From the NCBI RefSeq assembly GCF_014698235.1, contig NZ_JACJSP010000003.1:1-64000 (forward strand): a DNA stretch of 64,000 nucleotides, given 5' to 3'. The stretch is from Limnothrix sp. FACHB-406. Lineage in GTDB: Bacteria > Cyanobacteriota > Cyanobacteriia > CACIAM-69d. Shown piece after piece: positions 1 through 64,000 of the stretch. The stretch's first letter is position 1, and every line of letters starts with the position of its first letter. The notes under the pieces were generated by a model that did no database searches, had not been told where the DNA came from, and saw only the letters and a list, made by a program, of their open reading frames with translations. Position numbers and translations under genes: made by a program.

Positions 1-47
1 AGACGACTCATGAGCTGGGTGATACTTCGGGTAGGTCTAGCCTAAAA

Positions 48-100
48 CCGAATTTAGAGCTGCCAAGTCGGCTTTAGCTTCTCTTTATGAATTAGCTCTA
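48..100 (-). repeat. Solo IS-end or mini-inverted-repeat copy E1
   Basis: Read on the minus strand this stretch starts AGAGCTAATTCATAAAGAGA and ends GGCAGCTCTAAAT, so its ends are inverted AGAGCT/AGCTCT boxes. The same roughly 50-bp unit occurs at 6828-6888 and 18866-18918. The first box resembles the right end of the IS5-type remnant at 2908-3227 (AGAGCTGATTTATAAAGA). It directly precedes the truncated acetyltransferase. I infer a leftover end, or a small non-autonomous derivative, of that IS family. Confidence 0.6.
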
Positions 101-379
101 ATTGGCCCTCGGGTCAGCATTTTGACGGCAACCCACCCGATCGACCCGGATTTGCGGCGATCGGGTCAGGAATTTGGCAAGCCGATCTCGATCGGCAATA
201 ACGTTTGGATTGGCGGCGGCGCGATTATCAACCCCGGCGTAGCGATCGGTGACAACGTGGTGGTTGCTTCCGGTGCAGTGGTTACCAAAGACGTGCCCGA
301 TGGTTACATCGTGGGCGGTGTCCCCGCCAAAATCATTCGACATTGCACCGAAAATTCGCGTGAAAGTCGGATTTCATGA
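101..379 (+). pseudogene. 3' fragment of a maltose/galactoside-type O-acetyltransferase
   Basis: The frame is open from the edge of the IS-like repeat and encodes a left-handed beta-helix C terminus. It reads [13 protein letters not shown], then hexapeptide repeats such as [15 protein letters not shown] and [21 protein letters not shown], ending GGVPAKIIR. This is the acetyl-CoA-binding end of the Maa/LacA/NodL family, normally about 185 residues; only about 92 codons remain. The N-terminal half, including the catalytic His region, is missing. The break falls exactly at the repeat, so insertion or deletion there disrupted the gene. A TTG at 122 could start a short product, but function is unlikely. 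Confidence 0.75.
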
Positions 380-501
380 ATCAAAATTTCGGTTTTGGTG
401 CTCAATCGCGATCGCCCATTCTATCGGTTTTTTTCGTTGCTGTAATACCGAATCAACTTTTTCAGTTTGCTCTAACAGGTTTGTTCCACTGCTGGTACTT
501 A

Positions 502-951
502 TCAACTAGTTTCCTCTTCTTGAAATGGGTTTGCGTACCACTGTACGTACCACAGTTCTAAATCCTCATCATCTGGATAGTCCTCATACTTTGGAATATG
601 AATCTGGTAAGAATCTTGAAAAAACAAATTGAGACTGCTATCTTTCAAAAATTCATATCCTGTGAATACGCTTTGATTTAACGGATGAAATAGATTGCAC
701 CATTCTTTGAATCTTGGCTTGTAATCAATATCTTCATGATGTGGGCAGAAGGAGGCATCTGTAATCAGTTCTCCATGCTGCATGAATGACCAAGGTGGGT
801 CAATCCAAATGTAACCTTTCCTCTTTAACTGGCCTCTTTCTTCAAATCTGATTTTGATTGAATTACAAGCGATCGAGTGGGAGCAATTTTTCCCAACAAA
901 ATCTCTCAAAATTGGTTCATACTGCTGTCGGTCACTAACGGTGTAATCCAA
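502..951 (-). CDS. Hypothetical protein, 149 aa
   Basis: I do not recognise this protein. It is acidic at the C terminus and rich in aromatic residues (WIDPPWSFMQHGEL, LELWYVQWYANPF), with no signal peptide or membrane segment. Its DNA is clearly more A+T-rich and poorer in CGATCG motifs than the core genes, which fits recent acquisition. It lies next to the integron-cassette remnants and shares their strand, so it may be a cargo gene, but I see no clean attC site at its 3' end. Acidic, Trp-rich small proteins of this sort are often immunity or antitoxin proteins; that is only a suggestion. Confidence 0.6.
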   Translation of the reverse strand: MDYTVSDRQQYEPILRDFVGKNCSHSIACNSIKIRFEERGQLKRKGYIWIDPPWSFMQHGELITDASFCPHHEDIDYKPRFKEWCNLFHPLNQSVFTGYEFLKDSSLNLFFQDSYQIHIPKYEDYPDDEDLELWYVQWYANPFQEEETS

Positions 952-1360
952 TTTTCTGCCTCATTCCCAGCGCTACAGATATGCTAACAACCTTCCATCT
1001 TCGAGCTATTAACCTTGACGACTGACAAGGGATCTGCCAGACACGTCTATAACCTTACCGATCGCCCTGAAAACGCCACAGCCCCAGCCCAACAGCGCGA
1101 TCGCCCGTTTCGCCAGGTTCTCAGCCATCAAACCATTGAGGCTCATCAGACGATCGGCTCCAGCATTGCACTCGTACCGCTGGTCACGATCAACAACGCA
1201 TCACTGCCGAAGAGGCGATCGAACGCTGTGCATCATCCACCGCAAGATAACGACCCAAGCTCAGCGACCCGGCGCACGGGGCGTAACGATTGCACACTAG
1301 GTGTCATAGTTTGTAACTTCCTCACTTTGGCCTCCAACTCTCCGGCAAGAATCGCCCTAA
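952..1360. other. Intergenic stretch with a half attC site
   Basis: I see no convincing gene. A plus-strand open frame crosses it from 1015 but runs into the antisense of the next cassette gene and shows no family features. The only recognisable feature is the attC-like half site at 1248-1295. Confidence 0.5.
1248..1295 (-). repeat. Truncated attC site (left half only)
   Basis: About 48 bp nearly repeat the left half of the complete attC at 1690-1782: both carry TAACGACCCAAGCTCAGCG followed by ACCCGGC and an ACGATTGCA segment. The matching right half is absent and the core box reads GATAAC rather than RYYYAAC. It lies downstream of the cassette gene at 1361-1672, where that cassette's own attC is expected. 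Confidence 0.55.
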
Positions 1361-1672
1361 CTACGCGAAAACGTCTTCGCCGTAGGCTCTCGCAATCGCG
1401 GTGTCGAAACGGCTGGCAAACTCGCAGAACTCCTGCCCCCAACCACTGCTCACACTGACCTCCTGGATTGGGCCGGCGGGAAGAAACAAAAGCTCAATGT
1501 CGGAACGCTTGGGTATGTCGCCAGACTCAATGCGAGAAACAATGCTGTCAATCTCTCGAAGTGCTGCCGGTGCATCCTGCCATGAAGACCAATCAAAGTT
1601 ATTGTCGGGCCGCGAAAGGAACTGGCGCACCTCTCGGAGAACCTCAACCAACTGTTGGTGCTTGGAATTCAT
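1361..1672 (-). CDS. Integron cassette-encoded hypothetical protein, 103 aa
   Basis: This small acidic protein (start MNSKHQQLVEVL, end YGEDVFA) belongs to no family I can name. Its first half is predicted helical and carries WSSWQDAPAALREID; the middle has a short hydrophobic LLFLPAGPIQEV. It reads on the minus strand, like the other cassette genes. A complete attC lies 18 bp upstream, belonging to the preceding cassette, and an attC half site lies downstream. That makes it a cassette cargo gene. Such genes often encode stress or defence functions, but nothing in the residues shows which. Confidence 0.6.
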   Translation of the reverse strand: MNSKHQQLVEVLREVRQFLSRPDNNFDWSSWQDAPAALREIDSIVSRIESGDIPKRSDIELLFLPAGPIQEVSVSSGWGQEFCEFASRFDTAIARAYGEDVFA

Positions 1673-1689
1673 AGAGACGTGCGAATGAC

Positions 1690-1782
1690 ACCTAACGACC
1701 CAAGCTCAGCGACCCGGCTCGCGGGACGCCACGATTGCAACCGGAGCGCGATGGCCGGGGTCGCTGCAGCGCATGGTTAGGC
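1690..1782 (-). repeat. Integron attC site, 93 bp
   Basis: The outer boxes are ACCTAAC (RYYYAAC) at 1690-1696 and GTTAGGC (GTTRRRY) at 1776-1782. The inner arms CAGCGACCCGGC and GCCGGGGTCGCTG pair with one extra base on one arm, the unpaired base that marks the bottom strand in attC recombination. The stop codon of the upstream hydrolase lies inside the GTTAGGC box, as is usual for gene cassettes. This is the best attC in the window. Confidence 0.85.
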
Positions 1783-2511
1783 GGCATGGGTGATGACCTC
1801 ATCGGCTACCTCATTTAGTGTGGTCGCCACCTGCTCCGGCCGCTCCAGCATCGGATAGTGGCAGGTGTCCAGCGATACGACTCGGACATCCGCGCCCAGA
1901 TTGGCCGCCATGCGTTCCTGAAACTGCGGAGATAATGCTCCCCGGTCACGCAGGCACTGGATATAAGTGCAAGGTGCCGGAGGCCGTCCGTTCCAACGCA
2001 GCGGCTCAAGCACCAGTGACCTCGACTCCGCCGTGAACCGGGTGCACGCCGCCTGCACCCGCCGCGCATCCAGACCGTTGAGCATCGTCCGCTCCGCCAT
2101 CCGTGGTGACTGGGTAAATACCGGACCGCTGCGCCACAAAACAACGCGGCTGGCCACGCGCATCAGGAACGGAAACGAACCAGTAATCGAAACACCCGGT
2201 TGTGGCACCGGCCCGGCGATGATCACGAGGCCAGCCACTCGCTCTGCCAAACTCTCCGCCAGCGCCAGTACCACCGCCGCGCCCAACGAATGCCCGACGA
2301 GAATAAGCCTCGGTTGCTCCGGCAACTCTGCCCGGATGCTGCGGACACACTCAGCAAAACTCAATGAGCACAAGTCACCAGGTCGCTCCCCGTGCCCAGG
2401 CAAATCAACCGCCAACGCAGGCCGACGCAGGTGCGGCCTGACCTCATCCCATACCCACGATCCCGCATGTCCCCCATGCACCAGAACAAATATGACCTGC
2501 GATGAACTCAT
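1777..2511 (-). CDS. Alpha/beta hydrolase fold protein (integron cassette cargo)
   Basis: The protein has the alpha/beta hydrolase plan: an oxyanion-hole motif VLVHGGHAGSWVW near the N terminus, a nucleophile elbow GHSLGAAV with Ser, and a late His in DTCHYPMLERPEQVA. It resembles small-molecule esterases and the salicylate-esterase-like family; the substrate cannot be told. I chose the ATG at 2511 because it immediately precedes the conserved strand; an upstream start at 2553 would run into the attC. At 244 aa it is full length. Its stop overlaps attC 1690-1782 and its start follows attC 2541-2626, so it is a complete gene cassette. Confidence 0.85.
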   Translation of the reverse strand: MSSSQVIFVLVHGGHAGSWVWDEVRPHLRRPALAVDLPGHGERPGDLCSLSFAECVRSIRAELPEQPRLILVGHSLGAAVVLALAESLAERVAGLVIIAGPVPQPGVSITGSFPFLMRVASRVVLWRSGPVFTQSPRMAERTMLNGLDARRVQAACTRFTAESRSLVLEPLRWNGRPPAPCTYIQCLRDRGALSPQFQERMAANLGADVRVVSLDTCHYPMLERPEQVATTLNEVADEVITHAA

Positions 2512-2540
2512 GGTGTTGAAAGTGTGATGCGCGTAATGCC

Positions 2541-2626
2541 GCCTAACGACCAAGATAAGCGGCAGCAGATAACTTGCGCAACTCTACCAAAATCTCTCAA
2601 GTGTCCGCTTCATCGACTTGTTATGC
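2541..2626 (-). repeat. Integron attC site, 86 bp
   Basis: The left box GCCTAAC (2541-2547) matches RYYYAAC. The right box GTTATGC (2620-2626) is close to GTTRRRY with one departure. The inner arms AAGCGG (about 2556) and CCGCTT (about 2605) are complementary. It separates the acetyltransferase fragment from the hydrolase on the minus strand. Two sites in the same orientation at cassette spacing support an integron cassette array. Confidence 0.7.
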
Positions 2627-2646
2627 AGTTGCCCACGGAACCCATC

Positions 2647-2901
2647 TCAAAAACATCGATTACCATGCTGATCTACAATTTCTGCGCCTAGCCGATTATA
2701 AAAATGAAGCCCACGGGTATTCCGGGCATCAGCATTCCAAGCAAGATGGGTACAGTCATTTTCCTTAGCAATTTGAGCTAATTGAACCATTAATGCTGCT
2801 CCTGCACCCTGACTTCTCATCTTGTCATCCACATACAGATCATCAAGCCAAATACTTGGCTGACCGGCAAATGATGAGTACCTGAATCTGTCATTCAACA
2901 C
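2647..2901 (-). pseudogene. GNAT acetyltransferase, 5'-truncated cassette gene
   Basis: The remaining 84 residues are the C-terminal two thirds of a GCN5-related N-acetyltransferase. They include a beta4 strand IWLDDLYVDDKMRSQGAG with the acetyl-CoA pyrophosphate loop (RSQGAG) and the late LHFYNRLGAEI motif. Family members are about 150 residues, so roughly 60 N-terminal residues are gone. The break coincides with the left edge of the IS5-type remnant near 2905. An in-frame GTG at 2901 is probably not the native start. The gene's attC (2541-2626) survives downstream. Confidence 0.75.
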
Positions 2902-2907
2902 TTCTGA

Positions 2908-3204
2908 GAGAAGCTATCTCGGCTAGAGGTTATTTGGGTTGATCAGGGGTATTCCGGGAAAAAGTTTGCGGATGCTGTGAAGCGTGTGTGTGGCGAGAGT
3001 GTGCGAGTGGAGGTGATCAGCCGAATCGGTAAAGGGTTTGAGAGGTTGCCCAAGCGGTGGATTGTCGAGCGGACGTTTGGCTGGCTAAACCGATTTCGGC
3101 GATTGAGCAAGGACTATGAGTTGTATTCGGAGACGAGTGAAGGGATGATCTATGGCTGCTTAATGCATTTGATGGTGAAACGATTAGCGGGGATGGCTGA
3201 TTAA
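2908..3204 (+). pseudogene. IS5-family transposase C-terminal fragment
   Basis: The in-frame translation from 2908 includes VIWVDQGYSGKKFADAV (the second catalytic Asp region) and WIVERTFGWLNRFRRLSKDY, which carries the catalytic Glu of the DDE triad in the Y/V-ERTFGW motif typical of IS5-family transposases. The N-terminal two thirds, with the first Asp, are missing. It cannot act alone. Confidence 0.85.
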
Positions 3205-3227
3205 TATTGTCTTTATAAATCAGCTCT
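2908..3227 (+). mobile_element. IS5-family element, right-end remnant
   Basis: This stretch contains the last third of a DDE transposase followed by the IS right end, whose minus-strand reading is AGAGCTGATTTATAAAGACA. The left part of the IS is missing; the sequence passes directly into the truncated GNAT gene. On the right it joins a Uma2 reading frame that lacks its own 5' end. One deletion or insertion event therefore damaged two neighbours. The same end sequence recurs beside the CRISPR array at 18921. Confidence 0.8.
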
Positions 3228-3229
3228 TA

Positions 3230-3676
3230 CATGGCCACATTTGTAGCACCCTGATGATTTTATTGGGGAGTTATATTCGGAGCCAAAAACTGGGATTGCT
3301 CTTTGACCCCAGCACTGGCTTCAAGATGCAAAATGGCAACAGACGATCGCCCGATTTAGCCTTTTTTGCCAAAAACCAACTTCAAGGACTCACCACCCTA
3401 CCCACCGGTTTTCTCGAAGTCGCACCCGACTTAGCCGTTGAGGTATTATCGCCAGGAAACACCGTCGAAGAAATTGACGGGAAAATCACGGAATATTTTG
3501 CTAACGGTACAAGCTTAATGTGGGTGATTAATCCACAGCAGCGCTATATTTTGGTTTATCGATCGCCCCAAGAACCCGATCGCCTTCTTAAAACAGCCGA
3601 TCGCCTCGATGGTGAAGCGATCATTCCAGATTTCAGCCTCCCGATCGCTGAACTATTTCAAGAACTTGATTTTTAA
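3230..3676 (+). pseudogene. Uma2-family (DUF820) nuclease-fold protein, 5'-truncated
   Basis: Uma2 proteins have a PD-(D/E)XK fold, are about 190 residues and are very abundant in cyanobacteria. Here the frame opens at the IS junction (HGHICSTLMILLGSYI) and keeps the core: SPDLAFFAK, then PDLAVEVLSPGNTVEEIDGK with the Asp/Glu pair and Lys, and the tail WVINPQQRYILVYRSP. About 40 N-terminal residues are lost. An ATG at 3254 could start a 140-residue product that still holds the putative catalytic residues. I treat it as a damaged gene. Confidence 0.7.
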
Positions 3677-3703
3677 TGGCTTTGGATAGCCACATTGTTT
3701 TGC

Positions 3704-4597
3704 ATGATGCAGCATTTGTCCCAAGGGGTTTTGAATGCTTGGATGACCTGTCCGCGACAGTTTCAACATCTCTATTTGGATTGTTTACTGTTGCCGGCCA
3801 ATCCCCACCAACAGGAACGAATGGTTTGGGGAAGTCGATTCCATTGGCTGATGCAACAATCCATTCAGAGCCGTGGAACGGACTGCAAACTCACTGAATT
3901 GGGGGCTGAATCGGCGGCCAAGATGTCCTTGGTTTTGCAGGCAGAAGAGGATGCGGAAGCCCAAGCGCTCCATCAAGCGGTCGATCGCACTTGGGATAGC
4001 CTGCGCCAGTGGTGGGATCAATCGGGAGCCAGCGATTGGGAACTGGATGCGGAACATCGCCGCACTTGGGTGATGGGCGATCGCCTACTCACTGTGGTGT
4101 ATGACCTATTGGCAACCCGGCCCACGGAAGCGCAGATTTTTGATTGGAAAACTCACGCCCAACCCCTGTCGCGCGATCGACTGCAAGAGGATTGGCAAAC
4201 TCGTTTGTATCTTTTTGTGTTGGCGGAAACGAGCCATTTACCGCCCGATCGCCTGGCCATGAGCTATTGGTTTGTCCGATCGCCGGCCGCTTCGACCGCC
4301 GCCAACGGGCCGGAGTTGGCTTGCGAAACGTTTGCATACAGCGCCGATTGGCACCAATCAACCCAAGCACAATTGCTGGAGATGGGCCAAGCGATTGATC
4401 AGGCGATCGCTGCCTATCACGGGGGGCAGGCGCTGCCACAATTGCCGGCCCACAGCCCCGCCTGTCGATCGTGTTCCTTTGCCAGCCGTTGCGGCCGATC
4501 GCCCTCGGTGGCGGAATCGGCCGTGGCGGCTTTGCCTTGGACGTTGGCGGAACCGCTCGATCGCCTGTGGGACGCGATCGAGGAAATCCCGATTTGA
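3704..4597 (+). CDS. PD-(D/E)XK (RecB/Cas4-like) nuclease family protein
   Basis: Predicted iron-sulphur RecB-family nuclease, about 297 aa. The N terminus has a single Cys in WMTCPRQFQHLYLD, and the C terminus has a cluster CRSCSFASRC; these four Cys match the 4Fe-4S ligands of Cas4/AddB-type nucleases. The middle has IFDWKTH (D-x-K of the active site) followed by DWQTRLYLFVLAE, the Q-xxx-Y motif. An in-frame TTG at 3695 precedes the ATG pair at 3704/3707. It stands alone, 22 kb from cas3. Similar solo genes are common in cyanobacteria, so a role in repair or RNA/DNA end processing is likelier than CRISPR adaptation. Confidence 0.75.
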   Translation: MMQHLSQGVLNAWMTCPRQFQHLYLDCLLLPANPHQQERMVWGSRFHWLMQQSIQSRGTDCKLTELGAESAAKMSLVLQAEEDAEAQALHQAVDRTWDSLRQWWDQSGASDWELDAEHRRTWVMGDRLLTVVYDLLATRPTEAQIFDWKTHAQPLSRDRLQEDWQTRLYLFVLAETSHLPPDRLAMSYWFVRSPAASTAANGPELACETFAYSADWHQSTQAQLLEMGQAIDQAIAAYHGGQALPQLPAHSPACRSCSFASRCGRSPSVAESAVAALPWTLAEPLDRLWDAIEEIPI

Positions 4598-4928
4598 ATT
4601 GGGCTTTTGAATTGGATTTTAGAATTAGCTTTTGGAATTAACTTTTGAAATTTTTTGGAATTTGATGCCAACTGATCGGGCCTGAGTTGGGTCTCAGTTG
4701 GGTCTGATCTGTCCTGGCCCCAATCGGCTCAGGGCCGTTGGCTGCATCCCGATTTGACAGCCCGGGAGCCGCTCGATACGGTAGAAGAAAGGCTCGAAGC
4801 CTCAAACCCGCCGCCGGATCCTTGGTTTCGGCCCGGGGCATCAATGAAATTTGGGAAAATTCGGGAATTTAACATTTCCCCAAGCTTCCCCCCCTATTTC
4901 CTTTAGCTGGTGTGAGTGGTTGCGTCCC
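4598..4928. other. Intergenic, degenerate tandem repeats
   Basis: After the nuclease stop, the unit TTTTGAATTGG-like repeats five to six times with drift (4600-4665), then GAGTTGGGTCT repeats twice (4684-4704). No gene is visible. This is one of several such locus-specific repeat tracts in the window. Confidence 0.5.
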
Positions 4929-5051
4929 ATGGATGTGAAATTGATTTTGGCGGTGTTGACCGGTTTGTTTACGGTGGCTTGCCTGTTTTTTGGCACGCGC
5001 AACGGGTTTTACGACACGGATAACTATCACGGCAACGGTTCGGCTCACTAA
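4929..5051 (+). CDS. Small single-helix membrane protein, 40 aa
   Basis: The sequence starts MDVKLILAVLTGLFTVACLF, a single hydrophobic helix, followed by FGTRNGFYDTDNYHGNGSAH. The glycine/histidine-rich tail after an FGTRNGFYDT motif looks like a conserved cyanobacterial micro-protein, similar in size and plan to small photosystem or thylakoid subunits. I cannot assign it to a named subunit. The ATG at 4929 directly begins the helix; the frame is open upstream to 4851. It precedes the metallo-hydrolase by 50 bp on the same strand and may be co-transcribed. Confidence 0.65.
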   Translation: MDVKLILAVLTGLFTVACLFFGTRNGFYDTDNYHGNGSAH

Positions 5052-5101
5052 CGAAGGGCGATCGGCCCAGTGGCGGCCGATCGATCAAGGAACCCAAACC
5101 T

Positions 5102-6802
5102 GTGACCGAGCTAGAGTGCTTGCCCTATGCCGTGGGCCATGGGGGCGAAGGGATGTGTCTGGTGGTGCGATTGGGAACCCATCGCGTCATGTTGGATTGT
5201 GGCTTGCGGAGCCTGTCGCCCCTCCTGGGTGAAGCGTGGGATCATCCAAACCCCATCCGACCGCGATCGGGCATGGTGGGCTGGGGCCGAATGCCGGCCG
5301 ATTGGGTGGTTTGCAGCCATGCCCACCGCGACCATGCACGCGGCTTGCTGAAGCTCCATGAGCAGTTTCCCCATTTGCCGATTTTTGCCAGCGGCGAAAC
5401 AGCCCAACTGTTGCCCACCAATTGGCTCGATCGCCCTCTGGAGTCAATTCCGCTGTTTTGTCAGGCCCTTCCTTGGCGATCGCCCGTGGCCTTGGCTGAT
5501 GATTTGACGGTGGAGTTGTTGCCCGCTGGTCATTTGCCGGGAGCGGCCCTCACTCTGTTGCGATACCAGTCCCGGGCCGAATCCCGCAGCAATCGATCGC
5601 GCGAATATTGCGTGGCTTACAGCGGGGATTTTTTCCTGTCTAATGGCCGGTTGGTGGAAGGAATGCCCCTCACGGAGGTGCGCGGCCTTGCGCCGGATGT
5701 GTTGATCGTGGAGGGATCCTACGGGGTGGCCCGCCGATCGCGTCGTCGCCGCCAGGAAAATGACCTCGCGGATCAGGTCAGCCAAGCCCTGGCCCAGGGG
5801 CGATCGGTGCTGTTGCCCGTGCCGCTGTTGGGTCTGGGCCAAGAACTATTGATGCTGTTGCGCAGCCACCACTACTTCACGGGGCGCGAGTTCACCATTT
5901 GGGTCGATCGCCAGGTGGCGGCCGGCTGTGATGCCTATTTAGCAATTCTCGATCGATTGCCGGAGTCGGTGCAGAATTTTGCCCGCCATCAAAATCTGTT
6001 TTGGGATGATCGGGTGCGGCCACTTGTGCGGCGGCTGTCGAGCGATCAAAACGGGCCCGATTTGGCCCTGGAAGGCCCCTGCCTGCTGTTGGTGGATGAT
6101 GATTTGCCCGTGGCCCAACTGTGCGATCGCTTCTGTCAGACAGGACGTTGGTTGGTGTCTGTGCAGGCGGCCGCGGGTGGCCGGTTGGAAGCCGAACCTC
6201 TCCGCAGCCCCCATGAGGGCGATCGAATTCTTTACAGCACCTATGAACTGTCGGAACATTCGGACGGCTTGGGCACGCTGCAACTGATTCACAACATGCG
6301 CCCTCAGCATGTGGTGTTTGTCCATGGGGGCATTGATCATTTGTCGGGTTTGGCGGCCCTGGATGAACTCAACAGCCGCTACCAAATCCATTGCCCCAGT
6401 GCGGGTGCTGCTTTGGAGTTGCCGATCGGGGAAAGCTTTGCCCAACCGGCCGCCCCGATCGAGCGATATGAAGGGGAAATTAGCACCGGAGAGGGAGCCG
6501 CCACGGTGCATCTGCCTGATGCGATCGTCCATAGTCCCCGCTGGAAAGCCTTTGCGGAAACGGGGCTGGTGGAAGTGCGCTGGCAGGGATCGGATTTGGT
6601 GTTGCGAGGCATGTCCCCTCGGGAAGTGCTCGATCGCAACACCGCCTGGCCCGACACGCCGGACTTGATCTGTTGCCAAACTTGCCAATTTTATCGGGGG
6701 CAACATTGCCGAAATCCCGCCTCTCCTCTGGCCGATCGGCGTGTGGCTCCCGATGGTTGTTGTCCGGTCTATGCCAGCAACAGCGATCGACAGCCTACCT
6801 AA
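5102..6802 (+). CDS. MBL-fold beta-CASP metallo-hydrolase with C-terminal Cys cluster
   Basis: This 566-residue protein has the metallo-beta-lactamase zinc motif CSHAHRDHARGL (HxHxDH), then PAGHLPGAA and YSGDFFLS, followed by a beta-CASP domain ending SEHSDGLGTL and HVVFVHGG. That arrangement is shared by RNase J and CPSF-73-type nucleases acting on RNA or DNA. The last 50 residues hold a Cys-rich tail (ICCQTCQFYRGQHC, GCCPVY) that could bind a zinc or Fe-S centre and is absent from classical RNase J. The start is GTG at 5102. Substrate unknown; RNA processing is inferred from the family. Confidence 0.8.
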   Translation: MTELECLPYAVGHGGEGMCLVVRLGTHRVMLDCGLRSLSPLLGEAWDHPNPIRPRSGMVGWGRMPADWVVCSHAHRDHARGLLKLHEQFPHLPIFASGETAQLLPTNWLDRPLESIPLFCQALPWRSPVALADDLTVELLPAGHLPGAALTLLRYQSRAESRSNRSREYCVAYSGDFFLSNGRLVEGMPLTEVRGLAPDVLIVEGSYGVARRSRRRRQENDLADQVSQALAQGRSVLLPVPLLGLGQELLMLLRSHHYFTGREFTIWVDRQVAAGCDAYLAILDRLPESVQNFARHQNLFWDDRVRPLVRRLSSDQNGPDLALEGPCLLLVDDDLPVAQLCDRFCQTGRWLVSVQAAAGGRLEAEPLRSPHEGDRILYSTYELSEHSDGLGTLQLIHNMRPQHVVFVHGGIDHLSGLAALDELNSRYQIHCPSAGAALELPIGESFAQPAAPIERYEGEISTGEGAATVHLPDAIVHSPRWKAFAETGLVEVRWQGSDLVLRGMSPREVLDRNTAWPDTPDLICCQTCQFYRGQHCRNPASPLADRRVAPDGCCPVYASNSDRQPT

Positions 6803-6827
6803 ACAGCAAATGTTGTTGCAGATATTG

Positions 6828-6888
6828 TTTAGAGCTAATTCATGAAGAGAATCTAAAGCCGAGGTTTTCAATCTTGGCAGCTCTAAAT
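6828..6888 (+). repeat. Solo IS-end copy E2
   Basis: TTTAGAGCTAATTCATGAAG at the left and GGCAGCTCTAAAT at the right bracket a unit related to E1 (48-100) and E3 (18866-18918). It has a 9-bp internal insertion relative to E1. It runs directly into a fragment of the CRISPR repeat (GAGGATTGAAAC, 6889-6900). Confidence 0.65.
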
Positions 6889-6975
6889 GAGGATTGAAAC
6901 AGGTATTTGGGGTCATCACCCAGCCCGGGGGCCGGGCGCTGCGCCACGGCCCCCGGGCTGGGCGAGGATTGAAAC
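6889..6975 (+). CRISPR. Orphan CRISPR-repeat fragments, inverted arrangement
   Basis: Three pieces of the type I-C repeat found at 18950-21423 lie here: the last 12 nt (GAGGATTGAAAC, 6889-6900, plus sense); a 16-nt spacer-sized gap; about 26 nt in minus sense (6917-6942); and then about 33 nt in plus sense (6943-6975), ending AGGATTGAAAC. The two larger pieces face each other and form a GC-rich palindrome over about 6920-6964. No spacer of normal length is present, so this is a rearranged remnant rather than a working array. Confidence 0.8.
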
Positions 6976-7353
6976 AAACTACGCGGGATACCGCATCAAG
7001 GAATTCTTCATGTTGCGGCGAGGCTTGACCAGAAATTGCAGGCCATAGTCCTGCCACAACTGATGAGCTACCGCTTTTGAGACATAGTTTCAGTCAGCAA
7101 ACACTTTGCCCCAACAGTCTTTACAGTAAGTTGCGTACCGGTTTGCGGCCATCGGTATTGCCAGAAGTTAAGCAGCAGTCGAGCAGTTCACCTTGGTCAT
7201 TGACCACCAGATGCAGCTTGAGACCAAAGAACCAACCCATAGAGGTTCTGCCCCAGGCCGCTAACTCCTGAAACACCTGATGCTGGTGAGCACATTGGGG
7301 GCGACAAAGCAGCAGTCATCGATTTTGCAGAACAGAGCTTCTAGACTAAGCAT
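6976..7353 (-). pseudogene. IS982-family transposase relic
   Basis: Minus-strand translation in shifting frames gives MLSLEALFCKIDD (family N terminus), MGWFFGLKLHLVVNDQGELL followed by a GNTDGRKPVRNLL motif, and DYGLQFLVKPRRNMKNS. These are characteristic IS982 blocks. There is an internal deletion after about residue 25 and at least two frameshifts or stops. The 3' end is replaced by CRISPR-repeat sequence at 6975. Not functional. Confidence 0.75.
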
Positions 7354-7471
7354 GACGGGGTTGGGCTGAGTGTTGTTTTGGTTAATGCCTCAGCTTAACC
7401 AGTCCCGTCTTTCCTTCGCTCCCCTTAGCCCGAATTCACGTTCGGATTAGGGGTGGAGTGTGACGGCCTGG

Positions 7472-8230
7472 TTATAACCAGCCTTCCTGCTCCAGTTCCG
7501 CAATGATTTGCAGGGCGCGGGAATCTCCCAGCTTCAAGAGGGCCGATCGCGCGTCTTCCTTGATGCCGAGTTCGCGATCTTCCACCAGGGCTTCAATCAA
7601 CCCATCCACGGCTCCCGCATAGATCGCATTGGAGGGCAAGTCGCGGCACAGTTGCCCCAGGGCCCAAGCACAGTTACTGCGTACGGCCGGAACAGGATCT
7701 TGGCGCAGGGCTAAAATCAGCGGCGGCACGGCCCCCACAATCGCCTCATAACCCACGGCTCCCATTTGCCCCAGGGAACTGGCCGCCCACAGGCGCACGG
7801 CCGCAATGTCCCGTTGCAGGGTTTGCACCAACGGAGCCAAGGCCCGGCGATCGCGCCCATTGCCCAGGGCCCAAACGATGCCTTTGCGCACGTAGCCATT
7901 CCAATCTCGTTGGAGTTGGCCAATCAAGGGGTCGATCGCCTCTGGATCTGGGTTGCGGCCCAAGGCATAGGCGGCGCTCATCCGCACCAACGGACAAACA
8001 TCGTTAATGAGTAAAATCAGCCGTTCGCTGGCTCTGGGGTCTTGCAGCTCACAAAACGCCCTGGCTCCCACCGCACGCTGGGCCGGATCCGGATCTTGCA
8101 ACAGTTGCAACATCACGTCTGGATCGGGGAGCGGCGTGGCTTCGCTCGGGGGCGGAGTTTCGAGAATGTTCAGATGATCTGACTCTGCTGAATCTAAGTC
8201 GAGTAACCCGAGGTCATCATTCACCGGCAT
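7472..8230 (-). CDS. HEAT-repeat protein
   Basis: The protein (252 aa) is built of PBS-lyase-type HEAT repeats from about residue 35 onward: DPAQRAVGARAFCELQDPRA, VRMSAAYALGRNPDPEAI, VRKGIVWALGNGRDRRALAP, VRLWAASSLGQMG, VRSNCAWALGQL and KEDARSALLKLGDSRAL. Cyanobacterial relatives include CpcE/NblB-like phycobilisome factors, but no lyase-specific residue can be assigned. It starts 11 bp after the stop of the photosystem I factor gene on the same strand, so the two are probably co-transcribed and may act together in thylakoid protein assembly. Confidence 0.8.
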   Translation of the reverse strand: MPVNDDLGLLDLDSAESDHLNILETPPPSEATPLPDPDVMLQLLQDPDPAQRAVGARAFCELQDPRASERLILLINDVCPLVRMSAAYALGRNPDPEAIDPLIGQLQRDWNGYVRKGIVWALGNGRDRRALAPLVQTLQRDIAAVRLWAASSLGQMGAVGYEAIVGAVPPLILALRQDPVPAVRSNCAWALGQLCRDLPSNAIYAGAVDGLIEALVEDRELGIKEDARSALLKLGDSRALQIIAELEQEGWL

Positions 8231-8241
8231 AGCAGTCCTCC

Positions 8242-8907
8242 TTAGCGATCGCGGTTGGTCGATTGCGCCTTGGAGGCCGGCTTGGCCGGTTCTGGAACCA
8301 ATTCCACATTCACCTCATTCACTTCCCGGCGGCGCAGTTCCACGGACTCCGAGCGCGGCAACAGGTTAAACACTGCTCGGAACCGATCGTCCAGTTCCTC
8401 GAAGGACACTTGACCGGCGCGATCGAGCAATACTTTCCCCGATTGATCAATTAAAACCGTTTGGGGCACAACGCCACGGTAGTAATGCGCCGGTTGCAGT
8501 GGATCCGCTACTGGCTCCAGGGGCAGAGAATCGGCCACAATGGGCAAAAAGTCCGCCGCTTTGCCATAAAACGCCTGCAATTGGGAGATTGTGGAGGAAA
8601 ATCGCTTGCAATCGCGGCTATCGTCCACAAAAAACACCAACAGGGTGGGTCGCTGCCGTTCCCGCGATTGGGCCAAGGTCACCCGAGGCGGCACCAAAGA
8701 ACCGTTGCCCGCATAGAGCGCAAAAATATTGCCATCAAAATTATCGTCATTCAATGTGGCCTGGGCTGGCAGGGCCCCCAAGGCCCAACCCCCGATCGTT
8801 AACGACAGCAGCAGGGCGATCGCCCGAGCTAGCCCCTGTCGTCCCCACCAGCGAGCAATAGCGCTGCCCAGTGCCAAACCCCGAACCCACATGACTATCC
8901 GTGACAT
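8242..8907 (-). CDS. Thylakoid photosystem I accumulation factor (thioredoxin-like)
   Basis: The 221-residue protein has an N-terminal membrane or signal segment (IALLLSLTIGGWALGALPAQA) and a thioredoxin-like fold with LLVFFVDDSRDCKRFSSTIS and later VVPQTVLIDQSGKVLLD. The usual CxxC is replaced by a single Cys (DSRDCKRF), so it is probably not a dithiol oxidoreductase. It matches the cyanobacterial family annotated as photosystem I accumulation factor (related to Synechocystis Slr1796). The basic C-terminal tail is variable. First gene of a two-gene unit with the HEAT protein. Confidence 0.75.
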   Translation of the reverse strand: MSRIVMWVRGLALGSAIARWWGRQGLARAIALLLSLTIGGWALGALPAQATLNDDNFDGNIFALYAGNGSLVPPRVTLAQSRERQRPTLLVFFVDDSRDCKRFSSTISQLQAFYGKAADFLPIVADSLPLEPVADPLQPAHYYRGVVPQTVLIDQSGKVLLDRAGQVSFEELDDRFRAVFNLLPRSESVELRRREVNEVNVELVPEPAKPASKAQSTNRDR

Positions 8908-9354
8908 TGAAACCGTGACATTTAAATCGTTAAAAAACGCAAGACAAAAACGCGAAATAGACAGCGTATAAGCCCCTTGCAGAGCCTATCCTATCGCGAA
9001 CCGCGAAACCCCCCACGTCTGAATTGTGGCCCAATGCCCCGATCGGTCGCCGCAACTCTGGGACAATTGCGCCGGTCTGCTGGGGTCTCTCCGGGCGATC
9101 GCGCCAGGCTTCCTTGGCGGAAGATGTGCCACCCAACGGGCCGATTGGAATTTCCATGGGTATGATGGGGGGCAAGATCAGCCCAAAACCAGCCCTGCTC
9201 CGGTCAGTTCTCCGCTTTTTCGCTGAAAGGATCCTGGTCGGCACGCTGGGTCAAGGGCTTCAGTGACCACTCCTCTTCAGCGCCTCTCTCCCCTACGCTT
9301 ACCGTTGTCTGTTCTATTCATTAACCCATTGAGCGAGCGGCTCTAGCTTTAGCT
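8908..9354. other. Divergent intergenic region
   Basis: This 447-bp stretch separates divergently transcribed genes (PSI factor on minus, GntR regulator on plus), so both promoters should lie here. Small frames at 8977-9266 follow CGATCG-rich sequence and show no protein features. I see no strong hairpin. Confidence 0.4.
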
Positions 9355-10338
9355 ATGGTTCGGTTCCGTATTCAAGCTGACAGTGATATTCCGGCATCCA
9401 CGCAGTTGTTTAACCAAATTCGGTTTGCGATCGCTTCGCGGCAGTTTCCGCCGGGGCACCGTTTGCCCAGCACCCGCCAACTGGCCATGGAAACGGGCTT
9501 GCATCGCAACACCATCAGCAAGGTCTATCGCCAGCTTGAAGATAACGGCCTAGTGGAAGCCCAGCCCGGCTCTGGCATTTACGTGCGGGCCTTGGGTCAT
9601 GAAGGCGGGGCCCAACTCCGATCGCCCGTTTTTGACAAAAACCCCGAAGCCTATCAACTGGTGAAGCAAAGCCTCGATCGGCTAATCGAAGCCGGTTGCA
9701 GCCTCAGCACCGCTCGGGAACTGTTTTTGGGGGAAGTGGATTGGCGGTTACGATGCAGCGCCCGCGTGATTGTCACCGCCCCTCAACAGGACTTGGGGGT
9801 GGGCGAAATTATGGCCGGTGAAATTGAGCAATCGCTGCAAATTCCCGTGCAATTGGTGGCCATGGAAGATTTGCCAGCCGCGCTCGATCGCACCGCTTCT
9901 GCCACCGTGGTCACCAGCCGCTACTTCATTGGCGATGCGGAAAAAATTGCCGCCCCCAAATCGGCCCGCGTCATCCCCGTGGATATTTATGACTATGCCG
10001 AAGAAATTGAATTCGTGAAGAATCTCCCGGCCGGTACGCGGATCGGTCTGGTCAGCATCAGTCCCGGTTGGCTGCGGGCTTCGGAAGTGATTGTCCATAG
10101 CTTCCGGGGCGAAGAAATTTTGGTGATGACCACCCTCCCCAGCGACACCTACAAGCTCGGGGCATTGGTCAAAACCGTGCGCTATATCGGGTGCGATCGG
10201 GACAGCTTCCCCAAGGTCAAGGCCGCCGTTTCCGCGCACCGAGAAGACATCATCCGCCCCCCGCAGGTGATCTGTTGCGAAAACTACATCGGCAGCCAAT
10301 CCATGAACCATCTCCAACGGGAGTTAGGCCTGGCCTAG
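9355..10338 (+). CDS. GntR-family transcriptional regulator
   Basis: The N-terminal 75 residues are a GntR winged helix: STQLFNQIRFAIASRQFPPG, then LPSTRQLAMETGLHRNTISK with the recognition helix, and YRQLEDNGLVEAQPGSGIYV. The rest (to 327 aa) is an effector-binding domain of about 240 residues that is not aminotransferase-like (no PLP lysine motif), so it is not MocR-type. Several cyanobacteria carry this single-copy architecture; the ligand is unknown. ATG at 9355 directly begins the domain. Confidence 0.85.
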   Translation: MVRFRIQADSDIPASTQLFNQIRFAIASRQFPPGHRLPSTRQLAMETGLHRNTISKVYRQLEDNGLVEAQPGSGIYVRALGHEGGAQLRSPVFDKNPEAYQLVKQSLDRLIEAGCSLSTARELFLGEVDWRLRCSARVIVTAPQQDLGVGEIMAGEIEQSLQIPVQLVAMEDLPAALDRTASATVVTSRYFIGDAEKIAAPKSARVIPVDIYDYAEEIEFVKNLPAGTRIGLVSISPGWLRASEVIVHSFRGEEILVMTTLPSDTYKLGALVKTVRYIGCDRDSFPKVKAAVSAHREDIIRPPQVICCENYIGSQSMNHLQRELGLA

Positions 10339-10421
10339 GAACGGCCAAATCCAAGCATTGACCAGGCGATTATTGGCCGTAGTAAACATTGGCCGCGGCA
10401 AAATCACTGGCCATAGCAAAG

Positions 10422-10886
10422 TTACTGACCACGATAGTTGGACAGTCGCGCCAGGGTTGCCAAGGGTTGGACACCCGGATATTTTCGCCCCCGAATTTCC
10501 CAGGTAGGATAACCCTCGATCCCCGCCTGTGCGCACAGTTGCGGCTGCGGGTTGCGGCCTCGGGGGTCGCACTCAATGTAGCGAATTTGGTTGAACGCCT
10601 GACCAAATAATTCCTTTTGATTTTGGCAATGGCCGCACCAGTAGGCTCCATACATTTTTGCGCCAATTTGCCGCAGGTGTTGGGCCAAGCCTCGGGGGGA
10701 AACCGCCAGCATCCCTTCCCAGGATTGTTCGATCGCCCCTTGAATGGCGGGAGCTGCGGCCCTGGCCGGGTTCGCTGGGGTGGCTGCTTCTGCCAGAGTC
10801 GCCACCAGGCCCGCTCCGGCCAGGGCGGCGGCACAGCTCAGAGCAATCCAAGCTTGATTCGTTAGCAAGTTGCGGTTAGGTTTCAT
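10422..10886 (-). CDS. Exported thioredoxin-like protein with CGHC motif
   Basis: The 154-residue product has a signal/anchor segment (WIALSCAAALAGAGLVATLAEA), then a thioredoxin-like domain with MYGAYWCGHCQNQKELFG. CGHC is the active site of disulphide isomerases. A downstream YPTWEIRGRKYPGVQPL contains the cis-Pro loop. The domain closely resembles the periplasmic or lumenal Trx domain fused to VKOR in cyanobacteria, but here it stands alone. A role in oxidative folding in the lumen or periplasm is inferred. Confidence 0.8.
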   Translation of the reverse strand: MKPNRNLLTNQAWIALSCAAALAGAGLVATLAEAATPANPARAAAPAIQGAIEQSWEGMLAVSPRGLAQHLRQIGAKMYGAYWCGHCQNQKELFGQAFNQIRYIECDPRGRNPQPQLCAQAGIEGYPTWEIRGRKYPGVQPLATLARLSNYRGQ

Positions 10887-10904
10887 AACCAGTCCTGTTG
10901 TGCT

Positions 10905-10990
10905 CGTTGGAGTGCGGGTTTGTAGGCGCGGGTTGCTAGGCGCAGGTTGCTAGGCTCGGGTCGTTAGGCGCGGGTTTGTAGGCATTGATG
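10905..10990. repeat. Degenerate tandem repeat
   Basis: The unit GCGGGTTTGTAGGC / GCGGGTTGCTAGGC / GCAGGTTGCTAGGC / TCGGGTCGTTAGGC repeats about five times. It sits between the thioredoxin-like gene and psb28 and matches nothing else in the window. Confidence 0.65.
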
Positions 10991-11097
10991 CACGGCGATC
11001 GGCGGCGGTTGCCCATTTGGTGGGGTGGAGGTTTTGTGCGATGATCGAACGACGCTTTTTGGCGGTTCATCACGCTTCAACTACCAGTTTTAACAAT

Positions 11098-11439
11098 ATG
11101 GCAGTCATTCAATTCATCCGAGGCATTAACGAAGAGGTGGTACCTGATGTCCGCTTGACGCGATCGCGTGATGGGAGCAACGGCCGCGCCATCTTTATCT
11201 TTGATAACCCTAAAACGTTGGCTGCATCCGCCGATCAAGAAATCACCGGCATGTACCTGATCGACGAAGAGGGTGAGTTGATGACCCGTGATGTGAAAGG
11301 CAAGTTTGTTAACGGTCAGCCGTCGGGCATTGAAGCCTACTACGTCATGACCTCGGAGAACGATTGGGAACGGTTTATGCGGTTTATGAATCGCTACGCT
11401 GAAGCGAACGGCTTGGGCTTCACGAAAGCTGACAGCTAG
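11098..11439 (+). CDS. psb28: Photosystem II assembly factor Psb28
   Basis: The product begins [20 protein letters not shown] and carries the family blocks [26 protein letters not shown] and [20 protein letters not shown]. At 113 aa it matches the usual length. Psb28 binds PSII assembly intermediates near CP47 and is released before mature PSII forms; it acts on the cytoplasmic side of the thylakoid. I chose the ATG at 11098; the frame is open to 11017, but the family always starts at MA-x-IQF. Confidence 0.95.
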
Positions 11440-11538
11440 CGATCGCCCAACTACTCAATTAGCTACTCAATTACGCCTAGCCACTCAGCGCCCGACCATT
11501 CCACCATCTCAGAACCATGCCCGAGGGGGTGATCGCCC

Positions 11539-12057
11539 ATGAGTCAGCCACAGTCCCTGGAGGGGCCCCATCCCGATCGCGAGTCTCTTCAGGTGCGTTG
11601 TGCGGTAATCACCGTCAGTGATACGCGCAATTTTGAGACCGATCGCAGTGGGCAACTGATTCGCGATCGCCTGACCTGGGCGGGCCACTCGATCGTGACC
11701 TACCAGATTTTGAAGGATGAACCGGCGCTGATTGCGGAAACAGTGTTGCAACTGTGCCAAAACCCGGATATTGATGCCCTGTTGCTGAATGGGGGCACGG
11801 GCATTGCGCCTCGGGACACAACCTACGACGCGATCACCCGGTTGCTCGACAAGACTTTGCCCGGATTTGGTGAGCTGCTCCGGCAACTGAGCTTTGCAGA
11901 GGTTGGCTCACGGGCCATGGCTTCCCGGGCGATCGCTGGGGTTTGCCAAGGAAAGTTGGTGTTTTCGATGCCCGGATCGAGCAATGCGGTTAGCCTTGCC
12001 TTAGATTCTCTGATTCTGCCGGAGCTAATTCACTTGGTGACTCAGCTTCAGAAATAG
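11539..12057 (+). CDS. moaB: Molybdenum cofactor biosynthesis protein MoaB/MogA
   Basis: The MoaB/Mog fold is evident: VRCAVITVSDTRNFETDRSG at the N terminus, DALLLNGGTGIAPRDTTYDA in the middle (molybdopterin-binding GGTG) and VFSMPGSSNAV near the end. The length (172 aa) is typical. The enzyme adenylylates molybdopterin in molybdenum cofactor synthesis, needed for nitrate reductase. Spaced 99 bp from psb28 on the same strand. Confidence 0.9.
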   Translation: MSQPQSLEGPHPDRESLQVRCAVITVSDTRNFETDRSGQLIRDRLTWAGHSIVTYQILKDEPALIAETVLQLCQNPDIDALLLNGGTGIAPRDTTYDAITRLLDKTLPGFGELLRQLSFAEVGSRAMASRAIAGVCQGKLVFSMPGSSNAVSLALDSLILPELIHLVTQLQK

Positions 12058-12410
12058 CGGATAGAGATTCTGGGTTACAGATCGAAGTTAAAGATCAAAA
12101 ATACAGCCCTTACCTCGATTACTAAGCACAGTAGCCCGTAGGGTGGGCACTGCCCACCGAACCGTTGCTTCATGGCATTTGCAATATGGCGTACCAATTA
12201 TTTTAGGCAAAGGCTGTATGGATCGAAATGTTGATTTAGGAAGCTTTCTAGGTTAATTCAACCCGAGCTTAATTCAATATTAATTAATCACGAATCGGCT
12301 GATCAGTTGGGTGATCTGATCACCTTACCAATCGAGCGATTTAGATCAATCGAGTGACTTAGTTTGATCGGCTTCTAACCTGATTGATTCTTAATTTGAT
12401 GAATCAAAAG
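12058..12410. other. Intergenic region with dispersed repeat
   Basis: Apart from the repeat at 12137-12219, the stretch 12240-12400 is a drift of GATCA/GATTGA/TTAATTC words without genes. Confidence 0.5.
12137..12219 (+). repeat. Dispersed 83-bp repeat, copy 1
   Basis: Nearly identical, in inverted orientation, to 27832-27914. It begins CGTAGGGTGGGCACTGCCCA, an internal hairpin GTGGGCA/TGCCCAC, and ends TTTTAGGCAAAGGCTGTAT. It encodes no protein. Confidence 0.8.
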
Positions 12411-12491
12411 TGGGCAAGGAGAGATTCGAACTCTCATGGATTTCTCCGCCGCATTTTGAGTGCGGTGCGTCTACCGTTCCGCCACTTGCCC
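12411..12491 (-). tRNA. trnL-CAA: tRNA-Leu (anticodon CAA)
   Basis: Acceptor arms GGGCAAG and CTTGCCC pair, followed by discriminator A. The anticodon loop is CTCAAAA (anticodon CAA) in the stem CCGCA/TGCGG. A class II variable arm follows, then the T-arm AGAGTTCGAATCTCT. 81 nt; CCA is not encoded. Confidence 0.95.
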
Positions 12492-12505
12492 GTAGCGCTC
12501 TGCAA

Positions 12506-13369
12506 TTATAGCGGATTTTTTGAAAAATGGTGCAACAAATCTCGATATTCTCGGCTGTGGGCCCAACGATCAATTTCACGGGCCCGTAACACGGGAACGG
12601 GATGGGTCAAAGTTGCGGTGCGAGCGCGTTTGAGGGCAGCTCCCAGTTGGGATTGGTCGATCGCGTCATAGGCCCGAGCCTGGGCCAGGAATGCTTCGAC
12701 ATTCAACAGGGGCGCAAGATTCGGTGAGCCACCCGCCAATTTCATCAACACCGAAGCCACCACCGTAGGATCTTGCACGGCCAACAAAGCCGCTCGATCG
12801 CAGGTGAATTCTGCACAACGAGACCACTCCAGCAACCGCTCCTGCAAACCCTGGGCGAACCACCGTCCCCACTCGGGCACTTGTCCCGCCGCCAACACCA
12901 ATACGTTGGCAAGGGTCAAATAGAGGCTATGTTCACACTTGAGATGACCCAGCTCGTGGGCAATCACTGCCTGGGTTTCCAGGGGGGTGAGCAAGTCCAA
13001 CAGGGCCGAGTGAATGACTACGAAGGGCCGCCGCCCTCGCATGGCAAAGGTGTAGGCGTTGGGAACCGGGTGTTGGCGCACGTAAAGCTGCGGTGCTTCC
13101 AAGTCCAGCCGCTGGGCTGCCTCTTGCAACAGGTGGTGCAGATGGGGCAGTTGGTGGGGCCCCACCAACAGGCTGGCGGCAATGTTTTCGAGATACATCA
13201 CCTCTTCCGCGATCGGGCCCACCAAATTACGCACCAGCAAATCCAAACCCGGCCAGCGATCGAGCGATTGGGTTGCTGCCAAATCGAGGGGGTGTCGAAA
13301 CTGGTTGGCACGCAGCCCCAACAACCGCAGAGGCGCTGGGGAGGTGGAATGCTCGGAACCGTCAGCCAT
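12506..13369 (-). CDS. M48-family metallopeptidase (HtpX-like)
   Basis: The 287-residue protein has the zinc motif in VIAHELGHLKCEH (HExxH), with a downstream CAEFTCDRAAL Glu-containing helix as the third ligand. NAYTFAMRGRRPFVVIHSAL is the usual M48 strand region. No clear signal peptide; the hydrophobic segment after HExxH (LTLANVLVLAAGQV) may associate with membrane. Its start is 59 bp after murA on the same strand, so it probably follows murA in one transcript ending near the tRNA. Substrate unknown; membrane-protein quality control is the family norm. Confidence 0.85.
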   Translation of the reverse strand: MADGSEHSTSPAPLRLLGLRANQFRHPLDLAATQSLDRWPGLDLLVRNLVGPIAEEVMYLENIAASLLVGPHQLPHLHHLLQEAAQRLDLEAPQLYVRQHPVPNAYTFAMRGRRPFVVIHSALLDLLTPLETQAVIAHELGHLKCEHSLYLTLANVLVLAAGQVPEWGRWFAQGLQERLLEWSRCAEFTCDRAALLAVQDPTVVASVLMKLAGGSPNLAPLLNVEAFLAQARAYDAIDQSQLGAALKRARTATLTHPVPVLRAREIDRWAHSREYRDLLHHFSKNPL

Positions 13370-13428
13370 GGTGTTGGAAAAAGGAAGATTTGGAGGACGG
13401 GCCGCGGGGCCCTGGCTCTGGCTTGAGT

Positions 13429-14775
13429 TTAGCTCACGGCTGCGGGCACTGCGCCCTCTGCAAACCCATTCAGGCGCTGGATGTTGGCCCCGATCGAGCG
13501 GAGTTTGTTCTCAATGTTTTCATAGCCCCGATCGAGGTGATGCAGGCCGCGGATCGTGGTTTTGCCCCGGGCCGCCAAGCCTGCCACCACCAAGGCCGCC
13601 CCCGCCCGCAAATCCGAAGCGGTGACCGGCGCACCGGACAGGAACGGCACGCCCTTGACGATCGCCACCCGGTCTTTGACCCGAATGTTGGCCCCCATGC
13701 GATTCAGCTCTGCCACATGGCGCAGACGGTTTTCAAACACCGTTTCGGTAATGGTGCTGCTGCCTTCGCAGAGGGTGAGCAGGGCCATGAATTGGGCTTG
13801 CATATCCGTGGGGAAACCGGGGAACGGCAAGGTTTCCAAATCCGTGGCCAACAGGCCATGGCCGGGGAAAACGCGAATGTTGGTTCCCTCGATCGCCGTT
13901 TGCACCCCGATCGCCTCCAACTTGGCCAAAGTGGCGCTCATGTGATCGGGAATCACTGGCCCCACCAACAGGTCTGATCCTGTGGCCGCTGCCGCCACCA
14001 AAAACGTTCCCGCTTCGATGCGATCGGGAATCACGGAATGTTCAGTGGAATGGAGCTTTTCCACGCCCTCAATCACCACCGTGTCCGTTCCTGCGCCGCG
14101 AACCTTCGCCCCCATCGCGTTGCAGAAATTCGCCAAATCAATAATTTCCGGCTCCCGTGCGGCGTTTTCCAGGATGGTTTCCCCTTCCGCGAGGGTGGCC
14201 GCCATCATCAAGGTTTCTGTGGCTCCCACGCTGGGATAGTCCAGATAAATGCGGGCCCCCGTCAGGCGCGACTTGCCGCGAATGCTGGCGAATACAATCC
14301 CGCTGTCGATATGCACGTCGGCCCCCATGGCCTGGAGACCCCGCACATGGAGTTCCACGGGCCGCGCCCCGATCGCGCAGCCGCCGGGCAGGGGGAACCG
14401 GGCCTCGCCCATCCGGGCCAACAGGGCCCCAATGGCAAAGAAGCTAGCCCGCAGTTGGCTCACCAACTCATAGGGAGCTTCGGCGCGGTTGATGTGGCGT
14501 GCGTCAATTTCCCATGTGTCGCCCAGGCAGCGGGTTTTCAGCCCCAGCGCTTCCAACACCTGACCCATCCGCGCCACATCCACCAGCAAGGGCACGTTAC
14601 GGATTCGGCATTCTCCGGAGCACAGCACCGTGGCCGCCAACAGCACGAGGGCGGAGTTTTTGGCTCCACTGACTGAGGCATGGCCGCTGAGTGGCTGACC
14701 ACCCACGATTTCGAGGATGGGTTCATCCGCTTCGCGGGAAGCAGAGAGGGGGGAAGTGCTAGACGGGGAAACTAT
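13429..14775 (-). CDS. murA: UDP-N-acetylglucosamine 1-carboxyvinyltransferase
   Basis: The first committed peptidoglycan enzyme transfers enolpyruvate from PEP to UDP-GlcNAc in the cytoplasm. Seen: [18 protein letters not shown] with the catalytic Lys, [17 protein letters not shown] with the PEP-binding Cys, and the typical tail [16 protein letters not shown]. The GTG at 14706 would give 425 aa but trims the usual leader. The frame stays open to an ATA codon at 14775-14773, preceded by a perfect GGAGG at 14789-14785 with 9-nt spacing, and no ATG, GTG or TTG lies between that site and 14706. Either AUA starts this gene or a base is altered. M48 protease follows. Confidence 0.9.
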
Positions 14776-15132
14776 GGCCGTGGTCCTCCAAAAACGCGCG
14801 CCAAGCTGAAATGTTGCGAGAATGCAAATTTCGTTTAGATTCTACACAACTCAACTTCCCTGGCAATGTTCTCCAGATCCCGAAACCCACGCATGGGGGG
14901 CGATCGGTCAATTCCGGTTTTGGCACTTTCCCGGCAAGCTGCACCCCCATCAGGGCGATCAGACGGGGCGGGTCAATTACCTGAGCCAATGCTCCTCGGA
15001 GGCGGTTAGCTAGCGTCTGAGGGATGTTGGAGCGGGAGCAAAGATCATGGGCGATCGCTGGCGATCCGATCGCCATGGAACCCACTTTTTCAATGCTGCT
15101 CAAAAAAATCCAAAAAAAATTTCTAAAAGGGG
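14776..15132. other. Intergenic region
   Basis: This contains the murA ribosome binding site at 14785-14789. A 63-codon plus-strand frame (14822-15013, starting [16 protein letters not shown]) has a W/H-rich composition unlike simple CGATCG drift, but no clear ribosome binding site; I leave it as possible only. Confidence 0.35.
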
Positions 15133-15160
15133 TTGCGCTCCAGACTGAAAGTGCTAATAT
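15133..15160 (+). promoter_or_regulatory. Putative promoter of tRNA-Leu(CAG)
   Basis: TTGCGC (15133-15138) and TAATAT (15155-15160) are separated by 16 bp and lie 14 bp upstream of the tRNA 5' end, consistent with a sigma-70-type promoter. Confidence 0.5.
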
Positions 15161-15173
15161 TAATTCCGCGCAA

Positions 15174-15257
15174 GCGGAACTGGCGGAATTGGTAGACGCG
15201 CAAGATTCAGGTTCTTGTGTTCGCAAGGACTTCCGGGTTCAAGTCCCGGGTTCCGCA
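15174..15257 (+). tRNA. trnL-CAG: tRNA-Leu (anticodon CAG)
   Basis: Acceptor arms GCGGAAC and GTTCCGC pair, followed by discriminator A. The anticodon loop is TTCAGGT in stem AAGA/TCTT, giving CAG. The long variable arm and T-arm CCGGGTTCAAGTCCCGG are typical of class II tRNA-Leu. 84 nt. Confidence 0.95.
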
Positions 15258-15271
15258 TCTTAAACGCCAAC

Positions 15272-16048
15272 ATGATTACAAGCGTCAAAAACCCACTGGT
15301 TAAGCAGCTTAAAAAGCTTCATCAAGCCAAGGGAAGACGCGAAGAAAATCAATTCTTAATCGAGGGAACTCATCTGTTGCAAGAAGCAATTGCAGTGGAT
15401 TATTCCCTCGATTTTGTTTGTTGCACACCCACTTGGCAAGAAAAATATCCGGCGGATTTTGCGCGGGCGGCGGCCCACGCCCCGATCGAGCTGGTGGCCG
15501 AGTCAGTGCTCCAAGCGATTGCTACCACGGTGAACCCGGATGGGGTGGTGGCGGTGGCCCAGCGTTGCCCGATCGCCCCTCAGCGATCGCTCCAAATTGC
15601 CTTGGGCTTGGAACGGCTTCAGGATCCGGGGAACCTGGGCACGATCGTACGGGCGGCGGCGGCGGCCAGTTGTGGCCAAATTTGGTTAAGTGACGACAGC
15701 GTTGATCTGGATCATCCCAAGGTGTTGCGCTCCACGGCGGGTCAGTGGTTCCGAATGCCGATGCAGGTGGCGGAAGATTTGCGATCGACCGTGCGCGACC
15801 TGAAGCAACAGGGCTTCAAGATTGTGGCCACAGTACCCACGGCCGACCTCAGCTATTGGGAGGCGGATTTGCGATCGCCTGTGATGGTGTTGTTGGGCAA
15901 CGAGGGCGCGGGTCTTTCTCCGGAGCTAATTGCTGAGGCGGATACGGCTGTGCGCATTCCCCTTGCGCCGGGGGTTGAGTCCCTGAATGTGTCGGTGACG
16001 GCGGCGCTCCTGCTGTACGAAATTCAACGCCAGCAAACCCGGGCCTAG
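15272..16048 (+). CDS. TrmH/SpoU-family RNA 2'-O-methyltransferase
   Basis: The SPOUT knot motifs are visible: LGLERLQDPGNLGTIVRAAA (motif 1), PVMVLLGNEGAGLSPELI (motif 2) and VRIPLAPGVESLNVSVTAAL (motif 3). The N terminus (MITSVKNPLVKQLKKLH) is the RNA-binding substrate domain of rRNA methyltransferases such as RlmB/TsnR. The start is the ATG at 15272, 14 bp after the tRNA; an upstream in-frame start would overlap the tRNA. 258 aa, normal. The target nucleotide cannot be read from sequence. Confidence 0.88.
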   Translation: MITSVKNPLVKQLKKLHQAKGRREENQFLIEGTHLLQEAIAVDYSLDFVCCTPTWQEKYPADFARAAAHAPIELVAESVLQAIATTVNPDGVVAVAQRCPIAPQRSLQIALGLERLQDPGNLGTIVRAAAAASCGQIWLSDDSVDLDHPKVLRSTAGQWFRMPMQVAEDLRSTVRDLKQQGFKIVATVPTADLSYWEADLRSPVMVLLGNEGAGLSPELIAEADTAVRIPLAPGVESLNVSVTAALLLYEIQRQQTRA

Positions 16049-16200
16049 AAACCCATTTCAGCCCAGAGCTTCACCCAAGCGTTTCTCTCCAAATTTTCAA
16101 CCAGAATCTTCAATCCAACTCTTCAACCAGGATCTTCAATCCAAAATCTTTAGCCAGAATCTTTAGCCAGAATCTTTAGCCAGAATCTCAGACCCCAGCC
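16049..16200. repeat. Degenerate tandem repeat
   Basis: The unit AGAATCTTTAGCC recurs three to four times (about 16146-16190), preceded by related AATCTTCAATCCA and AACTCTTCAACCAGG words. No gene. It is local to this site. Confidence 0.65.
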
Positions 16201-16224
16201 TGTAGGGTTGAGAGCTGAGAAGTG

Positions 16225-16794
16225 CTAGGGTTCCGTGCTGGGTTGGGGTTGTCCTTCTGGCAAATCCAGTTCGATGTTGGTTCCCCGATCGAGCACTTCA
16301 ATATCCCACTGGCCCCGGGCCCCGCTTTCAAACACAATAAAGCGACCATCGGGACTGATGCGGGGCGATCGCACCCAACCGCGATAGCCCTGGGTGAGCA
16401 CTTGAACCTGGCCCGTCGCCCGATCGTATAGCTCAACTTCTGGGCGGGCGTAGTCGCTGGCCAGATAAACCAAATAGCGACCGGTTTGGCTGAGGCTGGG
16501 TTGCTCGGCGATCGCGTCTCGGCGGTTTAACCGAGGCAGCTCAATGAAGCGGCGCTGCTGCAAGTCAAATAGCAAAATCTGGCGGTTGCCCCCTCGGTTG
16601 GAAACAAAGGCCAACATCCGCCCATCGCCGCTGAGACTGGGCTGCTCATCGGCATAGCGGGAATTGAGGGTGAGGGGAATGTTGAGGTTGGCTCCGTTGC
16701 CACAAGCAACCAGGAGCGCGGCTGTGCTGAGAACAACCGCGCTCCGGCTTAGGGCCCGTTGACCCAATCTGAGGGACGATCGCAAAACGGACAA
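16225..16794 (-). CDS. TolB-like beta-propeller lipoprotein
   Basis: A signal peptide with a lipobox-like LSTAALLVACGNG (Cys about residue 31) precedes WD40-like/TolB repeats: DEQPSLSGDGRMLAFVSNRG, EQPSLSQTGRYLVYLASD and SPRISPDGRFIVFESGARG. At 189 residues it is much shorter than TolB (about 430) and has only about three blades, so it may work as an oligomer. It lies 28 bp after ycf66 on the same strand. Periplasmic or outer-membrane location is inferred. Confidence 0.8.
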   Translation of the reverse strand: MSVLRSSLRLGQRALSRSAVVLSTAALLVACGNGANLNIPLTLNSRYADEQPSLSGDGRMLAFVSNRGGNRQILLFDLQQRRFIELPRLNRRDAIAEQPSLSQTGRYLVYLASDYARPEVELYDRATGQVQVLTQGYRGWVRSPRISPDGRFIVFESGARGQWDIEVLDRGTNIELDLPEGQPQPSTEP

Positions 16795-16822
16795 GGGCGT
16801 TTAGGGGAAGTTTCGCTGGAGG

Positions 16823-18028
16823 TTAGCGTTCAAACTTGACGGGGCGATCGAAGTCGTCTTCGTAGCGATCGCTGCCATTACCGTCGGAAAAACGGGCTTC
16901 CGAGTCACGGCTGCTGCCCAGGGAGCCATCACCTTCTTCGTCCTTGGGACTCAGATCCAGGGGCGGACGACTGCTGGCCTGGTCGGCGTAGCGATCCCAA
17001 TCTTCTTCGGTGGGTTCCGGGTCGATCGGTTGATAGGACACGTAGCTATCGGCGGGTTCCACCTCTGCGGCATAGCTATCGCTGTAGCTGCTTTTGCGGG
17101 CGGGCGGTTCGTCAACGTAGTTGGTGCGGCTGACCGGTGGCTCATCGGCCAAGGGAGCCGTGCCAGAACGACGCTTGCGCGTGGGAGCGCGATCCTCGGG
17201 GCCGCTGGGTCGATCGCGCCGACTGCGAGGGGATCGATCGGGCTGTTCCCAGCGATCTTCGCCCCAAGATTCCTCCGATCGGGTTGGGTCAACTCTTGTG
17301 GAGTCAACTCGCGTGGAGTCAGCAGCGGGGCGACGGCTCGATCGGCTCACGGGCGGCTCGCTCCAATCGGCTCCCGTTTCGGGGCGGTTGGGCGGGCGCT
17401 GGGCGGGCCGACGCTTGCGAGGAACACCACCATCGGGGCTGGCTCCGGCACTGGGGCCACCAAAGGAATCGCGGTCATCGCGCGGGGGGCGTTGGGTCGG
17501 CGGTCGGCGGCGCGGCGGCGCATCATACCCACCATCACGACTATCGCGGCTGTCGCGGACTTCACGGCCATCGCGCGATCGGCTGCCATATTCCTTGCCA
17601 TATTCCTCGGCGGCGCGGCTGTCGCGGCTGTCGTCGCTGCCCCGAATCCGGCGATTGTAGGGCTGGCGTTCGATCGGCTCCATGTCATCCAGCTCCGCCC
17701 GATACACCCGACTCACGGGCCGATCGTCATCCACCAGGGGCGCAGTGCGCTTGGCCTGCTCCGTGGTCACGTTCCGCAGCCGAATACTTTCGTAAGCGAA
17801 AAAGATGGCTGACCCTGCCAACAGGAATTGGCTGAATTGCAGAATCGGATCCAGCCGCCAGCTATTAAAAAACAGAATGCCACCGCACAGCAGACCCACC
17901 GCCGCGAAAAAGATGTCGTAATCGCGGGCCAGTCCTGGCTTGTACGATCGAATGAAATAGAGTGCAGCGCCCGCCACCGCGAGGATGATGCCGATGAGGC
18001 TGCCCCAGCTAAAGCCAACGTTAACCAT
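16823..18028 (-). CDS. ycf66: Ycf66-family membrane protein
   Basis: The first 80 residues match Ycf66: MVNVGFSWGSLIGIILAVAG, RDYDIFFAAVGLLCGGILFF and QFSQFLLAGSAIFFAYESIR, three to four membrane helices. The remaining 300 residues form a charged low-complexity tail of R/D/S/P blocks (for example SRDSRDGGYDAPPRRRPPT), much longer than in plastid Ycf66. The tail includes a short DSTRVDSTRVDPTRSE repeat. The role of Ycf66 is unknown. It follows psbX on the same strand, an order seen in other cyanobacteria. Confidence 0.85.
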   Translation of the reverse strand: MVNVGFSWGSLIGIILAVAGAALYFIRSYKPGLARDYDIFFAAVGLLCGGILFFNSWRLDPILQFSQFLLAGSAIFFAYESIRLRNVTTEQAKRTAPLVDDDRPVSRVYRAELDDMEPIERQPYNRRIRGSDDSRDSRAAEEYGKEYGSRSRDGREVRDSRDSRDGGYDAPPRRRPPTQRPPRDDRDSFGGPSAGASPDGGVPRKRRPAQRPPNRPETGADWSEPPVSRSSRRPAADSTRVDSTRVDPTRSEESWGEDRWEQPDRSPRSRRDRPSGPEDRAPTRKRRSGTAPLADEPPVSRTNYVDEPPARKSSYSDSYAAEVEPADSYVSYQPIDPEPTEEDWDRYADQASSRPPLDLSPKDEEGDGSLGSSRDSEARFSDGNGSDRYEDDFDRPVKFER

Positions 18029-18066
18029 CGTCCCTCAAGAACGTTACGGGTTTATTCTAACGACGA

Positions 18067-18100
18067 ACGGCGGCTCCGATGGGGTTACCGGAACCGCCGT
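18067..18100 (-). terminator. Hairpin between psbX and ycf66
   Basis: ACGGCGG and CCGCCGT pair, extended by CCG/CGG after a 2-nt mismatch. It lies downstream of psbX on the minus strand and 39 bp before ycf66. The T-run is weak, so it may attenuate rather than stop transcription. Confidence 0.5.
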
Positions 18101-18164
18101 CCTTTGCGGGCGATCGCGCCGAGGCTATCCCAACCGCAGGGGCTGAGCGGCACGACAAGCAACC

Positions 18165-18287
18165 TTAGAAAGTGCGTTTTACCTTGTCGTTCTGGCTAAT
18201 GACGATCAAGCCAACGGTAATCGGCAGCACCACAATTACGGCTCCCAAGAGCAGGCTCCACAGGAAATTCGCCAAAGAAGCAGTCAT
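18165..18287 (-). CDS. psbX: Photosystem II protein PsbX
   Basis: The 40-residue translation begins MTASLANFLWSLLLGAVIVV and continues LPITVGLIVISQNDKVKRTF. This is the diagnostic PsbX pattern: a single transmembrane helix followed by ISQ-x-D-K and a basic end. PsbX is a low-molecular-mass PSII subunit near cytochrome b559 and the quinone-exchange region. The ATG is preceded by GAGGA on the minus strand at good spacing. It is too short for usual gene calls. Confidence 0.95.
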   Translation of the reverse strand: MTASLANFLWSLLLGAVIVVLPITVGLIVISQNDKVKRTF

Positions 18288-18545
18288 AGTTATCCTCGGA
18301 TTGAAAACGCACAATTGGCTCTAGGGTTGTATTTTATCGCCCGATCGACGCTCTGTCGCCCCAGCGGAATTGAGAATTTCCCAGAATGATCCGTCAAGCT
18401 TTACGATCATCCGTGCTGCGGCTGATATCTCCGAGCGGGGTTGGGTGGCATCTGGGCCGGGCGCTGCCCTCTGAGCCAGATTTTGCGCTAGCCATCCCCC
18501 CGAGGCCGATCGCCCGCCCTTCTCAATTTCTACCCCAAGTTCGGC

Positions 18546-18833
18546 ATGAGTACCGTTGTGATTGGATCGTGGGCCCTGAGCCTGCTGTTGGGTCTGTTCA
18601 TTTTGTTGTTCATTGTCCGAATCGTACTGACTTGGTATCCCCAGGTGGATGCCCAAAAGTTGCCCTTTAAGTTGGCGGTGGCTCCGACGGAACCCTTTTT
18701 GAAGGTGACCCGCGCGATCGTCCCCCCGATCGGCGGCGTGGACATCAGCCCGATCATTTGGGTTGGTTTAGTGAGCCTTTTGCGTGAAGTGCTGCTGGGG
18801 CAACAGGGGCTGATTATCATGAGCTTGAACTAA
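18546..18833 (+). CDS. YggT-family (Ycf19-like) membrane protein
   Basis: Two hydrophobic helices bracket the family signature: LLGLFILLFIVRIVLTWYPQVD, then PFLKVTRAIVPPIGGVDISP and IIWVGLVSLLREVLL. At 95 aa it is typical. Cyanobacterial and plastid YggT/Ycf19 proteins affect nucleoid distribution and b6f maturation (CCB3), but which applies here is not clear. Its 3' end is only 33 bp from the IS-like scar that borders the CRISPR array. Confidence 0.85.
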   Translation: MSTVVIGSWALSLLLGLFILLFIVRIVLTWYPQVDAQKLPFKLAVAPTEPFLKVTRAIVPPIGGVDISPIIWVGLVSLLREVLLGQQGLIIMSLN

Positions 18834-18865
18834 CCGAAATGCCGGTTTTTAGCCCAGTTCAAACC

Positions 18866-18950
18866 TAGGAGCTAACTCATAACAGAGAATCTAAAGCCGA
18901 CTTTGCAGCTCTAAATCCGGATTTAGAGCTGATTTATAAAGCGACTATTA
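18866..18950 (+). repeat. IS-end pair at the CRISPR trailer (copy E3 plus IS right end)
   Basis: The first part (18866-18918) is the E1/E2-type unit, GAGCTAACTCAT to GCAGCTCTAAAT. It is joined head to head to a second end, AGAGCTGATTTATAAAG at 18926, which continues TATTAATC like the IS5 remnant's right end at 3227. The junction forms a perfect 26-bp palindrome (18906-18931). The second end runs straight into a CRISPR repeat that lacks its first bases. Confidence 0.7.
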
Positions 18951-21423
18951 ATCCTCGCCCAGCCCGGGGGCCGGGCGCTGCCCGTCTGTCAGCAGGTAGC
19001 TCTCCAGCAACTCACGCACTGTTTCAATCCTCGCCCAGCCCGGGGGCCGGGCGCTGCGTACTAGAACCCGAAGAATGCAATACAAACGACGACGTTTCAA
19101 TCCTCGCCCAGCCCGGGGGCCGGGCGCTGCAATTCGTCGATAATGAAAATCACGGGTGGCTGATTCGAGTTTCAATCCTCGCCCAGCCCGGGGGCCGGGC
19201 GCTGCGAGGGCAATGACATCGCTTCGGTTGCGGCCGAGCTGTTTCAATCCTCGCCCAGCCCGGGGGCCGGGCGCTGCTATCCTGGCGAGCGGATGGGTGG
19301 ATCAAACCCTGGTGGTTTCAATCCTCGCCCAGCCCGGGGGCCGGGCGCTGCACGACGGCAAAATGCCTGAAATTCCGGGCTAATCCTGTTTCAATCCTCG
19401 CCCAGCCCGGGGGCCGGGCGCTGCGGTTGACCATCCAAGGCGCGATCGAGGGTATCAAGTTTCAATCCTCGCCCAGCCCGGGGGCCGGGCGCTGCGTTGA
19501 TCAGGATCCGGGAGTCAGAGGGGGACGTTGCCGGTTTCAATCCTCGCCCAGCCCGGGGGCCGGGCGCTGCTATCGCTCCACCTCTTGGCGATGCGACTCC
19601 TTGCCGAGTTTCAATCCTCGCCCAGCCCGGGGGCCGGGCGCTGCGATGGTTCGCGTCTACAGCCTTGAGGTCAGGAAGGAGTTTCAATCCTCGCCCAGCC
19701 CGGGGGCCGGGCGCTGCCCTGATTTCGACGCAGAAGCGCCATGCTGAACCAAGTTTCAATCCTCGCCCAGCCCGGGGGCCGGGCGCTGCGCCCTTTTACC
19801 GGCAGCGCCTACCGTACCGATTACCCCCCAGTTTCAATCCTCGCCCAGCCCGGGGGCCGGGCGCTGCACCGATCGCCCCGGTTAGTCCACATACCCCCCG
19901 TCTGTTGTTTCAATCCTCGCCCAGCCCGGGGGCCGGGCGCTGCCCTGGCCCAAGCGGCCCTGAGCTGGCCCAAGTAGCCCCGTTTCAATCCTCGCCCAGC
20001 ACGGGGGCCGGGCGCTGCCTATCAGCAACGCACCACAGCGATCACTCAATCCACCGTTTCAATCCTCGCCCAGCACGGGGGCCGGGCGCTGCCTCAAATC
20101 GGGTGAAATTGCCGCCACCCTGACTTGTTTCAATCCTCGCCCAGCCCGGGGGCCGGGCGCTGCAGTCTTGGGGCGATCGAGCAATGGGCCAAGCGTGACC
20201 CGCGTTTCAATCCTCGCCCAGCCCGGGGGCCGGGCGCTGCGGGGAGTAGATTGGGCGGCGGCGTTTTTTCGGCTGTTTCAATCCTCGCCCAGCCCGGGGG
20301 CCGGGCGCTGCTTGGGCTGCCGGTGCTGCAAACGGTGGTGACGGTGTTGTTTCAATCCTCGCCCAGCCCGGGGGCCGGGCGCTGCTCGGAAGCCAGGGAT
20401 AATTGGGTCGATCTCGAAGAGGTTTCAATCCTCGCCCAGTCCGGGGGCCGGGCGCTGCAATCAGCTCATCTTGCAAGTAGACCTTGACCGGGTGGTGGTT
20501 TCAATCCTCGCCCAGTCCGGGGGCCGGGCGCTGCGGAGCCGGGGCCGTGGCTTGCGGCATGGCGGCCGTTTCAATCCTCGCCCAGCCCGGGGGCCGGGCG
20601 CTGCAATTTGATTAAAACCGGCAATGCCACAGCCGTTTTGCAGTTTCAATCCTCGCCCAGCCCGGGGGCCGGGCGCTGCCCGATGAGACGAAAACCCCAG
20701 CGCGATCCGTCTGAACCGTTTCAATCCTCGCCCAGCCCGGGGGCCGGGCGCTGCCTAGAGGTCAAACAATCCGAGGCCGCAACCGGTGTCGGTTTCAATC
20801 CTCGCCCAGCCCGGGGGCCGGGCGCTGCATCAACAGATGATCTTGGATCACGACCACCACATGTTTCAATCCTCGCTCAGCCCGGGGGCCGGGCGCTGCC
20901 ACAGTCCGGGGTGACTCAGATTGCGGAGTGGCTGGGGTTTCAATCCTCGCCCAGCCCGGGGGCCGGACGCTGCTCACTCATGGTTTTCACCTCCAATCCA
21001 ATAACGTTGTGGCTGGGGTTTCAATCCTCGCCCAGCCCGGGGGCCGGGCGCTGCGCACCTTGTGGCGATCGACCGTCTTGGCCGACAGGGTGTTTCAATC
21101 CTCGCCCAGCCCGGGGGCCGGGCGCTGCGGCGGCCAACTGCCGCTGCCATGGCCCATACCCTCGAAAGTTTCAATCCTCGCCCAGCCCGGGGGCCGGGCG
21201 CTGCGAGTTAGATTCAAGCTCGTTGCACCACGAATATTGTTTCAATCCTCGCCCAGCCCGGGGGCCGGGCGCTGCCGCACCCTTGGGGTTGGAAATCCAT
21301 GCATAGGACGGGTTTCAATCCTCGCCCAGCCCGGGGGCCGGGCGCTGCAATATAAATCTGGCCCTAAAAAATCTAAATTAGCTGATGTTTCAATCCTCGC
21401 CCAGCCCGGGGGCCGGGCGCTGC
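18950..21423 (-). CRISPR. Type I-C CRISPR array, 33 full repeats and one truncated
   Basis: The 37-bp repeat reads, on the minus strand, GCAGCGCCCGGCCCCCGGGC followed by TGGGCGAGGATTGAAAC. It starts at 19021, 19094, 19169 and so on to 21387, with a 32-nt truncated copy at 18950-18981. I count 33 spacers of 33-44 nt, mostly 34-39. The ATTGAAAC tag of type I repeats shows that crRNA is read on the minus strand, from the cas side. The repeat folds into a GC-rich stem of about nine pairs. Variant repeats: 19982 and 20056 share one change, 20422 and 20498 share another, and 20863 and 20937 have private changes. Confidence 0.98.
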
Positions 21424-21464
21424 AGGGTTTACGAACTGGCCTGAACCAAAAGATAAGAAAATGT
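21424..21464 (-). promoter_or_regulatory. Very short putative CRISPR leader
   Basis: Only 41 bp separate the first repeat from the hairpin after cas7. On the minus strand the stretch is T-rich (ATTTTCTTATCTTTTGG). A conventional A+T-rich leader of 100 bp or more does not fit before the terminator and the cas7 stop at 21509. Confidence 0.45.
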
Positions 21465-21498
21465 GCGGAAGCCAACTAGGTTGAGAGTTGGCTTCCGC
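21465..21498 (-). terminator. Intrinsic terminator-like hairpin after cas7
   Basis: GCGGAAGCCAACT (21465-21477) and AGTTGGCTTCCGC (21486-21498) form a perfect 13-bp stem with an 8-nt loop. On the minus strand it is followed by ACATTTTCTTATCTTTT, a T-rich run. It should end the cas transcript just before the array, although read-through is possible. Confidence 0.7.
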
Positions 21499-21508
21499 CA
21501 AGGACTAA

Positions 21509-22654
21509 TTAGCCTTCAATCAGCTTGGTTAGGGTGACTCCTTGGGGCCAATTTGTTTCGTCTAGTTCAATGACGTAGTGATCGAACGATCGCGGTGTAT
21601 CGACCTCAGGACGCTTTTGCACCGAAATGCGATCGAACAATTTGTGGGCTGGTGCATTACCCAATGGATTTTCATGGGAAAAGATATATAACCCACGCAC
21701 AGCCATTAGCCCGCGACTAGCCGATCGATCCACCACTTCAAACATTCCTTGAACCGCTTCCCAAAACAGTTCCAAGTCCCGATCGGTCACACCGGTTTGC
21801 TTGGCCAAAGGAGCCGAAAAGAAACCATAGCCTCGATATAGACCGTAAGAGATTTTGGTTTTGCGCCCGATCGTTTGTAGCTTTTCACGATCCTTCGCGT
21901 CAGCAACTGCTACTCGTGTGATTGCCAAATCTTCTGGAAAAACTGGGTCAATTGACCGAGAAAAGGTTAATTGCATGGGCCCACGAACCTGACCAGCATT
22001 CAAACCAGTACTCATCACTGCCCCGAACATTCGCACATCAAAGAAATTGGCGCACATCCAGTGCTTTGCCTTTTCCGTATTTTGCAAGCTCTTCTTGGGC
22101 TTGCGAGAATTTTTAATCAGGTCTTCCACCAATTTTTTGACAGTCTTCCATTCCGGTGAAGCCTCGGCCTCCTGGAGTTGCTCTTTCAATTCATCGGCAT
22201 CTAGTTCACCGCTGTAGCGCAACTTCACAACGGGATCATTGTTGTCATCATCTTCCTCAAACAGAGTAAAACTTGAAGGTAGGAATTCACGAACTTGGTA
22301 TAGTGCCTCCAAAACTTTGGAGTCCTTAACCGTTTCTTCTGACGGTTGACCAACTGGTAGACCTTCAGCCAAATAAGCTTCGCGAATTTGGTCATTCAAA
22401 ACGCCATGATGCTTGACAAAAAGCTTAAGCCGCCTTGCTTCTTCACTATTTTCTGCCATCAGATCGCCATAGGTAGCAATCCAGTTGCGAATCTTGCGTT
22501 TTAAGCAAACATCCGTTACCAAACCATGCATGGTTTCCATATCAACCCGTGGAAGATTGCCACCATCTGGATCGCCGTTGGGATTTCCATCCAACACATC
22601 AAACAACAGCACAAAATCGTGGCGACGCTGGGCATTAGTGTGAATTGCGGACAT
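21509..22654 (-). CDS. cas7: Cas7 (Csd2), type I-C Cascade backbone
   Basis: Cas7 coats the crRNA spacer in the type I-C effector. Seen: HDFVLLFDVLDGNPNGDPDG at the N terminus, LVTDVCLKRKIRNWI, then FFDVRMFGAVMSTG and QLTFSRSIDPVFP, all diagnostic of Csd2. The protein is 381 residues, whereas typical Csd2 is about 285. The extra length lies between about residues 100 and 190, an acidic and Lys-rich stretch (TLFEEDDDNNDPVVK, KNSRKPKKSLQNTEK). The ATG has no strong ribosome binding site. Last cas gene before the array; cas4-cas1-cas2, normally next, are absent. Confidence 0.95.
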   Translation of the reverse strand: MSAIHTNAQRRHDFVLLFDVLDGNPNGDPDGGNLPRVDMETMHGLVTDVCLKRKIRNWIATYGDLMAENSEEARRLKLFVKHHGVLNDQIREAYLAEGLPVGQPSEETVKDSKVLEALYQVREFLPSSFTLFEEDDDNNDPVVKLRYSGELDADELKEQLQEAEASPEWKTVKKLVEDLIKNSRKPKKSLQNTEKAKHWMCANFFDVRMFGAVMSTGLNAGQVRGPMQLTFSRSIDPVFPEDLAITRVAVADAKDREKLQTIGRKTKISYGLYRGYGFFSAPLAKQTGVTDRDLELFWEAVQGMFEVVDRSASRGLMAVRGLYIFSHENPLGNAPAHKLFDRISVQKRPEVDTPRSFDHYVIELDETNWPQGVTLTKLIEG

Positions 22655-22724
22655 GATTAAGCTCCAGAAAATTAATTCAAGTGATCAAGCAAACAGCATG
22701 ACTGGGCGCTAGCAATAGGCTTGG

Positions 22725-24542
22725 CTAAGAGAAATTAGCAGCCCGATCGCGAATTTGCTGGCGGTTGTGTGCTTGTTGGTGGTAATAGCCAATGGCGAAA
22801 ATAGCCTGCTGCTGCATTGAAAGACGACTGGGCAAGTTGGGCAGGTCGCGATCGGGAATTTTACTAAGAATTTCCTCCAACTCCTCTTGAAACTGGTTGT
22901 GCCAACCTGGTTTTTCTTTGCGAAGTTTGGATAGATTGGCCTGGGCTTTGCCAATGATTTTTCCCAGAAGATAGCAAGGGCTGATGGACATGGAGCCATA
23001 GTATCGATCGGCGATCGGGGCATTGACCTTGCCCAAGGCGGCATACTGAATCCTGTCAACTTGCGCCAACAGGCGACCAGCATGGTAGGCGAGCCGATCG
23101 CCCAATTGTTCGTCTTGAAATTGCGGATTGCGAGTTAGGCTTTCCATCGCATTTTGAGGCTCATTCATGTTGATTTTTCCTTCCAAGGTCAGAATTAGCT
23201 TGAGCAAAGCAGCCCTTGTGTGGGTGATGCTGCCCCCTTCGACTCGGATTCGACGCAGGAGGCGATCGAGCAAGTCAGCAGGCAATGGCCGCCCTTCAAT
23301 AGCCGCCAAAAACAGCGCTGTTGGAGTTCGGGACAACATATCTTTTTTAGGCTCGCGATAAGCACAAGCGGCTAGTTCATAGAGTCCAAAGAATTCGCGA
23401 TCTTCCTCATAGAGCGAGTCAATTTTCTGCCCCTGAAACCAAATTTTCAGGTTGTGATTGACTGACTCGATCGTCACATCAATCCAGCTACGAATGACCG
23501 CTCTGGCATTGTTGGCAGTGAGCGCAATTGCGAAAAAACGTTGAGCGAGGGCTGCACTCGTCTTCTCGCTGATTTCCTGAGCAGTCATTGGTGATTTCAG
23601 TAGATTCTGAATTCTTTTTGAATTCAATGGATCACGCGGCTTGCCCAAGATCTTCAAATCAACTGCTTCAGCACCCTGTTGCACCCACCAAACATAGACA
23701 CTATCCCCAATGCGAAGACTGTCGTTTTCACTGGCAATAAGGGCATTTAGCGCCTTAGCAAATCCTTCCGCTGCTGGCCGTGAAATGGGAGAAGTCAGGG
23801 AATTTGCCAGCCCGAAGGATTCAAAGGCAACGGAATTTGCAGAAACCAAAGCTGTTCCTGAAGGTTGTCCATTGGGAAGACCTTTAATGAAAAAAGGTAA
23901 TCGTTGTTCCAATGGGCCATAGGTTCCGGTTACCAAACACCAACCCATGGGACGTTCTCGGCTATCTGATACTGTTTCACCAGATGTGTAAGCAGCCCAA
24001 AATTGTTGAACTTTTTCTAGATTCGCCTTGTTCTCTGCGGGAATGAGTGCGGGGGCATCGGAAAAATGAACTCGAAAGGTGACAACTTCACTGGCATCAA
24101 ACTCAGAAGAAAGCTGCAAATTGGGCGCAAATTGCGATCGCTGTTGAACGGGATCCCAACTTTCCAAAAATTTCAAAATGGCTTCTACAGCGGGTTCTTG
24201 AGTTGCACTAAAACAGTTGGCAACTAGGTCTTTGAACTGTCGATGGCATTCGGCAACACGCTCTGGCTTAGAGGTCGATCGGGCGGCTCCCAGGACATAC
24301 TCCCCCGTATCTGCCAACAGCTTGGGCTGAATGCCTACTGTGCGGCCAATGTGGGGAACAATAATTTTCTTGCCTCGTTTTTTCCCCTTTCGTGACTCCT
24401 CGACCATTGGAGTCATCAGGCTTGTTCCGATCGGTCTTCCTTGTTGATCAATTTCAATCAGCCAACTGACTGGCGAAAAACCATACATTGATGGTGTTTC
24501 ATCAATTCGGGTTGCCAGCTTGGCCAACTCGCTCAGAAGCAT
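22725..24542 (-). CDS. cas8c: Cas8c (Csd1), type I-C large subunit
   Basis: The 605-residue protein has the Csd1 layout: MLLSELAKLATRIDETPSMY with a FSPVSWLIEIDQQGRP strand at the N terminus, and the C-terminal helical bundle with FQDEQLGDRLAYHAGRLLA and YYGSMSISPCYLLGKIIGKA, followed by ALFAIGYYHQQ-type ending (IFAIGYYHQQAHNR). Cas8c recognises the PAM and helps recruit Cas3; its C-terminal part can also be made separately as Cas11. Its start is 10 bp after cas5 ends and cas7 starts 71 bp after its stop, so this is one transcript. Confidence 0.95.
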   Translation of the reverse strand: MLLSELAKLATRIDETPSMYGFSPVSWLIEIDQQGRPIGTSLMTPMVEESRKGKKRGKKIIVPHIGRTVGIQPKLLADTGEYVLGAARSTSKPERVAECHRQFKDLVANCFSATQEPAVEAILKFLESWDPVQQRSQFAPNLQLSSEFDASEVVTFRVHFSDAPALIPAENKANLEKVQQFWAAYTSGETVSDSRERPMGWCLVTGTYGPLEQRLPFFIKGLPNGQPSGTALVSANSVAFESFGLANSLTSPISRPAAEGFAKALNALIASENDSLRIGDSVYVWWVQQGAEAVDLKILGKPRDPLNSKRIQNLLKSPMTAQEISEKTSAALAQRFFAIALTANNARAVIRSWIDVTIESVNHNLKIWFQGQKIDSLYEEDREFFGLYELAACAYREPKKDMLSRTPTALFLAAIEGRPLPADLLDRLLRRIRVEGGSITHTRAALLKLILTLEGKINMNEPQNAMESLTRNPQFQDEQLGDRLAYHAGRLLAQVDRIQYAALGKVNAPIADRYYGSMSISPCYLLGKIIGKAQANLSKLRKEKPGWHNQFQEELEEILSKIPDRDLPNLPSRLSMQQQAIFAIGYYHQQAHNRQQIRDRAANFS

Positions 24543-24551
24543 AAGCGCCTC

Positions 24552-25262
24552 CTAGGATAAGGGTTGTTCAGGAATGGTCAGCACACCTTGTTTTAAGGAA
24601 GCTCGAAAAAAACGAGGATGAGCCTGAGCCGTAACGATTCGATCGCCCGATTGATCTCGTTTGCGATAGCTAACCGGCCCCTTCGGCTGCTCTTGGAATT
24701 CCACGTCATACAACATCAAACCCAGTTCACGATTGAGACTGGGATCTGCACAATCAGCAGAATGATCGGGATTTGGCTTCTCAAAGAATGCTGAAAATTC
24801 CCTCGTTCCCAAATAGGGTTGATGGTGACACTGGCCTCGTTCAATTCGCCTCTGGAACTGATCGCGATATTTGGCCACATCAGCGGCCGCATGGGGCAAA
24901 ACTTCAATATCCAAATCAACCACATAGGCCACATCTTGCAAACAAAGGGTGTGCCTTTGGGCCCGATCGTCATCGGCAAAATAGGATCCTTCGCCTTTTT
25001 TGGCCCAACCTTGGGCAGTGGCAAATACTTGGCGACTATTCACCTCATTACGCCAAATTGAAAAGTATTTGATGGGCTTCAGAACATGAATTTCGCGAAT
25101 TTTGTAGCGCATTTCTGGCTTCCAGAAAATGGCTTCGCAGGCTCCCCGCATTGCACTTGGGGTGGGCACATCATAGGAAATGCGTTCTACTTTGAACTCA
25201 GGGCGCGTAAAGCAAGCATAGGGCGCGGTAAATTTCACCCTCAATGAATTTAGGTTTTTCAT
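24552..25262 (-). CDS. cas5: Cas5 (Cas5d), type I-C crRNA endonuclease
   Basis: In type I-C, which lacks Cas6, Cas5 cuts the pre-crRNA and caps the 5' handle. The N terminus (LNSLRVKFTAPYACFTRPEF) and VPTPSAMRGACEAIFWKPEM are diagnostic, the latter bearing the glycine-rich Cas5 motif. The C-terminal part has YLGTREFSAFFEKP and LGLMLYDVEF. I prefer the ATG at 25262 because GGAG lies at good spacing before it; an ATG at 25271 would add three residues. 236 aa, normal. Expected catalytic Tyr/Lys/His residues cannot be aligned with certainty by eye. Confidence 0.93.
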   Translation of the reverse strand: MKNLNSLRVKFTAPYACFTRPEFKVERISYDVPTPSAMRGACEAIFWKPEMRYKIREIHVLKPIKYFSIWRNEVNSRQVFATAQGWAKKGEGSYFADDDRAQRHTLCLQDVAYVVDLDIEVLPHAAADVAKYRDQFQRRIERGQCHHQPYLGTREFSAFFEKPNPDHSADCADPSLNRELGLMLYDVEFQEQPKGPVSYRKRDQSGDRIVTAQAHPRFFRASLKQGVLTIPEQPLS

Positions 25263-25315
25263 AATCTCCATGCTGGAAAGTCAGTGAATTGTTGATTAAC
25301 CCACTTGATAGTGAA

Positions 25316-27679
25316 CTAGGGAATGAGGTCGGCTGGGTCGTGTTGGATGGGTTGTCCATTGATCTCAATTCCGTAAAGTTGCCGATCGTAGCCCCCTTTC
25401 CAAAACCACAGCCCAGGGACAACCTCACGGCGGCAATGGGCTGATTGGTTGAATTCGTAGAAGCGCAGGTTCACCATGTAGGGCTGGAGCGCATCGCGAT
25501 CGCCCCTGTTTAGGGAACCGGAGCGCTCAATTTTTTGAATCAGGTTGTTGGCGCGATCGTCGTACTGAACCACCACGGGCACGGTCTCATCTTTCATCAA
25601 CGAAAATTGCTCGGCTACTTCGGCATAGCTCCAACTTTCTCGGCTGTTCTGGATCTTTTGACCCCGATCGCGCCCAACCGTTTGGTATAACTTCTGAAAG
25701 TACTGCTCAAAGGTTTTGGGGTCGTGTAAGGTTTGATTCACGCGATCGGTCTGAAGATAGCGATTGGCCGTACCAACGGCGGTTTCGTAGCTGCCACTAG
25801 GTAACCGGCCCTCTTGGGGAGAGAAAATCACCACTTGTCCCAAAATTGGCTCGCCTGACTGATCACAAAGATTGCCCTCTCGGTTGCAGCGGCCGGCCGC
25901 TTGCACAACGCGATCGAGCGGCCCCTCAGCCCGATAGACCAGCGGAAAATCAATATCCACCCCCGCCTCCACCACTTGAGTAGCCACCAGCAAGCAAGGC
26001 AGCCCTGCCCGCAGGCGATCGCGCACTTGGGCTAACACCTGGCGACGATGGGCCCCACAAAGCAAGGTGGAGAGGTGAAAGAGCGCCTCGCGGGGCCAGC
26101 CAGCGCCTTGCAACGCAGCCACGACATCCAAAGCGTTGCGGCGCGTATTCAAAACGATGAGTGCTTGGTTTGCCTGCCGGTTTTGCAGATCCATCACCAA
26201 ATCCGCCCAAGACCAAGATTTCGGCGGCACAACATAGTTCACCCGTTGCAACTGTTGAAAATGAGCTTTGGCCAGTTCCGGGGGCACAATATCCCGCACT
26301 TGGTCGGTGGCAAATCCTTGAAGATAGGCATTTTGACCGGCGAGGGCAGGTTGGGTGGCCGTGCAAAGCACCACCGTCACTCCATAGCGGGTGACCAACT
26401 CACGCAGCACGCAAAGAATCGGATCCAACAGCTCGATCGGGAGGGTTTGCACCTCATCCAGCACAATCACGCTGTTGATTAGGTTGTGTAATTTGCGGCA
26501 ACGACTCGGCCGATTGGCAAACAAACTATCGAACAGTTGCACCGTTGTGGTCACAATCAAGGGAGCATCCCAGTTTTGGGCAATTAACCGGGCCCGAGCA
26601 AAGGCCTGGCGAGCATCCTCGGCACGATCGTCGCCACGCATCACAGATTCGTTTTCGTTTTTGGAAGGTGTTTCTTGCCAAACAGCGCTGTGGTGTTCCA
26701 AAACCGCCTCAGGGCCCAGTTCAGCTTGAAACAAATCGCGATAGACATTGACGGTCTGTTCAATGATGCTGGTGTAGGGCACAGCAAAGATGACACGCGA
26801 TCGCCCATGGGCCACCGCATGGTCAAGGGCAAACCGCAGGCCGCTCAGAGTCTTGCCGCCGCCCGTGGGGACACAGAGCCGAAATACACCCGGCGGTTGT
26901 TTCGCCGCTTGCTGACAAAGTTGATAGATTTCAGCTCGAAGGCAATTGAGGGGAGATTGGGGATTTTTTAAGGGTTTCAGGATTTTTTGGGCATAGGCAC
27001 GCTCAAAGGTCGATTGCAATTGGGCAATTGTGATTCCCAAGTGGCGCTGGCTCGATTCTGTGGGCTTAAAGTGCTGCTCCGTATCCAAATAGTCCGCATC
27101 AACCAAACAAGAAAACAGAAACCGCCAAAAAACTTCCTGTTGGTAACAATCATCGGTTTCTGCCGGAGCATAATCAGTTAAATCCTGATCTGGCTCCAAT
27201 TCAAGATCGGTTTTTTCCGCTTCCCGCAAGACCGCTTGATAGGCCTGTTCAGTTTTGGCTCTATGGTTACCGGCTAGCTTGCTACCCATATCTGCCAAGT
27301 TAGGAATACCGGCATGATGACCAAAAATGATCATGGCCAGTTTGCAGCCCAGCTCGCCGGGAAGTTGCTGCTCTGCTAACTTTGCGCCGTGGACTGCGTG
27401 GGGAACAGACTTGGGCGCTGGGCTATTTTGTCCGTGCCGGGTTGCCTGGTGACAGTGGTAGAGATAGTCCTGAAACTTAGGGTTATATTTGCCCAGATCA
27501 TGCCAAAGGCCAGCGTAGTAACCTAGGCGATCGGCTCCTAGGGGGGCGGCAAATTGTGCGGTTAGGCGAGCCACTTGCTGCAAATGGTCGCGCAGGCCAT
27601 GCCATCGATTGGAATCTTGGGGCGGCGTATGGGATACCGGTTCCTGGGGACGGGGGTATGGATCACTCATGATCAGCAT
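25316..27679 (-). CDS. cas3: Cas3 helicase-nuclease, type I-C
   Basis: Target-degrading effector of 787 aa. The HD nuclease is at the N terminus (LRDHLQQVARLTAQF with the first His, then YYAGLWHDLGKYNPKFQDYL with HD). Helicase motifs follow: FRLCVPTGGGKTLSGLRFAL (Walker A), VIVLDEVQTLP (DExx), VVLCTATQPAL (motif III) and VVQAAGRCNREG (motif VI). All key residues are present, so interference should be functional. The start at 27679 or the ATG at 27670 are both possible. First gene of the cas transcript. Confidence 0.96.
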   Translation of the reverse strand: MLIMSDPYPRPQEPVSHTPPQDSNRWHGLRDHLQQVARLTAQFAAPLGADRLGYYAGLWHDLGKYNPKFQDYLYHCHQATRHGQNSPAPKSVPHAVHGAKLAEQQLPGELGCKLAMIIFGHHAGIPNLADMGSKLAGNHRAKTEQAYQAVLREAEKTDLELEPDQDLTDYAPAETDDCYQQEVFWRFLFSCLVDADYLDTEQHFKPTESSQRHLGITIAQLQSTFERAYAQKILKPLKNPQSPLNCLRAEIYQLCQQAAKQPPGVFRLCVPTGGGKTLSGLRFALDHAVAHGRSRVIFAVPYTSIIEQTVNVYRDLFQAELGPEAVLEHHSAVWQETPSKNENESVMRGDDRAEDARQAFARARLIAQNWDAPLIVTTTVQLFDSLFANRPSRCRKLHNLINSVIVLDEVQTLPIELLDPILCVLRELVTRYGVTVVLCTATQPALAGQNAYLQGFATDQVRDIVPPELAKAHFQQLQRVNYVVPPKSWSWADLVMDLQNRQANQALIVLNTRRNALDVVAALQGAGWPREALFHLSTLLCGAHRRQVLAQVRDRLRAGLPCLLVATQVVEAGVDIDFPLVYRAEGPLDRVVQAAGRCNREGNLCDQSGEPILGQVVIFSPQEGRLPSGSYETAVGTANRYLQTDRVNQTLHDPKTFEQYFQKLYQTVGRDRGQKIQNSRESWSYAEVAEQFSLMKDETVPVVVQYDDRANNLIQKIERSGSLNRGDRDALQPYMVNLRFYEFNQSAHCRREVVPGLWFWKGGYDRQLYGIEINGQPIQHDPADLIP

Positions 27680-27688
27680 GATGCCCTA

Positions 27689-27723
27689 GGGACATGATCA
27701 GCAATAATTGATCATTATGTCCC
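27689..27723 (-). promoter_or_regulatory. Imperfect dyad upstream of cas3
   Basis: GGGACATGATCA (27689-27700) and TGATCATTATGTCCC (27709-27723) form an imperfect inverted repeat just upstream of the cas3 start. Further TGATCA words occur at 27670-27680. It could be a 5' leader hairpin or an operator for the cas transcript; no known regulator motif is recognised. Confidence 0.45.
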
Positions 27724-28159
27724 CCAGAATTTGAGTTTTAGTGAAATTAATGAAATTAGTACAATTATTAATTTCTATACATAAAACATCTGCCAAATAT
27801 TGACCAGATACAGCCTTTACATATTCACCAGATACAGCCTTTACCTAAAATAATTGGCACGCCATATCGCAAATGCCATGAAGCAACGGTTCGGTGGGCA
27901 GTGCCCACCCTACGAGCGACTCAGCCCCTTGTTGTCAGCCCCCTATTACCTGACGATCGGGTCACGGTAACAGTCATTTGACTTGACCCACGGATGACGT
28001 GACCCACGGAAATAGACTTGCCGAGCTAGTTAGGTCTAAATCAATCGCGTTCGGCAATCGACACCACCAGCCGCCCGCCCTCAATCCGTCAACCTATGCT
28101 TTACTATCGACAAGCATCCCGACTTCGGATCTGTTGCAATCCATCCCCCTTTGCAGTCA
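27724..28159. other. Divergent intergenic region
   Basis: The A+T-rich part 27724-27800 probably carries the cas promoter. A short direct repeat, ACCAGATACAGCCTTTAC, occurs twice (27803, 27828). The dispersed 83-bp repeat follows, then a stretch with no gene before the PRC-barrel gene. Confidence 0.45.
27832..27914 (-). repeat. Dispersed 83-bp repeat, copy 2
   Basis: This is the inverted counterpart of 12137-12219, with only a handful of mismatches over 83 bp, including the GTGGGCA/TGCCCAC hairpin. Both copies lie in intergenic regions flanking the segment that contains the CRISPR-Cas locus. Confidence 0.8.
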
Positions 28160-29125
28160 ATGACCTCTGAATCGATTCGCCAGCGCTCTGACCTGCTTGG
28201 AACGCAAATCATTACCCGAAACACCGGCAAGCGCCTGGGCATCATCAGCCAGGTTTGGGTCGATATTGATCGCCAGGAGATTATTGGCTTTGGCGTAAAG
28301 GACAATATCCTCGCCGTTTCGGCGATGCCGCGCTTCATGAACCTGGATAGCATCAGCCAAATTGGTGATGTGATTCTGGTGGAGGACGATCGGGCGATCG
28401 AGGACTACATTGAAGCGGATGCCTACAACACCTTGATTGGTTGTGAGGTGATCACCGAAACCGGCGAACTGCTGGGGAAGGTACGCGGGTTCAAGTTTGA
28501 TGTGGAGGATGGCAAGCTGGTTTCGATCGTCATTGCCTCGATCGGCTTGCCCCAAGTGCCCGAACAGGTGATCAGCACCTATGAACTCCCGATCGAAGAA
28601 GTGGTCAGCACGGGCCCCGATCGGCTGATTGTGTTTGAAGGGGCCGAAGCCCGCCTGATTCAACTCAGCGTTGGTGTCCTGGAGCGCTTGGGCCTCAGCA
28701 GCCCTCCCTGGGAACGGGATGAAGAGGATCTGTACTTTACTCCCACCGCTGCCCCCGGCAACCAGTTAGCCTCCGGGTTGCGCACCGAAGCCCGCCCAGA
28801 AATTCGCACCGAAACCCGAGCCGAGCGCCGCTACGAAGAGGAAGCTTGGGAAGAGGAAACCTGGGAAGAGCCGGCCCCGCGCTATGGTCAACAACGCCGC
28901 CAAGATTACGACGAGGACGATAACTGGAGCGATCAGCCCCCGCGCCGCGAACGGGATCGCGAGTATGTGCGGGAAGATGAGTATGACTATGAGGAAGTCT
29001 ACGATCGCTACGATGACAACGTAGATTCCGATGCTTGGACTGATGAGGAACCGGGCTACCGCGCACCCAAGCTGGAGATTCCCGAGAAGGTGCGGCAACG
29101 GGAACCGGAATACGAAGATTACTAA
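28160..29125 (+). CDS. PRC-barrel domain protein
   Basis: Two PRC-barrel units occupy about residues 1-170: LGTQIITRNTGKRLGIISQV with VWVDIDRQEIIGFGVKD, and YNTLIGCEVITETGELLGKV with FDVEDGKLVSIVIASIGLP. The remaining 150 residues are acidic/Arg low complexity (EEAWEEETWEEPAPRYGQQR). PRC barrels occur in photosynthetic reaction-centre H subunits and in RimM. This tandem form is a conserved cyanobacterial family of unknown role. ATG at 28160 is preferred over 28151. Confidence 0.8.
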   Translation: MTSESIRQRSDLLGTQIITRNTGKRLGIISQVWVDIDRQEIIGFGVKDNILAVSAMPRFMNLDSISQIGDVILVEDDRAIEDYIEADAYNTLIGCEVITETGELLGKVRGFKFDVEDGKLVSIVIASIGLPQVPEQVISTYELPIEEVVSTGPDRLIVFEGAEARLIQLSVGVLERLGLSSPPWERDEEDLYFTPTAAPGNQLASGLRTEARPEIRTETRAERRYEEEAWEEETWEEPAPRYGQQRRQDYDEDDNWSDQPPRRERDREYVREDEYDYEEVYDRYDDNVDSDAWTDEEPGYRAPKLEIPEKVRQREPEYEDY

Positions 29126-29283
29126 TGCTGGTGCGGCATGGTTTGAGCGGCTCGATCGCCCCGCTGTCCGGTTGAATTTGCCTCCGATTGTCTCCCATTG
29201 CCCCCGCCATTAGCTCGAACGTTGCTCCCGCAATTGGCCCCTGAAATTCAGTATGTTTAGGGTGGCGGCGCAAAACCCAGATC

Positions 29284-31119
29284 ATGCAGCGATCGAACCT
29301 AACCAAACGGAGCCGAACCCTCCTGGCCCAACGCGCCATGACGGGCGAGCGGATCACGCTGCGCACCACGGGGAAAGCGGGCGGCGAAGGGGAAATTTAT
29401 CAGGTTGCGGAAGAATCTAGCCTGCTGGCCAAGATTTATCACCCCGACCAACGATCGCCCGATCGAGTGGCCAAACTGGCCGCCATGTTGAACGATCCGC
29501 CGCTGGATCCGTTGGAACCACCGATTACGATTGCCTGGCCCGTGGATGCGGTGGTGGTGGATGGGGCGATTGTTGGGTTTTTGATGCCCAAAGCACCCGA
29601 AACCCGCCCCCTACACGAGGTTTACACGCCCAAGATGCGACGGCGCGAGCTGCCGGGCCTCACCTATCGCTACCTGGTGCGGATGGCTCGTAACCTGGCC
29701 GCCGCCGTTGATGTGCTCCATGAAAAGGGCTACACGATCGGGGATGTGAACGAGTCCAACGTGCTGGCCGCCCCCACCGCCCTGGTCACCCTGGTGGATA
29801 CGGATTCGTTTCAAGTGGTCGATCGCCAGCAACGGCGCACCTTCCGTTGTCCTGTGGGCAAGCCGGAATATACGCCCCCGGAACTGCAAGGGCGCAACTT
29901 TCGAGAGGTCGATCGCACTGCGGCCCAAGACTGTTTTGGGTTGGCGGTGTTGCTCTTTCAATTGTTGATGGAGGGAACCCACCCCTTTGACGGCGCTTTT
30001 TTGGGATCCGGCGATCCGCCCCTGATTGACCAACGCATTGCGGCCGGAGAATTTCCCTACAGTGCCCGATCGCCCCGTTGGAAGCCCAAGCCGATCGCGC
30101 CGCCCTTTGCGGGCCTCGATCCGCTATTGCAAAACCTCTTTCGCCAGGCCTTTGAAACCCGCCACCCCGCCGATCGGCCCAGCGCCCGTCAGTGGGCAGC
30201 CGTTTTGGACAGCGCCGAAAACAACCTTGTGACCTGTAGCGCCAATCCCCAGCATGTCTATTTTGGCCATCAGGGTTCCTGTCCCTGGTGCGATCGGGCG
30301 CGGCAGTTCCGAGGGCGCGATCCCTTTCCCTCTCCAGCCGCCATCCGGCGCGGCGAGCATATCCAACTGGCGAAAATGCACCGCAAGGCTCCCCGGGTGG
30401 TGACCCCGCCGCCCACCGCCGCCAGCATCCAAACGATTCCCCTGCGCCCCCTGCCGCCCACCGTCACCGCCCGCAACTATTGGCTGGCTCCCGGCTATTC
30501 CCGATCGAGCGCTTGGGTTTCTGCGATCGGGTTGGGCTGCTGTTTTTTGGTCTCCGCAGCCATCATTGCCAGCCGAGAAGCCCTCGACTTTTCCACCCCC
30601 GGAGTCCCCGCCCTCATTCCCCGCGTCCTGACGGCTCGCCCCCCTGTCCTTAGCCCAGAACAGCAGCGCCTGGCCCTGATCCAATTTGACAGCACCCGCA
30701 GCCAAATCGAAGGCCTTACCAATCAGCTCACCCAAGAAATGGTGACCCTGACGCAGGATCCCGATCGGCCCCTCGTGCGGCTTTCCCGATCGGCCCTCAC
30801 GGAGCGCTCCCAACGGGCGATCGCCGCTGCTCTGGGCAAGCCGGGCCTGTTTTATGGCAATGGAACCATTTCCGGCTCCTTGCCCCCGGGCGGGGAGGCC
30901 ACCCAAACGGTGCTACAAATTCAATGGATTGAAGCCATTTCCGAATATCAACGACGGATTTTGGGCGACCAATACGCTTGGGGTTATCTGGATTCCGCCA
31001 CAGTCCGCCACCTCACGGCCGACTCTCGCCAAATTTTGCTGGACTCGCTTACACCTGTGCCCGTGGTGGTTCCCAGCACGCTCACCCAGCCCGATCGCCC
31101 CGCCGCTGATCAACCGTAG
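29284..31119 (+). CDS. Atypical Ser/Thr kinase-like membrane protein
   Basis: Residues 25-310 form a protein-kinase-like domain: RTTGKAGGEGEIYQVAE (Gly loop), SSLLAKIYHP with a Lys about residue 50, GYTIGDVNESNVLAAP as catalytic loop (D and N kept, HRD lost) and TLVDTDSFQV in place of DFG. A small Cys pair (QGSCPWCDRA, with VTCSANPQHVYF nearby) suggests a zinc knuckle. One helix follows (SAIGLGCCFLVSAAIIA, about 410-426), then an extracytoplasmic domain of about 180 residues. It resembles kinases found beside VWA and PP2C proteins in stress clusters, but those partners are absent here. Confidence 0.75.
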   Translation: MQRSNLTKRSRTLLAQRAMTGERITLRTTGKAGGEGEIYQVAEESSLLAKIYHPDQRSPDRVAKLAAMLNDPPLDPLEPPITIAWPVDAVVVDGAIVGFLMPKAPETRPLHEVYTPKMRRRELPGLTYRYLVRMARNLAAAVDVLHEKGYTIGDVNESNVLAAPTALVTLVDTDSFQVVDRQQRRTFRCPVGKPEYTPPELQGRNFREVDRTAAQDCFGLAVLLFQLLMEGTHPFDGAFLGSGDPPLIDQRIAAGEFPYSARSPRWKPKPIAPPFAGLDPLLQNLFRQAFETRHPADRPSARQWAAVLDSAENNLVTCSANPQHVYFGHQGSCPWCDRARQFRGRDPFPSPAAIRRGEHIQLAKMHRKAPRVVTPPPTAASIQTIPLRPLPPTVTARNYWLAPGYSRSSAWVSAIGLGCCFLVSAAIIASREALDFSTPGVPALIPRVLTARPPVLSPEQQRLALIQFDSTRSQIEGLTNQLTQEMVTLTQDPDRPLVRLSRSALTERSQRAIAAALGKPGLFYGNGTISGSLPPGGEATQTVLQIQWIEAISEYQRRILGDQYAWGYLDSATVRHLTADSRQILLDSLTPVPVVVPSTLTQPDRPAADQP

Positions 31120-31195
31120 GGAGCAAGGCTACATAGTCACTAAAGTGAGTCACAAAAAGACTGAATGGGTTCCTCCCACGCACCGAAAATTGAAC

Positions 31196-31355
31196 GCGGC
31201 CCAACCGATCGGGGATGGTCGTTGAATGCGAGGTGGGTCGATCGCGCCGTGGCCCATGAATCGATCGCCCCATGGCCCCCCAAATCCCGTAGGGGCGCAT
31301 CGCCATGCGTTCTCCGAGCCGCGAAATCTCCGAGGGTCAATTCCTTTCGATCGAT
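31196..31355 (+). repeat. 160-bp direct repeat, copy A
   Basis: Starts GCGGCCCAACCGATCGGGGA and ends TTTCGATCGAT. It matches 32072-32231 in the same orientation over about 160 bp, identical for the first 80 bp and diverging toward the end. It lies just upstream of the antitoxin gene. Confidence 0.9.
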
Positions 31356-31430
31356 AAGGTCGATCGCCCAAAAGCCCGCGCTACCATTGAGACAACGCGA
31401 TCGCCCCTCTCCAGTTTTGCGCAAATCATC

Positions 31431-31640
31431 ATGAATGATCTGACCCTGACCGATGATCGCCTCCGCGATCTGATGCGACCCCTGCTGATTGAACTATTGC
31501 GCGATCGTCGCGATCTGTTGCGCGACCTCTTGCTTGAAATTTTGGAAGACTTGGCGTTAGGTCGTGCCATGAATGACTTGGGGCCTGAAGACGAAGAACC
31601 TGTCGATCGCGCTGAAATTTTTGCCCTGTTGGATAGTTAA
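31431..31640 (+). CDS. Putative antitoxin partner of RelE/ParE-like toxin, 69 aa
   Basis: A short, acidic, helix-rich protein: MNDLTLTDDRLRDLMRPLLI, then ELLRDRRDLLRDLLLEILED and a C-terminal acidic tail. Leu/Arg/Asp heptads suggest a coiled-coil dimer. It ends 19 bp before the toxin on the same strand, the standard antitoxin-toxin order. The family resembles small cyanobacterial antitoxins with RDLLLEI-type repeats, but no DNA-binding fold is obvious. I chose the ATG at 31431; the upstream frame runs through repeat copy A. Confidence 0.7.
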   Translation: MNDLTLTDDRLRDLMRPLLIELLRDRRDLLRDLLLEILEDLALGRAMNDLGPEDEEPVDRAEIFALLDS

Positions 31641-31659
31641 GCGTTGGACTAGATCAACA

Positions 31660-31926
31660 ATGCAGGTTCAATTTCTCAAGCGCTTTCTCAAAGACTTGCA
31701 GGCCATTCGCGATCGTCCAGCATTACAAGCCATCAAAACCGCCCTACTGTCGATCGAAGCAGCCGAACATTTAAGCGAGTTGAGTCAAATCAAAGCGATC
31801 GAAGGCCACCCCAATACCTATCGACTCCGAGTAGGCAACTATCGCCTTGGCTTTCGATTAGAAGACAACACCATTATTTTTGTCCGCGCCCTACATCGTC
31901 GCGAGATCTATCGCTATTTTCCTTAA
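31660..31926 (+). CDS. RelE/ParE-family toxin, 88 aa
   Basis: The RelE fold is recognisable: VQFLKRFLKDLQAIRDRPAL helices, then IKAIEGHPNTYRLRVGNYRL with the conserved YRLRVGNYR strand, GFRLEDNTIIFVRALHRREI and a final YRYFP. RelE-type toxins cleave mRNA in the ribosome; ParE-type toxins poison gyrase. The RALHRREIYRYFP end is commonest in ribosome-dependent RelE. It follows its likely antitoxin by 19 bp, and the pair is enclosed by 160-bp direct repeats. Confidence 0.88.
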   Translation: MQVQFLKRFLKDLQAIRDRPALQAIKTALLSIEAAEHLSELSQIKAIEGHPNTYRLRVGNYRLGFRLEDNTIIFVRALHRREIYRYFP

Positions 31927-32071
31927 ACTCTAAACATTTTGCGCCGCTGACTTCTCCGATCGCCCAATCCATCCTGCAACGACGCAGCATCACCGACCCG
32001 TAGGGTGTCGTAGGGCAACGGTGGGCGGTTTACGGCGATTGGGTTTGTGCCCTACGCACCGTTGGCATGGG

Positions 32072-32231
32072 GCGGCCCAACCGATCGGGGATGGTCGTTG
32101 AATGCGAGGTGGGTCGATCGCGCCGTGGCCCATGAATCGATCGCCCCATAGCCCCCAAAATCCCGTAGGGGCGCATCGCCATGCGCCCTCCGGTACGCAA
32201 GATCTCCAAGGGTCAATTCGTTTCGATCGAT
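32072..32231 (+). repeat. 160-bp direct repeat, copy B
   Basis: Same sequence and orientation as 31196-31355, 876 bp away. The two copies bracket the toxin-antitoxin pair. Mismatches concentrate in the last 60 bp. Confidence 0.9.
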
Positions 32232-32324
32232 CTAATGATGGCGGAGGATATATAACAATGTGCGCCCAACAATATGCGCCGACCCATTTGCCACTGGCAA
32301 ATTCAAATCAATCAAATTCAAATC

Positions 32325-32367
32325 AAAACACGGGCCACCGTCGCTGAGGCGAGTGGTGGCCCGTGTT
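32325..32367. terminator. Strong hairpin
   Basis: AACACGGGCCACCG and its partner GGTGGCCCGTGTT form a long stem around a GTCGCTGAGGCGA loop. It could terminate either strand; on the plus strand it is followed by ATTTACCAAATTGTT. Confidence 0.55.
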
Positions 32368-32419
32368 ATTTACCAAATTGTTGATCAATTGGTTGAAGCA
32401 AATTCTGAGGAGTTGGGTT

Positions 32420-32580
32420 AACCGCAAATGCCGTCTTGCCTCAGCTTCCGACCTGGAAAAACCAGGTGGGTACTCTTGTCTCCGTTTAAAGTTTCTGAGT
32501 TAACAAAGCGCCTAAACGCTCGCTCAGTCTACTGCCACTAAGACATTCGGTGAGTCCCCGAATTGGAACAAACATAGATC
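32420..32580. ncRNA. Possible structured RNA (unassigned)
   Basis: Hairpins include ACCTGGAAAAACCAGGT (32450-32466) and ATTCGGTGAGTCCCCGAAT (32544-32562), with other shorter arms between them. The stretch has no coding pattern, lies about 130 bp downstream of the cyclase gene and does not match tmRNA or RNase P features I know. Low confidence; strand unknown. Confidence 0.25.
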
Positions 32581-32715
32581 GCAAAACAATTATTGGCAGT
32601 CACCAACATTGCAGCAAAACCCAACCGGAATTATAGCAAACAGTTTTAGGATTACGATCGCCCCGAGAGCGCTAGTTTTGGCCCTGAGGCGATCGCCCAA
32701 ATCCGCAGTCAGTTC

Positions 32716-34518
32716 TCAAGAAGGCTCCGTCAACAGCTTCACCAACTCTAGCTCTTGGGCGCGGTGACCATCTTGGAAAATGGGCACTGGCCGTTCAATG
32801 CCCTTGAACCGAAATTCTCCCATTTGCACCCAATTCATCTTCCGCGACACCAAGTCATAGGTATTGGCGCTGATGATGCACTGGCCCACCGGACAAATCG
32901 CCTCCATCCGGGCCGCCAGGTTCACCGCGCCGCCTAAGACTGTGTAATCCATCCGTTGGGAGCTGCCCACATCTCCCACCACGGCCCGACCGCTGTTGAT
33001 GGCAATCCGTAGTTGCAAATGCTCGCCCAACACGTTCCGTTTGTTCAAATCATCCAAGCGTTCCAGCATTCGCCGGGCAGCAATGACAGCGCGATCGGCA
33101 TGATCCGGTTGTGGTTCCGGCGCACCAAAAAAGGCCATGATGCAATCGCCAATGAACTTATCGAGGGTTCCGCCTAGGGCAAACACCTCTTGCAGCATTT
33201 CTTCAAAAAAGCGGTTCAACAAGTCCGCCACCTCCGCCGGACTCAGGCGCTCCGAAAGGGCCGTGAACCCGACAATATCCGCAAACAGAATGCTGAGTTC
33301 CCCATCAGTGGTGGGAATCCGGCCATCCTCGTGGGTGCCAGCGGCGATCATTTGTTGCACCACCGCAGGCGAGTGATAGCGCTCTAGCTTTTGGCACAGG
33401 CGCTCTTCTTCCTGAAGTTTGCGGGTGAGCAACCACCGCTGAACACTGGCAGCCACGAGGTTGGCCAATGCGGAAAAGAAACTGAGATCGTCTTCGCCCT
33501 CTTGCACCCAACTTTCGGAGGACAGGTTGGCATCGGCATAGAGCACACCGACCACTTTGTCTTCGTTCCAAAGCGGCACGGCCATGGCGCTGCGAATGCC
33601 TTTATAGAGAATGCTTTGTTCTGCGCCAAACCGCTCGTCTGCTTGGGCATCGGCGGTTTGTAGGGCAATTTTTTCTTTGAAAACTTTTTGGCAAATGCTT
33701 TGGCTGATCCAACCGCTGTTGAGGGTGAGGTCGCGGGCCCGTTCGGTTTCGCGGGCGGCCGCGTTCAGCAGTTGCAGTTGGCCATTGCCTTCCACATCCA
33801 CCAACAGGGCCAGGCGCTCAATGTTGGTGAGATAGCGAAACACCACTTCTTGCACTTGGGAGAAGATGGCGTTGCTGCTGGCGGCGGAGGTGAGGCCTTT
33901 GGCGATTTCCACGAGATCGCGCAAGCGGGCAATGGTGCGATCGCGCTCATAAAGACTGTCGCCGCTGCCTTCGCTGGTGCGGAGCCACTGTTCTTTGAGG
34001 TCGCTGGCATCGCGTGAAATTCGCATTTTGCCATCGGCCGTGGCATCAATCAGGGGCAGCTTGACCAGATTGGGCCGCACCACGGACACGGTGGGCGGCA
34101 AAGCCTCGGGGTTTAAGGGAACCTGCACCCGTTGGGAATAGACGGCTTTGGGCCCTTGGGGCGATTGGCGCGATCGGGTGATGGTGGGATTCGCGACCGC
34201 GTTGGCCGTGCCCACTCCTGCCAACAGGACGGTGATGCAAACATTTTCGATATAGATCCGATCGCCGTGGGCGATGGGAGTTGGCTGTTGGAGGGGGGTT
34301 TGGTTCAGGCGTGTGCCGTTTTTGCTTTGCAGGTCTTCAACCATCCAGGGACTAGCCCGATCGGCGCGGCTAATTCGGGCATGGTGTCGCGACACGCCAT
34401 AGGGAGAAAGGGGCAGCTCGCAATCACTGGCCCGCCCGATCGTCACGGAGTCGGTTTCCACGGGAATCAGTCGATCGGGGCTACCGGGAACCTGAAGGCG
34501 TAATTGGATCTCAGCCAT
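32716..34518 (-). CDS. FHA-GAF adenylate/guanylate cyclase (class III)
   Basis: Three domains in 600 aa. FHA (about 1-95): VTIGRASDCELPLSPYGVSR, HHARISR and SKNGTRLN, which bind phosphothreonine peptides. GAF (about 205-385): YKGIRSAMAVPLWNEDKVVG and VLYADANLSS, a small-ligand sensor. Class III catalytic domain (about 405-590): LSILFADIVGFTALSERLSP with metal Asp, KFIGDCIMAFFGAPEP, and GRAVVGDVGSSQRMDYTVLG. Substrate choice (ATP versus GTP) cannot be decided by eye. It makes a cyclic-nucleotide second messenger, linking kinase signalling to cAMP/cGMP. No membrane segment. Confidence 0.92.
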   Translation of the reverse strand: MAEIQLRLQVPGSPDRLIPVETDSVTIGRASDCELPLSPYGVSRHHARISRADRASPWMVEDLQSKNGTRLNQTPLQQPTPIAHGDRIYIENVCITVLLAGVGTANAVANPTITRSRQSPQGPKAVYSQRVQVPLNPEALPPTVSVVRPNLVKLPLIDATADGKMRISRDASDLKEQWLRTSEGSGDSLYERDRTIARLRDLVEIAKGLTSAASSNAIFSQVQEVVFRYLTNIERLALLVDVEGNGQLQLLNAAARETERARDLTLNSGWISQSICQKVFKEKIALQTADAQADERFGAEQSILYKGIRSAMAVPLWNEDKVVGVLYADANLSSESWVQEGEDDLSFFSALANLVAASVQRWLLTRKLQEEERLCQKLERYHSPAVVQQMIAAGTHEDGRIPTTDGELSILFADIVGFTALSERLSPAEVADLLNRFFEEMLQEVFALGGTLDKFIGDCIMAFFGAPEPQPDHADRAVIAARRMLERLDDLNKRNVLGEHLQLRIAINSGRAVVGDVGSSQRMDYTVLGGAVNLAARMEAICPVGQCIISANTYDLVSRKMNWVQMGEFRFKGIERPVPIFQDGHRAQELELVKLLTEPS

Positions 34519-35775
34519 GCCATCTACTCTGCTTCACAGCAATCGAATCAATATCGCCAAACCCGCATCGACTGGAACGCTGAGAATAGCACCGGGAACA
34601 GCGCCGAGAACGTTAACCGATCGATGCATTACACCCTATTCGACAGCGCTCAGGCTCACAAGCGGTGAGGGGCCAGACCAGTTTTTCAGAACGCCCATGC
34701 CCCAGTCCGGTTAACCAATCCCGCTGCGGCCCCATCACTGCCTCGCTGTTTTCGTGTTTAGGCTGTGGTTAAGCCGTCCAACCTTGATTAAAGCCTGGTT
34801 TAAGCCCCTTGCCCGATCGCTCTGAACGCAATCGGTTTGTTTGAGATGTCCCCTGCGATCGCCCTCCCCTCGCGACCAGTTTGCCAAGCGTCCCCCGATC
34901 GCCCGTTTCCATACCCAAATCCAGAACCGGCACTGCAAAAGCACCGCTCCTTCCCATTTTCCCCGCTAGATGCGAGTTGAGTTGATCTGTGGTGATGCGT
35001 TGTTGGTGACCAATTGCAGTGACCAATTGCAATGACCAATTATGGTCACGAACTGTAATCAAGAACCGCAATCAAACACTGCAATCGAGAGCTGCGGTCA
35101 CGAACTGCGATGAAAACAGAATTCCCGCAGAGTTCCCGCAAATCAACAAGCCGGTATCGCATCCGAGACAGCCTGTCAAAATCTCGCCTGACCCAACGCT
35201 AGCACTTGAACCTAGACAATGGCGCAATTGCCTTCCACGTTGCGTTCCGTGGCATTCTCGATCCTGTCCAAGTTCAGTCCAGATTAGCCCCGATCGCCCC
35301 AATTGGGCGACTTCCGGCAACCCCAATCCCATTAGCGATTACAGCGATTAATGAGCTTGAATCTGCCTTGAACCCGCCTTTGGCTAGTCTTTAACCAGTT
35401 TTTAGTCTTTCAGCAGTCTTTAAATAGTCTTCAATCAATAGTCTTCGATGTTGTCCCGATGGTTCTTGAGCAGACTTTTAACGGAATCTTCCAGTCCGTC
35501 CCCAGGGGATCGGGCTAATCTGAGGCAAGTTGTCATCAAGGATGACGGTGCTGAGTGGTTGGCCCCTGTTGTGGCCTCGGGTGTTGCGATTCCGTCCCCC
35601 TAATCCGAATAGCCTGCGCTTCCTCGGCCAGCCCATTGCAACATCCACGACAGCGCCCGCAACAGTGCTTGAGCTAAAAACTTTGAACTGCGACTCCCGT
35701 GATGTTGGTTGGGGCCTGCATGATTGGCCCGCCAACCACAACTCAGCCGATTGTTAGCCGACCCAGATTTTTCCT
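34519..35775. other. Long gene-free region with degenerate repeats
   Basis: This 1.26-kb gap shows no supported gene. It contains drifted tandem words: GACCAATTGCAAT (35005-35045), CACGAACTG/AACCGCAATC (35045-35110) and GTCTTTAA/CAGTCTTT (35385-35450). A minus-strand frame at 35478-35741 lacks family features. The gnd promoter should lie near its right end. Confidence 0.5.
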
Positions 35776-37197
35776 ATGGCTCAAAGTTTCGGACTCATCG
35801 GTCTTGCTGTGATGGGCGAAAATCTTGCCCTGAACATTGAACGGAATGGATTCCCGATCGCGGTGTATAACCGCAGCCGCGATAAAACCGACACATTCAT
35901 GGCCACCCGGGCCCAGGGCAAGCAGGTGCAACCCACCTACAGCTTGGAAGAATTTGTGGCTGCCCTTGAACCACCGCGCAAAATCTTGATTATGGTCAAG
36001 GCCGGCGGGCCCGTGGATGCGGTGATTGAACAGCTCAAGCCCCTGCTGGCTCCGGGCGATATTTTGATTGACGGTGGCAACTCGCTTTATGAGGACACAG
36101 AACGCCGCACCCAAGATCTGGAAGCCTTGGGCCTGACCTACATTGGCATGGGCGTGAGCGGCGGCGAAGAAGGGGCGCTGAATGGCCCTAGCTTGATGCC
36201 CGGTGGCACGCGATCGGCCTATGAAAAAATTGAGCCGATCGTCACCAAAATCGCCGCCCAGGTGGATAACGGCCCCTGCGTCACCTACATCGGCCCCGGC
36301 GGATCTGGACACTACGTCAAGATGGTTCACAACGGCATTGAGTATGGCGATATGCAGCTCATTGCCGAAGCCTACGACTTGCTGAAAACCGTGGGCGGCC
36401 TGAACCAAGCCCAGTTGCAAGCCACCTTTGCGGCTTGGAACCAAACGGACGAACTCAACTCCTTTTTGATTGAAATTACCGCTGAAATCTTTAAGGTCAG
36501 TGATCCCGACACTCAAGCACCGTTGGTGGAACTGATTCAAGACGCAGCGGGGCAAAAAGGAACCGGCCGGTGGACGGTGATGAGCGCCCTGGAATTGGGG
36601 GTTTCGATCCCAACCATCATCGCGGCGGTGAATGCCCGGATTATGTCATCCATCAAGGCCGAGCGGACGGCGGCGGCCCAAGAGCTGAGCGGCCCCGGCC
36701 CGATCGCCCCGGTGGATCAAGCCACATTCATTGACCAAGTGCGGGATGCGCTCTACTGTTCCAAAATCTGTTCCTATGCCCAAGGGATGGCCCTGTTGGC
36801 AAAGGCTTCCGCTGAGTTTGGCTATGGCTTAAATTTGGCGGAAATGGCCAGAATTTGGAAAGGCGGCTGCATCATTCGTGCGGGCTTCCTGAGCAAGATT
36901 GAGCGAGCTTTTACGGATAATCCACAGTTGCCGAATTTGCTGCTGGCTCCGGAGTTTAAGCAAACCATTCTCGATCGCCAGGCCGCTTGGCGATCGGTGG
37001 TGGCAACGGCGGCCCAAACGGGGATCGCGGTTCCGGCCTTCAGCGCCTCCCTGGACTATTTCGATAGCTACCGGCGCGATCGATTGCCCCAAAACCTCAC
37101 CCAAGCCCAGCGCGATTTCTTCGGCGCACATACCTACGAGCGGATCGACAAGCCGGGCACGTTCCACACGGAATGGGCCGCATTGGCAAACGGTTAG
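35776..37197 (+). CDS. gnd: 6-phosphogluconate dehydrogenase (decarboxylating)
   Basis: Oxidative pentose phosphate enzyme converting 6-phosphogluconate to ribulose 5-phosphate with NADPH. Seen: FGLIGLAVMGENLALNIERN (NADP fold), GNSLYEDTERRTQDL, MGVSGGEEGALNGPSLMPGG (substrate loop) and GSGHYVKMVHNGIEYGDMQL with the catalytic Lys, all canonical. 473 aa, full length. In cyanobacteria this gene supports dark metabolism. ATG at 35776. Confidence 0.97.
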   Translation: MAQSFGLIGLAVMGENLALNIERNGFPIAVYNRSRDKTDTFMATRAQGKQVQPTYSLEEFVAALEPPRKILIMVKAGGPVDAVIEQLKPLLAPGDILIDGGNSLYEDTERRTQDLEALGLTYIGMGVSGGEEGALNGPSLMPGGTRSAYEKIEPIVTKIAAQVDNGPCVTYIGPGGSGHYVKMVHNGIEYGDMQLIAEAYDLLKTVGGLNQAQLQATFAAWNQTDELNSFLIEITAEIFKVSDPDTQAPLVELIQDAAGQKGTGRWTVMSALELGVSIPTIIAAVNARIMSSIKAERTAAAQELSGPGPIAPVDQATFIDQVRDALYCSKICSYAQGMALLAKASAEFGYGLNLAEMARIWKGGCIIRAGFLSKIERAFTDNPQLPNLLLAPEFKQTILDRQAAWRSVVATAAQTGIAVPAFSASLDYFDSYRRDRLPQNLTQAQRDFFGAHTYERIDKPGTFHTEWAALANG

Positions 37198-37285
37198 TTA
37201 GGCCGCGATCGCCCAAGGCTGTTGAGCGGTGGCAAGGGAAGGTTAGGGCGCATTTGGTGAGATTCCTGTGGATTCGGGAGGCCAA

Positions 37286-37414
37286 ATGGCTCGTAAATCT
37301 AACCGAAATTCCGGCATCACCGGATCGCCGCTCAACTCCAAACGGGAAGCACAGCCCCATGATTACGGAATGGTTGGCTTGTTCTCCCAAGCCCCGAGAA
37401 TTAAGCGCCGCTAG
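37286..37414 (+). CDS. Small basic protein, 42 aa, not previously apparent
   Basis: A 42-codon frame starts MARKSNRNSGITGSPLNSKR and ends GLFSQAPRIKRR. It is preceded by GGGAGG with 4-nt spacing to the ATG, one of the best ribosome binding sites in the window. The product is hydrophilic and strongly basic at both ends, without a membrane segment. It sits between convergent gnd and the alpha-E gene. I do not recognise the family. The size and charge resemble RNA- or ribosome-associated micro-proteins, which is only a guess. Confidence 0.5.
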   Translation: MARKSNRNSGITGSPLNSKREAQPHDYGMVGLFSQAPRIKRR

Positions 37415-37467
37415 GGTCATCCGACCACTCGAAAGCCGAAGTTGAGTCCGAATTCCCAAAAACAGGT

Positions 37468-38430
37468 CTAAAGACCCACCGGTCGCAGCGCAAAAAATGT
37501 TTCATTCATGCGCTCGCCAATCACATTGAGTTCTTGCTGCAAATTGTCAATGAATTCATGGAGACCCCGATCGATCACTTCATCCACTGAAAAATAGCTG
37601 AGTTCTGCTAACAACCGTCCCAGGGGCCGCTCCACAGGATTGCTCCAAGTGCCCGTCGGTGTTCCAGTAATTTCATGCAAGGATTTTTGGGATTGCAACA
37701 GGCAAAATTGCACCGCACGGGGAAACTGTCGATCGAGCAATAAAAACTCCACAACTCCCGTGGGCGAAATGCGGTGATTGCGCCACTTTTGATACATTTC
37801 ATAGGCGCTAGCGGACTTCAGCAACGCAATCCATTGGAGGCGATCGAGCGTTGTGCCCACATCCTGCACCGAAGGCAGCAGAATGTAATATTTCACATCC
37901 AAAATTCGCGATGTTTTATCTGCCCGCTCCAGGAATCGGCCCACCTGTCCAAAGTGCCAGCCTTCGCCGTGGGTCATGGTGGCATCGGTCACGCCATAGA
38001 GCAAATGACTCGCCAGCTTCACTTCATTAAAAAACTTATCTAGATCAACGGCTCCCGCGCTGTAGCTGGCGGCCGCTTCTTTAACCATTAAATAAAACGC
38101 ATTAATCTGTTCCCAGACTTCCGTAGACAGGATCTCTCGGATCGATCGAGCGTTTTCCCGCGCTGATTTCAAGCAAGACAAAATCGAATTGGGATAATTC
38201 GCATCAAATGTTAGAAACTGAATCACATTTTCAGCGGAAGCTTCCCCATAATTGGCCTGAAAAAGTGCCAAGTCTCCCGTGGTCATCAACAGGGGTTTCC
38301 ATTGTTGAGTCACGCCCGCAGGAGAATCTAAACTTAGCTTGAGGTTGACATCAACAAATCGGGCCACATTTTCCGCCCGCTCCACATAGCGATTAAGCCA
38401 ATAAATCGAGTCCGCAACGCGACTGAGCAT
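37468..38430 (-). CDS. Alpha-E domain protein
   Basis: The N terminus MLSRVADSIYWLNRYVERAE is the hallmark of the alpha-E family (bacterial all-helical domain containing a conserved ExxR). Further blocks are GFLERADKTSRILDVKYYIL and the tail VIDRGLHEFIDNLQQELNVI. At 320 aa it is complete. In many bacteria it accompanies a circularly permuted ATP-grasp ligase and a transglutaminase in a putative peptide-modification cluster; those partners are not in this window. Function unknown. Confidence 0.88.
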   Translation of the reverse strand: MLSRVADSIYWLNRYVERAENVARFVDVNLKLSLDSPAGVTQQWKPLLMTTGDLALFQANYGEASAENVIQFLTFDANYPNSILSCLKSARENARSIREILSTEVWEQINAFYLMVKEAAASYSAGAVDLDKFFNEVKLASHLLYGVTDATMTHGEGWHFGQVGRFLERADKTSRILDVKYYILLPSVQDVGTTLDRLQWIALLKSASAYEMYQKWRNHRISPTGVVEFLLLDRQFPRAVQFCLLQSQKSLHEITGTPTGTWSNPVERPLGRLLAELSYFSVDEVIDRGLHEFIDNLQQELNVIGERMNETFFALRPVGL

Positions 38431-38608
38431 GGTGATTTAAAGGATGATTTCCAGGGGATGATTCAGTAAGAAGCTTTGATCGGGGAAAGTTGCCTAGAGC
38501 ATATCTTAAACATCCTAGTTGGTTCCAGAATGGCTTGAGCTTGAGCTGCGGCCGCAATTCCCCAATCAACGCCTGAATCATTCAGCATCACCCCGCTGGG
38601 AGATCGCC

Positions 38609-40006
38609 TTACAAACGAGCAACGCCGTCTAAGCGAGCGGCCGCTTGCACCGCAGCGGCCACCGCTGGAGCCACGCGCGAATCAAAGGCTGAGGGGACGA
38701 TCGTTTCGGGGCCCAACTGCTCATCGTCCACCAACGAGGCGATCGCCAAGGCCGCATCCAAGAACATTCGTTGGGTGAGTTTGTTGGCCCGGCTGTCGAG
38801 GGCCCCCCGGAACAGGCCCGGAAACGCCAACACGTTGTTGATTTGGTTGGGATAGTCACTGCGGCCGGTGGCGATGATGGCCGCTTTGCCGATGATCAGT
38901 TCCGGTTGAATTTCCGGAATCGGGTTGGCCATGGCAAAGACGATCGGGTCTTTGGCCATGGATTCCACCATGGGCACGGACACCACCCCGGGCGCGCTGA
39001 CCCCCAGGAAAATATCAGCACCGACCATCGCATCAGCCAGGGTGAGCGGCCCGGGGCGATCGACTGCAAAGTCTCGCTTTTGGGGGTTCAAATCGGTGCG
39101 ATCGATCGTCAGCAGCCCCTTCGAGTCGCAAATGGCAATGTCGGTGGCTCCGGCCGTGCGCAGCAGTTGGGCAATTGCGATCCCCGCCGCTCCCGCACCG
39201 TTAATTACGATTTTGACCGCCGATAGGGCTTTACCCACGTATTTCAGGGCATTGGTCAGGGCCGCCAAGGAGACGATCGCCGTGCCGTGTTGATCGTCGT
39301 GGAACACGGGGATATTCAACTCCTCCTTCAGCCGCTTTTCCACTTCAAAACAGCGCGGCGCGGCGATATCCTCCAGGTTCACTCCCCCAAAAACCGGCGC
39401 AATCCGCTTCACGGTTTCCACAATTTCATCGGCATCTTGGGTGGCTAAGCAAATGGGAAAAGCATCCACCCCGCCAAATTCCTTGAACAGCATGGCCTTG
39501 CCTTCCATCACGGGCAATGCCCCTTCGGGCCCCAAATTGCCCAACCCCAACACGGCGCTGCCATCGGTGACGATCGCCACCATGTTTTGCTTCACCGTTA
39601 GCTCATAGACCCGATCGGGCTGGTCAGCAATGGCCCGACAAACGCGACCCACCCCCGGTGTATAAGCCATGGCCAAATCCGCTTGGCGATCGAGCGAAAT
39701 CTTGCTGTTGACGGTTATTTTGCCGCCCTGGTGCAAGGCAAAGGTGCGATCGGCCGCCGCCAGCACCAACACCTCCGGGATCGCTTTCACGGCTGCCACA
39801 ATAGCCTCCGCGCCCTCGGTGCTGGCCGCATCCACTGCCAAATCCCGGATGGTCTGTTGGCGATTTTGCTCCACGAGGGTGATATCGCCCAAGTTGCCCC
39901 CCGCATCCGCGATCGCCTGAATGACCTGGGACAGCATTCCCACCTGGTTTGGCAACTGAAGACGCAACGAAACACTGAAACTGGGATTTGGCGTTAGTTT
40001 AACCAC
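38609..40006 (-). CDS. NAD(P)-dependent malic enzyme with N-terminal ACT domain
   Basis: Oxidative decarboxylation of malate to pyruvate. An ACT regulatory domain (about 10-85, LRLQLPNQVGMLSQVIQAIA) precedes the malic domain (MAYTPGVGRVCRAIADQPDR, FKEFGGVDAFPICLAT, NIPVFHDDQHGTAIV) and the dinucleotide fold (VKIVINGAGAAGIAIAQLL). 465 aa. The fused ACT is a known cyanobacterial variant and suggests amino-acid feedback. Start GTG at 40006. Not linked to other carbon genes here. Confidence 0.95.
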   Translation of the reverse strand: MVKLTPNPSFSVSLRLQLPNQVGMLSQVIQAIADAGGNLGDITLVEQNRQQTIRDLAVDAASTEGAEAIVAAVKAIPEVLVLAAADRTFALHQGGKITVNSKISLDRQADLAMAYTPGVGRVCRAIADQPDRVYELTVKQNMVAIVTDGSAVLGLGNLGPEGALPVMEGKAMLFKEFGGVDAFPICLATQDADEIVETVKRIAPVFGGVNLEDIAAPRCFEVEKRLKEELNIPVFHDDQHGTAIVSLAALTNALKYVGKALSAVKIVINGAGAAGIAIAQLLRTAGATDIAICDSKGLLTIDRTDLNPQKRDFAVDRPGPLTLADAMVGADIFLGVSAPGVVSVPMVESMAKDPIVFAMANPIPEIQPELIIGKAAIIATGRSDYPNQINNVLAFPGLFRGALDSRANKLTQRMFLDAALAIASLVDDEQLGPETIVPSAFDSRVAPAVAAAVQAAARLDGVARL

Positions 40007-40278
40007 GAACCGATCCTTCCCGAATAGCAGGTTAATGAGTTAGAAGCTGACAAGGCAGGGATAACTAAAGCTCTATAATCTACCACCCATGAGCCGTTGG
40101 CCTTGGTCGATCGGTCAGGAATTGCTGAAGATTTCCGAGCAAACCTGAGAGCATGTCTGAACAATCAAGACCCTTACCTTAGTAAGTCTCATTGCCTGTG
40201 GGTCTCATTAATCGACAAGAACAAGATACGCAACCCCCTTGCTACCCAGGACTACTAGCGCTTTGCAAGTACCCCAAG

Positions 40279-40629
40279 TTACTTCTCAGGCATCTGCTCA
40301 GGGAATTGACTGTCATTTAGCAAAATTAGTAACTCTGGAATGTTGATTTGAATCGCTTGCCAAAGAATCCATAGATCAACCTCTCGATATTCGTGAATAA
40401 TTCGATTTCGCATTCCTCGAATTGCCGCAATCGAAATCTGGGAGTTTTGGGTGATGAAGCTATCTGAAAAGCGGTTCATTGCCTCGCTGAGAACTGTAAT
40501 TTGGTAAAGAACCGAAGATTGCGTTTTACGATCTTGGAGGAAGGAATCCTCATCCAAGCCTTTTGTAAAATCCAGAATTTGTTGACAAGCATTGATTGCA
40601 TCCAACCAATATTCTCGATCATGATTCAT
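40279..40629 (-). CDS. hepT: HepT-like toxin (DUF86, HEPN fold)
   Basis: The HEPN RNase motif Rx4-6H is seen in GMRNRIIHEYREVDL (R...H-x-Y). The protein is an all-helical 116 residues. In HepT/MntA (type VII) modules, MntA AMPylates the HepT Tyr in the RX4HXY motif to neutralise it; the Tyr is present in this motif. It follows the mntA-like gene by 21 bp on the same strand. The DNA is A+T-rich compared with neighbours, consistent with transfer. Confidence 0.88.
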   Translation of the reverse strand: MNHDREYWLDAINACQQILDFTKGLDEDSFLQDRKTQSSVLYQITVLSEAMNRFSDSFITQNSQISIAAIRGMRNRIIHEYREVDLWILWQAIQINIPELLILLNDSQFPEQMPEK

Positions 40630-40650
40630 GGGGTTACGGTAACCGGATGA

Positions 40651-41052
40651 TCAATCTTGATGATTAATTCGGTAAATAACTTGGGCAGTTCCTAAAATAT
40701 TGTTACGCCGAATAGAATTATGACTTTTCTCAATGGCGCGTCGAGTCACCAAGTCCACGGGGCGGTTCTGAAAAAGCCTGCTAAATTCACATTCAATTGT
40801 GTATAGATCCAGCAGTGTAACCTTAGCGATCGGGGAAAAGCTAATTAATAAATCCACATCGCTATCATCCCGAAATTGATCGCCAAGAATTGATCCGAAT
40901 AATGCAACTTCAGTGATCTGCCAATCATCACACAACAACATCAATTTTTGACAATCAACGGTGAGGCCTGGCTGAAGCGTAATTGAGCGACACAGAGGCT
41001 TCGCTCGATCGCACTCAACACCATCAAGGCAGTTGGTCATGGAGTGAGTCAT
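40651..41052 (-). CDS. mntA: MntA-like minimal nucleotidyltransferase antitoxin
   Basis: The nucleotidyltransferase signature GSx10DxD is seen in LFGSILGDQFRDDSDVDLLI. Expected role: adenylylates the partner HepT to block its RNase. The product of 133 aa is slightly longer than usual (about 100-120), so a downstream start is possible; an extra start at MTNCLDGVE is in frame. Placed directly before hepT in the standard order. The third carboxylate lies in VDLVTRRAI. Confidence 0.88.
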   Translation of the reverse strand: MTHSMTNCLDGVECDRAKPLCRSITLQPGLTVDCQKLMLLCDDWQITEVALFGSILGDQFRDDSDVDLLISFSPIAKVTLLDLYTIECEFSRLFQNRPVDLVTRRAIEKSHNSIRRNNILGTAQVIYRINHQD

Positions 41053-41088
41053 GGCAGATCGCCATTGAACCGAAGTTTGGATTGCATT

Positions 41089-41823
41089 TCAACTGAATTT
41101 GACGCGATAGAGGGCAAATACATCGCCTTCGCGTGTGGCGGTCACTTTGCCACCGGCGGCCTGAATCAGTTTTTTCCAGGCGATCGGCTCTTCCAAGAAA
41201 ACCTCTGACCCCAAATAGGTTTCTAAAATTGCCCAATTTTCCGCTAGGGGTAATTCGGGCAAAATGGCATCGAAGACAAATAAACCACCGGGTTTTAGGA
41301 GGGGCTTGACTCGATCGACCACAGCAGCCCAATAGTCGATCGGGTAGTAGCAGCTCACCCCTGTGGCAATCACCAAATCAAAGAATCCTGGCTCATAGTT
41401 CAGTTCATGGGCCGGTTGGCAATGCACGCCCTTAAACAGTTTGGAGTTCAGTTGTGGGCCCCGCGCTGTCAACAAATCGCAGGCGACGCGAGCCACATCT
41501 TGCCCATAGAAAAAGGCTTGCCAATCGCGCCAGGGATAAAACAAAAAGCTGCCCCCACAACCCAAATCCAAACAGCGCCAACCTTTTTGGGGCTTGGCTA
41601 ATTCCCAAAAGGGGGATGTGATGCGGCTGGTGAGGGATCCAGTCGCGAATTCAGGATAGAGCGGCAAGGCGGCCACTTCGTCGGGGACTTCAAAGGCTTC
41701 GCCGCGATATTCTTTGTTATATCGAGCAGCAACGGCTTGGATTTGGGCCTGTAGTTCAGGGGTGTTCCAATCACGGGATTGAAGTTCGGCAATGCTCCAG
41801 TTAACCAATGAATGCGCCCTCAA
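41089..41823 (-). CDS. Class I SAM-dependent methyltransferase
   Basis: Rossmann motif I is CLDLGCGGSFLFYPWRDW, followed by VIATGVSCYYPIDYWAAVVD (motif IV region) and LKPLLKPGGLFVFDAILPE (post-II/III). 244 aa. The helical N terminus (NWSIAELQSRDWNTPELQ) is unusual and probably substrate-specific. Related cyanobacterial proteins are annotated only as methyltransferase-domain proteins. It precedes mntA by 36 bp on the same strand, but the base composition differs, so a functional link is doubtful. Confidence 0.8.
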   Translation of the reverse strand: MRAHSLVNWSIAELQSRDWNTPELQAQIQAVAARYNKEYRGEAFEVPDEVAALPLYPEFATGSLTSRITSPFWELAKPQKGWRCLDLGCGGSFLFYPWRDWQAFFYGQDVARVACDLLTARGPQLNSKLFKGVHCQPAHELNYEPGFFDLVIATGVSCYYPIDYWAAVVDRVKPLLKPGGLFVFDAILPELPLAENWAILETYLGSEVFLEEPIAWKKLIQAAGGKVTATREGDVFALYRVKFS

Positions 41824-41865
41824 AAATTGGGGTTGAATATTGCTCTAGAAACCGGGGAATGATGG

Positions 41866-42045
41866 TTAACCTTTGAGAGCTTTTTGGAAGTTTTTACGAT
41901 AGGAGCCATTAATTAGCAAAACTGGCCAAAGTAGGGTTAGGAAAATTCGATTTTGGGTAAAGTTGGTTCGCTGAAAGCCGTTCCAAAATTTCACCCCAAA
42001 GAAGATGTAAGCCCCAAAAATCACGAGGGTTGCAAGCTGAGCCAT
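41866..42045 (-). CDS. Small membrane protein, 59 aa
   Basis: From the ATG at 42045: MAQLATLVIFGAYIFFGVKF, one helix, then NGFQRTNFTQNRIFLTLLWP and VLLINGSYRKNFQKALKG, a second hydrophobic stretch and a basic tail. The pattern W-P-x-L-x-N-x-x-Y-R-x-N-F-x-K-A is a common cyanobacterial membrane micro-protein, without known function. In-frame starts up to 42066 add seven residues. Confidence 0.6.
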   Translation of the reverse strand: MAQLATLVIFGAYIFFGVKFWNGFQRTNFTQNRIFLTLLWPVLLINGSYRKNFQKALKG

Positions 42046-42075
42046 CGATCGAACCTCTAGATACAACGGTTGAAT

Positions 42076-42120
42076 GCGACTAAACGCGACTAAACGCGAC
42101 TAAACGCGACTGAATGCTTT
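42076..42120. repeat. Short tandem repeat
   Basis: The unit CGACTAAACG is repeated four times, with a final variant CGACTGAATG. It is located just upstream of pepA on the opposite side from the membrane-protein gene. Confidence 0.7.
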
Positions 42121-42262
42121 TGGATGCACTTGGGTGCTAATGATGCCAGTCAACGGTGATGGGAGGAGAGCGACTCCCGGGGCTTCCGGGTTCACCCTGT
42201 CTATCAGTGTAGCCAAACCGCTAGAGTAGAAAGCGGCAAAACGCAACCATCACAAGGCAATC

Positions 42263-43769
42263 ATGGAATTTCGAGCAAGTGTCAGCAGCCCGATCGAATG
42301 GACGGGCGCTGGTTTGGCGATCGGGCTGTTTGAGTCGGAACTGGAAACCCTGGCGGGTGACTTGGCGGCCTTGAACGATCGACTGGGTGGGGCCCTGCGC
42401 GAGGCGATCGATGAGGCCGAATTTAAGGGCAAGCCCGGCAACACTGCAACCCTGCGCGTGGGTAGCAGCACACCCGTTCGCAAATTAATCTTGATTGGGT
42501 TGGGCAACTCAGAGGATCTGCCGCTCGATCGGCTGCGCCAAGGGGCCGCCGCCGCCGCCAAGGCCGCCCGGGCCCAAAAGTGCGATCGCCTGGCCATTGC
42601 GTTTCCGCTGGCCAACCAAGAGGCGGCCGCCGCTGCCCAAGCCATCACCGAAGGGGTGCATTTGTCGCTCTATCGCGATCGCCGCTTCAAGTCCGATAGC
42701 GAAGAAAACGGCAAAACCCCCAAGCCCGAGACGATCGAGCTGTTGCCATTCCGGAATGGAACCACAGACTCAGCAGCGATCGCCCAAGGGATCGATCGGG
42801 GGGAAAAAATCGCTGCCGGAACCATTTTGGCCCGCGAGTTAGTGGCCGCTCCGGCCAACGTGGTCACCCCCATCACCATGGCCGAAACGGCCCAGGCGAT
42901 CGCCGCCAACCCCGGCTGGGAACTGACGATTTTGGAAAAGGAAGATTGCGAAAAACTGGGTATGGGCAGTTTTTTGGGAGTTGCCCAAGCGTCTGACCTG
43001 CCGCCGAAGTTTATCCACTTGGTTTACAAGCCCCAAGGCACGCCCCGCAAAAAGTTGGCGATCGTGGGCAAGGGTCTGACCTTCGACAGCGGCGGCTTGA
43101 ACATCAAGGCCGGCGCAGGCAGCAGCATTGATAATGATGAAAACCGACATGGGCGGCGCGGGCGCAACCTTTGGCGCGGCCCAGGCGATCGCCCTGTTGC
43201 AACCGGATGTGGAAGTGCATTTCATTTCCGCCGTCACTGAAAACATGATCAGCGGGCGAGCCATGCACCCGGGCGACATCCTCACCGCCTCCAATGGCAA
43301 AACGATCGAGGTGGGCAACACCGACGCAGAAGGCCGCCTGACCCTGGCCGACGCGCTCGTCTATGCGGACAAGCTGGGCGTGGAGGCGATCGTGGACTTG
43401 GCCACCCTCACGGGCGCTTGCGTGGTGGCACTGGGCGATGAGATTGCTGGCCTGTGGGCCACCGATGAAACCCTGGCCAACGGCTTGAAAGCCGCCGCCG
43501 CCAAGGCCGGTGAAAAGCTGTGGCAAATGCCCCTCGAAGAACCCTACTTCGACAAGATGAAATCCGTGGTGGCTGACATGAAAAACATCGGCGGCCGCGC
43601 GGGTGGTTCAATCACCGCTGCCCTGTTCCTGAAGCAGTTTGTGAAAGACACGCCTTGGGCGCACTTGGATGTGGCGGGGCCCGTCTGGAGCGACAAGGAT
43701 TCAGGACTGAATCCCGCCGGGGCCACCGGTTACGGGGTTCGTACCTTGGTGGAGTGGATTTTGGCTTAA
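42263..43769 (+). pseudogene. pepA: Leucyl aminopeptidase PepA, single-base frameshift
   Basis: Two frames add up to a complete M17 aminopeptidase. The first (42263 to the frameshift) ends [20 protein letters not shown] with metal-binding Lys/Asp. The second continues [39 protein letters not shown]-type active site (NTDAEGRL) and the C terminus to 43769. Between them ATTGATAATGATG reads through only if one base is removed near 43130-43134; removing the T at 43132 restores [10 protein letters not shown]. It is either a sequencing error or a young mutation, since both halves are otherwise pristine. Confidence 0.9.
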
Positions 43770-43862
43770 TAACTAGCTCACTGAGCGGCTGAATCGCTGG
43801 TTCAAGGGCTGGCTCAGTCTGGACTGGCTCAGTCTGGATCAGTAACGGCCGCTCCCGGTCAG

Positions 43863-43895
43863 GGCGCTGCGAGGACGTATGAGGCCCGCAGCGCC
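43863..43895 (+). terminator. Hairpin downstream of pepA
   Basis: GGCGCTGCG (43863-43871) and CGCAGCGCC (43887-43895) pair perfectly around a 15-nt loop. It lies 94 bp after the pepA stop; no T-run follows, so it is a weak or factor-dependent terminator candidate. Confidence 0.5.
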
Positions 43896-44150
43896 GACCA
43901 GCGGCGAATCCATCAATCCATCAGATCCCCTAGCATTCAGATTCCCTAGCGTTTGACGAACTGGCGACGATTCAATAGAATCGGCCCCAACTCCGTAGCC
44001 TTGCCCAGGGTCAATCTTTCGGTGGTTCAGCCGAGTTGAAAGTCTGACCGTTGCGAAATTTGCCCCCTTCCAGCAACCCAACGTTGTGTCTGGGCAAGGC
44101 GGTGCTTGGGGATGGCGGCTGCGTCCCTTGCCCATATTTGGTGTGGTGGT
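43896..44150. other. Intergenic region
   Basis: With the sequence before the hairpin, about 380 bp separate pepA from the GspC-like gene. CTGGCTCAGTCTGGA is repeated at 43810-43835. Otherwise nothing is recognised. Confidence 0.4.
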
Positions 44151-45227
44151 ATGACTTTGTCCATTGAGCCTCGCGAATCCAACCCGACGATCGCCCCCCG
44201 ATCGACCTCGGCCGCTGACTGGTATGCCGACCAGCTCATGGATGACTTGTTTGGGGATTTGGAGCGATCGCTCGAAGAGGGTGTGGAACTGTTGACCCCA
44301 CCCCCGGAACCCTCGCCCCCGATCGCCCTGCAATCGATCGCCGTGCCGCCCTTGGTGTTGCCAGCGGAGGTGTTGCCGCCCCCGCCGCCGCCCAAAATTC
44401 AAGAGCCAGATCCAGAGCTAATCGAAGCAGTGGCCGACGCGGAACGGGCCCGGCAATCGGTGCGCCTGTTCGATCGCTTAACCATCGGCGCGGCGGCCCT
44501 GTCCCTGTTGGCCACCGTGGGCCTGTGGTTCGCCAATCGCAACGAACCGGCAGCGGTGATGGCCGACGGCTCCCCGGCGGCTCCCGTTGCTTCCGTGGCC
44601 AACGACGGCAGCAGCGCCCCCGACGATACGGAATTTGCTGCCTATATTTCCCGTTCCTTGGATGCGATCGAGCGGCGCACCAATGGCAGCGGCCCCGTTG
44701 CCCCGTTGCCCCAGCCTCCCGCGATCGCGCCAGTGCCCTCGCAATTGCCGAACGTTGTCACCCTCAATCCTCCGAACCCCAGCCCCGCGCCACCGGCCTC
44801 CAGCGCTGCCGTCACGCCTGCGGCCCCGGTTGGGTTTCCCCTGTCCAGCAACTTGGTGGACGCGATCGAGCGCTTAACCCGTTTGCTGGAACGGAATCCC
44901 AACTTGTCCGCCAACTTACCCCAACCCAACGGAGCTGCCACCCGCCCCAGCCCCGCGCCGGCCGCTTCCCCTCAACCAACCGCCAGCCCAGCCGCGTCAC
45001 CGGGGCCCGTTGCGGTTGCTCCCAGCATGACCTACGTTCTGGTGGGGGTTTTGGAATTGGGCGATCGCTCCTCAGCCTTGGTTTCTGTGAACGGCGTAAC
45101 CCGACGGGTCAGCATGGGCGAGGCGATCGGGGCCAGTGGTTGGACTTTGGTGGAGGTGGCCAACCAAGCCGCGACCCTCCGACGAGATGGCGAAACACGT
45201 TCTGTGTTTGTGGGTCAGCAATTTTAG
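44151..45227 (+). CDS. Single-span envelope protein, GspC/PilP-like C-terminal domain
   Basis: From the ATG at 44151 (358 aa): a cytoplasmic N-terminal 110 residues with Pro-rich LLTPPPEPSPPIAL, one transmembrane helix (LTIGAAALSLLATVGLWFA, about 110-128), a Pro/Ala/Ser-rich linker and a final 70-residue beta domain (YVLVGVLELGDRSSALVSVN, RRVSMGEAIGASGWTLVEV). The end resembles the homology region of GspC or PilP, which links inner and outer membrane secretion or pilus complexes. No pilus genes are adjacent. Assignment is tentative. Confidence 0.6.
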   Translation: MTLSIEPRESNPTIAPRSTSAADWYADQLMDDLFGDLERSLEEGVELLTPPPEPSPPIALQSIAVPPLVLPAEVLPPPPPPKIQEPDPELIEAVADAERARQSVRLFDRLTIGAAALSLLATVGLWFANRNEPAAVMADGSPAAPVASVANDGSSAPDDTEFAAYISRSLDAIERRTNGSGPVAPLPQPPAIAPVPSQLPNVVTLNPPNPSPAPPASSAAVTPAAPVGFPLSSNLVDAIERLTRLLERNPNLSANLPQPNGAATRPSPAPAASPQPTASPAASPGPVAVAPSMTYVLVGVLELGDRSSALVSVNGVTRRVSMGEAIGASGWTLVEVANQAATLRRDGETRSVFVGQQF

Positions 45228-45266
45228 GACACTTTCAAGTCCTGATGACAACGCAAAATCCTGGCA

Positions 45267-45291
45267 GCAAGGGGTTTAAACCCCTTGTCTG
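45267..45291. repeat. Palindromic GCAAGGGGTTTAAACCCCTTG repeat, copy 1
   Basis: A near-perfect 20-bp palindrome followed by TCTG. A second copy with GCTTAAGC centre lies at 62004-62028. Both are followed by CTTGTCTG. It is in the gap between the GspC-like gene and the YiiX-like gene (convergent), where it could serve as a bidirectional terminator. Confidence 0.6.
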
Positions 45292-45316
45292 TAGTGATTT
45301 AAATTGATCACAGGAA

Positions 45317-46123
45317 CTAATCTTTCAAGGTACTCGGAAAATCAGCAGCGTTATAGCCAGGGATCTCGATCGGGTCGCCCCAGAGCAAGTAATAATCCTC
45401 CGCATAAATCGGAAAGCGACAAAGGTCGATCGGGGTTGTTTCCGATGGGTTAACCCCCTGAATTAACCCAGCCGCTTGGAAGGCCGCTGCAATTAATTCA
45501 GAGCAGAAAAAACTAGAGTGATCTTCCTGGGCGCAGGTTAATCCCACTTCATCTAAGATATCCAAGCCCGCCAACGCAGCCTGCACAAAATCGTAGGCAC
45601 GCTTTTCGCTTTGGCGCATGAAATCCGTGAACTTTTGCAGATCCAAGCGAGAGCGATGTTGCTCCCCCAACGGTAGCCACCAAATTTGGCCATCATAGCC
45701 ATCCATCAGGGCGCTTAATTTATTGATTTGTACGCCACTTTTGGCAATTCCCGTGTCTTGGTCAAAGCAAAGGGGATGGGATTCAATAATATAAATTTCC
45801 GGTTGATCCGTGGTCAGCATATCAATTTCGAGTAGGGAGGAAGCTAGCTCCAAACTGATATGTTCCTGATCCTCCGTTGCGCTTGCACTAGGATTTTGGT
45901 CACCTTTGGCATCTGAATCAACTTCGCCATCTGGCTTACCATCAACGTTGATCCTGCTGGGCCCATTGATCATGAATGCTGGCTGAAATACAGCGCCCAC
46001 ATGGGAAACCGTGGATTGGGTTGAAAGGCGCACCGTTCCCGACAGAATATCCGCCCCCGCAAAGGCAATCACATCTCCCGATCGCATCCGATGACAAACT
46101 TCGTGATATTGCACAATATTCAT
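45317..46123 (-). CDS. YiiX-like permuted papain-fold hydrolase
   Basis: A permuted NlpC/P60 arrangement: the His comes first (GDVIAFAGADILSG, then VSHVGAVF) and the Cys later (FFCSELIAAAFQAAGL). Such proteins act as amidases or thioesterases on lipids or peptides. A poorly conserved acidic insert (GEVDSDAKGDQNPSASATED) lies in between. I prefer the ATG at 46123 (MNIVQYHEVCHRMRSGD), since the sequence upstream to 46198 lacks family features. Downstream of two DUF29-like genes on the same strand. Confidence 0.7.
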   Translation of the reverse strand: MNIVQYHEVCHRMRSGDVIAFAGADILSGTVRLSTQSTVSHVGAVFQPAFMINGPSRINVDGKPDGEVDSDAKGDQNPSASATEDQEHISLELASSLLEIDMLTTDQPEIYIIESHPLCFDQDTGIAKSGVQINKLSALMDGYDGQIWWLPLGEQHRSRLDLQKFTDFMRQSEKRAYDFVQAALAGLDILDEVGLTCAQEDHSSFFCSELIAAAFQAAGLIQGVNPSETTPIDLCRFPIYAEDYYLLWGDPIEIPGYNAADFPSTLKD

Positions 46124-46184
46124 GATGTTTCGGGCTGTGGCTGGGTGTGTGTCAGTTATAAACGCTGATTGATCAAGAAAATTA

Positions 46185-46607
46185 TTACTCAGGGGCAATC
46201 ATCTTCAATGCCTGTTGCAAAATTTCGGGGCGATCGACCATTGCGGCCAATTCTTCGGCCTCATGTCGCCCTTCAAAGGCCTCAATCGCTGCTGCTTTCA
46301 GGGCTAGTCCATAAACCTTTTCAAGGATTGCTGTCAGTTCATCCCGTTTGATGTAGTAGCTACCGGACGATCGTTGGTTCGTGTTTAAAATTTCGTCTAC
46401 AGAATTTTGAATCGAGAGTTCCCAAGAACGGGTCGATCGCTTTTCGGCTGCTTGTTTAATTAAATGAATCAATAAAATTTTGCTGTAACTCCGAATTTTG
46501 TTGCGAATGGCAGTTAGTCCCATTTCTTCCATCTCTTCCACAATCGCCAGCGCCCGATGCACATCACCCGCTAGCAATAACTCATGCAACGTCAAGATTT
46601 CTTCCAT
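46185..46607 (-). CDS. DUF29-like protein, paralogue 1
   Basis: 140 aa, helical. The N terminus MEEILTLHELLLAGDVHRAL is nearly identical to that of the next gene upstream. The middle motif EEMGLTAIRNKIRSYSKILL, then LIHLIKQAAEKRSTRSWEL, has the MG-x10-LL-x-HL...RS-RSW pattern of the DUF29 family of cyanobacteria. The C terminus EAFEGRHEAEELAAMVDRPE is also shared. Function unknown. A+T-rich. Confidence 0.7.
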   Translation of the reverse strand: MEEILTLHELLLAGDVHRALAIVEEMEEMGLTAIRNKIRSYSKILLIHLIKQAAEKRSTRSWELSIQNSVDEILNTNQRSSGSYYIKRDELTAILEKVYGLALKAAAIEAFEGRHEAEELAAMVDRPEILQQALKMIAPE

Positions 46608-46612
46608 AATAC

Positions 46613-47053
46613 TTAGGCTCCTGCTTGAGCTTGCGAGTCAATCATAGTTAACGCTTGTTTCAAGATGGCAATGCGATCGACCATCGCCGCTAACTCTTCA
46701 GCCTCATAGCGCCCCTCAAAAGCTTCTAGCGCAGCTCGATCGATCGCGCTAGCATAGGCTTCATCGAGAATTTCTTGTAATTCATCAACCGATAAATAAT
46801 AACCACCAGATTTTCGGCGTTTGTTTTTTCGCTGAATGTGGCGGACGGCATTTCGAATAGCAACTTCCCAAGAACGAGTCGATCGCTCTTCTACCTTTTG
46901 CTGGATGAGATGAGTCAGGAGGACGATCGCATAGCTATAGATTTGATCGACAATCGCGCTGCGCCCCATCTCTTCGAGTTCCTCAACAATTACCAATGCA
47001 CCAGCTACATCGCCAGCCAGCAATAGCTCATGTAATGTCAAAATTTCTTCCAT
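46613..47053 (-). CDS. DUF29-like protein, paralogue 2
   Basis: 146 aa from the ATG at 47053 (MEEILTLHELLLAGDVAGAL). It differs from paralogue 1 mainly in the middle (SVDELQEILDEAYASAIDRA) and keeps EEMGRSAIVDQIYSYAIVLL-like and RSTRSWEVAIRNA blocks. The gap of 5 bp to the next gene and the same strand mark a tandem duplication and one transcript. The two copies have already diverged well, so the duplication is not recent. Confidence 0.7.
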   Translation of the reverse strand: MEEILTLHELLLAGDVAGALVIVEELEEMGRSAIVDQIYSYAIVLLTHLIQQKVEERSTRSWEVAIRNAVRHIQRKNKRRKSGGYYLSVDELQEILDEAYASAIDRAALEAFEGRYEAEELAAMVDRIAILKQALTMIDSQAQAGA

Positions 47054-47148
47054 AATACTGAAGCTCCCGATCAAGCTTGCGAATTAGCCATGATCATTTT
47101 TAATCTTTTCTTTTCGGGTAACTCGTAGGGTTAGCAATGCTCACCCTG

Positions 47149-47919
47149 CTACTCCTTCAGAAACAGTGATGGATCTATGATTTTGATGATGTCAATAATT
47201 TCTTCTGGTGAAGCCAAAAACCATTCATTCCCCGGCGCGTCAGTTTTATCTTGATTACGAATTCTCAAAATTCTATGAATACTAGACTCCCAATCAGACG
47301 GTTTAGAAGTCCGCAGAAGAACCGCAAATTGTGGATATTCAGGTAGGCCTGTTCCCACTTGTGCCAAAATTCGTTGCGTTGGATCTCCATCTGTCTTGCC
47401 AATCTTGCACGGCCAACGCTTTTGATTATTCATCAATGCAAATTCTTTATATGTTTTCAAGTAAAAAACATATACACATGATTCTCCACTACCTAGTTCA
47501 ACTTCCGGTCTCAAAGTATCATTGATACTTGAATCGCCATTCGTATCAGATACTATCCCCTGAATTAACACTGGAAATTTTTCTTCTAGATCATCCGATA
47601 TCTTTTCAAAATCAGTGATTGGACTGGAAGAGGGTAGATTCTTACCACCCAAAATTGTCCAATTATTCCTGGAAGAATTAACTGCTTGCTCTTGATTTTT
47701 TAAATATCTCAGAGCGTGCTTAATGCAGCTTATAATTCCCGTTTTTCCAGAAGGGGGCTTTCCTCCTCTCTGAATATGCTCGTCAAGAATGATCTTACGA
47801 ACCTTCTCTGTTTCAATGATTTCACCAGATAGTAGTTCAAGAATTAGTTCTGCTGCCATAACTGGGGTGAGCGGTTGCTGCCGGTAGCGGTACAGGCTAC
47901 TTGAATTTTGATTGGTCAT
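47149..47919 (-). CDS. GIY-YIG-like nuclease family protein
   Basis: The C-terminal half of this 256-residue protein has CVYVFYLKTYKEFALMNNQK followed by PCKIGKTDGDPTQRILAQVG, the T5orf172/GIY-YIG pattern (V-Y-V-F for GIY, KIGKT for YIG, Arg next), then ESSIHRILRIRNQ and GNEWFLASPEEIIDII with the Glu/Asn. The N-terminal half has a helical EIIETEKVRKIILDEHIQRG segment that may bind DNA. A+T-rich and probably transferred. No adjacent restriction partner is visible. Confidence 0.72.
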   Translation of the reverse strand: MTNQNSSSLYRYRQQPLTPVMAAELILELLSGEIIETEKVRKIILDEHIQRGGKPPSGKTGIISCIKHALRYLKNQEQAVNSSRNNWTILGGKNLPSSSPITDFEKISDDLEEKFPVLIQGIVSDTNGDSSINDTLRPEVELGSGESCVYVFYLKTYKEFALMNNQKRWPCKIGKTDGDPTQRILAQVGTGLPEYPQFAVLLRTSKPSDWESSIHRILRIRNQDKTDAPGNEWFLASPEEIIDIIKIIDPSLFLKE

Positions 47920-48062
47920 GTGAGCGCTTGTGTTTACTTACAAAACAAATTTTAGATCATTAGCCTTTATTTTACATGTATCAACTTTTAACCAGACGAT
48001 CGCCCGTAGTCCCGGCTCGTACTACATTCGACTGAGAGCAAACGCTGATCAGTTGAACTGTC

Positions 48063-50033
48063 ATGTCACAACCGACGATCGAATCGATCCTTCAAGAAAA
48101 TCGCACCTTTGCGCCGCCTGCGGATTTGGCGGCCAATGCCGAAATTAAAAGCCTGGACGACTATCAAGCCCTGTACGATCGCGCCGCTGCCGACCCCACC
48201 GCTTTTTGGGCAGAACTCGCTGAAAAAGAACTCGACTGGTTCCAAAAATGGGACACCGCTCTTGATTGGCAGCCCCCCGTTGCCAAATGGTTTGGCGGCG
48301 GGAAAATCAACATTTCCCATAACTGTCTCGATCGCCACCTAACCACCTGGCGCAAAAACAAAGCCGCTCTGATTTGGGAAGGCGAACCCGGCGACTCGCG
48401 CACCCTCACCTATGCCCAACTGCATCGGGAAGTTTGCCAGTTTGCCAACGTCCTGAAATCCCTCGGCGCGCAAAAGGGCGACATCATTGGCATCTACATG
48501 CCGATGATCCCGGAAGCCGCGATCGCCATGTTGGCCTGTGCCCGGATTGGCGCGGCCCACAGCGTCGTGTTTGGTGGGTTCAGCGCCGAAGCCCTGCGCG
48601 ATCGCCTCAACGATGCCAAGGCCAAACTGGTGATCACCGCCGATGGGGGCTTCCGCAAAGACACCGCCGTGCCCCTGAAAGTGCAGGTCGATCGCGCCCT
48701 CGACAACAACGCCGCCCCCAGCGTCGAAAACGTGCTGGTCGTGAAGCGCACGGGACAAGACGTTCACATGGAGCCGGGCCGCGACCATTGGTGGCACGAC
48801 CTGCAACAAAACGCCAGCGCCGATTGCCCCGCCGAGCCGATGGACAGCGAAGACCTGCTGTTTGTGCTCTACACCTCCGGCAGCACCGGCAAACCCAAGG
48901 GCGTGGTTCACACCACAGCGGGCTACAACCTCTATACCCACATGACGTTCAAATGGACGTTCGACATCAAAGACACCGATGTTTATTGGTGTACCGCCGA
49001 TGTGGGCTGGATTACGGGCCACAGCTACATCGTCTACGGCCCCCTGTCCAACGGAGCCACCACCTTGATGTATGAGGGCGCGCCCCGATCGTCCAATCCC
49101 GGCTGCTTCTGGGACGTGATTGAAAAATACGGCGTGACGATTTTCTACACCGCTCCCACGGCGATCCGCGCCTTCATCAAAATGGGCGAGCATCTGCCCA
49201 AGGCCCGCAACCTCAGTTCCCTACGGCTGTTGGGAACCGTCGGCGAACCGATTAACCCGGAAGCCTGGATGTGGTACTACCGAGTGATTGGCAGCGAGCG
49301 CTGCCCGATCGTCGATACCTGGTGGCAAACGGAGACCGGCGGATTCATGATCACGCCGCTGCCGGGCGCGATTCCGACTAAGCCCGGTTCCGCCTCCAAG
49401 CCCTTCCCCGGCATTTTGGCGGATGTGGTGGATCTCGATGGCAACCCGGTAGGCGACAACGAGGGTGGCTATCTGGTCGTGAAGCATCCCTGGCCGAGCA
49501 TGATGCGGACGGTGTTTGGCGATGACCAACGATTCCGCAGCACCTATTGGGAGCACATCGCGCCCAAGGACGGCCAGCACTTCTACTTTGCGGGGGATGG
49601 TGCGCGCCGCGATGCTGATGGCTACTACTGGATCATGGGCCGCGTCGATGACGTGGTGAACGTGTCGGGCCACCGGCTGGGGACGATGGAGGTGGAGTCG
49701 GCGCTGGTGTCGCACCCGGCGGTGGCGGAAGCAGCCGTGGTGGGCAAGCCAGACGACCTGAAGGGCGAAGACATTGTGGCCTTTGTCACCCTGGAAGGGA
49801 CGGCGGCGGCCAGCGAGGAACTGATCAAGGAACTGAAACAGCACGTGGTGAAGGAAATCGGGGCGATCGCCCGGCCCGGTGAAATTCGCTTTACGGATGC
49901 GCTGCCGAAGACGCGATCGGGCAAAATCATGCGTCGTTTGTTGCGATCGCTCGCTTCGGGCCAAGAGGTTTCTGGGGACACTTCCACCCTCGAAGATCGC
50001 TCCGTGCTCGACAAACTCCGCGAAGGATCGTAA
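48063..50033 (+). CDS. acs: Acetyl-CoA synthetase (AMP-forming)
   Basis: Converts acetate, CoA and ATP to acetyl-CoA through acetyl-AMP. Seen: [38 protein letters not shown] (P-loop), [18 protein letters not shown] and [20 protein letters not shown], and the C-terminal [17 protein letters not shown] with the Lys usually acetylated for control. 656 aa, complete. The GC-rich, HIP1-rich composition contrasts with flanking A+T-rich genes, so acs is core and the flanks are accessory. Confidence 0.97.
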
Positions 50034-50042
50034 TTGCTAGAC

Positions 50043-50081
50043 TATGGGCAGGACAGAGAGTCTATCTATCCTGCCCATAAT
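50043..50081 (+). terminator. Terminator-like hairpin after acs
   Basis: TATGGGCAGGA and TCCTGCCCATA pair around a 15-nt loop, 9 bp after the acs stop. It lacks a T-run but is the only strong structure there. Confidence 0.55.
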
Positions 50082-50123
50082 GCTAACCACACTCCATAAA
50101 ATTAAATTAATCAGAGAAATCCT

Positions 50124-50723
50124 ATGTCAACTCATCCAACGATACTTTCTAGCGGCACAATTGCGGTGGGAGAAACTTCGCTTCCAGCCTATCAATTTTC
50201 ACAAACTGACTATGCATTTCCTTTAAGCATTGTTTTACAGTTTTTGGCGCTTGAAAATCACCATCTCTCACCGAAACTAAAATTTTTGGTTGCAATTAAC
50301 ACACAAACGGAATTACCTGAAAGATTCATCATTATTGATGAAAATTTTGTGAATTTTTTGATTGAATTATCCCAAGGAAAACATCATGTTCAGGCGACAG
50401 CCATTTTGCAGAGCCTTGCAATGTCTGGGCTAGAACTTTGTCTACAGCATCAAAATGGTTCTGTAGATAAAAATCGAAATTTGTTAACCTCTGATTCTGA
50501 ATTACAAGTACAGTCTGCGTACCAAATTTCAGACCCTAGCAGATTTAGTATTGAACTCAAATTGGATCCTAGCTTAGTACCTGATGCTGAATCACTCCAT
50601 GCAGATCGTCTTCAGGAAATCAAAACACGAAATCAAGAACTCTTGAATTTACTCGATGAGTGGAATAACAACCCTGATCATGAATTAGATCACACCTGGG
50701 ACGAAGTAATGACAAATTTATGA
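50124..50723 (+). CDS. Hypothetical protein, putative partner of PIN toxin
   Basis: 199 aa, A+T-rich, starting MSTHPTILSSGTIAVGETSL. The C terminus is acidic (LLDEWNNNPDHELDHTWDEV). No known DNA-binding motif is apparent. It precedes the PIN-domain gene by 45 bp on the same strand, where an antitoxin normally lies, yet it is about twice the size of usual VapB antitoxins. Its length and an EIKTRNQELLNLLDEW helix may wrap the toxin. The role is inferred from position only. Confidence 0.55.
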   Translation: MSTHPTILSSGTIAVGETSLPAYQFSQTDYAFPLSIVLQFLALENHHLSPKLKFLVAINTQTELPERFIIIDENFVNFLIELSQGKHHVQATAILQSLAMSGLELCLQHQNGSVDKNRNLLTSDSELQVQSAYQISDPSRFSIELKLDPSLVPDAESLHADRLQEIKTRNQELLNLLDEWNNNPDHELDHTWDEVMTNL

Positions 50724-50768
50724 GATTTTTGCTTTGTCATGCCAATCTATTATTCTTAATTCAATGAA

Positions 50769-51257
50769 ATGAAAATCATTAATAAGCTTGCTCTTGATAC
50801 GAATATTTTAGGTCAATTACTAAACCCTAGTCCTACAAAGTTTACTGAATTGAAAGTATGGTTTCGGGCAATATTGCTCTCTGATGCTGAAGTTTTTCTA
50901 CCAGGAATTGTTGATTATGAAATGCGGCGATCTTTAGAATTACAGCGCCTTAAAGATCCGAACTATCGAGGGGTTGAGCGATTAAACCGATTTTTACAAT
51001 CAGTTCGATACTTACCCATCACGATTACTGATCTGAATCTTGCAGCAACTCTTTGGGCCGAAGCGCGCTACCGGGGTCAAAAAACGGAACCCGATCGTGA
51101 CTTGGGCGGCGATCCCATTTTGGCGGCTCAGGTTCGATCGCTCTTTTCACCCTGGGTCAATGTGGTTTTGGTCACTGAAAATCGCAAGCACCTAACGCGC
51201 TATGGCATTGATGCTCGATCGTTCCAAGAAATCCTATTCCCAGGAATGGAATCATGA
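50769..51257 (+). CDS. PIN-domain (VapC-like) ribonuclease
   Basis: The PIN acidic residues are visible: LALDTNILGQLL (first Asp), PGIVDYEMRRSLELQRL (Glu), LGGDPILAAQVRSL (Asp) and VVLVTENRKHLTRYG (late Asp position replaced by Glu-Asn). 162 aa, slightly longer than VapC. VapC-type toxins cut tRNA or rRNA. The upstream 199-residue gene is its likely partner. The 3' third is richer in CGATCG motifs than the 5' end. Confidence 0.8.
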   Translation: MKIINKLALDTNILGQLLNPSPTKFTELKVWFRAILLSDAEVFLPGIVDYEMRRSLELQRLKDPNYRGVERLNRFLQSVRYLPITITDLNLAATLWAEARYRGQKTEPDRDLGGDPILAAQVRSLFSPWVNVVLVTENRKHLTRYGIDARSFQEILFPGMES

Positions 51258-51362
51258 GCGATCGCCCCATACTTGAGCACTCAGAAAAATCCTGCATTGT
51301 CTAGCTGCGATGAGCTGTGATCCTCTGAACTCACCTGAAATTCAAAAAAAGGATCCTGTCCT

Positions 51363-51911
51363 TCACGCTGAATCAGGTTTGATGGAAGCGGCTTTCAGTT
51401 GCTTTTGGAGTTCATCAATCTGTTTTTGTTGCTCACGCAGCAGGTGCAGAATTTCGCTCAACTCTGCCTCGCGCAGAAGATTAATTTTGTCATGCAGCAG
51501 CTCAATTTCCAGCTCTGATTTCAGATTCACTTCATGATCATGCTTAGCCTCTTGGCGATCAATTTCATTTTGCCGATTTTGGCTCATCATGATGATTGGT
51601 GCTGTGTATGCTGCTTGGAATGACAACATCAAATTCAGCAAAATGAATGGATAGGAATCCCAATGGATAGTCTTGTTGCTGACATTGCAAAAAATCCAAA
51701 AACCTAAACAAATGGACTGGATGATGACAAATTTCCAAGAGCCAACCGTTGAAGCCACCAAGTCAGCAAGATGCGAACCCAAATCCGCTTTTTCTTTGGG
51801 TGGGTTCTCAGCGGGATTTCGTTCCCGTAGGCGCTGAATCAGCCGATATTGCTCGGGGGTAATATTGGCGCGGCTGGGGCGACGAGGATAGCCGGGAGAA
51901 TTGACGGGCAT
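51363..51911 (-). CDS. DUF1003 membrane protein
   Basis: 182 aa. Two helices bracket the DUF1003 core: LGSHLADLVASTVGSWKFVI, IQSICLGFWIFCN and YPFILLNLMLSFQAAYTAPI, then MMSQNRQNEIDRQEAKHDHE, the family signature. A long C-terminal coiled coil (KSELEIELLHDKINLLREAE to EQQKQIDELQKQLKA) follows. Family function unknown. It faces the MFS gene divergently, with the intergenic region 51912-52074. Confidence 0.88.
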   Translation of the reverse strand: MPVNSPGYPRRPSRANITPEQYRLIQRLRERNPAENPPKEKADLGSHLADLVASTVGSWKFVIIQSICLGFWIFCNVSNKTIHWDSYPFILLNLMLSFQAAYTAPIIMMSQNRQNEIDRQEAKHDHEVNLKSELEIELLHDKINLLREAELSEILHLLREQQKQIDELQKQLKAASIKPDSA

Positions 51912-52074
51912 AACGCGATCTCGTGGGAGAAAGTTAGCACTAGGATATTGAGGCTCAAGGGGTTGTGGCTAAAAATAGCCGCAGTGAAAGGGGGGAGTCT
52001 CTGGTATTCACACCACTGTTGCACCACTCCCGTCGGATCGCTCTCGGTTGGTTAACAGCAGTAAACTCAACCCA

Positions 52075-53379
52075 ATGTTTCTCTATGCCGGTTGCCCAAC
52101 ACCCGTGAAAGTTCCTCTTCCGTCCCCCCTCGCCTCGATCGCCCGGTTGTTTCAACAGCCCAAGATGGCGGCTCTGCTGCTCTTGGGGTTTAGCTCGGGG
52201 TTGCCCTTGCTGTTAACCAGCCGTACTCTTCAGGCTTGGATGACGATGGAGCAGGTGAACCTGAGCGCGATCGGGGCCTTTAGCCTGGTGGGATTGCCCT
52301 ACTCCCTCAAGTTTTTGTGGGCCCCCTTGCTCGATCGATTTGTACCACCGTTTTTTGGGCGGCGGCGGGGTTGGTTGGCCCTCAGCCAAGGGGCGATCGC
52401 CCTGGCCCTGTTGGCGTTGGGGGTGCAAAATCCCCAACAGGGGCTACAGGGGGTGGCGATCGCGGCGGTGTTGGTGGCCCTGCTCAGCGCCACCCAGGAC
52501 ATTGCCGCCGATGCCTATCGCACAGATGTGTTGACTCCTCGGGAAATGGGAGCCGGAGCGGCCATCTTCGTGTTGGGCTATCGCGGGGCGCTGCTCATTG
52601 CGGGCGGAGCAGCGCTGGTGCTGGCCGATCGCTTCACCTGGCCGGTTACCTACAGCATGATGGCGGTCTTGATGGCGGGCTGCATTCTGTTGAGTTGGCT
52701 GGCCCCAGAACCCACAGCCCCCCAACAACCACCCGCCAGCCTGTCGGAGGCCGTTTGGTTACCTTTTAAAGATTTCCTCGATCGCTACCATTGGCAACGG
52801 GGCCTGGCCATTTTGGCCTTCATTGTGCTCTATCGCTTGGGCGATTCGATGGTGAACAATATGGCCCTGCCCTTTTTGTTGCAAACGGGCTTTAGCCAAA
52901 CGGAAGTGGGCGCTATTCAAGGGGTGATGGGCTTGATTGCCACCATTGTCGGCTCCTTAACGGGCGGTGCAATTCTCAGTCAAATTGGCATTGGGCGATC
53001 GCTCTGGGTCTTTGGGGGATTACAAGCCCTGAGCAATGTTGCCTATTTAACTTTGGCTTGGGTGGGAAAAAATGCTACCGCCATGGTGTTGGCAATTAAT
53101 GTAGAAAATTTCTGCGGTGGATTAGCAACAGCAGGATTTACGGCATTTTTGATGAGTCTTTGTAATGCTCGTTTTTCCGCCACCCAATATGCTTTGCTGT
53201 CCAGTTTGATGGCTGTGAGTCGTGATTTGTTTTCGGCTCCTTCTGGTGCTTTAGCCCAACAGTTGGGTTGGCCCGGCTTCTTTTTGCTCACGATCGGGGC
53301 GGCGCTGCCGGGGTTGGCATTGTTGCCCTGGTTTGCTCCTTGGCATCAATCGAATTCTCCATCGGAGCTTAACCAATAG
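52075..53379 (+). CDS. MFS transporter, AmpG-like
   Basis: About 12 helices in 434 aa. LLLLGFSSGLPLLLTSRTLQ, FLWAPLLDRFVPPFFGRRRG (loop 2-3 signature) and DIAADAYRTDVLTPREMGAG are characteristic of AmpG-type permeases of anhydro-muropeptides or related solutes. Start ATG at 52075; a TTG at 52048 adds nine residues and both lack a good ribosome binding site. Peptidoglycan recycling is inferred from the family. Confidence 0.85.
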   Translation: MFLYAGCPTPVKVPLPSPLASIARLFQQPKMAALLLLGFSSGLPLLLTSRTLQAWMTMEQVNLSAIGAFSLVGLPYSLKFLWAPLLDRFVPPFFGRRRGWLALSQGAIALALLALGVQNPQQGLQGVAIAAVLVALLSATQDIAADAYRTDVLTPREMGAGAAIFVLGYRGALLIAGGAALVLADRFTWPVTYSMMAVLMAGCILLSWLAPEPTAPQQPPASLSEAVWLPFKDFLDRYHWQRGLAILAFIVLYRLGDSMVNNMALPFLLQTGFSQTEVGAIQGVMGLIATIVGSLTGGAILSQIGIGRSLWVFGGLQALSNVAYLTLAWVGKNATAMVLAINVENFCGGLATAGFTAFLMSLCNARFSATQYALLSSLMAVSRDLFSAPSGALAQQLGWPGFFLLTIGAALPGLALLPWFAPWHQSNSPSELNQ

Positions 53380-53426
53380 AATGCAACCCCGGTCAACTCC
53401 AGCCTGAATGATTGGGCAGCCTTCCG

Positions 53427-55241
53427 CTAGGGCACGGTGCTGGCCAGGCGATCGACCAAATTCGCCACATAATCTAGCGCTTGGGAAATGGTTGCCGGGT
53501 CTTCCAAATCCACACCCACATAATGCTTAAGGGCGGCCATTTGGTTTTCGCTGCCCCCACTGGCCAGCAGTTGTAAATAGCCGGGTACAAAATCTCGGCC
53601 TCGCTGGCGATATTGTTGATAGCAAGCCAGGCTCACGATGTCCGAAGCGGCGTATTGATAGCAGTAAAAGGGCTTGAAGAAAATGTGACCAATTCGGGCC
53701 CAGTCGTATTGGTGCTCTGGCAAAATTTCAACCGCATCGCCACATAGATCTCGGTAGAGACTATCCCAAACGTCATTCAAAAATTCAGCATCAAATCGCC
53801 CCTTTTCGGCTCGATCGTGCAGGGCCAATTCCAAGCGGCTGATGGTGGTTTGTCGGAACAGCAAACTCAGTTGATCTTCTAGCTGGCGCGTAATTAAACT
53901 GCGCTGCATATTCGGATCGGAATGGCGATCGAGCAAATAATCTAACAGCAGCAGTTCATTAAAGGTGGAAGCCACTTCCGCCAACACCAAAGGTGGATTG
54001 CTATTGAAATAGCGTTGATGATCGTCAATCCAGGCAAAGTGCAAGCCATGACCCATCTCATGGGCCAAGGTGAATAGAGAGCTGTAATCGTCGGTGTAGG
54101 ACAAAAACAAATAGCTATGTTTGCCGTGGGTATAGTTGCAAAATGCGCCGCCTCGTTTGCCCGGCCGCACGGCAGCATCAACCCAACGGTTTAGGAAAAA
54201 CTCTTCGGCCCGGCGGGCATAGGTGGTGTCGAATTGTTCCAGGGCCGCCAGCAGGATTTGAATGCCTTCTGAGAACGAGAGCGGGGCGATCGGTTCGGTG
54301 CTCCAGGGAGCATAAACATCACAGGTGCGAATGGCGGCTCCGGTGGCTTTTGCTTTGATGCGGTAATAGTTTTGCCAAATTTCGGTGCGATCGCGCGTGC
54401 CATTCATCACGGCCCAAAACACCCCTTCGGGCACTTCGTCGCTAATTAACTGTTTTTCCAGGGTCGATCGATAGCCGCGCATTTGGTTTTCGATCGCGTG
54501 ATCCTGGGCGATCGTGCTCAGGATGTAGGCATAGAGGGTGTTGTGCTGTTGGCTGACGACTCGCACCGAGTGATAGGCCTGTTCGCGCACGGTGCGATCG
54601 CCCTGAAACAACAGAGCCGAAAGTTCGGCTTCCGTGGTGGCGGTTTTGCCATCGGCCGTGGTGACGGGGGTGTAGGTCTGTTCGCCCAAGTGGATCGATC
54701 TCAACTGAATAAAGGCCTGCCGCCCGGTCAGGCTGTCTCGGTTGCGCGTTTGTTCCACCACTTCCGGCAACCGAAACGGCGCAAATCGCCCCACGGATTC
54801 CAGGTAATGGGCGTAGAGCCGCAGTTCTGGGGCCTGTCGCAACTCCGCCAAGTGGTCGGCACTCATGGCCTGAAGTTCCAAGTCAAAAAAGACCAGCTCG
54901 TTATTCACGGTGGTCAAGGCCGTTTGGATTCGATCGACCTCCCCTTGGGCGGTGGTGTCTCGGGTGTTGGCCGCAAAGGTGAGCGAGGGAAAGCTCCAAA
55001 GATAGCCCACCGCTTGGTAGATGCCTTCTAGTTCTTCCAAAGCCTGGGCCAACTCCTGCGCCGTCAGCAGGGCCACGCGATCGCGGTAGGCGATCCGAAA
55101 ATTCTCTGCTCGATCGCTCACCCAGTGCAAATCAGCCTCATAGCGGGGATCATCAAATCCCGCGTATAAATCGGCTAAATTCCAGGTTAATGGGTCGTTC
55201 TTGTCGGTGGTTTGGGCCGTCCCGATCGCACTTGCTACCAT
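53427..55241 (-). CDS. pepF: Oligoendopeptidase F-type M3 metallopeptidase
   Basis: The zinc motif is SLFTLAHEMGHGLHFAWIDD (HExxH), with a downstream Glu in VLAEVASTFNELLLLDYLL. The N-terminal part (TWNLADLYAGFDDPRYEADL) and YAASDIVSLACYQQYRQRG are diagnostic. I chose the ATG at 55241 because GGAG precedes it at proper spacing; a start at 55280 adds 13 residues. 604 aa. Cleaves short peptides in the cytoplasm. Confidence 0.93.
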   Translation of the reverse strand: MVASAIGTAQTTDKNDPLTWNLADLYAGFDDPRYEADLHWVSDRAENFRIAYRDRVALLTAQELAQALEELEGIYQAVGYLWSFPSLTFAANTRDTTAQGEVDRIQTALTTVNNELVFFDLELQAMSADHLAELRQAPELRLYAHYLESVGRFAPFRLPEVVEQTRNRDSLTGRQAFIQLRSIHLGEQTYTPVTTADGKTATTEAELSALLFQGDRTVREQAYHSVRVVSQQHNTLYAYILSTIAQDHAIENQMRGYRSTLEKQLISDEVPEGVFWAVMNGTRDRTEIWQNYYRIKAKATGAAIRTCDVYAPWSTEPIAPLSFSEGIQILLAALEQFDTTYARRAEEFFLNRWVDAAVRPGKRGGAFCNYTHGKHSYLFLSYTDDYSSLFTLAHEMGHGLHFAWIDDHQRYFNSNPPLVLAEVASTFNELLLLDYLLDRHSDPNMQRSLITRQLEDQLSLLFRQTTISRLELALHDRAEKGRFDAEFLNDVWDSLYRDLCGDAVEILPEHQYDWARIGHIFFKPFYCYQYAASDIVSLACYQQYRQRGRDFVPGYLQLLASGGSENQMAALKHYVGVDLEDPATISQALDYVANLVDRLASTVP

Positions 55242-55289
55242 AGCTCCAACCTTCGCCTCAACCTTGGGTTCACGCAGCAATTTCAGACA

Positions 55290-55390
55290 GTCACATTCAA
55301 TTCAAGCCGGTTCAATCAAGCCAGTTCAATCAGGCCGGTTCGAGTGAGCCAGCTCGATCGATTTGGCTTGATCAAGTCGGTTCGATCGTA
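55290..55390. repeat. Degenerate tandem repeat
   Basis: The motif CAATTCAAGCCGGTT / CAATCAAGCCAGTT / CAATCAGGCCGGTT / CGAGTGAGCCAGCT / GATCAAGTCGGTT drifts through five to six copies between pepF and the tRNA. Confidence 0.65.
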
Positions 55391-55396
55391 AAACAA

Positions 55397-55469
55397 TCCA
55401 GGGTACAGGAGTTGAACCTGTCTGAGGCGAATTATGAGTTCGCTGCCTAAACCGCTCGGCCAACCCTGG
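55397..55469 (-). tRNA. trnI-CAU: tRNA with anticodon CAU, probably tRNA-Ile2
   Basis: Acceptor arms CCAGGGT and ACCCTGG pair, followed by discriminator A. The anticodon loop is CTCATAA (CAU) in the stem GCGAA/TTCGC, and the T-arm is ACAGGTTCAACTCCTGT. The overall form and loop resemble plastid/cyanobacterial tRNA-Ile(CAU), whose C34 is modified to lysidine, rather than elongator tRNA-Met. The mismatch-free first acceptor pair argues against initiator tRNA. 73 nt. Confidence 0.85.
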
Positions 55470-55680
55470 AAAATGTCGAAGACTCAATGCTCAGCGATAG
55501 GTTGTGGGGGCGGTCTATCGCTTTTGGAGAGTCGTGTGAGTTTACACTCGTCATTAATTTTGCCATTGGCCGCTAGTTTGGGCAATATTCTTGGATAGAG
55601 TTTGAATGGCTTGAGTGATCAGCCAGCCGCCATCTGTCCTGGATCTCTCAACCTCTCTCAAGTAATCTTCATCAACTGCC

Positions 55681-56352
55681 GTGAATCCCAGCGCTGGTTT
55701 GACCATTCTGTTGTTGTTGTTGATGGCGGGCACGGGCATCGCCAGCACCTCCTGGGGCTACAACCTCGGACGGGAGGCGCTGAAGGGCATTGTGCAGCCG
55801 GACTTTCGCCCCACGGCGGACTCCTCAGGACGAGGCGGCAAGCGACCGGAACCGGCTCCCCTGAAACTGCTGAATGAGCAACAGTTGCTGGCCAAAACCA
55901 AGGCCATCACCCAAACGGCTCCCGTGGGCAATGCGCCGCCCAAGCCGGTGGATCCGGCTTTGACCCAAACTCAACCTCAGGCCAAGCCTTTGTCACAAAC
56001 GGCGGTGGCCAAGTTGCCCATTTCGGCCAAGGCGGAAGGTGTGACCCTGACGGTGGTGGGAGCCAGTCGGGTGGGCGATTCGTTGGTGCTGGAGTTGACG
56101 CTGCGCAATCAAGGCGATCGGGCGGTGCAGTTTCTCTATAGCTTTTTGGAAATGGCGGACGATCGGGGCGATCCCCTGAGCGCGATCGTGGAAGATTTGC
56201 CCAGTGAGCTACCGGCCGACGGAGCCACCGTTCGGGGCAAGGCGATCGTGCCGACGGTGTTGCTGGATGGCGTGAAGTCGTTGCAACTGTCTCTGACCGA
56301 TTATCCCGATCAGCAATTACAGCTTCAAATTCAGGGCATTCCCGTGCGTTAG
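55681..56352 (+). CDS. Conserved exported/membrane-anchored hypothetical protein
   Basis: 223 aa with an N-terminal hydrophobic segment (AGLTILLLLLMAGTGIAST), the motif SWGYNLGREALKGIVQPDFR, a Pro/Lys/Gln linker and a beta-sandwich-like C-terminal domain (VTLTVVGASRVGDSLVLELT, LRNQGDRAVQFLYSFLEMAD). The NLGREALKGI-x-QPDxRP block is typical of a cyanobacterial family without known function. The start is GTG at 55681. Periplasmic or lumenal exposure is inferred. Confidence 0.75.
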   Translation: MNPSAGLTILLLLLMAGTGIASTSWGYNLGREALKGIVQPDFRPTADSSGRGGKRPEPAPLKLLNEQQLLAKTKAITQTAPVGNAPPKPVDPALTQTQPQAKPLSQTAVAKLPISAKAEGVTLTVVGASRVGDSLVLELTLRNQGDRAVQFLYSFLEMADDRGDPLSAIVEDLPSELPADGATVRGKAIVPTVLLDGVKSLQLSLTDYPDQQLQLQIQGIPVR

Positions 56353-56387
56353 GGTCGATCGCCCTTGGCCACAGCTCCATCAGCCAT

Positions 56388-56562
56388 TAGACCTCTTGCA
56401 TCAATCAAGACCCTCACCCTAAATCCCTCTCCCAAGTCGGGAGAGGGACTTGACCATCACCAACGAGATCGCCGTAAACCAGCATTTCTGGCTCCCCTTC
56501 GCCCTCCTTGGGAGAAGGGGTTGGGGGATGAGGGCTTCTAGCCAATTCGCGCAAGAGGTCTA
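56388..56562. mobile_element. MITE-like element, 175 bp, perfect 12-bp inverted ends
   Basis: TAGACCTCTTGC (56388-56399) and GCAAGAGGTCTA (56551-56562) are perfect inverted ends. Inside is the widespread CCCTCACCCT...CTCCC / GGGAGAAGGGG...GGGATGAGGG block, which folds as long arms. No gene. A TA duplication is possible at the edges. The block also occurs in many cyanobacterial genomes as a dispersed intergenic repeat. Confidence 0.75.
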
Positions 56563-56740
56563 TTGATTTCAAGATCGGATTGATAGATTTGATTGAGAAA
56601 TTCCTTTTGAAAAATCCCCGCCAGCAAGATGGCCGAGTCTTGGTTTCTGAATAGAACCCAGCAAAATTCCGCAAAATCCAGCAAACTTAACCAGGATCAA
56701 GCAAACTCAATCAAACTCAATTAAACGGAATCTAGTAGCG
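56563..56740. other. Intergenic region
   Basis: Drift of AAAATCC/AAACTCAA words (56640-56725) precedes the CNNM gene; nothing else is recognised. Confidence 0.4.
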
Positions 56741-58051
56741 GTGGATAGTCAAGGCTGGACGTTGAGCTTGTGGGTGCTGCTGTTGCCCATCACGCTGAAT
56801 GCGTTCTTTGTGGCGGCAGAGTTTTCCATGGTGGCTGTGCGGCGATCGCGCATTGATCAACTCGTTGCGGGTGGAGATCCGGCGGCTCGCAGCGTCCAGT
56901 ATTTGCAACAACATGTCGATCGGTTGCTGTCCACAACCCAGTTGGGGATCACCCTGGCGGCCCTCACCCTGGGTTGGTTGGGTCAGTCGGTCTTGGCCGC
57001 GCCCCTGGTCAGCGGCGCAATTCACTACTGGCCCGCTGCGGCCGATCGCCCTTTGGTGCAGGCGGTGGCCGTGGGAACCGCGTTCCTGTTGGTGGCCTAT
57101 CTGCAAATCGTGTTTGGGGAATTGGGCCCCAAATCGATCGCCCTGCGTCATGCGGAACAGGTGGCCTTGGTGTTGGGGCCGCCCAGCGTCACGATCGGGC
57201 GATTTTTACAGCCGATCGTTTGGTTTTTGGAACGCTCCACGCGGTGGGTGTTGCGGGCCTTGGGATTGCGGCCCAGCGATCGCCATTGGGCCAGCCCGAT
57301 CGCCCTTTCGGAGTTGCAACAAATTGTTGGGAATTCCACAGAGTCTCCGGACTTGGAAGCCGATGAGCGCCGCCTGCTGCAAAATGTTCTGACCTTTCGA
57401 GCCGTGACGGCCCGAGATGTGATGATTCCCCGCACCCAGATGGTGGTGCTGGAGCAGTCGGATTCCGTGACAGATTTGCTGGCGGCCGTGGGCCAAACCG
57501 GCCACCTGCGTTACCCGGTGATGGGTGACTCGATCGATGACATTGTGGGAATGGTGCGGTTTAAAGATTTAGCCACGCCCCTGGCCGCTGGGGAATTGAG
57601 CCTGGATACGCCCCTGAGCGCTTGGATTCAGCCCGCCTGTTTTGTGCCGGAATTTGCCAATACGGCGGACTTGCTGCGATCGCTCCGGCGATCGGGACAA
57701 CCCATGGCGATCGTGGTGGATGAATTTGGCAACACGGCGGGCTTGGTCACGCTCACCGATGTGGCGGAGGAAATTGTGGGGCCCCTGGCCGCCGACGACA
57801 GCTCGATCGAGGCGATCGACGAACAAACCGCCTGCGTGCCCGCCCAAATCACGATCGACGAGGTGAATGGCCGTCTGGGGCTAACCCTGCCGGAAGCCGA
57901 CGATTACCAAACCTTGGCCGGGTTTGTGCTCTGCCACCTGCAACGAATTCCCCAAGTGGGCGAAAGCTTTCGTTACAACGGTTTGGAATTTGAAATTGAA
58001 GCGGCCAATGGGGCCCGACTCGATCGGATCCGCATTCGCCGCCTTCACTAG
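56741..58051 (+). CDS. CNNM/HlyC-CorC family membrane protein
   Basis: 436 aa. The DUF21 membrane domain (about 1-190) has LPITLNAFFVAAEFSMVAVR and VFGELGPKSIALRHAEQVAL. A CBS pair follows (about 205-335): FRAVTARDVMIPRTQMVVLE, HLRYPVMGDSIDDIVGMVRF and MAIVVDEFGNTAGLVTLTDV. The CorC_HlyC domain ends the protein. It probably handles Mg2+/Co2+ export or homeostasis, controlled by adenosine nucleotides on the CBS pair. Start GTG at 56741. Confidence 0.92.
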   Translation: MDSQGWTLSLWVLLLPITLNAFFVAAEFSMVAVRRSRIDQLVAGGDPAARSVQYLQQHVDRLLSTTQLGITLAALTLGWLGQSVLAAPLVSGAIHYWPAAADRPLVQAVAVGTAFLLVAYLQIVFGELGPKSIALRHAEQVALVLGPPSVTIGRFLQPIVWFLERSTRWVLRALGLRPSDRHWASPIALSELQQIVGNSTESPDLEADERRLLQNVLTFRAVTARDVMIPRTQMVVLEQSDSVTDLLAAVGQTGHLRYPVMGDSIDDIVGMVRFKDLATPLAAGELSLDTPLSAWIQPACFVPEFANTADLLRSLRRSGQPMAIVVDEFGNTAGLVTLTDVAEEIVGPLAADDSSIEAIDEQTACVPAQITIDEVNGRLGLTLPEADDYQTLAGFVLCHLQRIPQVGESFRYNGLEFEIEAANGARLDRIRIRRLH

Positions 58052-58135
58052 ATCCTGACTAGATCCTTAAAAATCCTTCGTCAGTTCCTCAGATTCCCCA
58101 CTGGAGAATCTTGCAGCCGTGACCCAAATCAGGCC

Positions 58136-59320
58136 CTAAACACCTACCAAGTGGTGGTGATAGGCTGCCCCAAGACCGGCCGCCATTTCAGCGGGGGTGA
58201 TTTTGCCATCTCGGTTGGAATCTAGGGCATCAAAAACCGCATCGCTCCCAGCCCATTCTTCACGGGTAATGAAGCCATCCCCATCCAAGTCGTAGACATG
58301 GAAAATGTCATCGGCTGCATGGCTGAGGGCTTCTTGGCCTTCCAGTTGAGCCAGACGATTTTTTAACAGCAACTCCAGAGATTCCAGCGCTTTCGAGAAG
58401 CCTTCAATCCCCTCCGTGAGCTTTTCGGAAGCCATTGGATCGTCTTGGTGCATTTGATCGAAAACTTCGCGATTCATCTCGATTTTTTCGATCGGCTCTG
58501 CACCGGCCAAGTCAGGACTCAGCTTGCGCACTAGCTCGCCCTGATTGCTTTCCAGCTCGTCCAAAAGGGCCGGCGAAATGGTCAGCAAATCACAACCGGC
58601 CAGTTCCACAATTTCGCCCATGTTGCGAAAACTCGCCCCCATCACCTCCGTTTTGTGGCCGAAGGTTTTGTAGTAGTTGTAAATCCGCGTGACGGACAAC
58701 ACACCGGGATCTTCTGGGGCTGGAAACGAATCGCGACCGGTCTTTTTCTTGTACCAATCCAAAATTCGACCCACAAAGGGCGAAATGAGAGTCACGCCCG
58801 CCTCTGCACAGGCGATCGCCTGGTGCAACCCAAACAACAGGGTGAGATTACAGTGAATGCCTTCCTTTTCCAACACTTCGGCGGCGCGAATGCCTTCCCA
58901 AGTGGCGGCAATTTTGATCAGAATTCGATCGCGTGAAACACCAGCTTTTTCGTACTCCGAAATCAGATAGCGGCCCTTGGCGATCGTCGCTTCCGTGTCA
59001 TAGGACAGGCGCGCATCAACCTCCGTGGAGACCCGACCGGGAATAATTTGCAAAATCTTTTTACCAAAGGCCACCGCCAAGCGCTCAAAGGCCAAGGAAG
59101 CTACCTCCTCCGCGCTGGCTTGTTTGCCCTTTTCGGTGCGGGCCTCCAGCAGGGTTTGATCCACAATTTCCTGGTATTGCGGCATTTGGGCCGCGGCGGT
59201 GATCAATGAAGGGTTCGTTGTGGCATCGCGGGGCTTGAGTCGTTCGATCGCCTGAATGTCGCCGGTATCGGCCACCACGATCGTCATTGTGCGTAATTGT
59301 TCAAGCAAGGTCTGAGCCAT
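58136..59320 (-). CDS. tal: Transaldolase with C-terminal EF-hand pair
   Basis: The N-terminal 320 residues are a TalB-type enzyme: [40 protein letters not shown] with the Schiff-base Lys, [20 protein letters not shown] and [20 protein letters not shown]. Residues about 340-390 hold two EF-hand loops, [12 protein letters not shown] and [12 protein letters not shown], with Asp/Asn and final Glu ligands intact. Calcium-tuned sugar metabolism is inferred; similar fusions occur in other cyanobacteria. ATG at 59320 preferred over 59326. Confidence 0.93.
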
Positions 59321-59612
59321 GATCACTTCTCGCTGAGAGCGTTGCGAGTGTCCCGCCCTCTCGGTTGGGCCGGGAAATGTGCTTCCAGTGTGGCCGATCC
59401 CACCGGGAATGGTGACGCTCCCGATGAGAACTTCAACAAAATCACAGAAAAGTTCAAAGAGAGCGGGAGTTCCCGGTAAGTGTTCAATCAGCGATCGATA
59501 AGAAACCTCATCACTTGATCACAATTGCTTATCAGGCTCCCTGGCCTTCTCTAGAGTATTAGCAGGGCTGGTGGCTGCTTCCTGTATGCCGGCCCAAGGC
59601 GATGCAGGCGAC

Positions 59613-60506
59613 ATGACTGGACTAATCGCAACATCTCGGTTGTTGTTGGATGATCTGGCTCGACAAGGAGCGCGATCGGGCATCAGTGGCTACTTGCCAG
59701 ACTACGTGCCCGCTCTGGCCAAGGCCAATCCGCAAGAGTTTGCGGCCGCCGTGCAGGCCGTGGATGGCCGCAGTTGGGATCGATCGCCCCCGGGGCGGCG
59801 GGTGGTGTTGATGAGCGTGATGAAACCCCTGCTGTTGTTTTATGCCCTTGCGCTTCTGGGCCCCGAGGTTGTGAGCGGCTTGGTGGGCTGTCAACCATCC
59901 GCCAAGGCCTATAACGACTTGGATCAACTGCTGGAAGATGCGGGCCATCCTCGCAATCCCATGCTCAACAGTGGGGCCCTGGCCCTGGCGGGGGCCCTGC
60001 CTGGAACCACCGCGCGCGATCGGGTGCGGCGGTTCCAAGCTTGGTTATATCGGGAAACGGGCTGCCTCATGCCCGTGAATGAGACGGTGCTGGCTTCGGT
60101 GCAAAGCCTGCCCAACGGCCGCAATCGTGCTTTGGTGCAAACCTTGGTGGATTCTGGCCGGGTGGCAGAGCCGGAAATTGCCCTGGAGATTTACAACCGG
60201 CTTTGTTGCCTGGGGATCACGATGCCTGAGTTGGCGGCTTTGGGCTGTTGGTTTGCCAACCCGCCGTCCCAATGGGCTGAATTGGTGCAGCAAACCCTAG
60301 GGGCGATCGCTGTGGGGGGTCTCTACCAAGATTCGGAAACCTGGATGGCGCACGTGGGCTGGCCCACCAAGTCCGGCGTGAGCGGCGTGGTTTGGTCAAT
60401 CCAGCCCGGCCAAGGATCGATCGCCTGTTACAGTCCTCTGCTGAATCCCCAAGGCCATTCGATTTTGGGGTTGGACTTTGTGGAAGGGGCTATTCGCTGG
60501 TTTTGA
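59613..60506 (+). CDS. glsA: Glutaminase A
   Basis: Hydrolyses glutamine to glutamate and ammonia. The fold is beta-lactamase-like: VLMSVMKPLLLFYALALLGP holds Ser-x-x-Lys, HPRNPMLNSGALALAGALP the Asn motif, ETVLASVQSLPNGRNRAL follows, and TKSGVSGVVWSIQPGQGSIA the GVSG turn. The family usually has SISK in the first motif; here SVMK is used. ATG at 59613 is preferred (297 aa); GTG at 59571 is the alternative. Confidence 0.88.
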   Translation: MTGLIATSRLLLDDLARQGARSGISGYLPDYVPALAKANPQEFAAAVQAVDGRSWDRSPPGRRVVLMSVMKPLLLFYALALLGPEVVSGLVGCQPSAKAYNDLDQLLEDAGHPRNPMLNSGALALAGALPGTTARDRVRRFQAWLYRETGCLMPVNETVLASVQSLPNGRNRALVQTLVDSGRVAEPEIALEIYNRLCCLGITMPELAALGCWFANPPSQWAELVQQTLGAIAVGGLYQDSETWMAHVGWPTKSGVSGVVWSIQPGQGSIACYSPLLNPQGHSILGLDFVEGAIRWF

Positions 60507-60539
60507 TTTACCCTGAACCCAATAGCCTGAATCCAATCA

Positions 60540-60645
60540 ATCACTTCAAATGATCCAATAATCACTTCAAATTCCGTTGAAAGGTTATTGAAGGGTTGTT
60601 GATTGTCAAGATTGTGATTGTCAAGATTATTGATTGGGCAACGGT
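60540..60645. repeat. Degenerate tandem repeat
   Basis: AATCACTTCAAAT/GATCCAATAATCACTTC words (60537-60572) and GATTGTCAAGATT copies (60600-60630) fill the gap between glsA and the DUF2256 gene, which are convergent. Confidence 0.6.
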
Positions 60646-60816
60646 TCAGGAGGCAGACTCGGGGCGATCGGCTTGATTTTTGCGGCGACGACAGCGATCG
60701 GAGCAGTATTTCACTTCGTCCCAGCAGTCTGCCCATTTTTTGCGCCAGGTGAACGACAGGCCACAAACGACACAAACTTTGGTGGGAAAGTCGGCTTTCT
60801 TGCGTTGTTTGGGCAT
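60646..60816 (-). CDS. DUF2256 zinc-ribbon-like protein, 56 aa
   Basis: From the ATG at 60816: [40 protein letters not shown] and RCRRRKN. The motif CxxC...W-x-KKW...V-x-YCS-x-RC is the DUF2256 signature and probably binds zinc. Highly basic; nucleic-acid binding is possible. In several bacteria it neighbours cryptochrome-like or photolyase genes, but none is seen here. An ATG at 60852 adds 12 residues of poor fit. Confidence 0.88.
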
Positions 60817-60937
60817 GGAATCTTCAGGCGGATGGGGCGCACAATTCAACATTCAATTGGCGCAAGCATTCTAACGAATTTTCACCCCGGATTCTTGGCA
60901 GGTTCCCAAAGTCCTTTGGTCTCCAAGACCTCTGGTA

Positions 60938-61597
60938 TCAAAGGCCGCGGGCATCAGGCGAATTCTTGCCTCCGGCGGGAAACCAAAGGTGTCGATCGGC
61001 ATCAATCTCGATTCGGCCTTGGGCTTGGAATAGTTGCAACAGCCGAGTCACGGTGACCCGGGTGGTTTGGGCGGCGCTGGCCAATTGCCGATGGGTGAGG
61101 CGCAAGTTCAAACGACGCGCTGAGCCAAGGGGCTGCCCAAATTCCCGATCGAGCAGTTGCAGCAATTGCCAAAGACGCTCATCGGCGCGCTTCAGGGTGA
61201 GCAAGGATTTCAAGTCGCTGGCCTGATCCAAACGGCGCAGGGCATGGAACAGCAGGTTACGGGCCAGGATCGGGGATCGTTGCACCTGGTCGATCGAGAG
61301 GGGCAACAGATCTGTGGGAGCCAAGGCCGAAGCCCGGTAAGGATTCACCGCGCTCAGAACCTGTCCAAAAAATGTCCCCGTGCTCGCAAAGCCCAAAATT
61401 GCTTCGGAACCGTCCGGCAGCAGGGTTTCGAGGGCCACGGCCCCGCGATAGACAACCCAGAGGCGATCGGGTTGGAGGGGAATGGTTTGGTTGGTGCGAA
61501 AAGATTCGAGGTTTTGGCTGCGGTATTGGGCTTCGAGCAACCGGCGCAGTTCCAGGTCGGTGCTACTGGCCAGGGTCGATCGGATCATTTTGGGCAT
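60938..61597 (-). CDS. Crp/Fnr-family transcriptional regulator
   Basis: 219 aa: a cyclic-nucleotide-binding-like beta-roll (LWVVYRGAVALETLLPDGSE, AILGFASTGTFFGQVLS) without the full cAMP-binding RxS motif, then a HTH (LRLTHRQLASAAQTTRVTVT, RLLQLFQAQGRIEID). Residues resemble NtcA-group and other cyanobacterial Crp-like regulators; the recognition helix is QTTRVTVTRLL. Ligand unknown. Confidence 0.85.
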   Translation of the reverse strand: MPKMIRSTLASSTDLELRRLLEAQYRSQNLESFRTNQTIPLQPDRLWVVYRGAVALETLLPDGSEAILGFASTGTFFGQVLSAVNPYRASALAPTDLLPLSIDQVQRSPILARNLLFHALRRLDQASDLKSLLTLKRADERLWQLLQLLDREFGQPLGSARRLNLRLTHRQLASAAQTTRVTVTRLLQLFQAQGRIEIDADRHLWFPAGGKNSPDARGL

Positions 61598-62080
61598 GGG
61601 AGGGGAAGCAGAGGGCGATGGGGTGTGATCCCAGGACGCAAATTGCGGGTGCTGAGTCTTGGGAGTTGGGACTTGAATGATCTGTGCTCGATGACTGCCA
61701 ATTGAGATCGTATCAGTTTTTGATCAATTGACATTAATTTTCAATAAGCAATAACCAAATCATCGGCAAAACCCTAGTGATTGCGAGGCTGGAGGTCTCA
61801 GCTTGTCAATAGCCTCTGCAATAACTGGGTCAAAACTGTAGTGCCCCACACCAACTCAGGCTAACGGCGACCGTTTAACCCCTTGCCAAGGGAATGTTAA
61901 CGATCCATGAAGATTGTGCCGCAGCGCTTAGGGATGATCCCCCCTCTCCGAGGATGTCTAAGCAGCATCTTTCAGTATGGGCCAAGCATCAATTGCCGTG
62001 GGGGCAAGGGGCTTAAGCCCCTTGTCTGCGTCGATCGCTGGAGCTTACAGGGTGGCAATTTTGGCTTTTCAGACACCCTC
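61598..62080. other. Intergenic region
   Basis: This 480-bp stretch holds the second GCAAGGGG palindrome and an otherwise featureless A+T-rich segment (61700-61800). It separates the divergent-upstream side of the Crp gene from the 3' end of cysQ. Confidence 0.4.
62004..62028. repeat. Palindromic GCAAGGGGCTTAAGCCCCTTG repeat, copy 2
   Basis: Same palindrome as 45267-45291, with GCTTAAGC in the centre in place of GTTTAAAC and the same TCTG after it. The compensated centre keeps the stem perfect. Confidence 0.6.
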
Positions 62081-62920
62081 TCACGGCAGGCGGGCCAGTT
62101 CCGTTTGCAGGATTTGGCAGAGTTCCCGATGGTTGGGGCCGTTGCTGGCAATGCGGCCGCCCCACTGGTTCAGATCGCTCGTGGCATAGCGCAGGGGTTG
62201 GCCGTCAAAGTGGGTGAACTGGCCGCCCGCTTCCGTCAAGATCAATTCCGGGGCCGCCATGTCCCAATCCTTGGGGGCCGATTTGCCCGAAAGGGAGAGG
62301 TATAAATCTGCTTTTTGCTCCACGATCGCGGCAATTTTGCCACCAACGCTGCCCACGGCGTGCTGATTTTGGCAGGGCAGGGCGGCCAGCAATTGGTTAA
62401 ACCGCTGGTCTCGGTGCGATCGACTGACCACCACGGTCAGCTCCGACAGTTGGGCACAGGCCGACACCCGGGGCGATCGGGTTTGGCCAGCGCGATCGAA
62501 CGCCACCGTTCCCGACCCTTTCACGGCCGCATACAACCGTTCCGCCTCCGGACAAGCCACGATCGCCAGTTCCGGCCGTCCTTGGTAAACCAGCGCCAGG
62601 TGAATGGCATATTCGCCGGTTTTTTGAATAAAGTCCTTGGTTCCATCCAGGGGATCGATAATCCAAATCCAATCCCGATCGGCTGGAATGCCTTCTGATT
62701 TATAGGTTTCTTCGCTGAGGTAGCCAAATTCGGCGCTCCCCAATTCCTGCTGCAAATGACTGAGGATGGTTTGATTGGCGGCCAGGTCGGCGGCTGTGAC
62801 GGGCCCGTCGCCTTGGTCTTCAATCGCCAACTGATCGCCTCGGTAATAGGCCCGCAGCACGTCGCTGGCGGCCCAGGCGGCTTGACGGGCGATCGCGCAC
62901 AAATCCTCAAGGGGTCGCAT
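62081..62920 (-). CDS. cysQ: 3'(2'),5'-bisphosphate nucleotidase CysQ / inositol phosphatase family
   Basis: The Li-sensitive phosphatase motifs are WIWIIDPLDGTKDFIQKTGE (D-P-x-D-G-T) and APKDWDMAAPELILTEAGG (W-D-x-A-A), with a preceding YLSEET Glu. 279 aa. The enzyme removes 3'-phosphoadenosine 5'-phosphate in sulphur assimilation; FBPase- or IMPase-like use cannot be excluded. Its 3' end lies close to the palindrome at 62004. Confidence 0.9.
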   Translation of the reverse strand: MRPLEDLCAIARQAAWAASDVLRAYYRGDQLAIEDQGDGPVTAADLAANQTILSHLQQELGSAEFGYLSEETYKSEGIPADRDWIWIIDPLDGTKDFIQKTGEYAIHLALVYQGRPELAIVACPEAERLYAAVKGSGTVAFDRAGQTRSPRVSACAQLSELTVVVSRSHRDQRFNQLLAALPCQNQHAVGSVGGKIAAIVEQKADLYLSLSGKSAPKDWDMAAPELILTEAGGQFTHFDGQPLRYATSDLNQWGGRIASNGPNHRELCQILQTELARLP

Positions 62921-62979
62921 GGTGGCTTAAATGCAGGATGGGAGCCTTGATGGTATCAGTTGATTAGGTTCTTGGGGGA

Positions 62980-63915
62980 TTAGGTTCTTGGGTGACCAAA
63001 ATTCAGGTCGCTTCCGGGTGATCGGGTAACTCGGGTAACTCGGGTTAACTGTCGATCGATTCCAAATTCAAACACCCAATCGGCAGCCCCGGCGGCTAGC
63101 AACGGATCAACAAATAGCTTCGGGTGCAAAGCTTTCCAAAAGTAATCCACAAAATCAGAAATTTCCGCCTCACTCAGCCCCTGCCCTCCGGCGGCAATTC
63201 GATCGCGCTCGGCCTGTTGTCGCCACTGTTTTGAAAAGTGGTAGTCGGTGGGTTTCAAAATCAAGAGCCGATCGCACCATTCCCAAAGGGGTAAATAGTT
63301 CCGTAATCGTTGATTGCAATCCTGGGCAAAGGCGCGATCGGCTTCCGAAAAAATGGGTGCTGGCCAATCAACAAGGGTTGTGAAATCAATTGGCTTCACG
63401 CCCACAAACCATCCTTCAAACAACACAATATCGACCGGCTGAATCATCTCCGCCGCCACGCGATCGCCCTGTCCCCCATGGCAGGATTTATCAAATCGCG
63501 GAATGGCTATGGTAGAAGATTGGGGTGATTGCAAGGCCCGCAACGTTTCTAGCCCCAGATCAACATCATGAGTTCCCGGCGGCCCTCGCCAAATAAGCCG
63601 AGGATCCCGTGCTTGCAACCGTTGCCGATCGGCGTAGGTTTTGTAGAGGTCATCGATCGACCAACTGAGGGTTCGCCACCCCAACAGTTCCAACGCCACC
63701 GCCATCGCTTCACAAAGGGTGGTCTTTCCTGCGCCTTGCACACCCAAAATTCCCAACACGATCGGGCGATCGCTCTGGGCGCGTAATTGCCCTAACTCCA
63801 AGGACAAAGGCCACCAAGCTTGCTCAATCATGGCCCGATTGCTGGGGTGATTAAGCAAAAAGGCCAAGCGCGATCGCTGGACCAAAGCGACACAAAATGC
63901 TTCAAAATTCGGCAT
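62980..63915 (-). CDS. glyK: D-glycerate 3-kinase (photorespiration)
   Basis: P-loop kinase of the uridine-kinase-like fold: VLGILGVQGAGKTTLCEAMA (Walker A), WSIDDLYKTYADRQRLQARD, DIVLFEGWFVGVKPID and LRNYLPLWEWCDRLLILKP. The plant-type GLYK family phosphorylates glycerate to 3-phosphoglycerate and closes photorespiration. ATG at 63915 (MPNFEAFCVAL) is the likely start; 63954 adds 13 residues. The C terminus contains a short repeat (LTRVTRVTRS) created by GGGTAACTC duplications in the DNA. Confidence 0.88.
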   Translation of the reverse strand: MPNFEAFCVALVQRSRLAFLLNHPSNRAMIEQAWWPLSLELGQLRAQSDRPIVLGILGVQGAGKTTLCEAMAVALELLGWRTLSWSIDDLYKTYADRQRLQARDPRLIWRGPPGTHDVDLGLETLRALQSPQSSTIAIPRFDKSCHGGQGDRVAAEMIQPVDIVLFEGWFVGVKPIDFTTLVDWPAPIFSEADRAFAQDCNQRLRNYLPLWEWCDRLLILKPTDYHFSKQWRQQAERDRIAAGGQGLSEAEISDFVDYFWKALHPKLFVDPLLAAGAADWVFEFGIDRQLTRVTRVTRSPGSDLNFGHPRT

Positions 63916-64000
63916 GAATTCCAAAGTTTTTAGGAGCAATTTTCCCGTAAGCAATCAGTTGATAACAGCCCCTAAGCAACCAACATTGTTTCTAGGGTGT

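Follow-up and report, generated by a model that had tools for sequence, protein, structure and literature searches.

Our findings establish that a short region near the start of contig NZ_JACJSP010000003.1 of Limnothrix sp. FACHB-406 holds genuine integron cassettes, arranged as a CALIN, in a cyanobacterium. The window, that is the whole stretch of DNA that was analyzed, comprises the first 64,000 nucleotides of this contig, and coordinates given without a locus name refer to it. The cyanobacterial identity of the host is evident from PSII proteins in the same genome and from 62 HIP1 octamers against 2 expected. The cluster contains three cassettes, and we consider it probable that these are remnants of a now decayed chromosomal integron belonging to this cyanobacterial order, its attI side having been cut off by an IS5-family element. 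The first-pass annotation of this DNA had already recognized the CALIN, which stands, but it had missed the orphan attI sites of relatives as well as two features of the window, an xfp fragment at 1059-1240 and a further IS copy at 1-102.

The identification is carried by two complete attC sites. The attC of the GNAT cassette (2541-2626, minus strand, 86 bp) has the R'' box GCATAAC and the R' box GTTAGGC, while that of the hydrolase cassette (1690-1782, minus strand, 93 bp) has R'' GCCTAAC, which overlaps the hydrolase stop codon, and R' GTTAGGT. Both agree with the core-site consensus, R'' (RYYYAAC) and R' (GTTRRRY), GCATAAC with one mismatch. In each case the cassette top strand is the minus strand of the window, and DNA folds of the plus (bottom) strand give paired R boxes, an unpaired spacer and an L stem of imperfectly paired boxes with one bulged, extrahelical base, which bears out the paired inner arms and extrahelical base described earlier. 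A covariance search of the kind that the first-pass annotation had called for was carried out with R1, a model built from 23 attCs of 85-91 bp that lie near integrases exceeding the TIGR02249 cut-off in other cyanobacteria, with none from the window or its genome. The R1 training sequences, once aligned, retain the named attC structure in 90.7% of cells, compared with 23-43% for slid versions, and 16 of 20 pairs show change on both sides, a conservation count that is biased towards the structure because the training sites had been chosen by a pairing descriptor. With filters off over the 64-kb window, R1 returned both sites at the sizes and positions previously claimed, 2541-2626 at 70.5 bits (E 4.1e-14) and 1690-1782 at 27.5 bits (E 4.8e-4), each on the minus strand. 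The rest of the window reached at most 12.2 bits, or at most 10.3 bits once a weak opposite-strand match at the 86-bp site is set aside. The stronger site is a member of a common 86-bp cyanobacterial attC family; the 93-bp site has a modest score and represents another attC sequence type.

A skeptical view would hold that one or both sites are chance hairpins, or some other repeat such as a MITE or REP, rather than attCs. This view can draw on the pairing descriptor, which gave 1690-1782 a score of 59.5, where three mononucleotide shuffles of the window reached 44 at best, but placed 2541-2626 at 41, inside the shuffle range, so that the descriptor alone cannot tell the 86-bp site apart. It can also draw on the folding energy of that site, which is unexceptional (z 0.39, bottom-strand fold) and which we dropped as proof of attC identity on account of this weakness. 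Set against these points are the two R1 scores, obtained on the correct strand from an independent model with nearly all other matches in the window far below, and the placement of each site just after its ORF, with 758 bp between the sites, and we therefore regard the skeptical view as extremely improbable. Both complete attCs are predicted to remain recombinable and should still be usable by an integrase supplied in trans.

The three genes of the cluster are all encoded on the minus strand, in keeping with the single direction of the cargo noted at the outset. The first cassette (2647-2901) encodes a GNAT acetyltransferase that matches PF00583 from profile position 57, its N-terminus having been removed at the IS junction; a 122-bp remnant of it, 81% identical, lies on plasmid2 of Calothrix sp. 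NIES-4101, at a locus in which no attC was found. The second cassette (1696-2546) spans 851 bp between two G^TT crossover points and carries an intact alpha/beta hydrolase gene (ORF 1777-2511 from the ATG, 244 aa, PF12697, GHSLG motif), for which the best identities were 34% in the class sample and 36% on plasmids, none closer being found in the cyanobacteria or plasmids searched. The third cassette (1251-1695, 445 bp) contains ORF 1361-1672, which encodes a 103-aa orphan. No Pfam or NCBIfam family matched this protein, as had been claimed, and its sole relative found is in Pseudomonas mandelii (46% over residues 17-90), where no attC lies within 6 kb on either side. Its relatives were not found on plasmids, and viral contigs yielded none for it or for the hydrolase. 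Weak PDB matches of the 103-aa protein (E 0.004, Fe-hydrogenase) were put down to chance. The GC content of the three cassettes varies (0.45, 0.63, 0.55). Of the attC that belonged to the third cassette only the R'/L' half remains (1245-1294, minus strand), the R''/L'' half having been lost. Within the 64-kb window this half site has no R1 match; its stretch 1248-1294 is 89% identical over 47 bp to 1693-1739 (E 4e-11), which upholds the earlier reading of it as a real attC remnant.

The CALIN class (Cury et al. 2016, as cited in PMC9024848 and PMC8618304) comprises clusters of at least two attCs, with less than 4 kb between neighbors, that have no integron integrase gene. The two complete sites here lie 758 bp apart in one orientation, and the cluster has no such gene, with the qualification that the genome is a draft and the window starts at a contig end. 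The best TIGR02249 match in the host genome reaches 57 bits against a cut-off of 265 bits, none of the order's five further genomes has a match over the cut-off, and tblastn revealed no intI stump in the window. Because the search found no integron integrase in either the genome or its five order-mates, we assign the cluster to this class, as the first-pass annotation had done in describing integron cassettes without an integrase. It differs from a typical CALIN in being very small, in having a half attC at its end and IS pieces on its flanks, and in adjoining a fragment of xfp, the gene that marks orphan attI sites in relatives. With the chromosomal (sedentary) integrons of cyanobacteria that retain an intact intI (G134, G382 and G184) it shares the 86-bp attC family, and relatives of this genome have the same attI end as those integrons (..GTCTAATACATAGTTAGGC), whereas the locus described here has neither intI nor attI and only three cassettes. 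In kind, the cassettes match those of a complete integron, where intI and attI stand beside the first cassette, but the window contains neither element. An In0 is the reverse case, in which intI is present without attC.

Clusters of this kind had been noted as rarely described in cyanobacteria, but biological rarity is contradicted by the genomes sampled. Among 390 genomes of the class searched with R1 at E <= 1e-4, 275 contain attCs; integrases were found in 134 at E <= 1e-50 and in 124 over the TIGR02249 cut-off. Sites without an integrase occur in 145 genomes, 122 of which have at least two. Around 10 of the sampled genomes supplied some of the R1 training sites, so matches in those are expected, and the smallest genomes listed (G006, G030, G044 and G078; 1.7-1.9 Mb) contain no attC and act as a negative control within the sample. 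The literature moreover already reports integrons from Cyanobacteria (PMC2426708, PMC8618304, PMC9668308). The cluster is thus ordinary in kind and more common than had been claimed, leftovers of this type being common in cyanobacteria.

The surroundings of the cassettes record considerable disruption. On the 5' (attI) side the cluster is truncated by the last 323 bp of an IS5-family element (2907-3229, plus strand) of which an intact 940-bp copy lies at G000:C8:30210-31149, in agreement with the IS5 remnant reported previously in place of the integrase side. A second copy of this IS is represented by its 5' end (1-102, minus strand, 102 bp), which runs off the contig end. It is followed by a truncated maa gene (maltose/galactoside O-acetyltransferase-like; 98-415, plus strand), 83% identical to G002:C56:18776-19088, and then by the degenerate 3' end of xfp (phosphoketolase; 1059-1240, minus strand), which has a deletion of around 70 nt and is 83-87% identical to G002:C56 and G000:C12. 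We take this gene to be xfp from its ORF (MTATTPAPVTLPAFCEGIQYFGEPRPEFATLG...) rather than from a family search. A longer copy of maa is found in L102, maa adjoins the xfp locus in G002, and the order of maa followed by the xfp 3' end in the window is collinear with G002:C56. Beyond the IS remnant, 3227-3663 and the sequence from 3657 onwards match other contigs in relatives, which indicates that the cluster lies at a rearranged junction. Between maa and the xfp fragment, low-GC DNA (0.40) encodes a 149-aa ORF (502-951, minus strand) with no convincing Pfam match, possibly a further cassette gene that lost its attC. Further along, 19021-21423 holds a CRISPR array of DR9 type, with around 28 repeats listed by Rfam.

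In relatives, the neighborhood of xfp is more informative. An element of around 150 bp, whose copies are 76-88% identical and end in GGTCTAATANATAGTTRRRC, immediately follows xfp in G002 and G005; the same element occurs at G001:C53 and at G005:C7 and C12, there without an intact xfp. It terminates in GTTRRRY at the cassette start. A matching attI end is found around 150-400 nt upstream of intact cyanobacterial intI genes: the 20-bp end of the element is matched at 14 or more of 20 positions in 16 of 33 regions upstream of such genes, compared with 16 of about 1200 random 450-nt windows. We therefore interpret these elements as orphan attI sites without an integrase, located at L102 8925-9090 (G002:C56), L084 2255-2440 (G005:C11), L079 7770-7950 on the minus strand (G001:C53), L083 4090-4270 and L082 1480-1660; four of the five match the 20-bp end at 18-19 of 20 positions. 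Some are joined to the xfp 3' end or to a piece of xfp, and this link with a housekeeping gene is the more surprising aspect of the finding. One or more cassette genes and an attC follow the orphan attI at all loci except G002, giving the order attI, gene(s), attC at G001:C53 and at G005:C7, C11 and C12:114-124 kb. A Pc-like promoter seen by eye in the orphan attI (TTGACA-18-TTATCC) was negative in a consensus scan and is not claimed. Integrase genes survive as N-terminal stumps at two loci of G005. One (L085 674-806, G005:C12, minus strand; 37 aa, 62% identity, E 3e-9) immediately adjoins the same attI-like upstream element, with genes and an attC coming next; the other is at L086 3595-3690 (minus strand). 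Taken together, the intI stumps, orphan attI sites and cassettes indicate that integrons once existed in this order and that their attI sites and cassettes outlasted the integrase.

The R1 model also located further attCs in the order, at G000:C24 and C25, at G001:C53, at six sites in G005 and as a decayed pair at G000:C2 that is orthologous to a pair at G001:C31. The orthologous pairs form a second, older CALIN common to two species (L077 4527-6264, G000:C2; L080 3248-5144, G001:C31), which contains a 160-aa ORF and a zinc-type dehydrogenase gene and whose attCs are visibly decaying in this genome. Single cassettes with an attC and defence-type genes occur at L075 5131-7764, L079 5142-7739 and L084 2585-4939. 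The genes encode a subtilase resembling IetS, a restriction-modification type N6 methylase of 865 aa, and a methylase together with a restriction enzyme. At L103 12380-15391 (G000:C12), an Abi_C gene and a gene for an HNH endonuclease are interleaved with tandem xfp 3' pieces, and the former gene ends in an attC-like R'' (ACCTAAC) severed by the next xfp piece. An empty-site comparison for G001:C53 (60 bp at G000:C2 against 3.7 kb in G001) gave junctions that are not G^TT-precise, and integrase-mediated insertion is accordingly not demonstrated there.

Decay of a chromosomal integron could have produced the present arrangement in the following way. The old platform would have resembled that of the relatives, with attI fused to the xfp 3' end and intI reduced to stumps, as at the two loci of the one genome. 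Insertion of the IS5-family element, with an adjoining deletion or rearrangement, would then have severed the cassettes from the attI side and placed them beside unrelated genes. The intact hydrolase cassette could be excised by an integrase acting in trans, and the cluster would be static without one. The derivation from an integron with attI at xfp is one that we infer, since the window has no attI (the best match, beside the xfp fragment, is 11 of 20, as in random sequence), the homology to the xfp locus ends shortly after the xfp stop, and the fragment sits at the 3' end of the cluster rather than the 5' end. This last point counts against decay, in that a tandem or rearranged locus must be assumed, although the tandem xfp 3' copies at G000:C12 make such a position plausible. 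The contig end, which puts the left neighborhood outside view, and the modest score and different type of the 93-bp attC weigh in the same direction.

Two other origins have to be considered alongside integron decay. An integrase acting in trans, plasmid-borne or since lost, may have inserted the cassettes one by one at a secondary site near the xfp fragment, so that they never formed part of an integron with attI at xfp. Cury et al. (as cited in PMC8618304) propose such off-target insertion as one way in which CALINs form, and the junction after the half site, GTT followed by the non-consensus ATCT with host-like homology beginning a few bases on, would suit it. The 5' junction, however, was destroyed by the IS, so that insertion cannot be demonstrated, no empty site was found for the cluster, and the copies of the xfp 3' end and attI beside blocks of cassette and attC at four other loci of the order favor a common origin; this makes one-by-one insertion rather unlikely. 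Recent horizontal import of a ready-made cluster from a proteobacterium would fit the unequal GC of the cassettes, the Pseudomonas relative of the 103-aa protein and the remoteness of the hydrolase from anything in the cyanobacteria or plasmids searched. Yet integrons of any source usually have cassettes of differing GC, the Pseudomonas gene lacks a nearby attC, the 86-bp attC belongs to the common cyanobacterial family and the GNAT remnant lies on a Calothrix plasmid, all of which render import very unlikely.

The decay of a chromosomal integron, which we favor, would provide a concrete route to a CALIN, in which intI is reduced to stumps, attI is left on a housekeeping gene and the cassettes are severed by an IS. 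A more far-reaching proposal, which we consider unlikely, is that after loss of the integrase in this order attI persists fused to the xfp end and that copies of it occupy several loci, where each accompanies a single cassette whose gene often serves in anti-phage defence. If this were true, the integron would survive as integrase-free, fixed units of attI, cassette and attC that are fed or reshuffled only by integrases from other cells. In summary, an independent model confirms that this cyanobacterium, a member of an order without a working integrase, carries integron cassettes. Several cyanobacterial cassettes carry restriction-modification or other defence genes, and attCs are about twice as widespread as integrases across the 390 genomes, which highlights cyanobacteria as a large and little-studied cassette pool.
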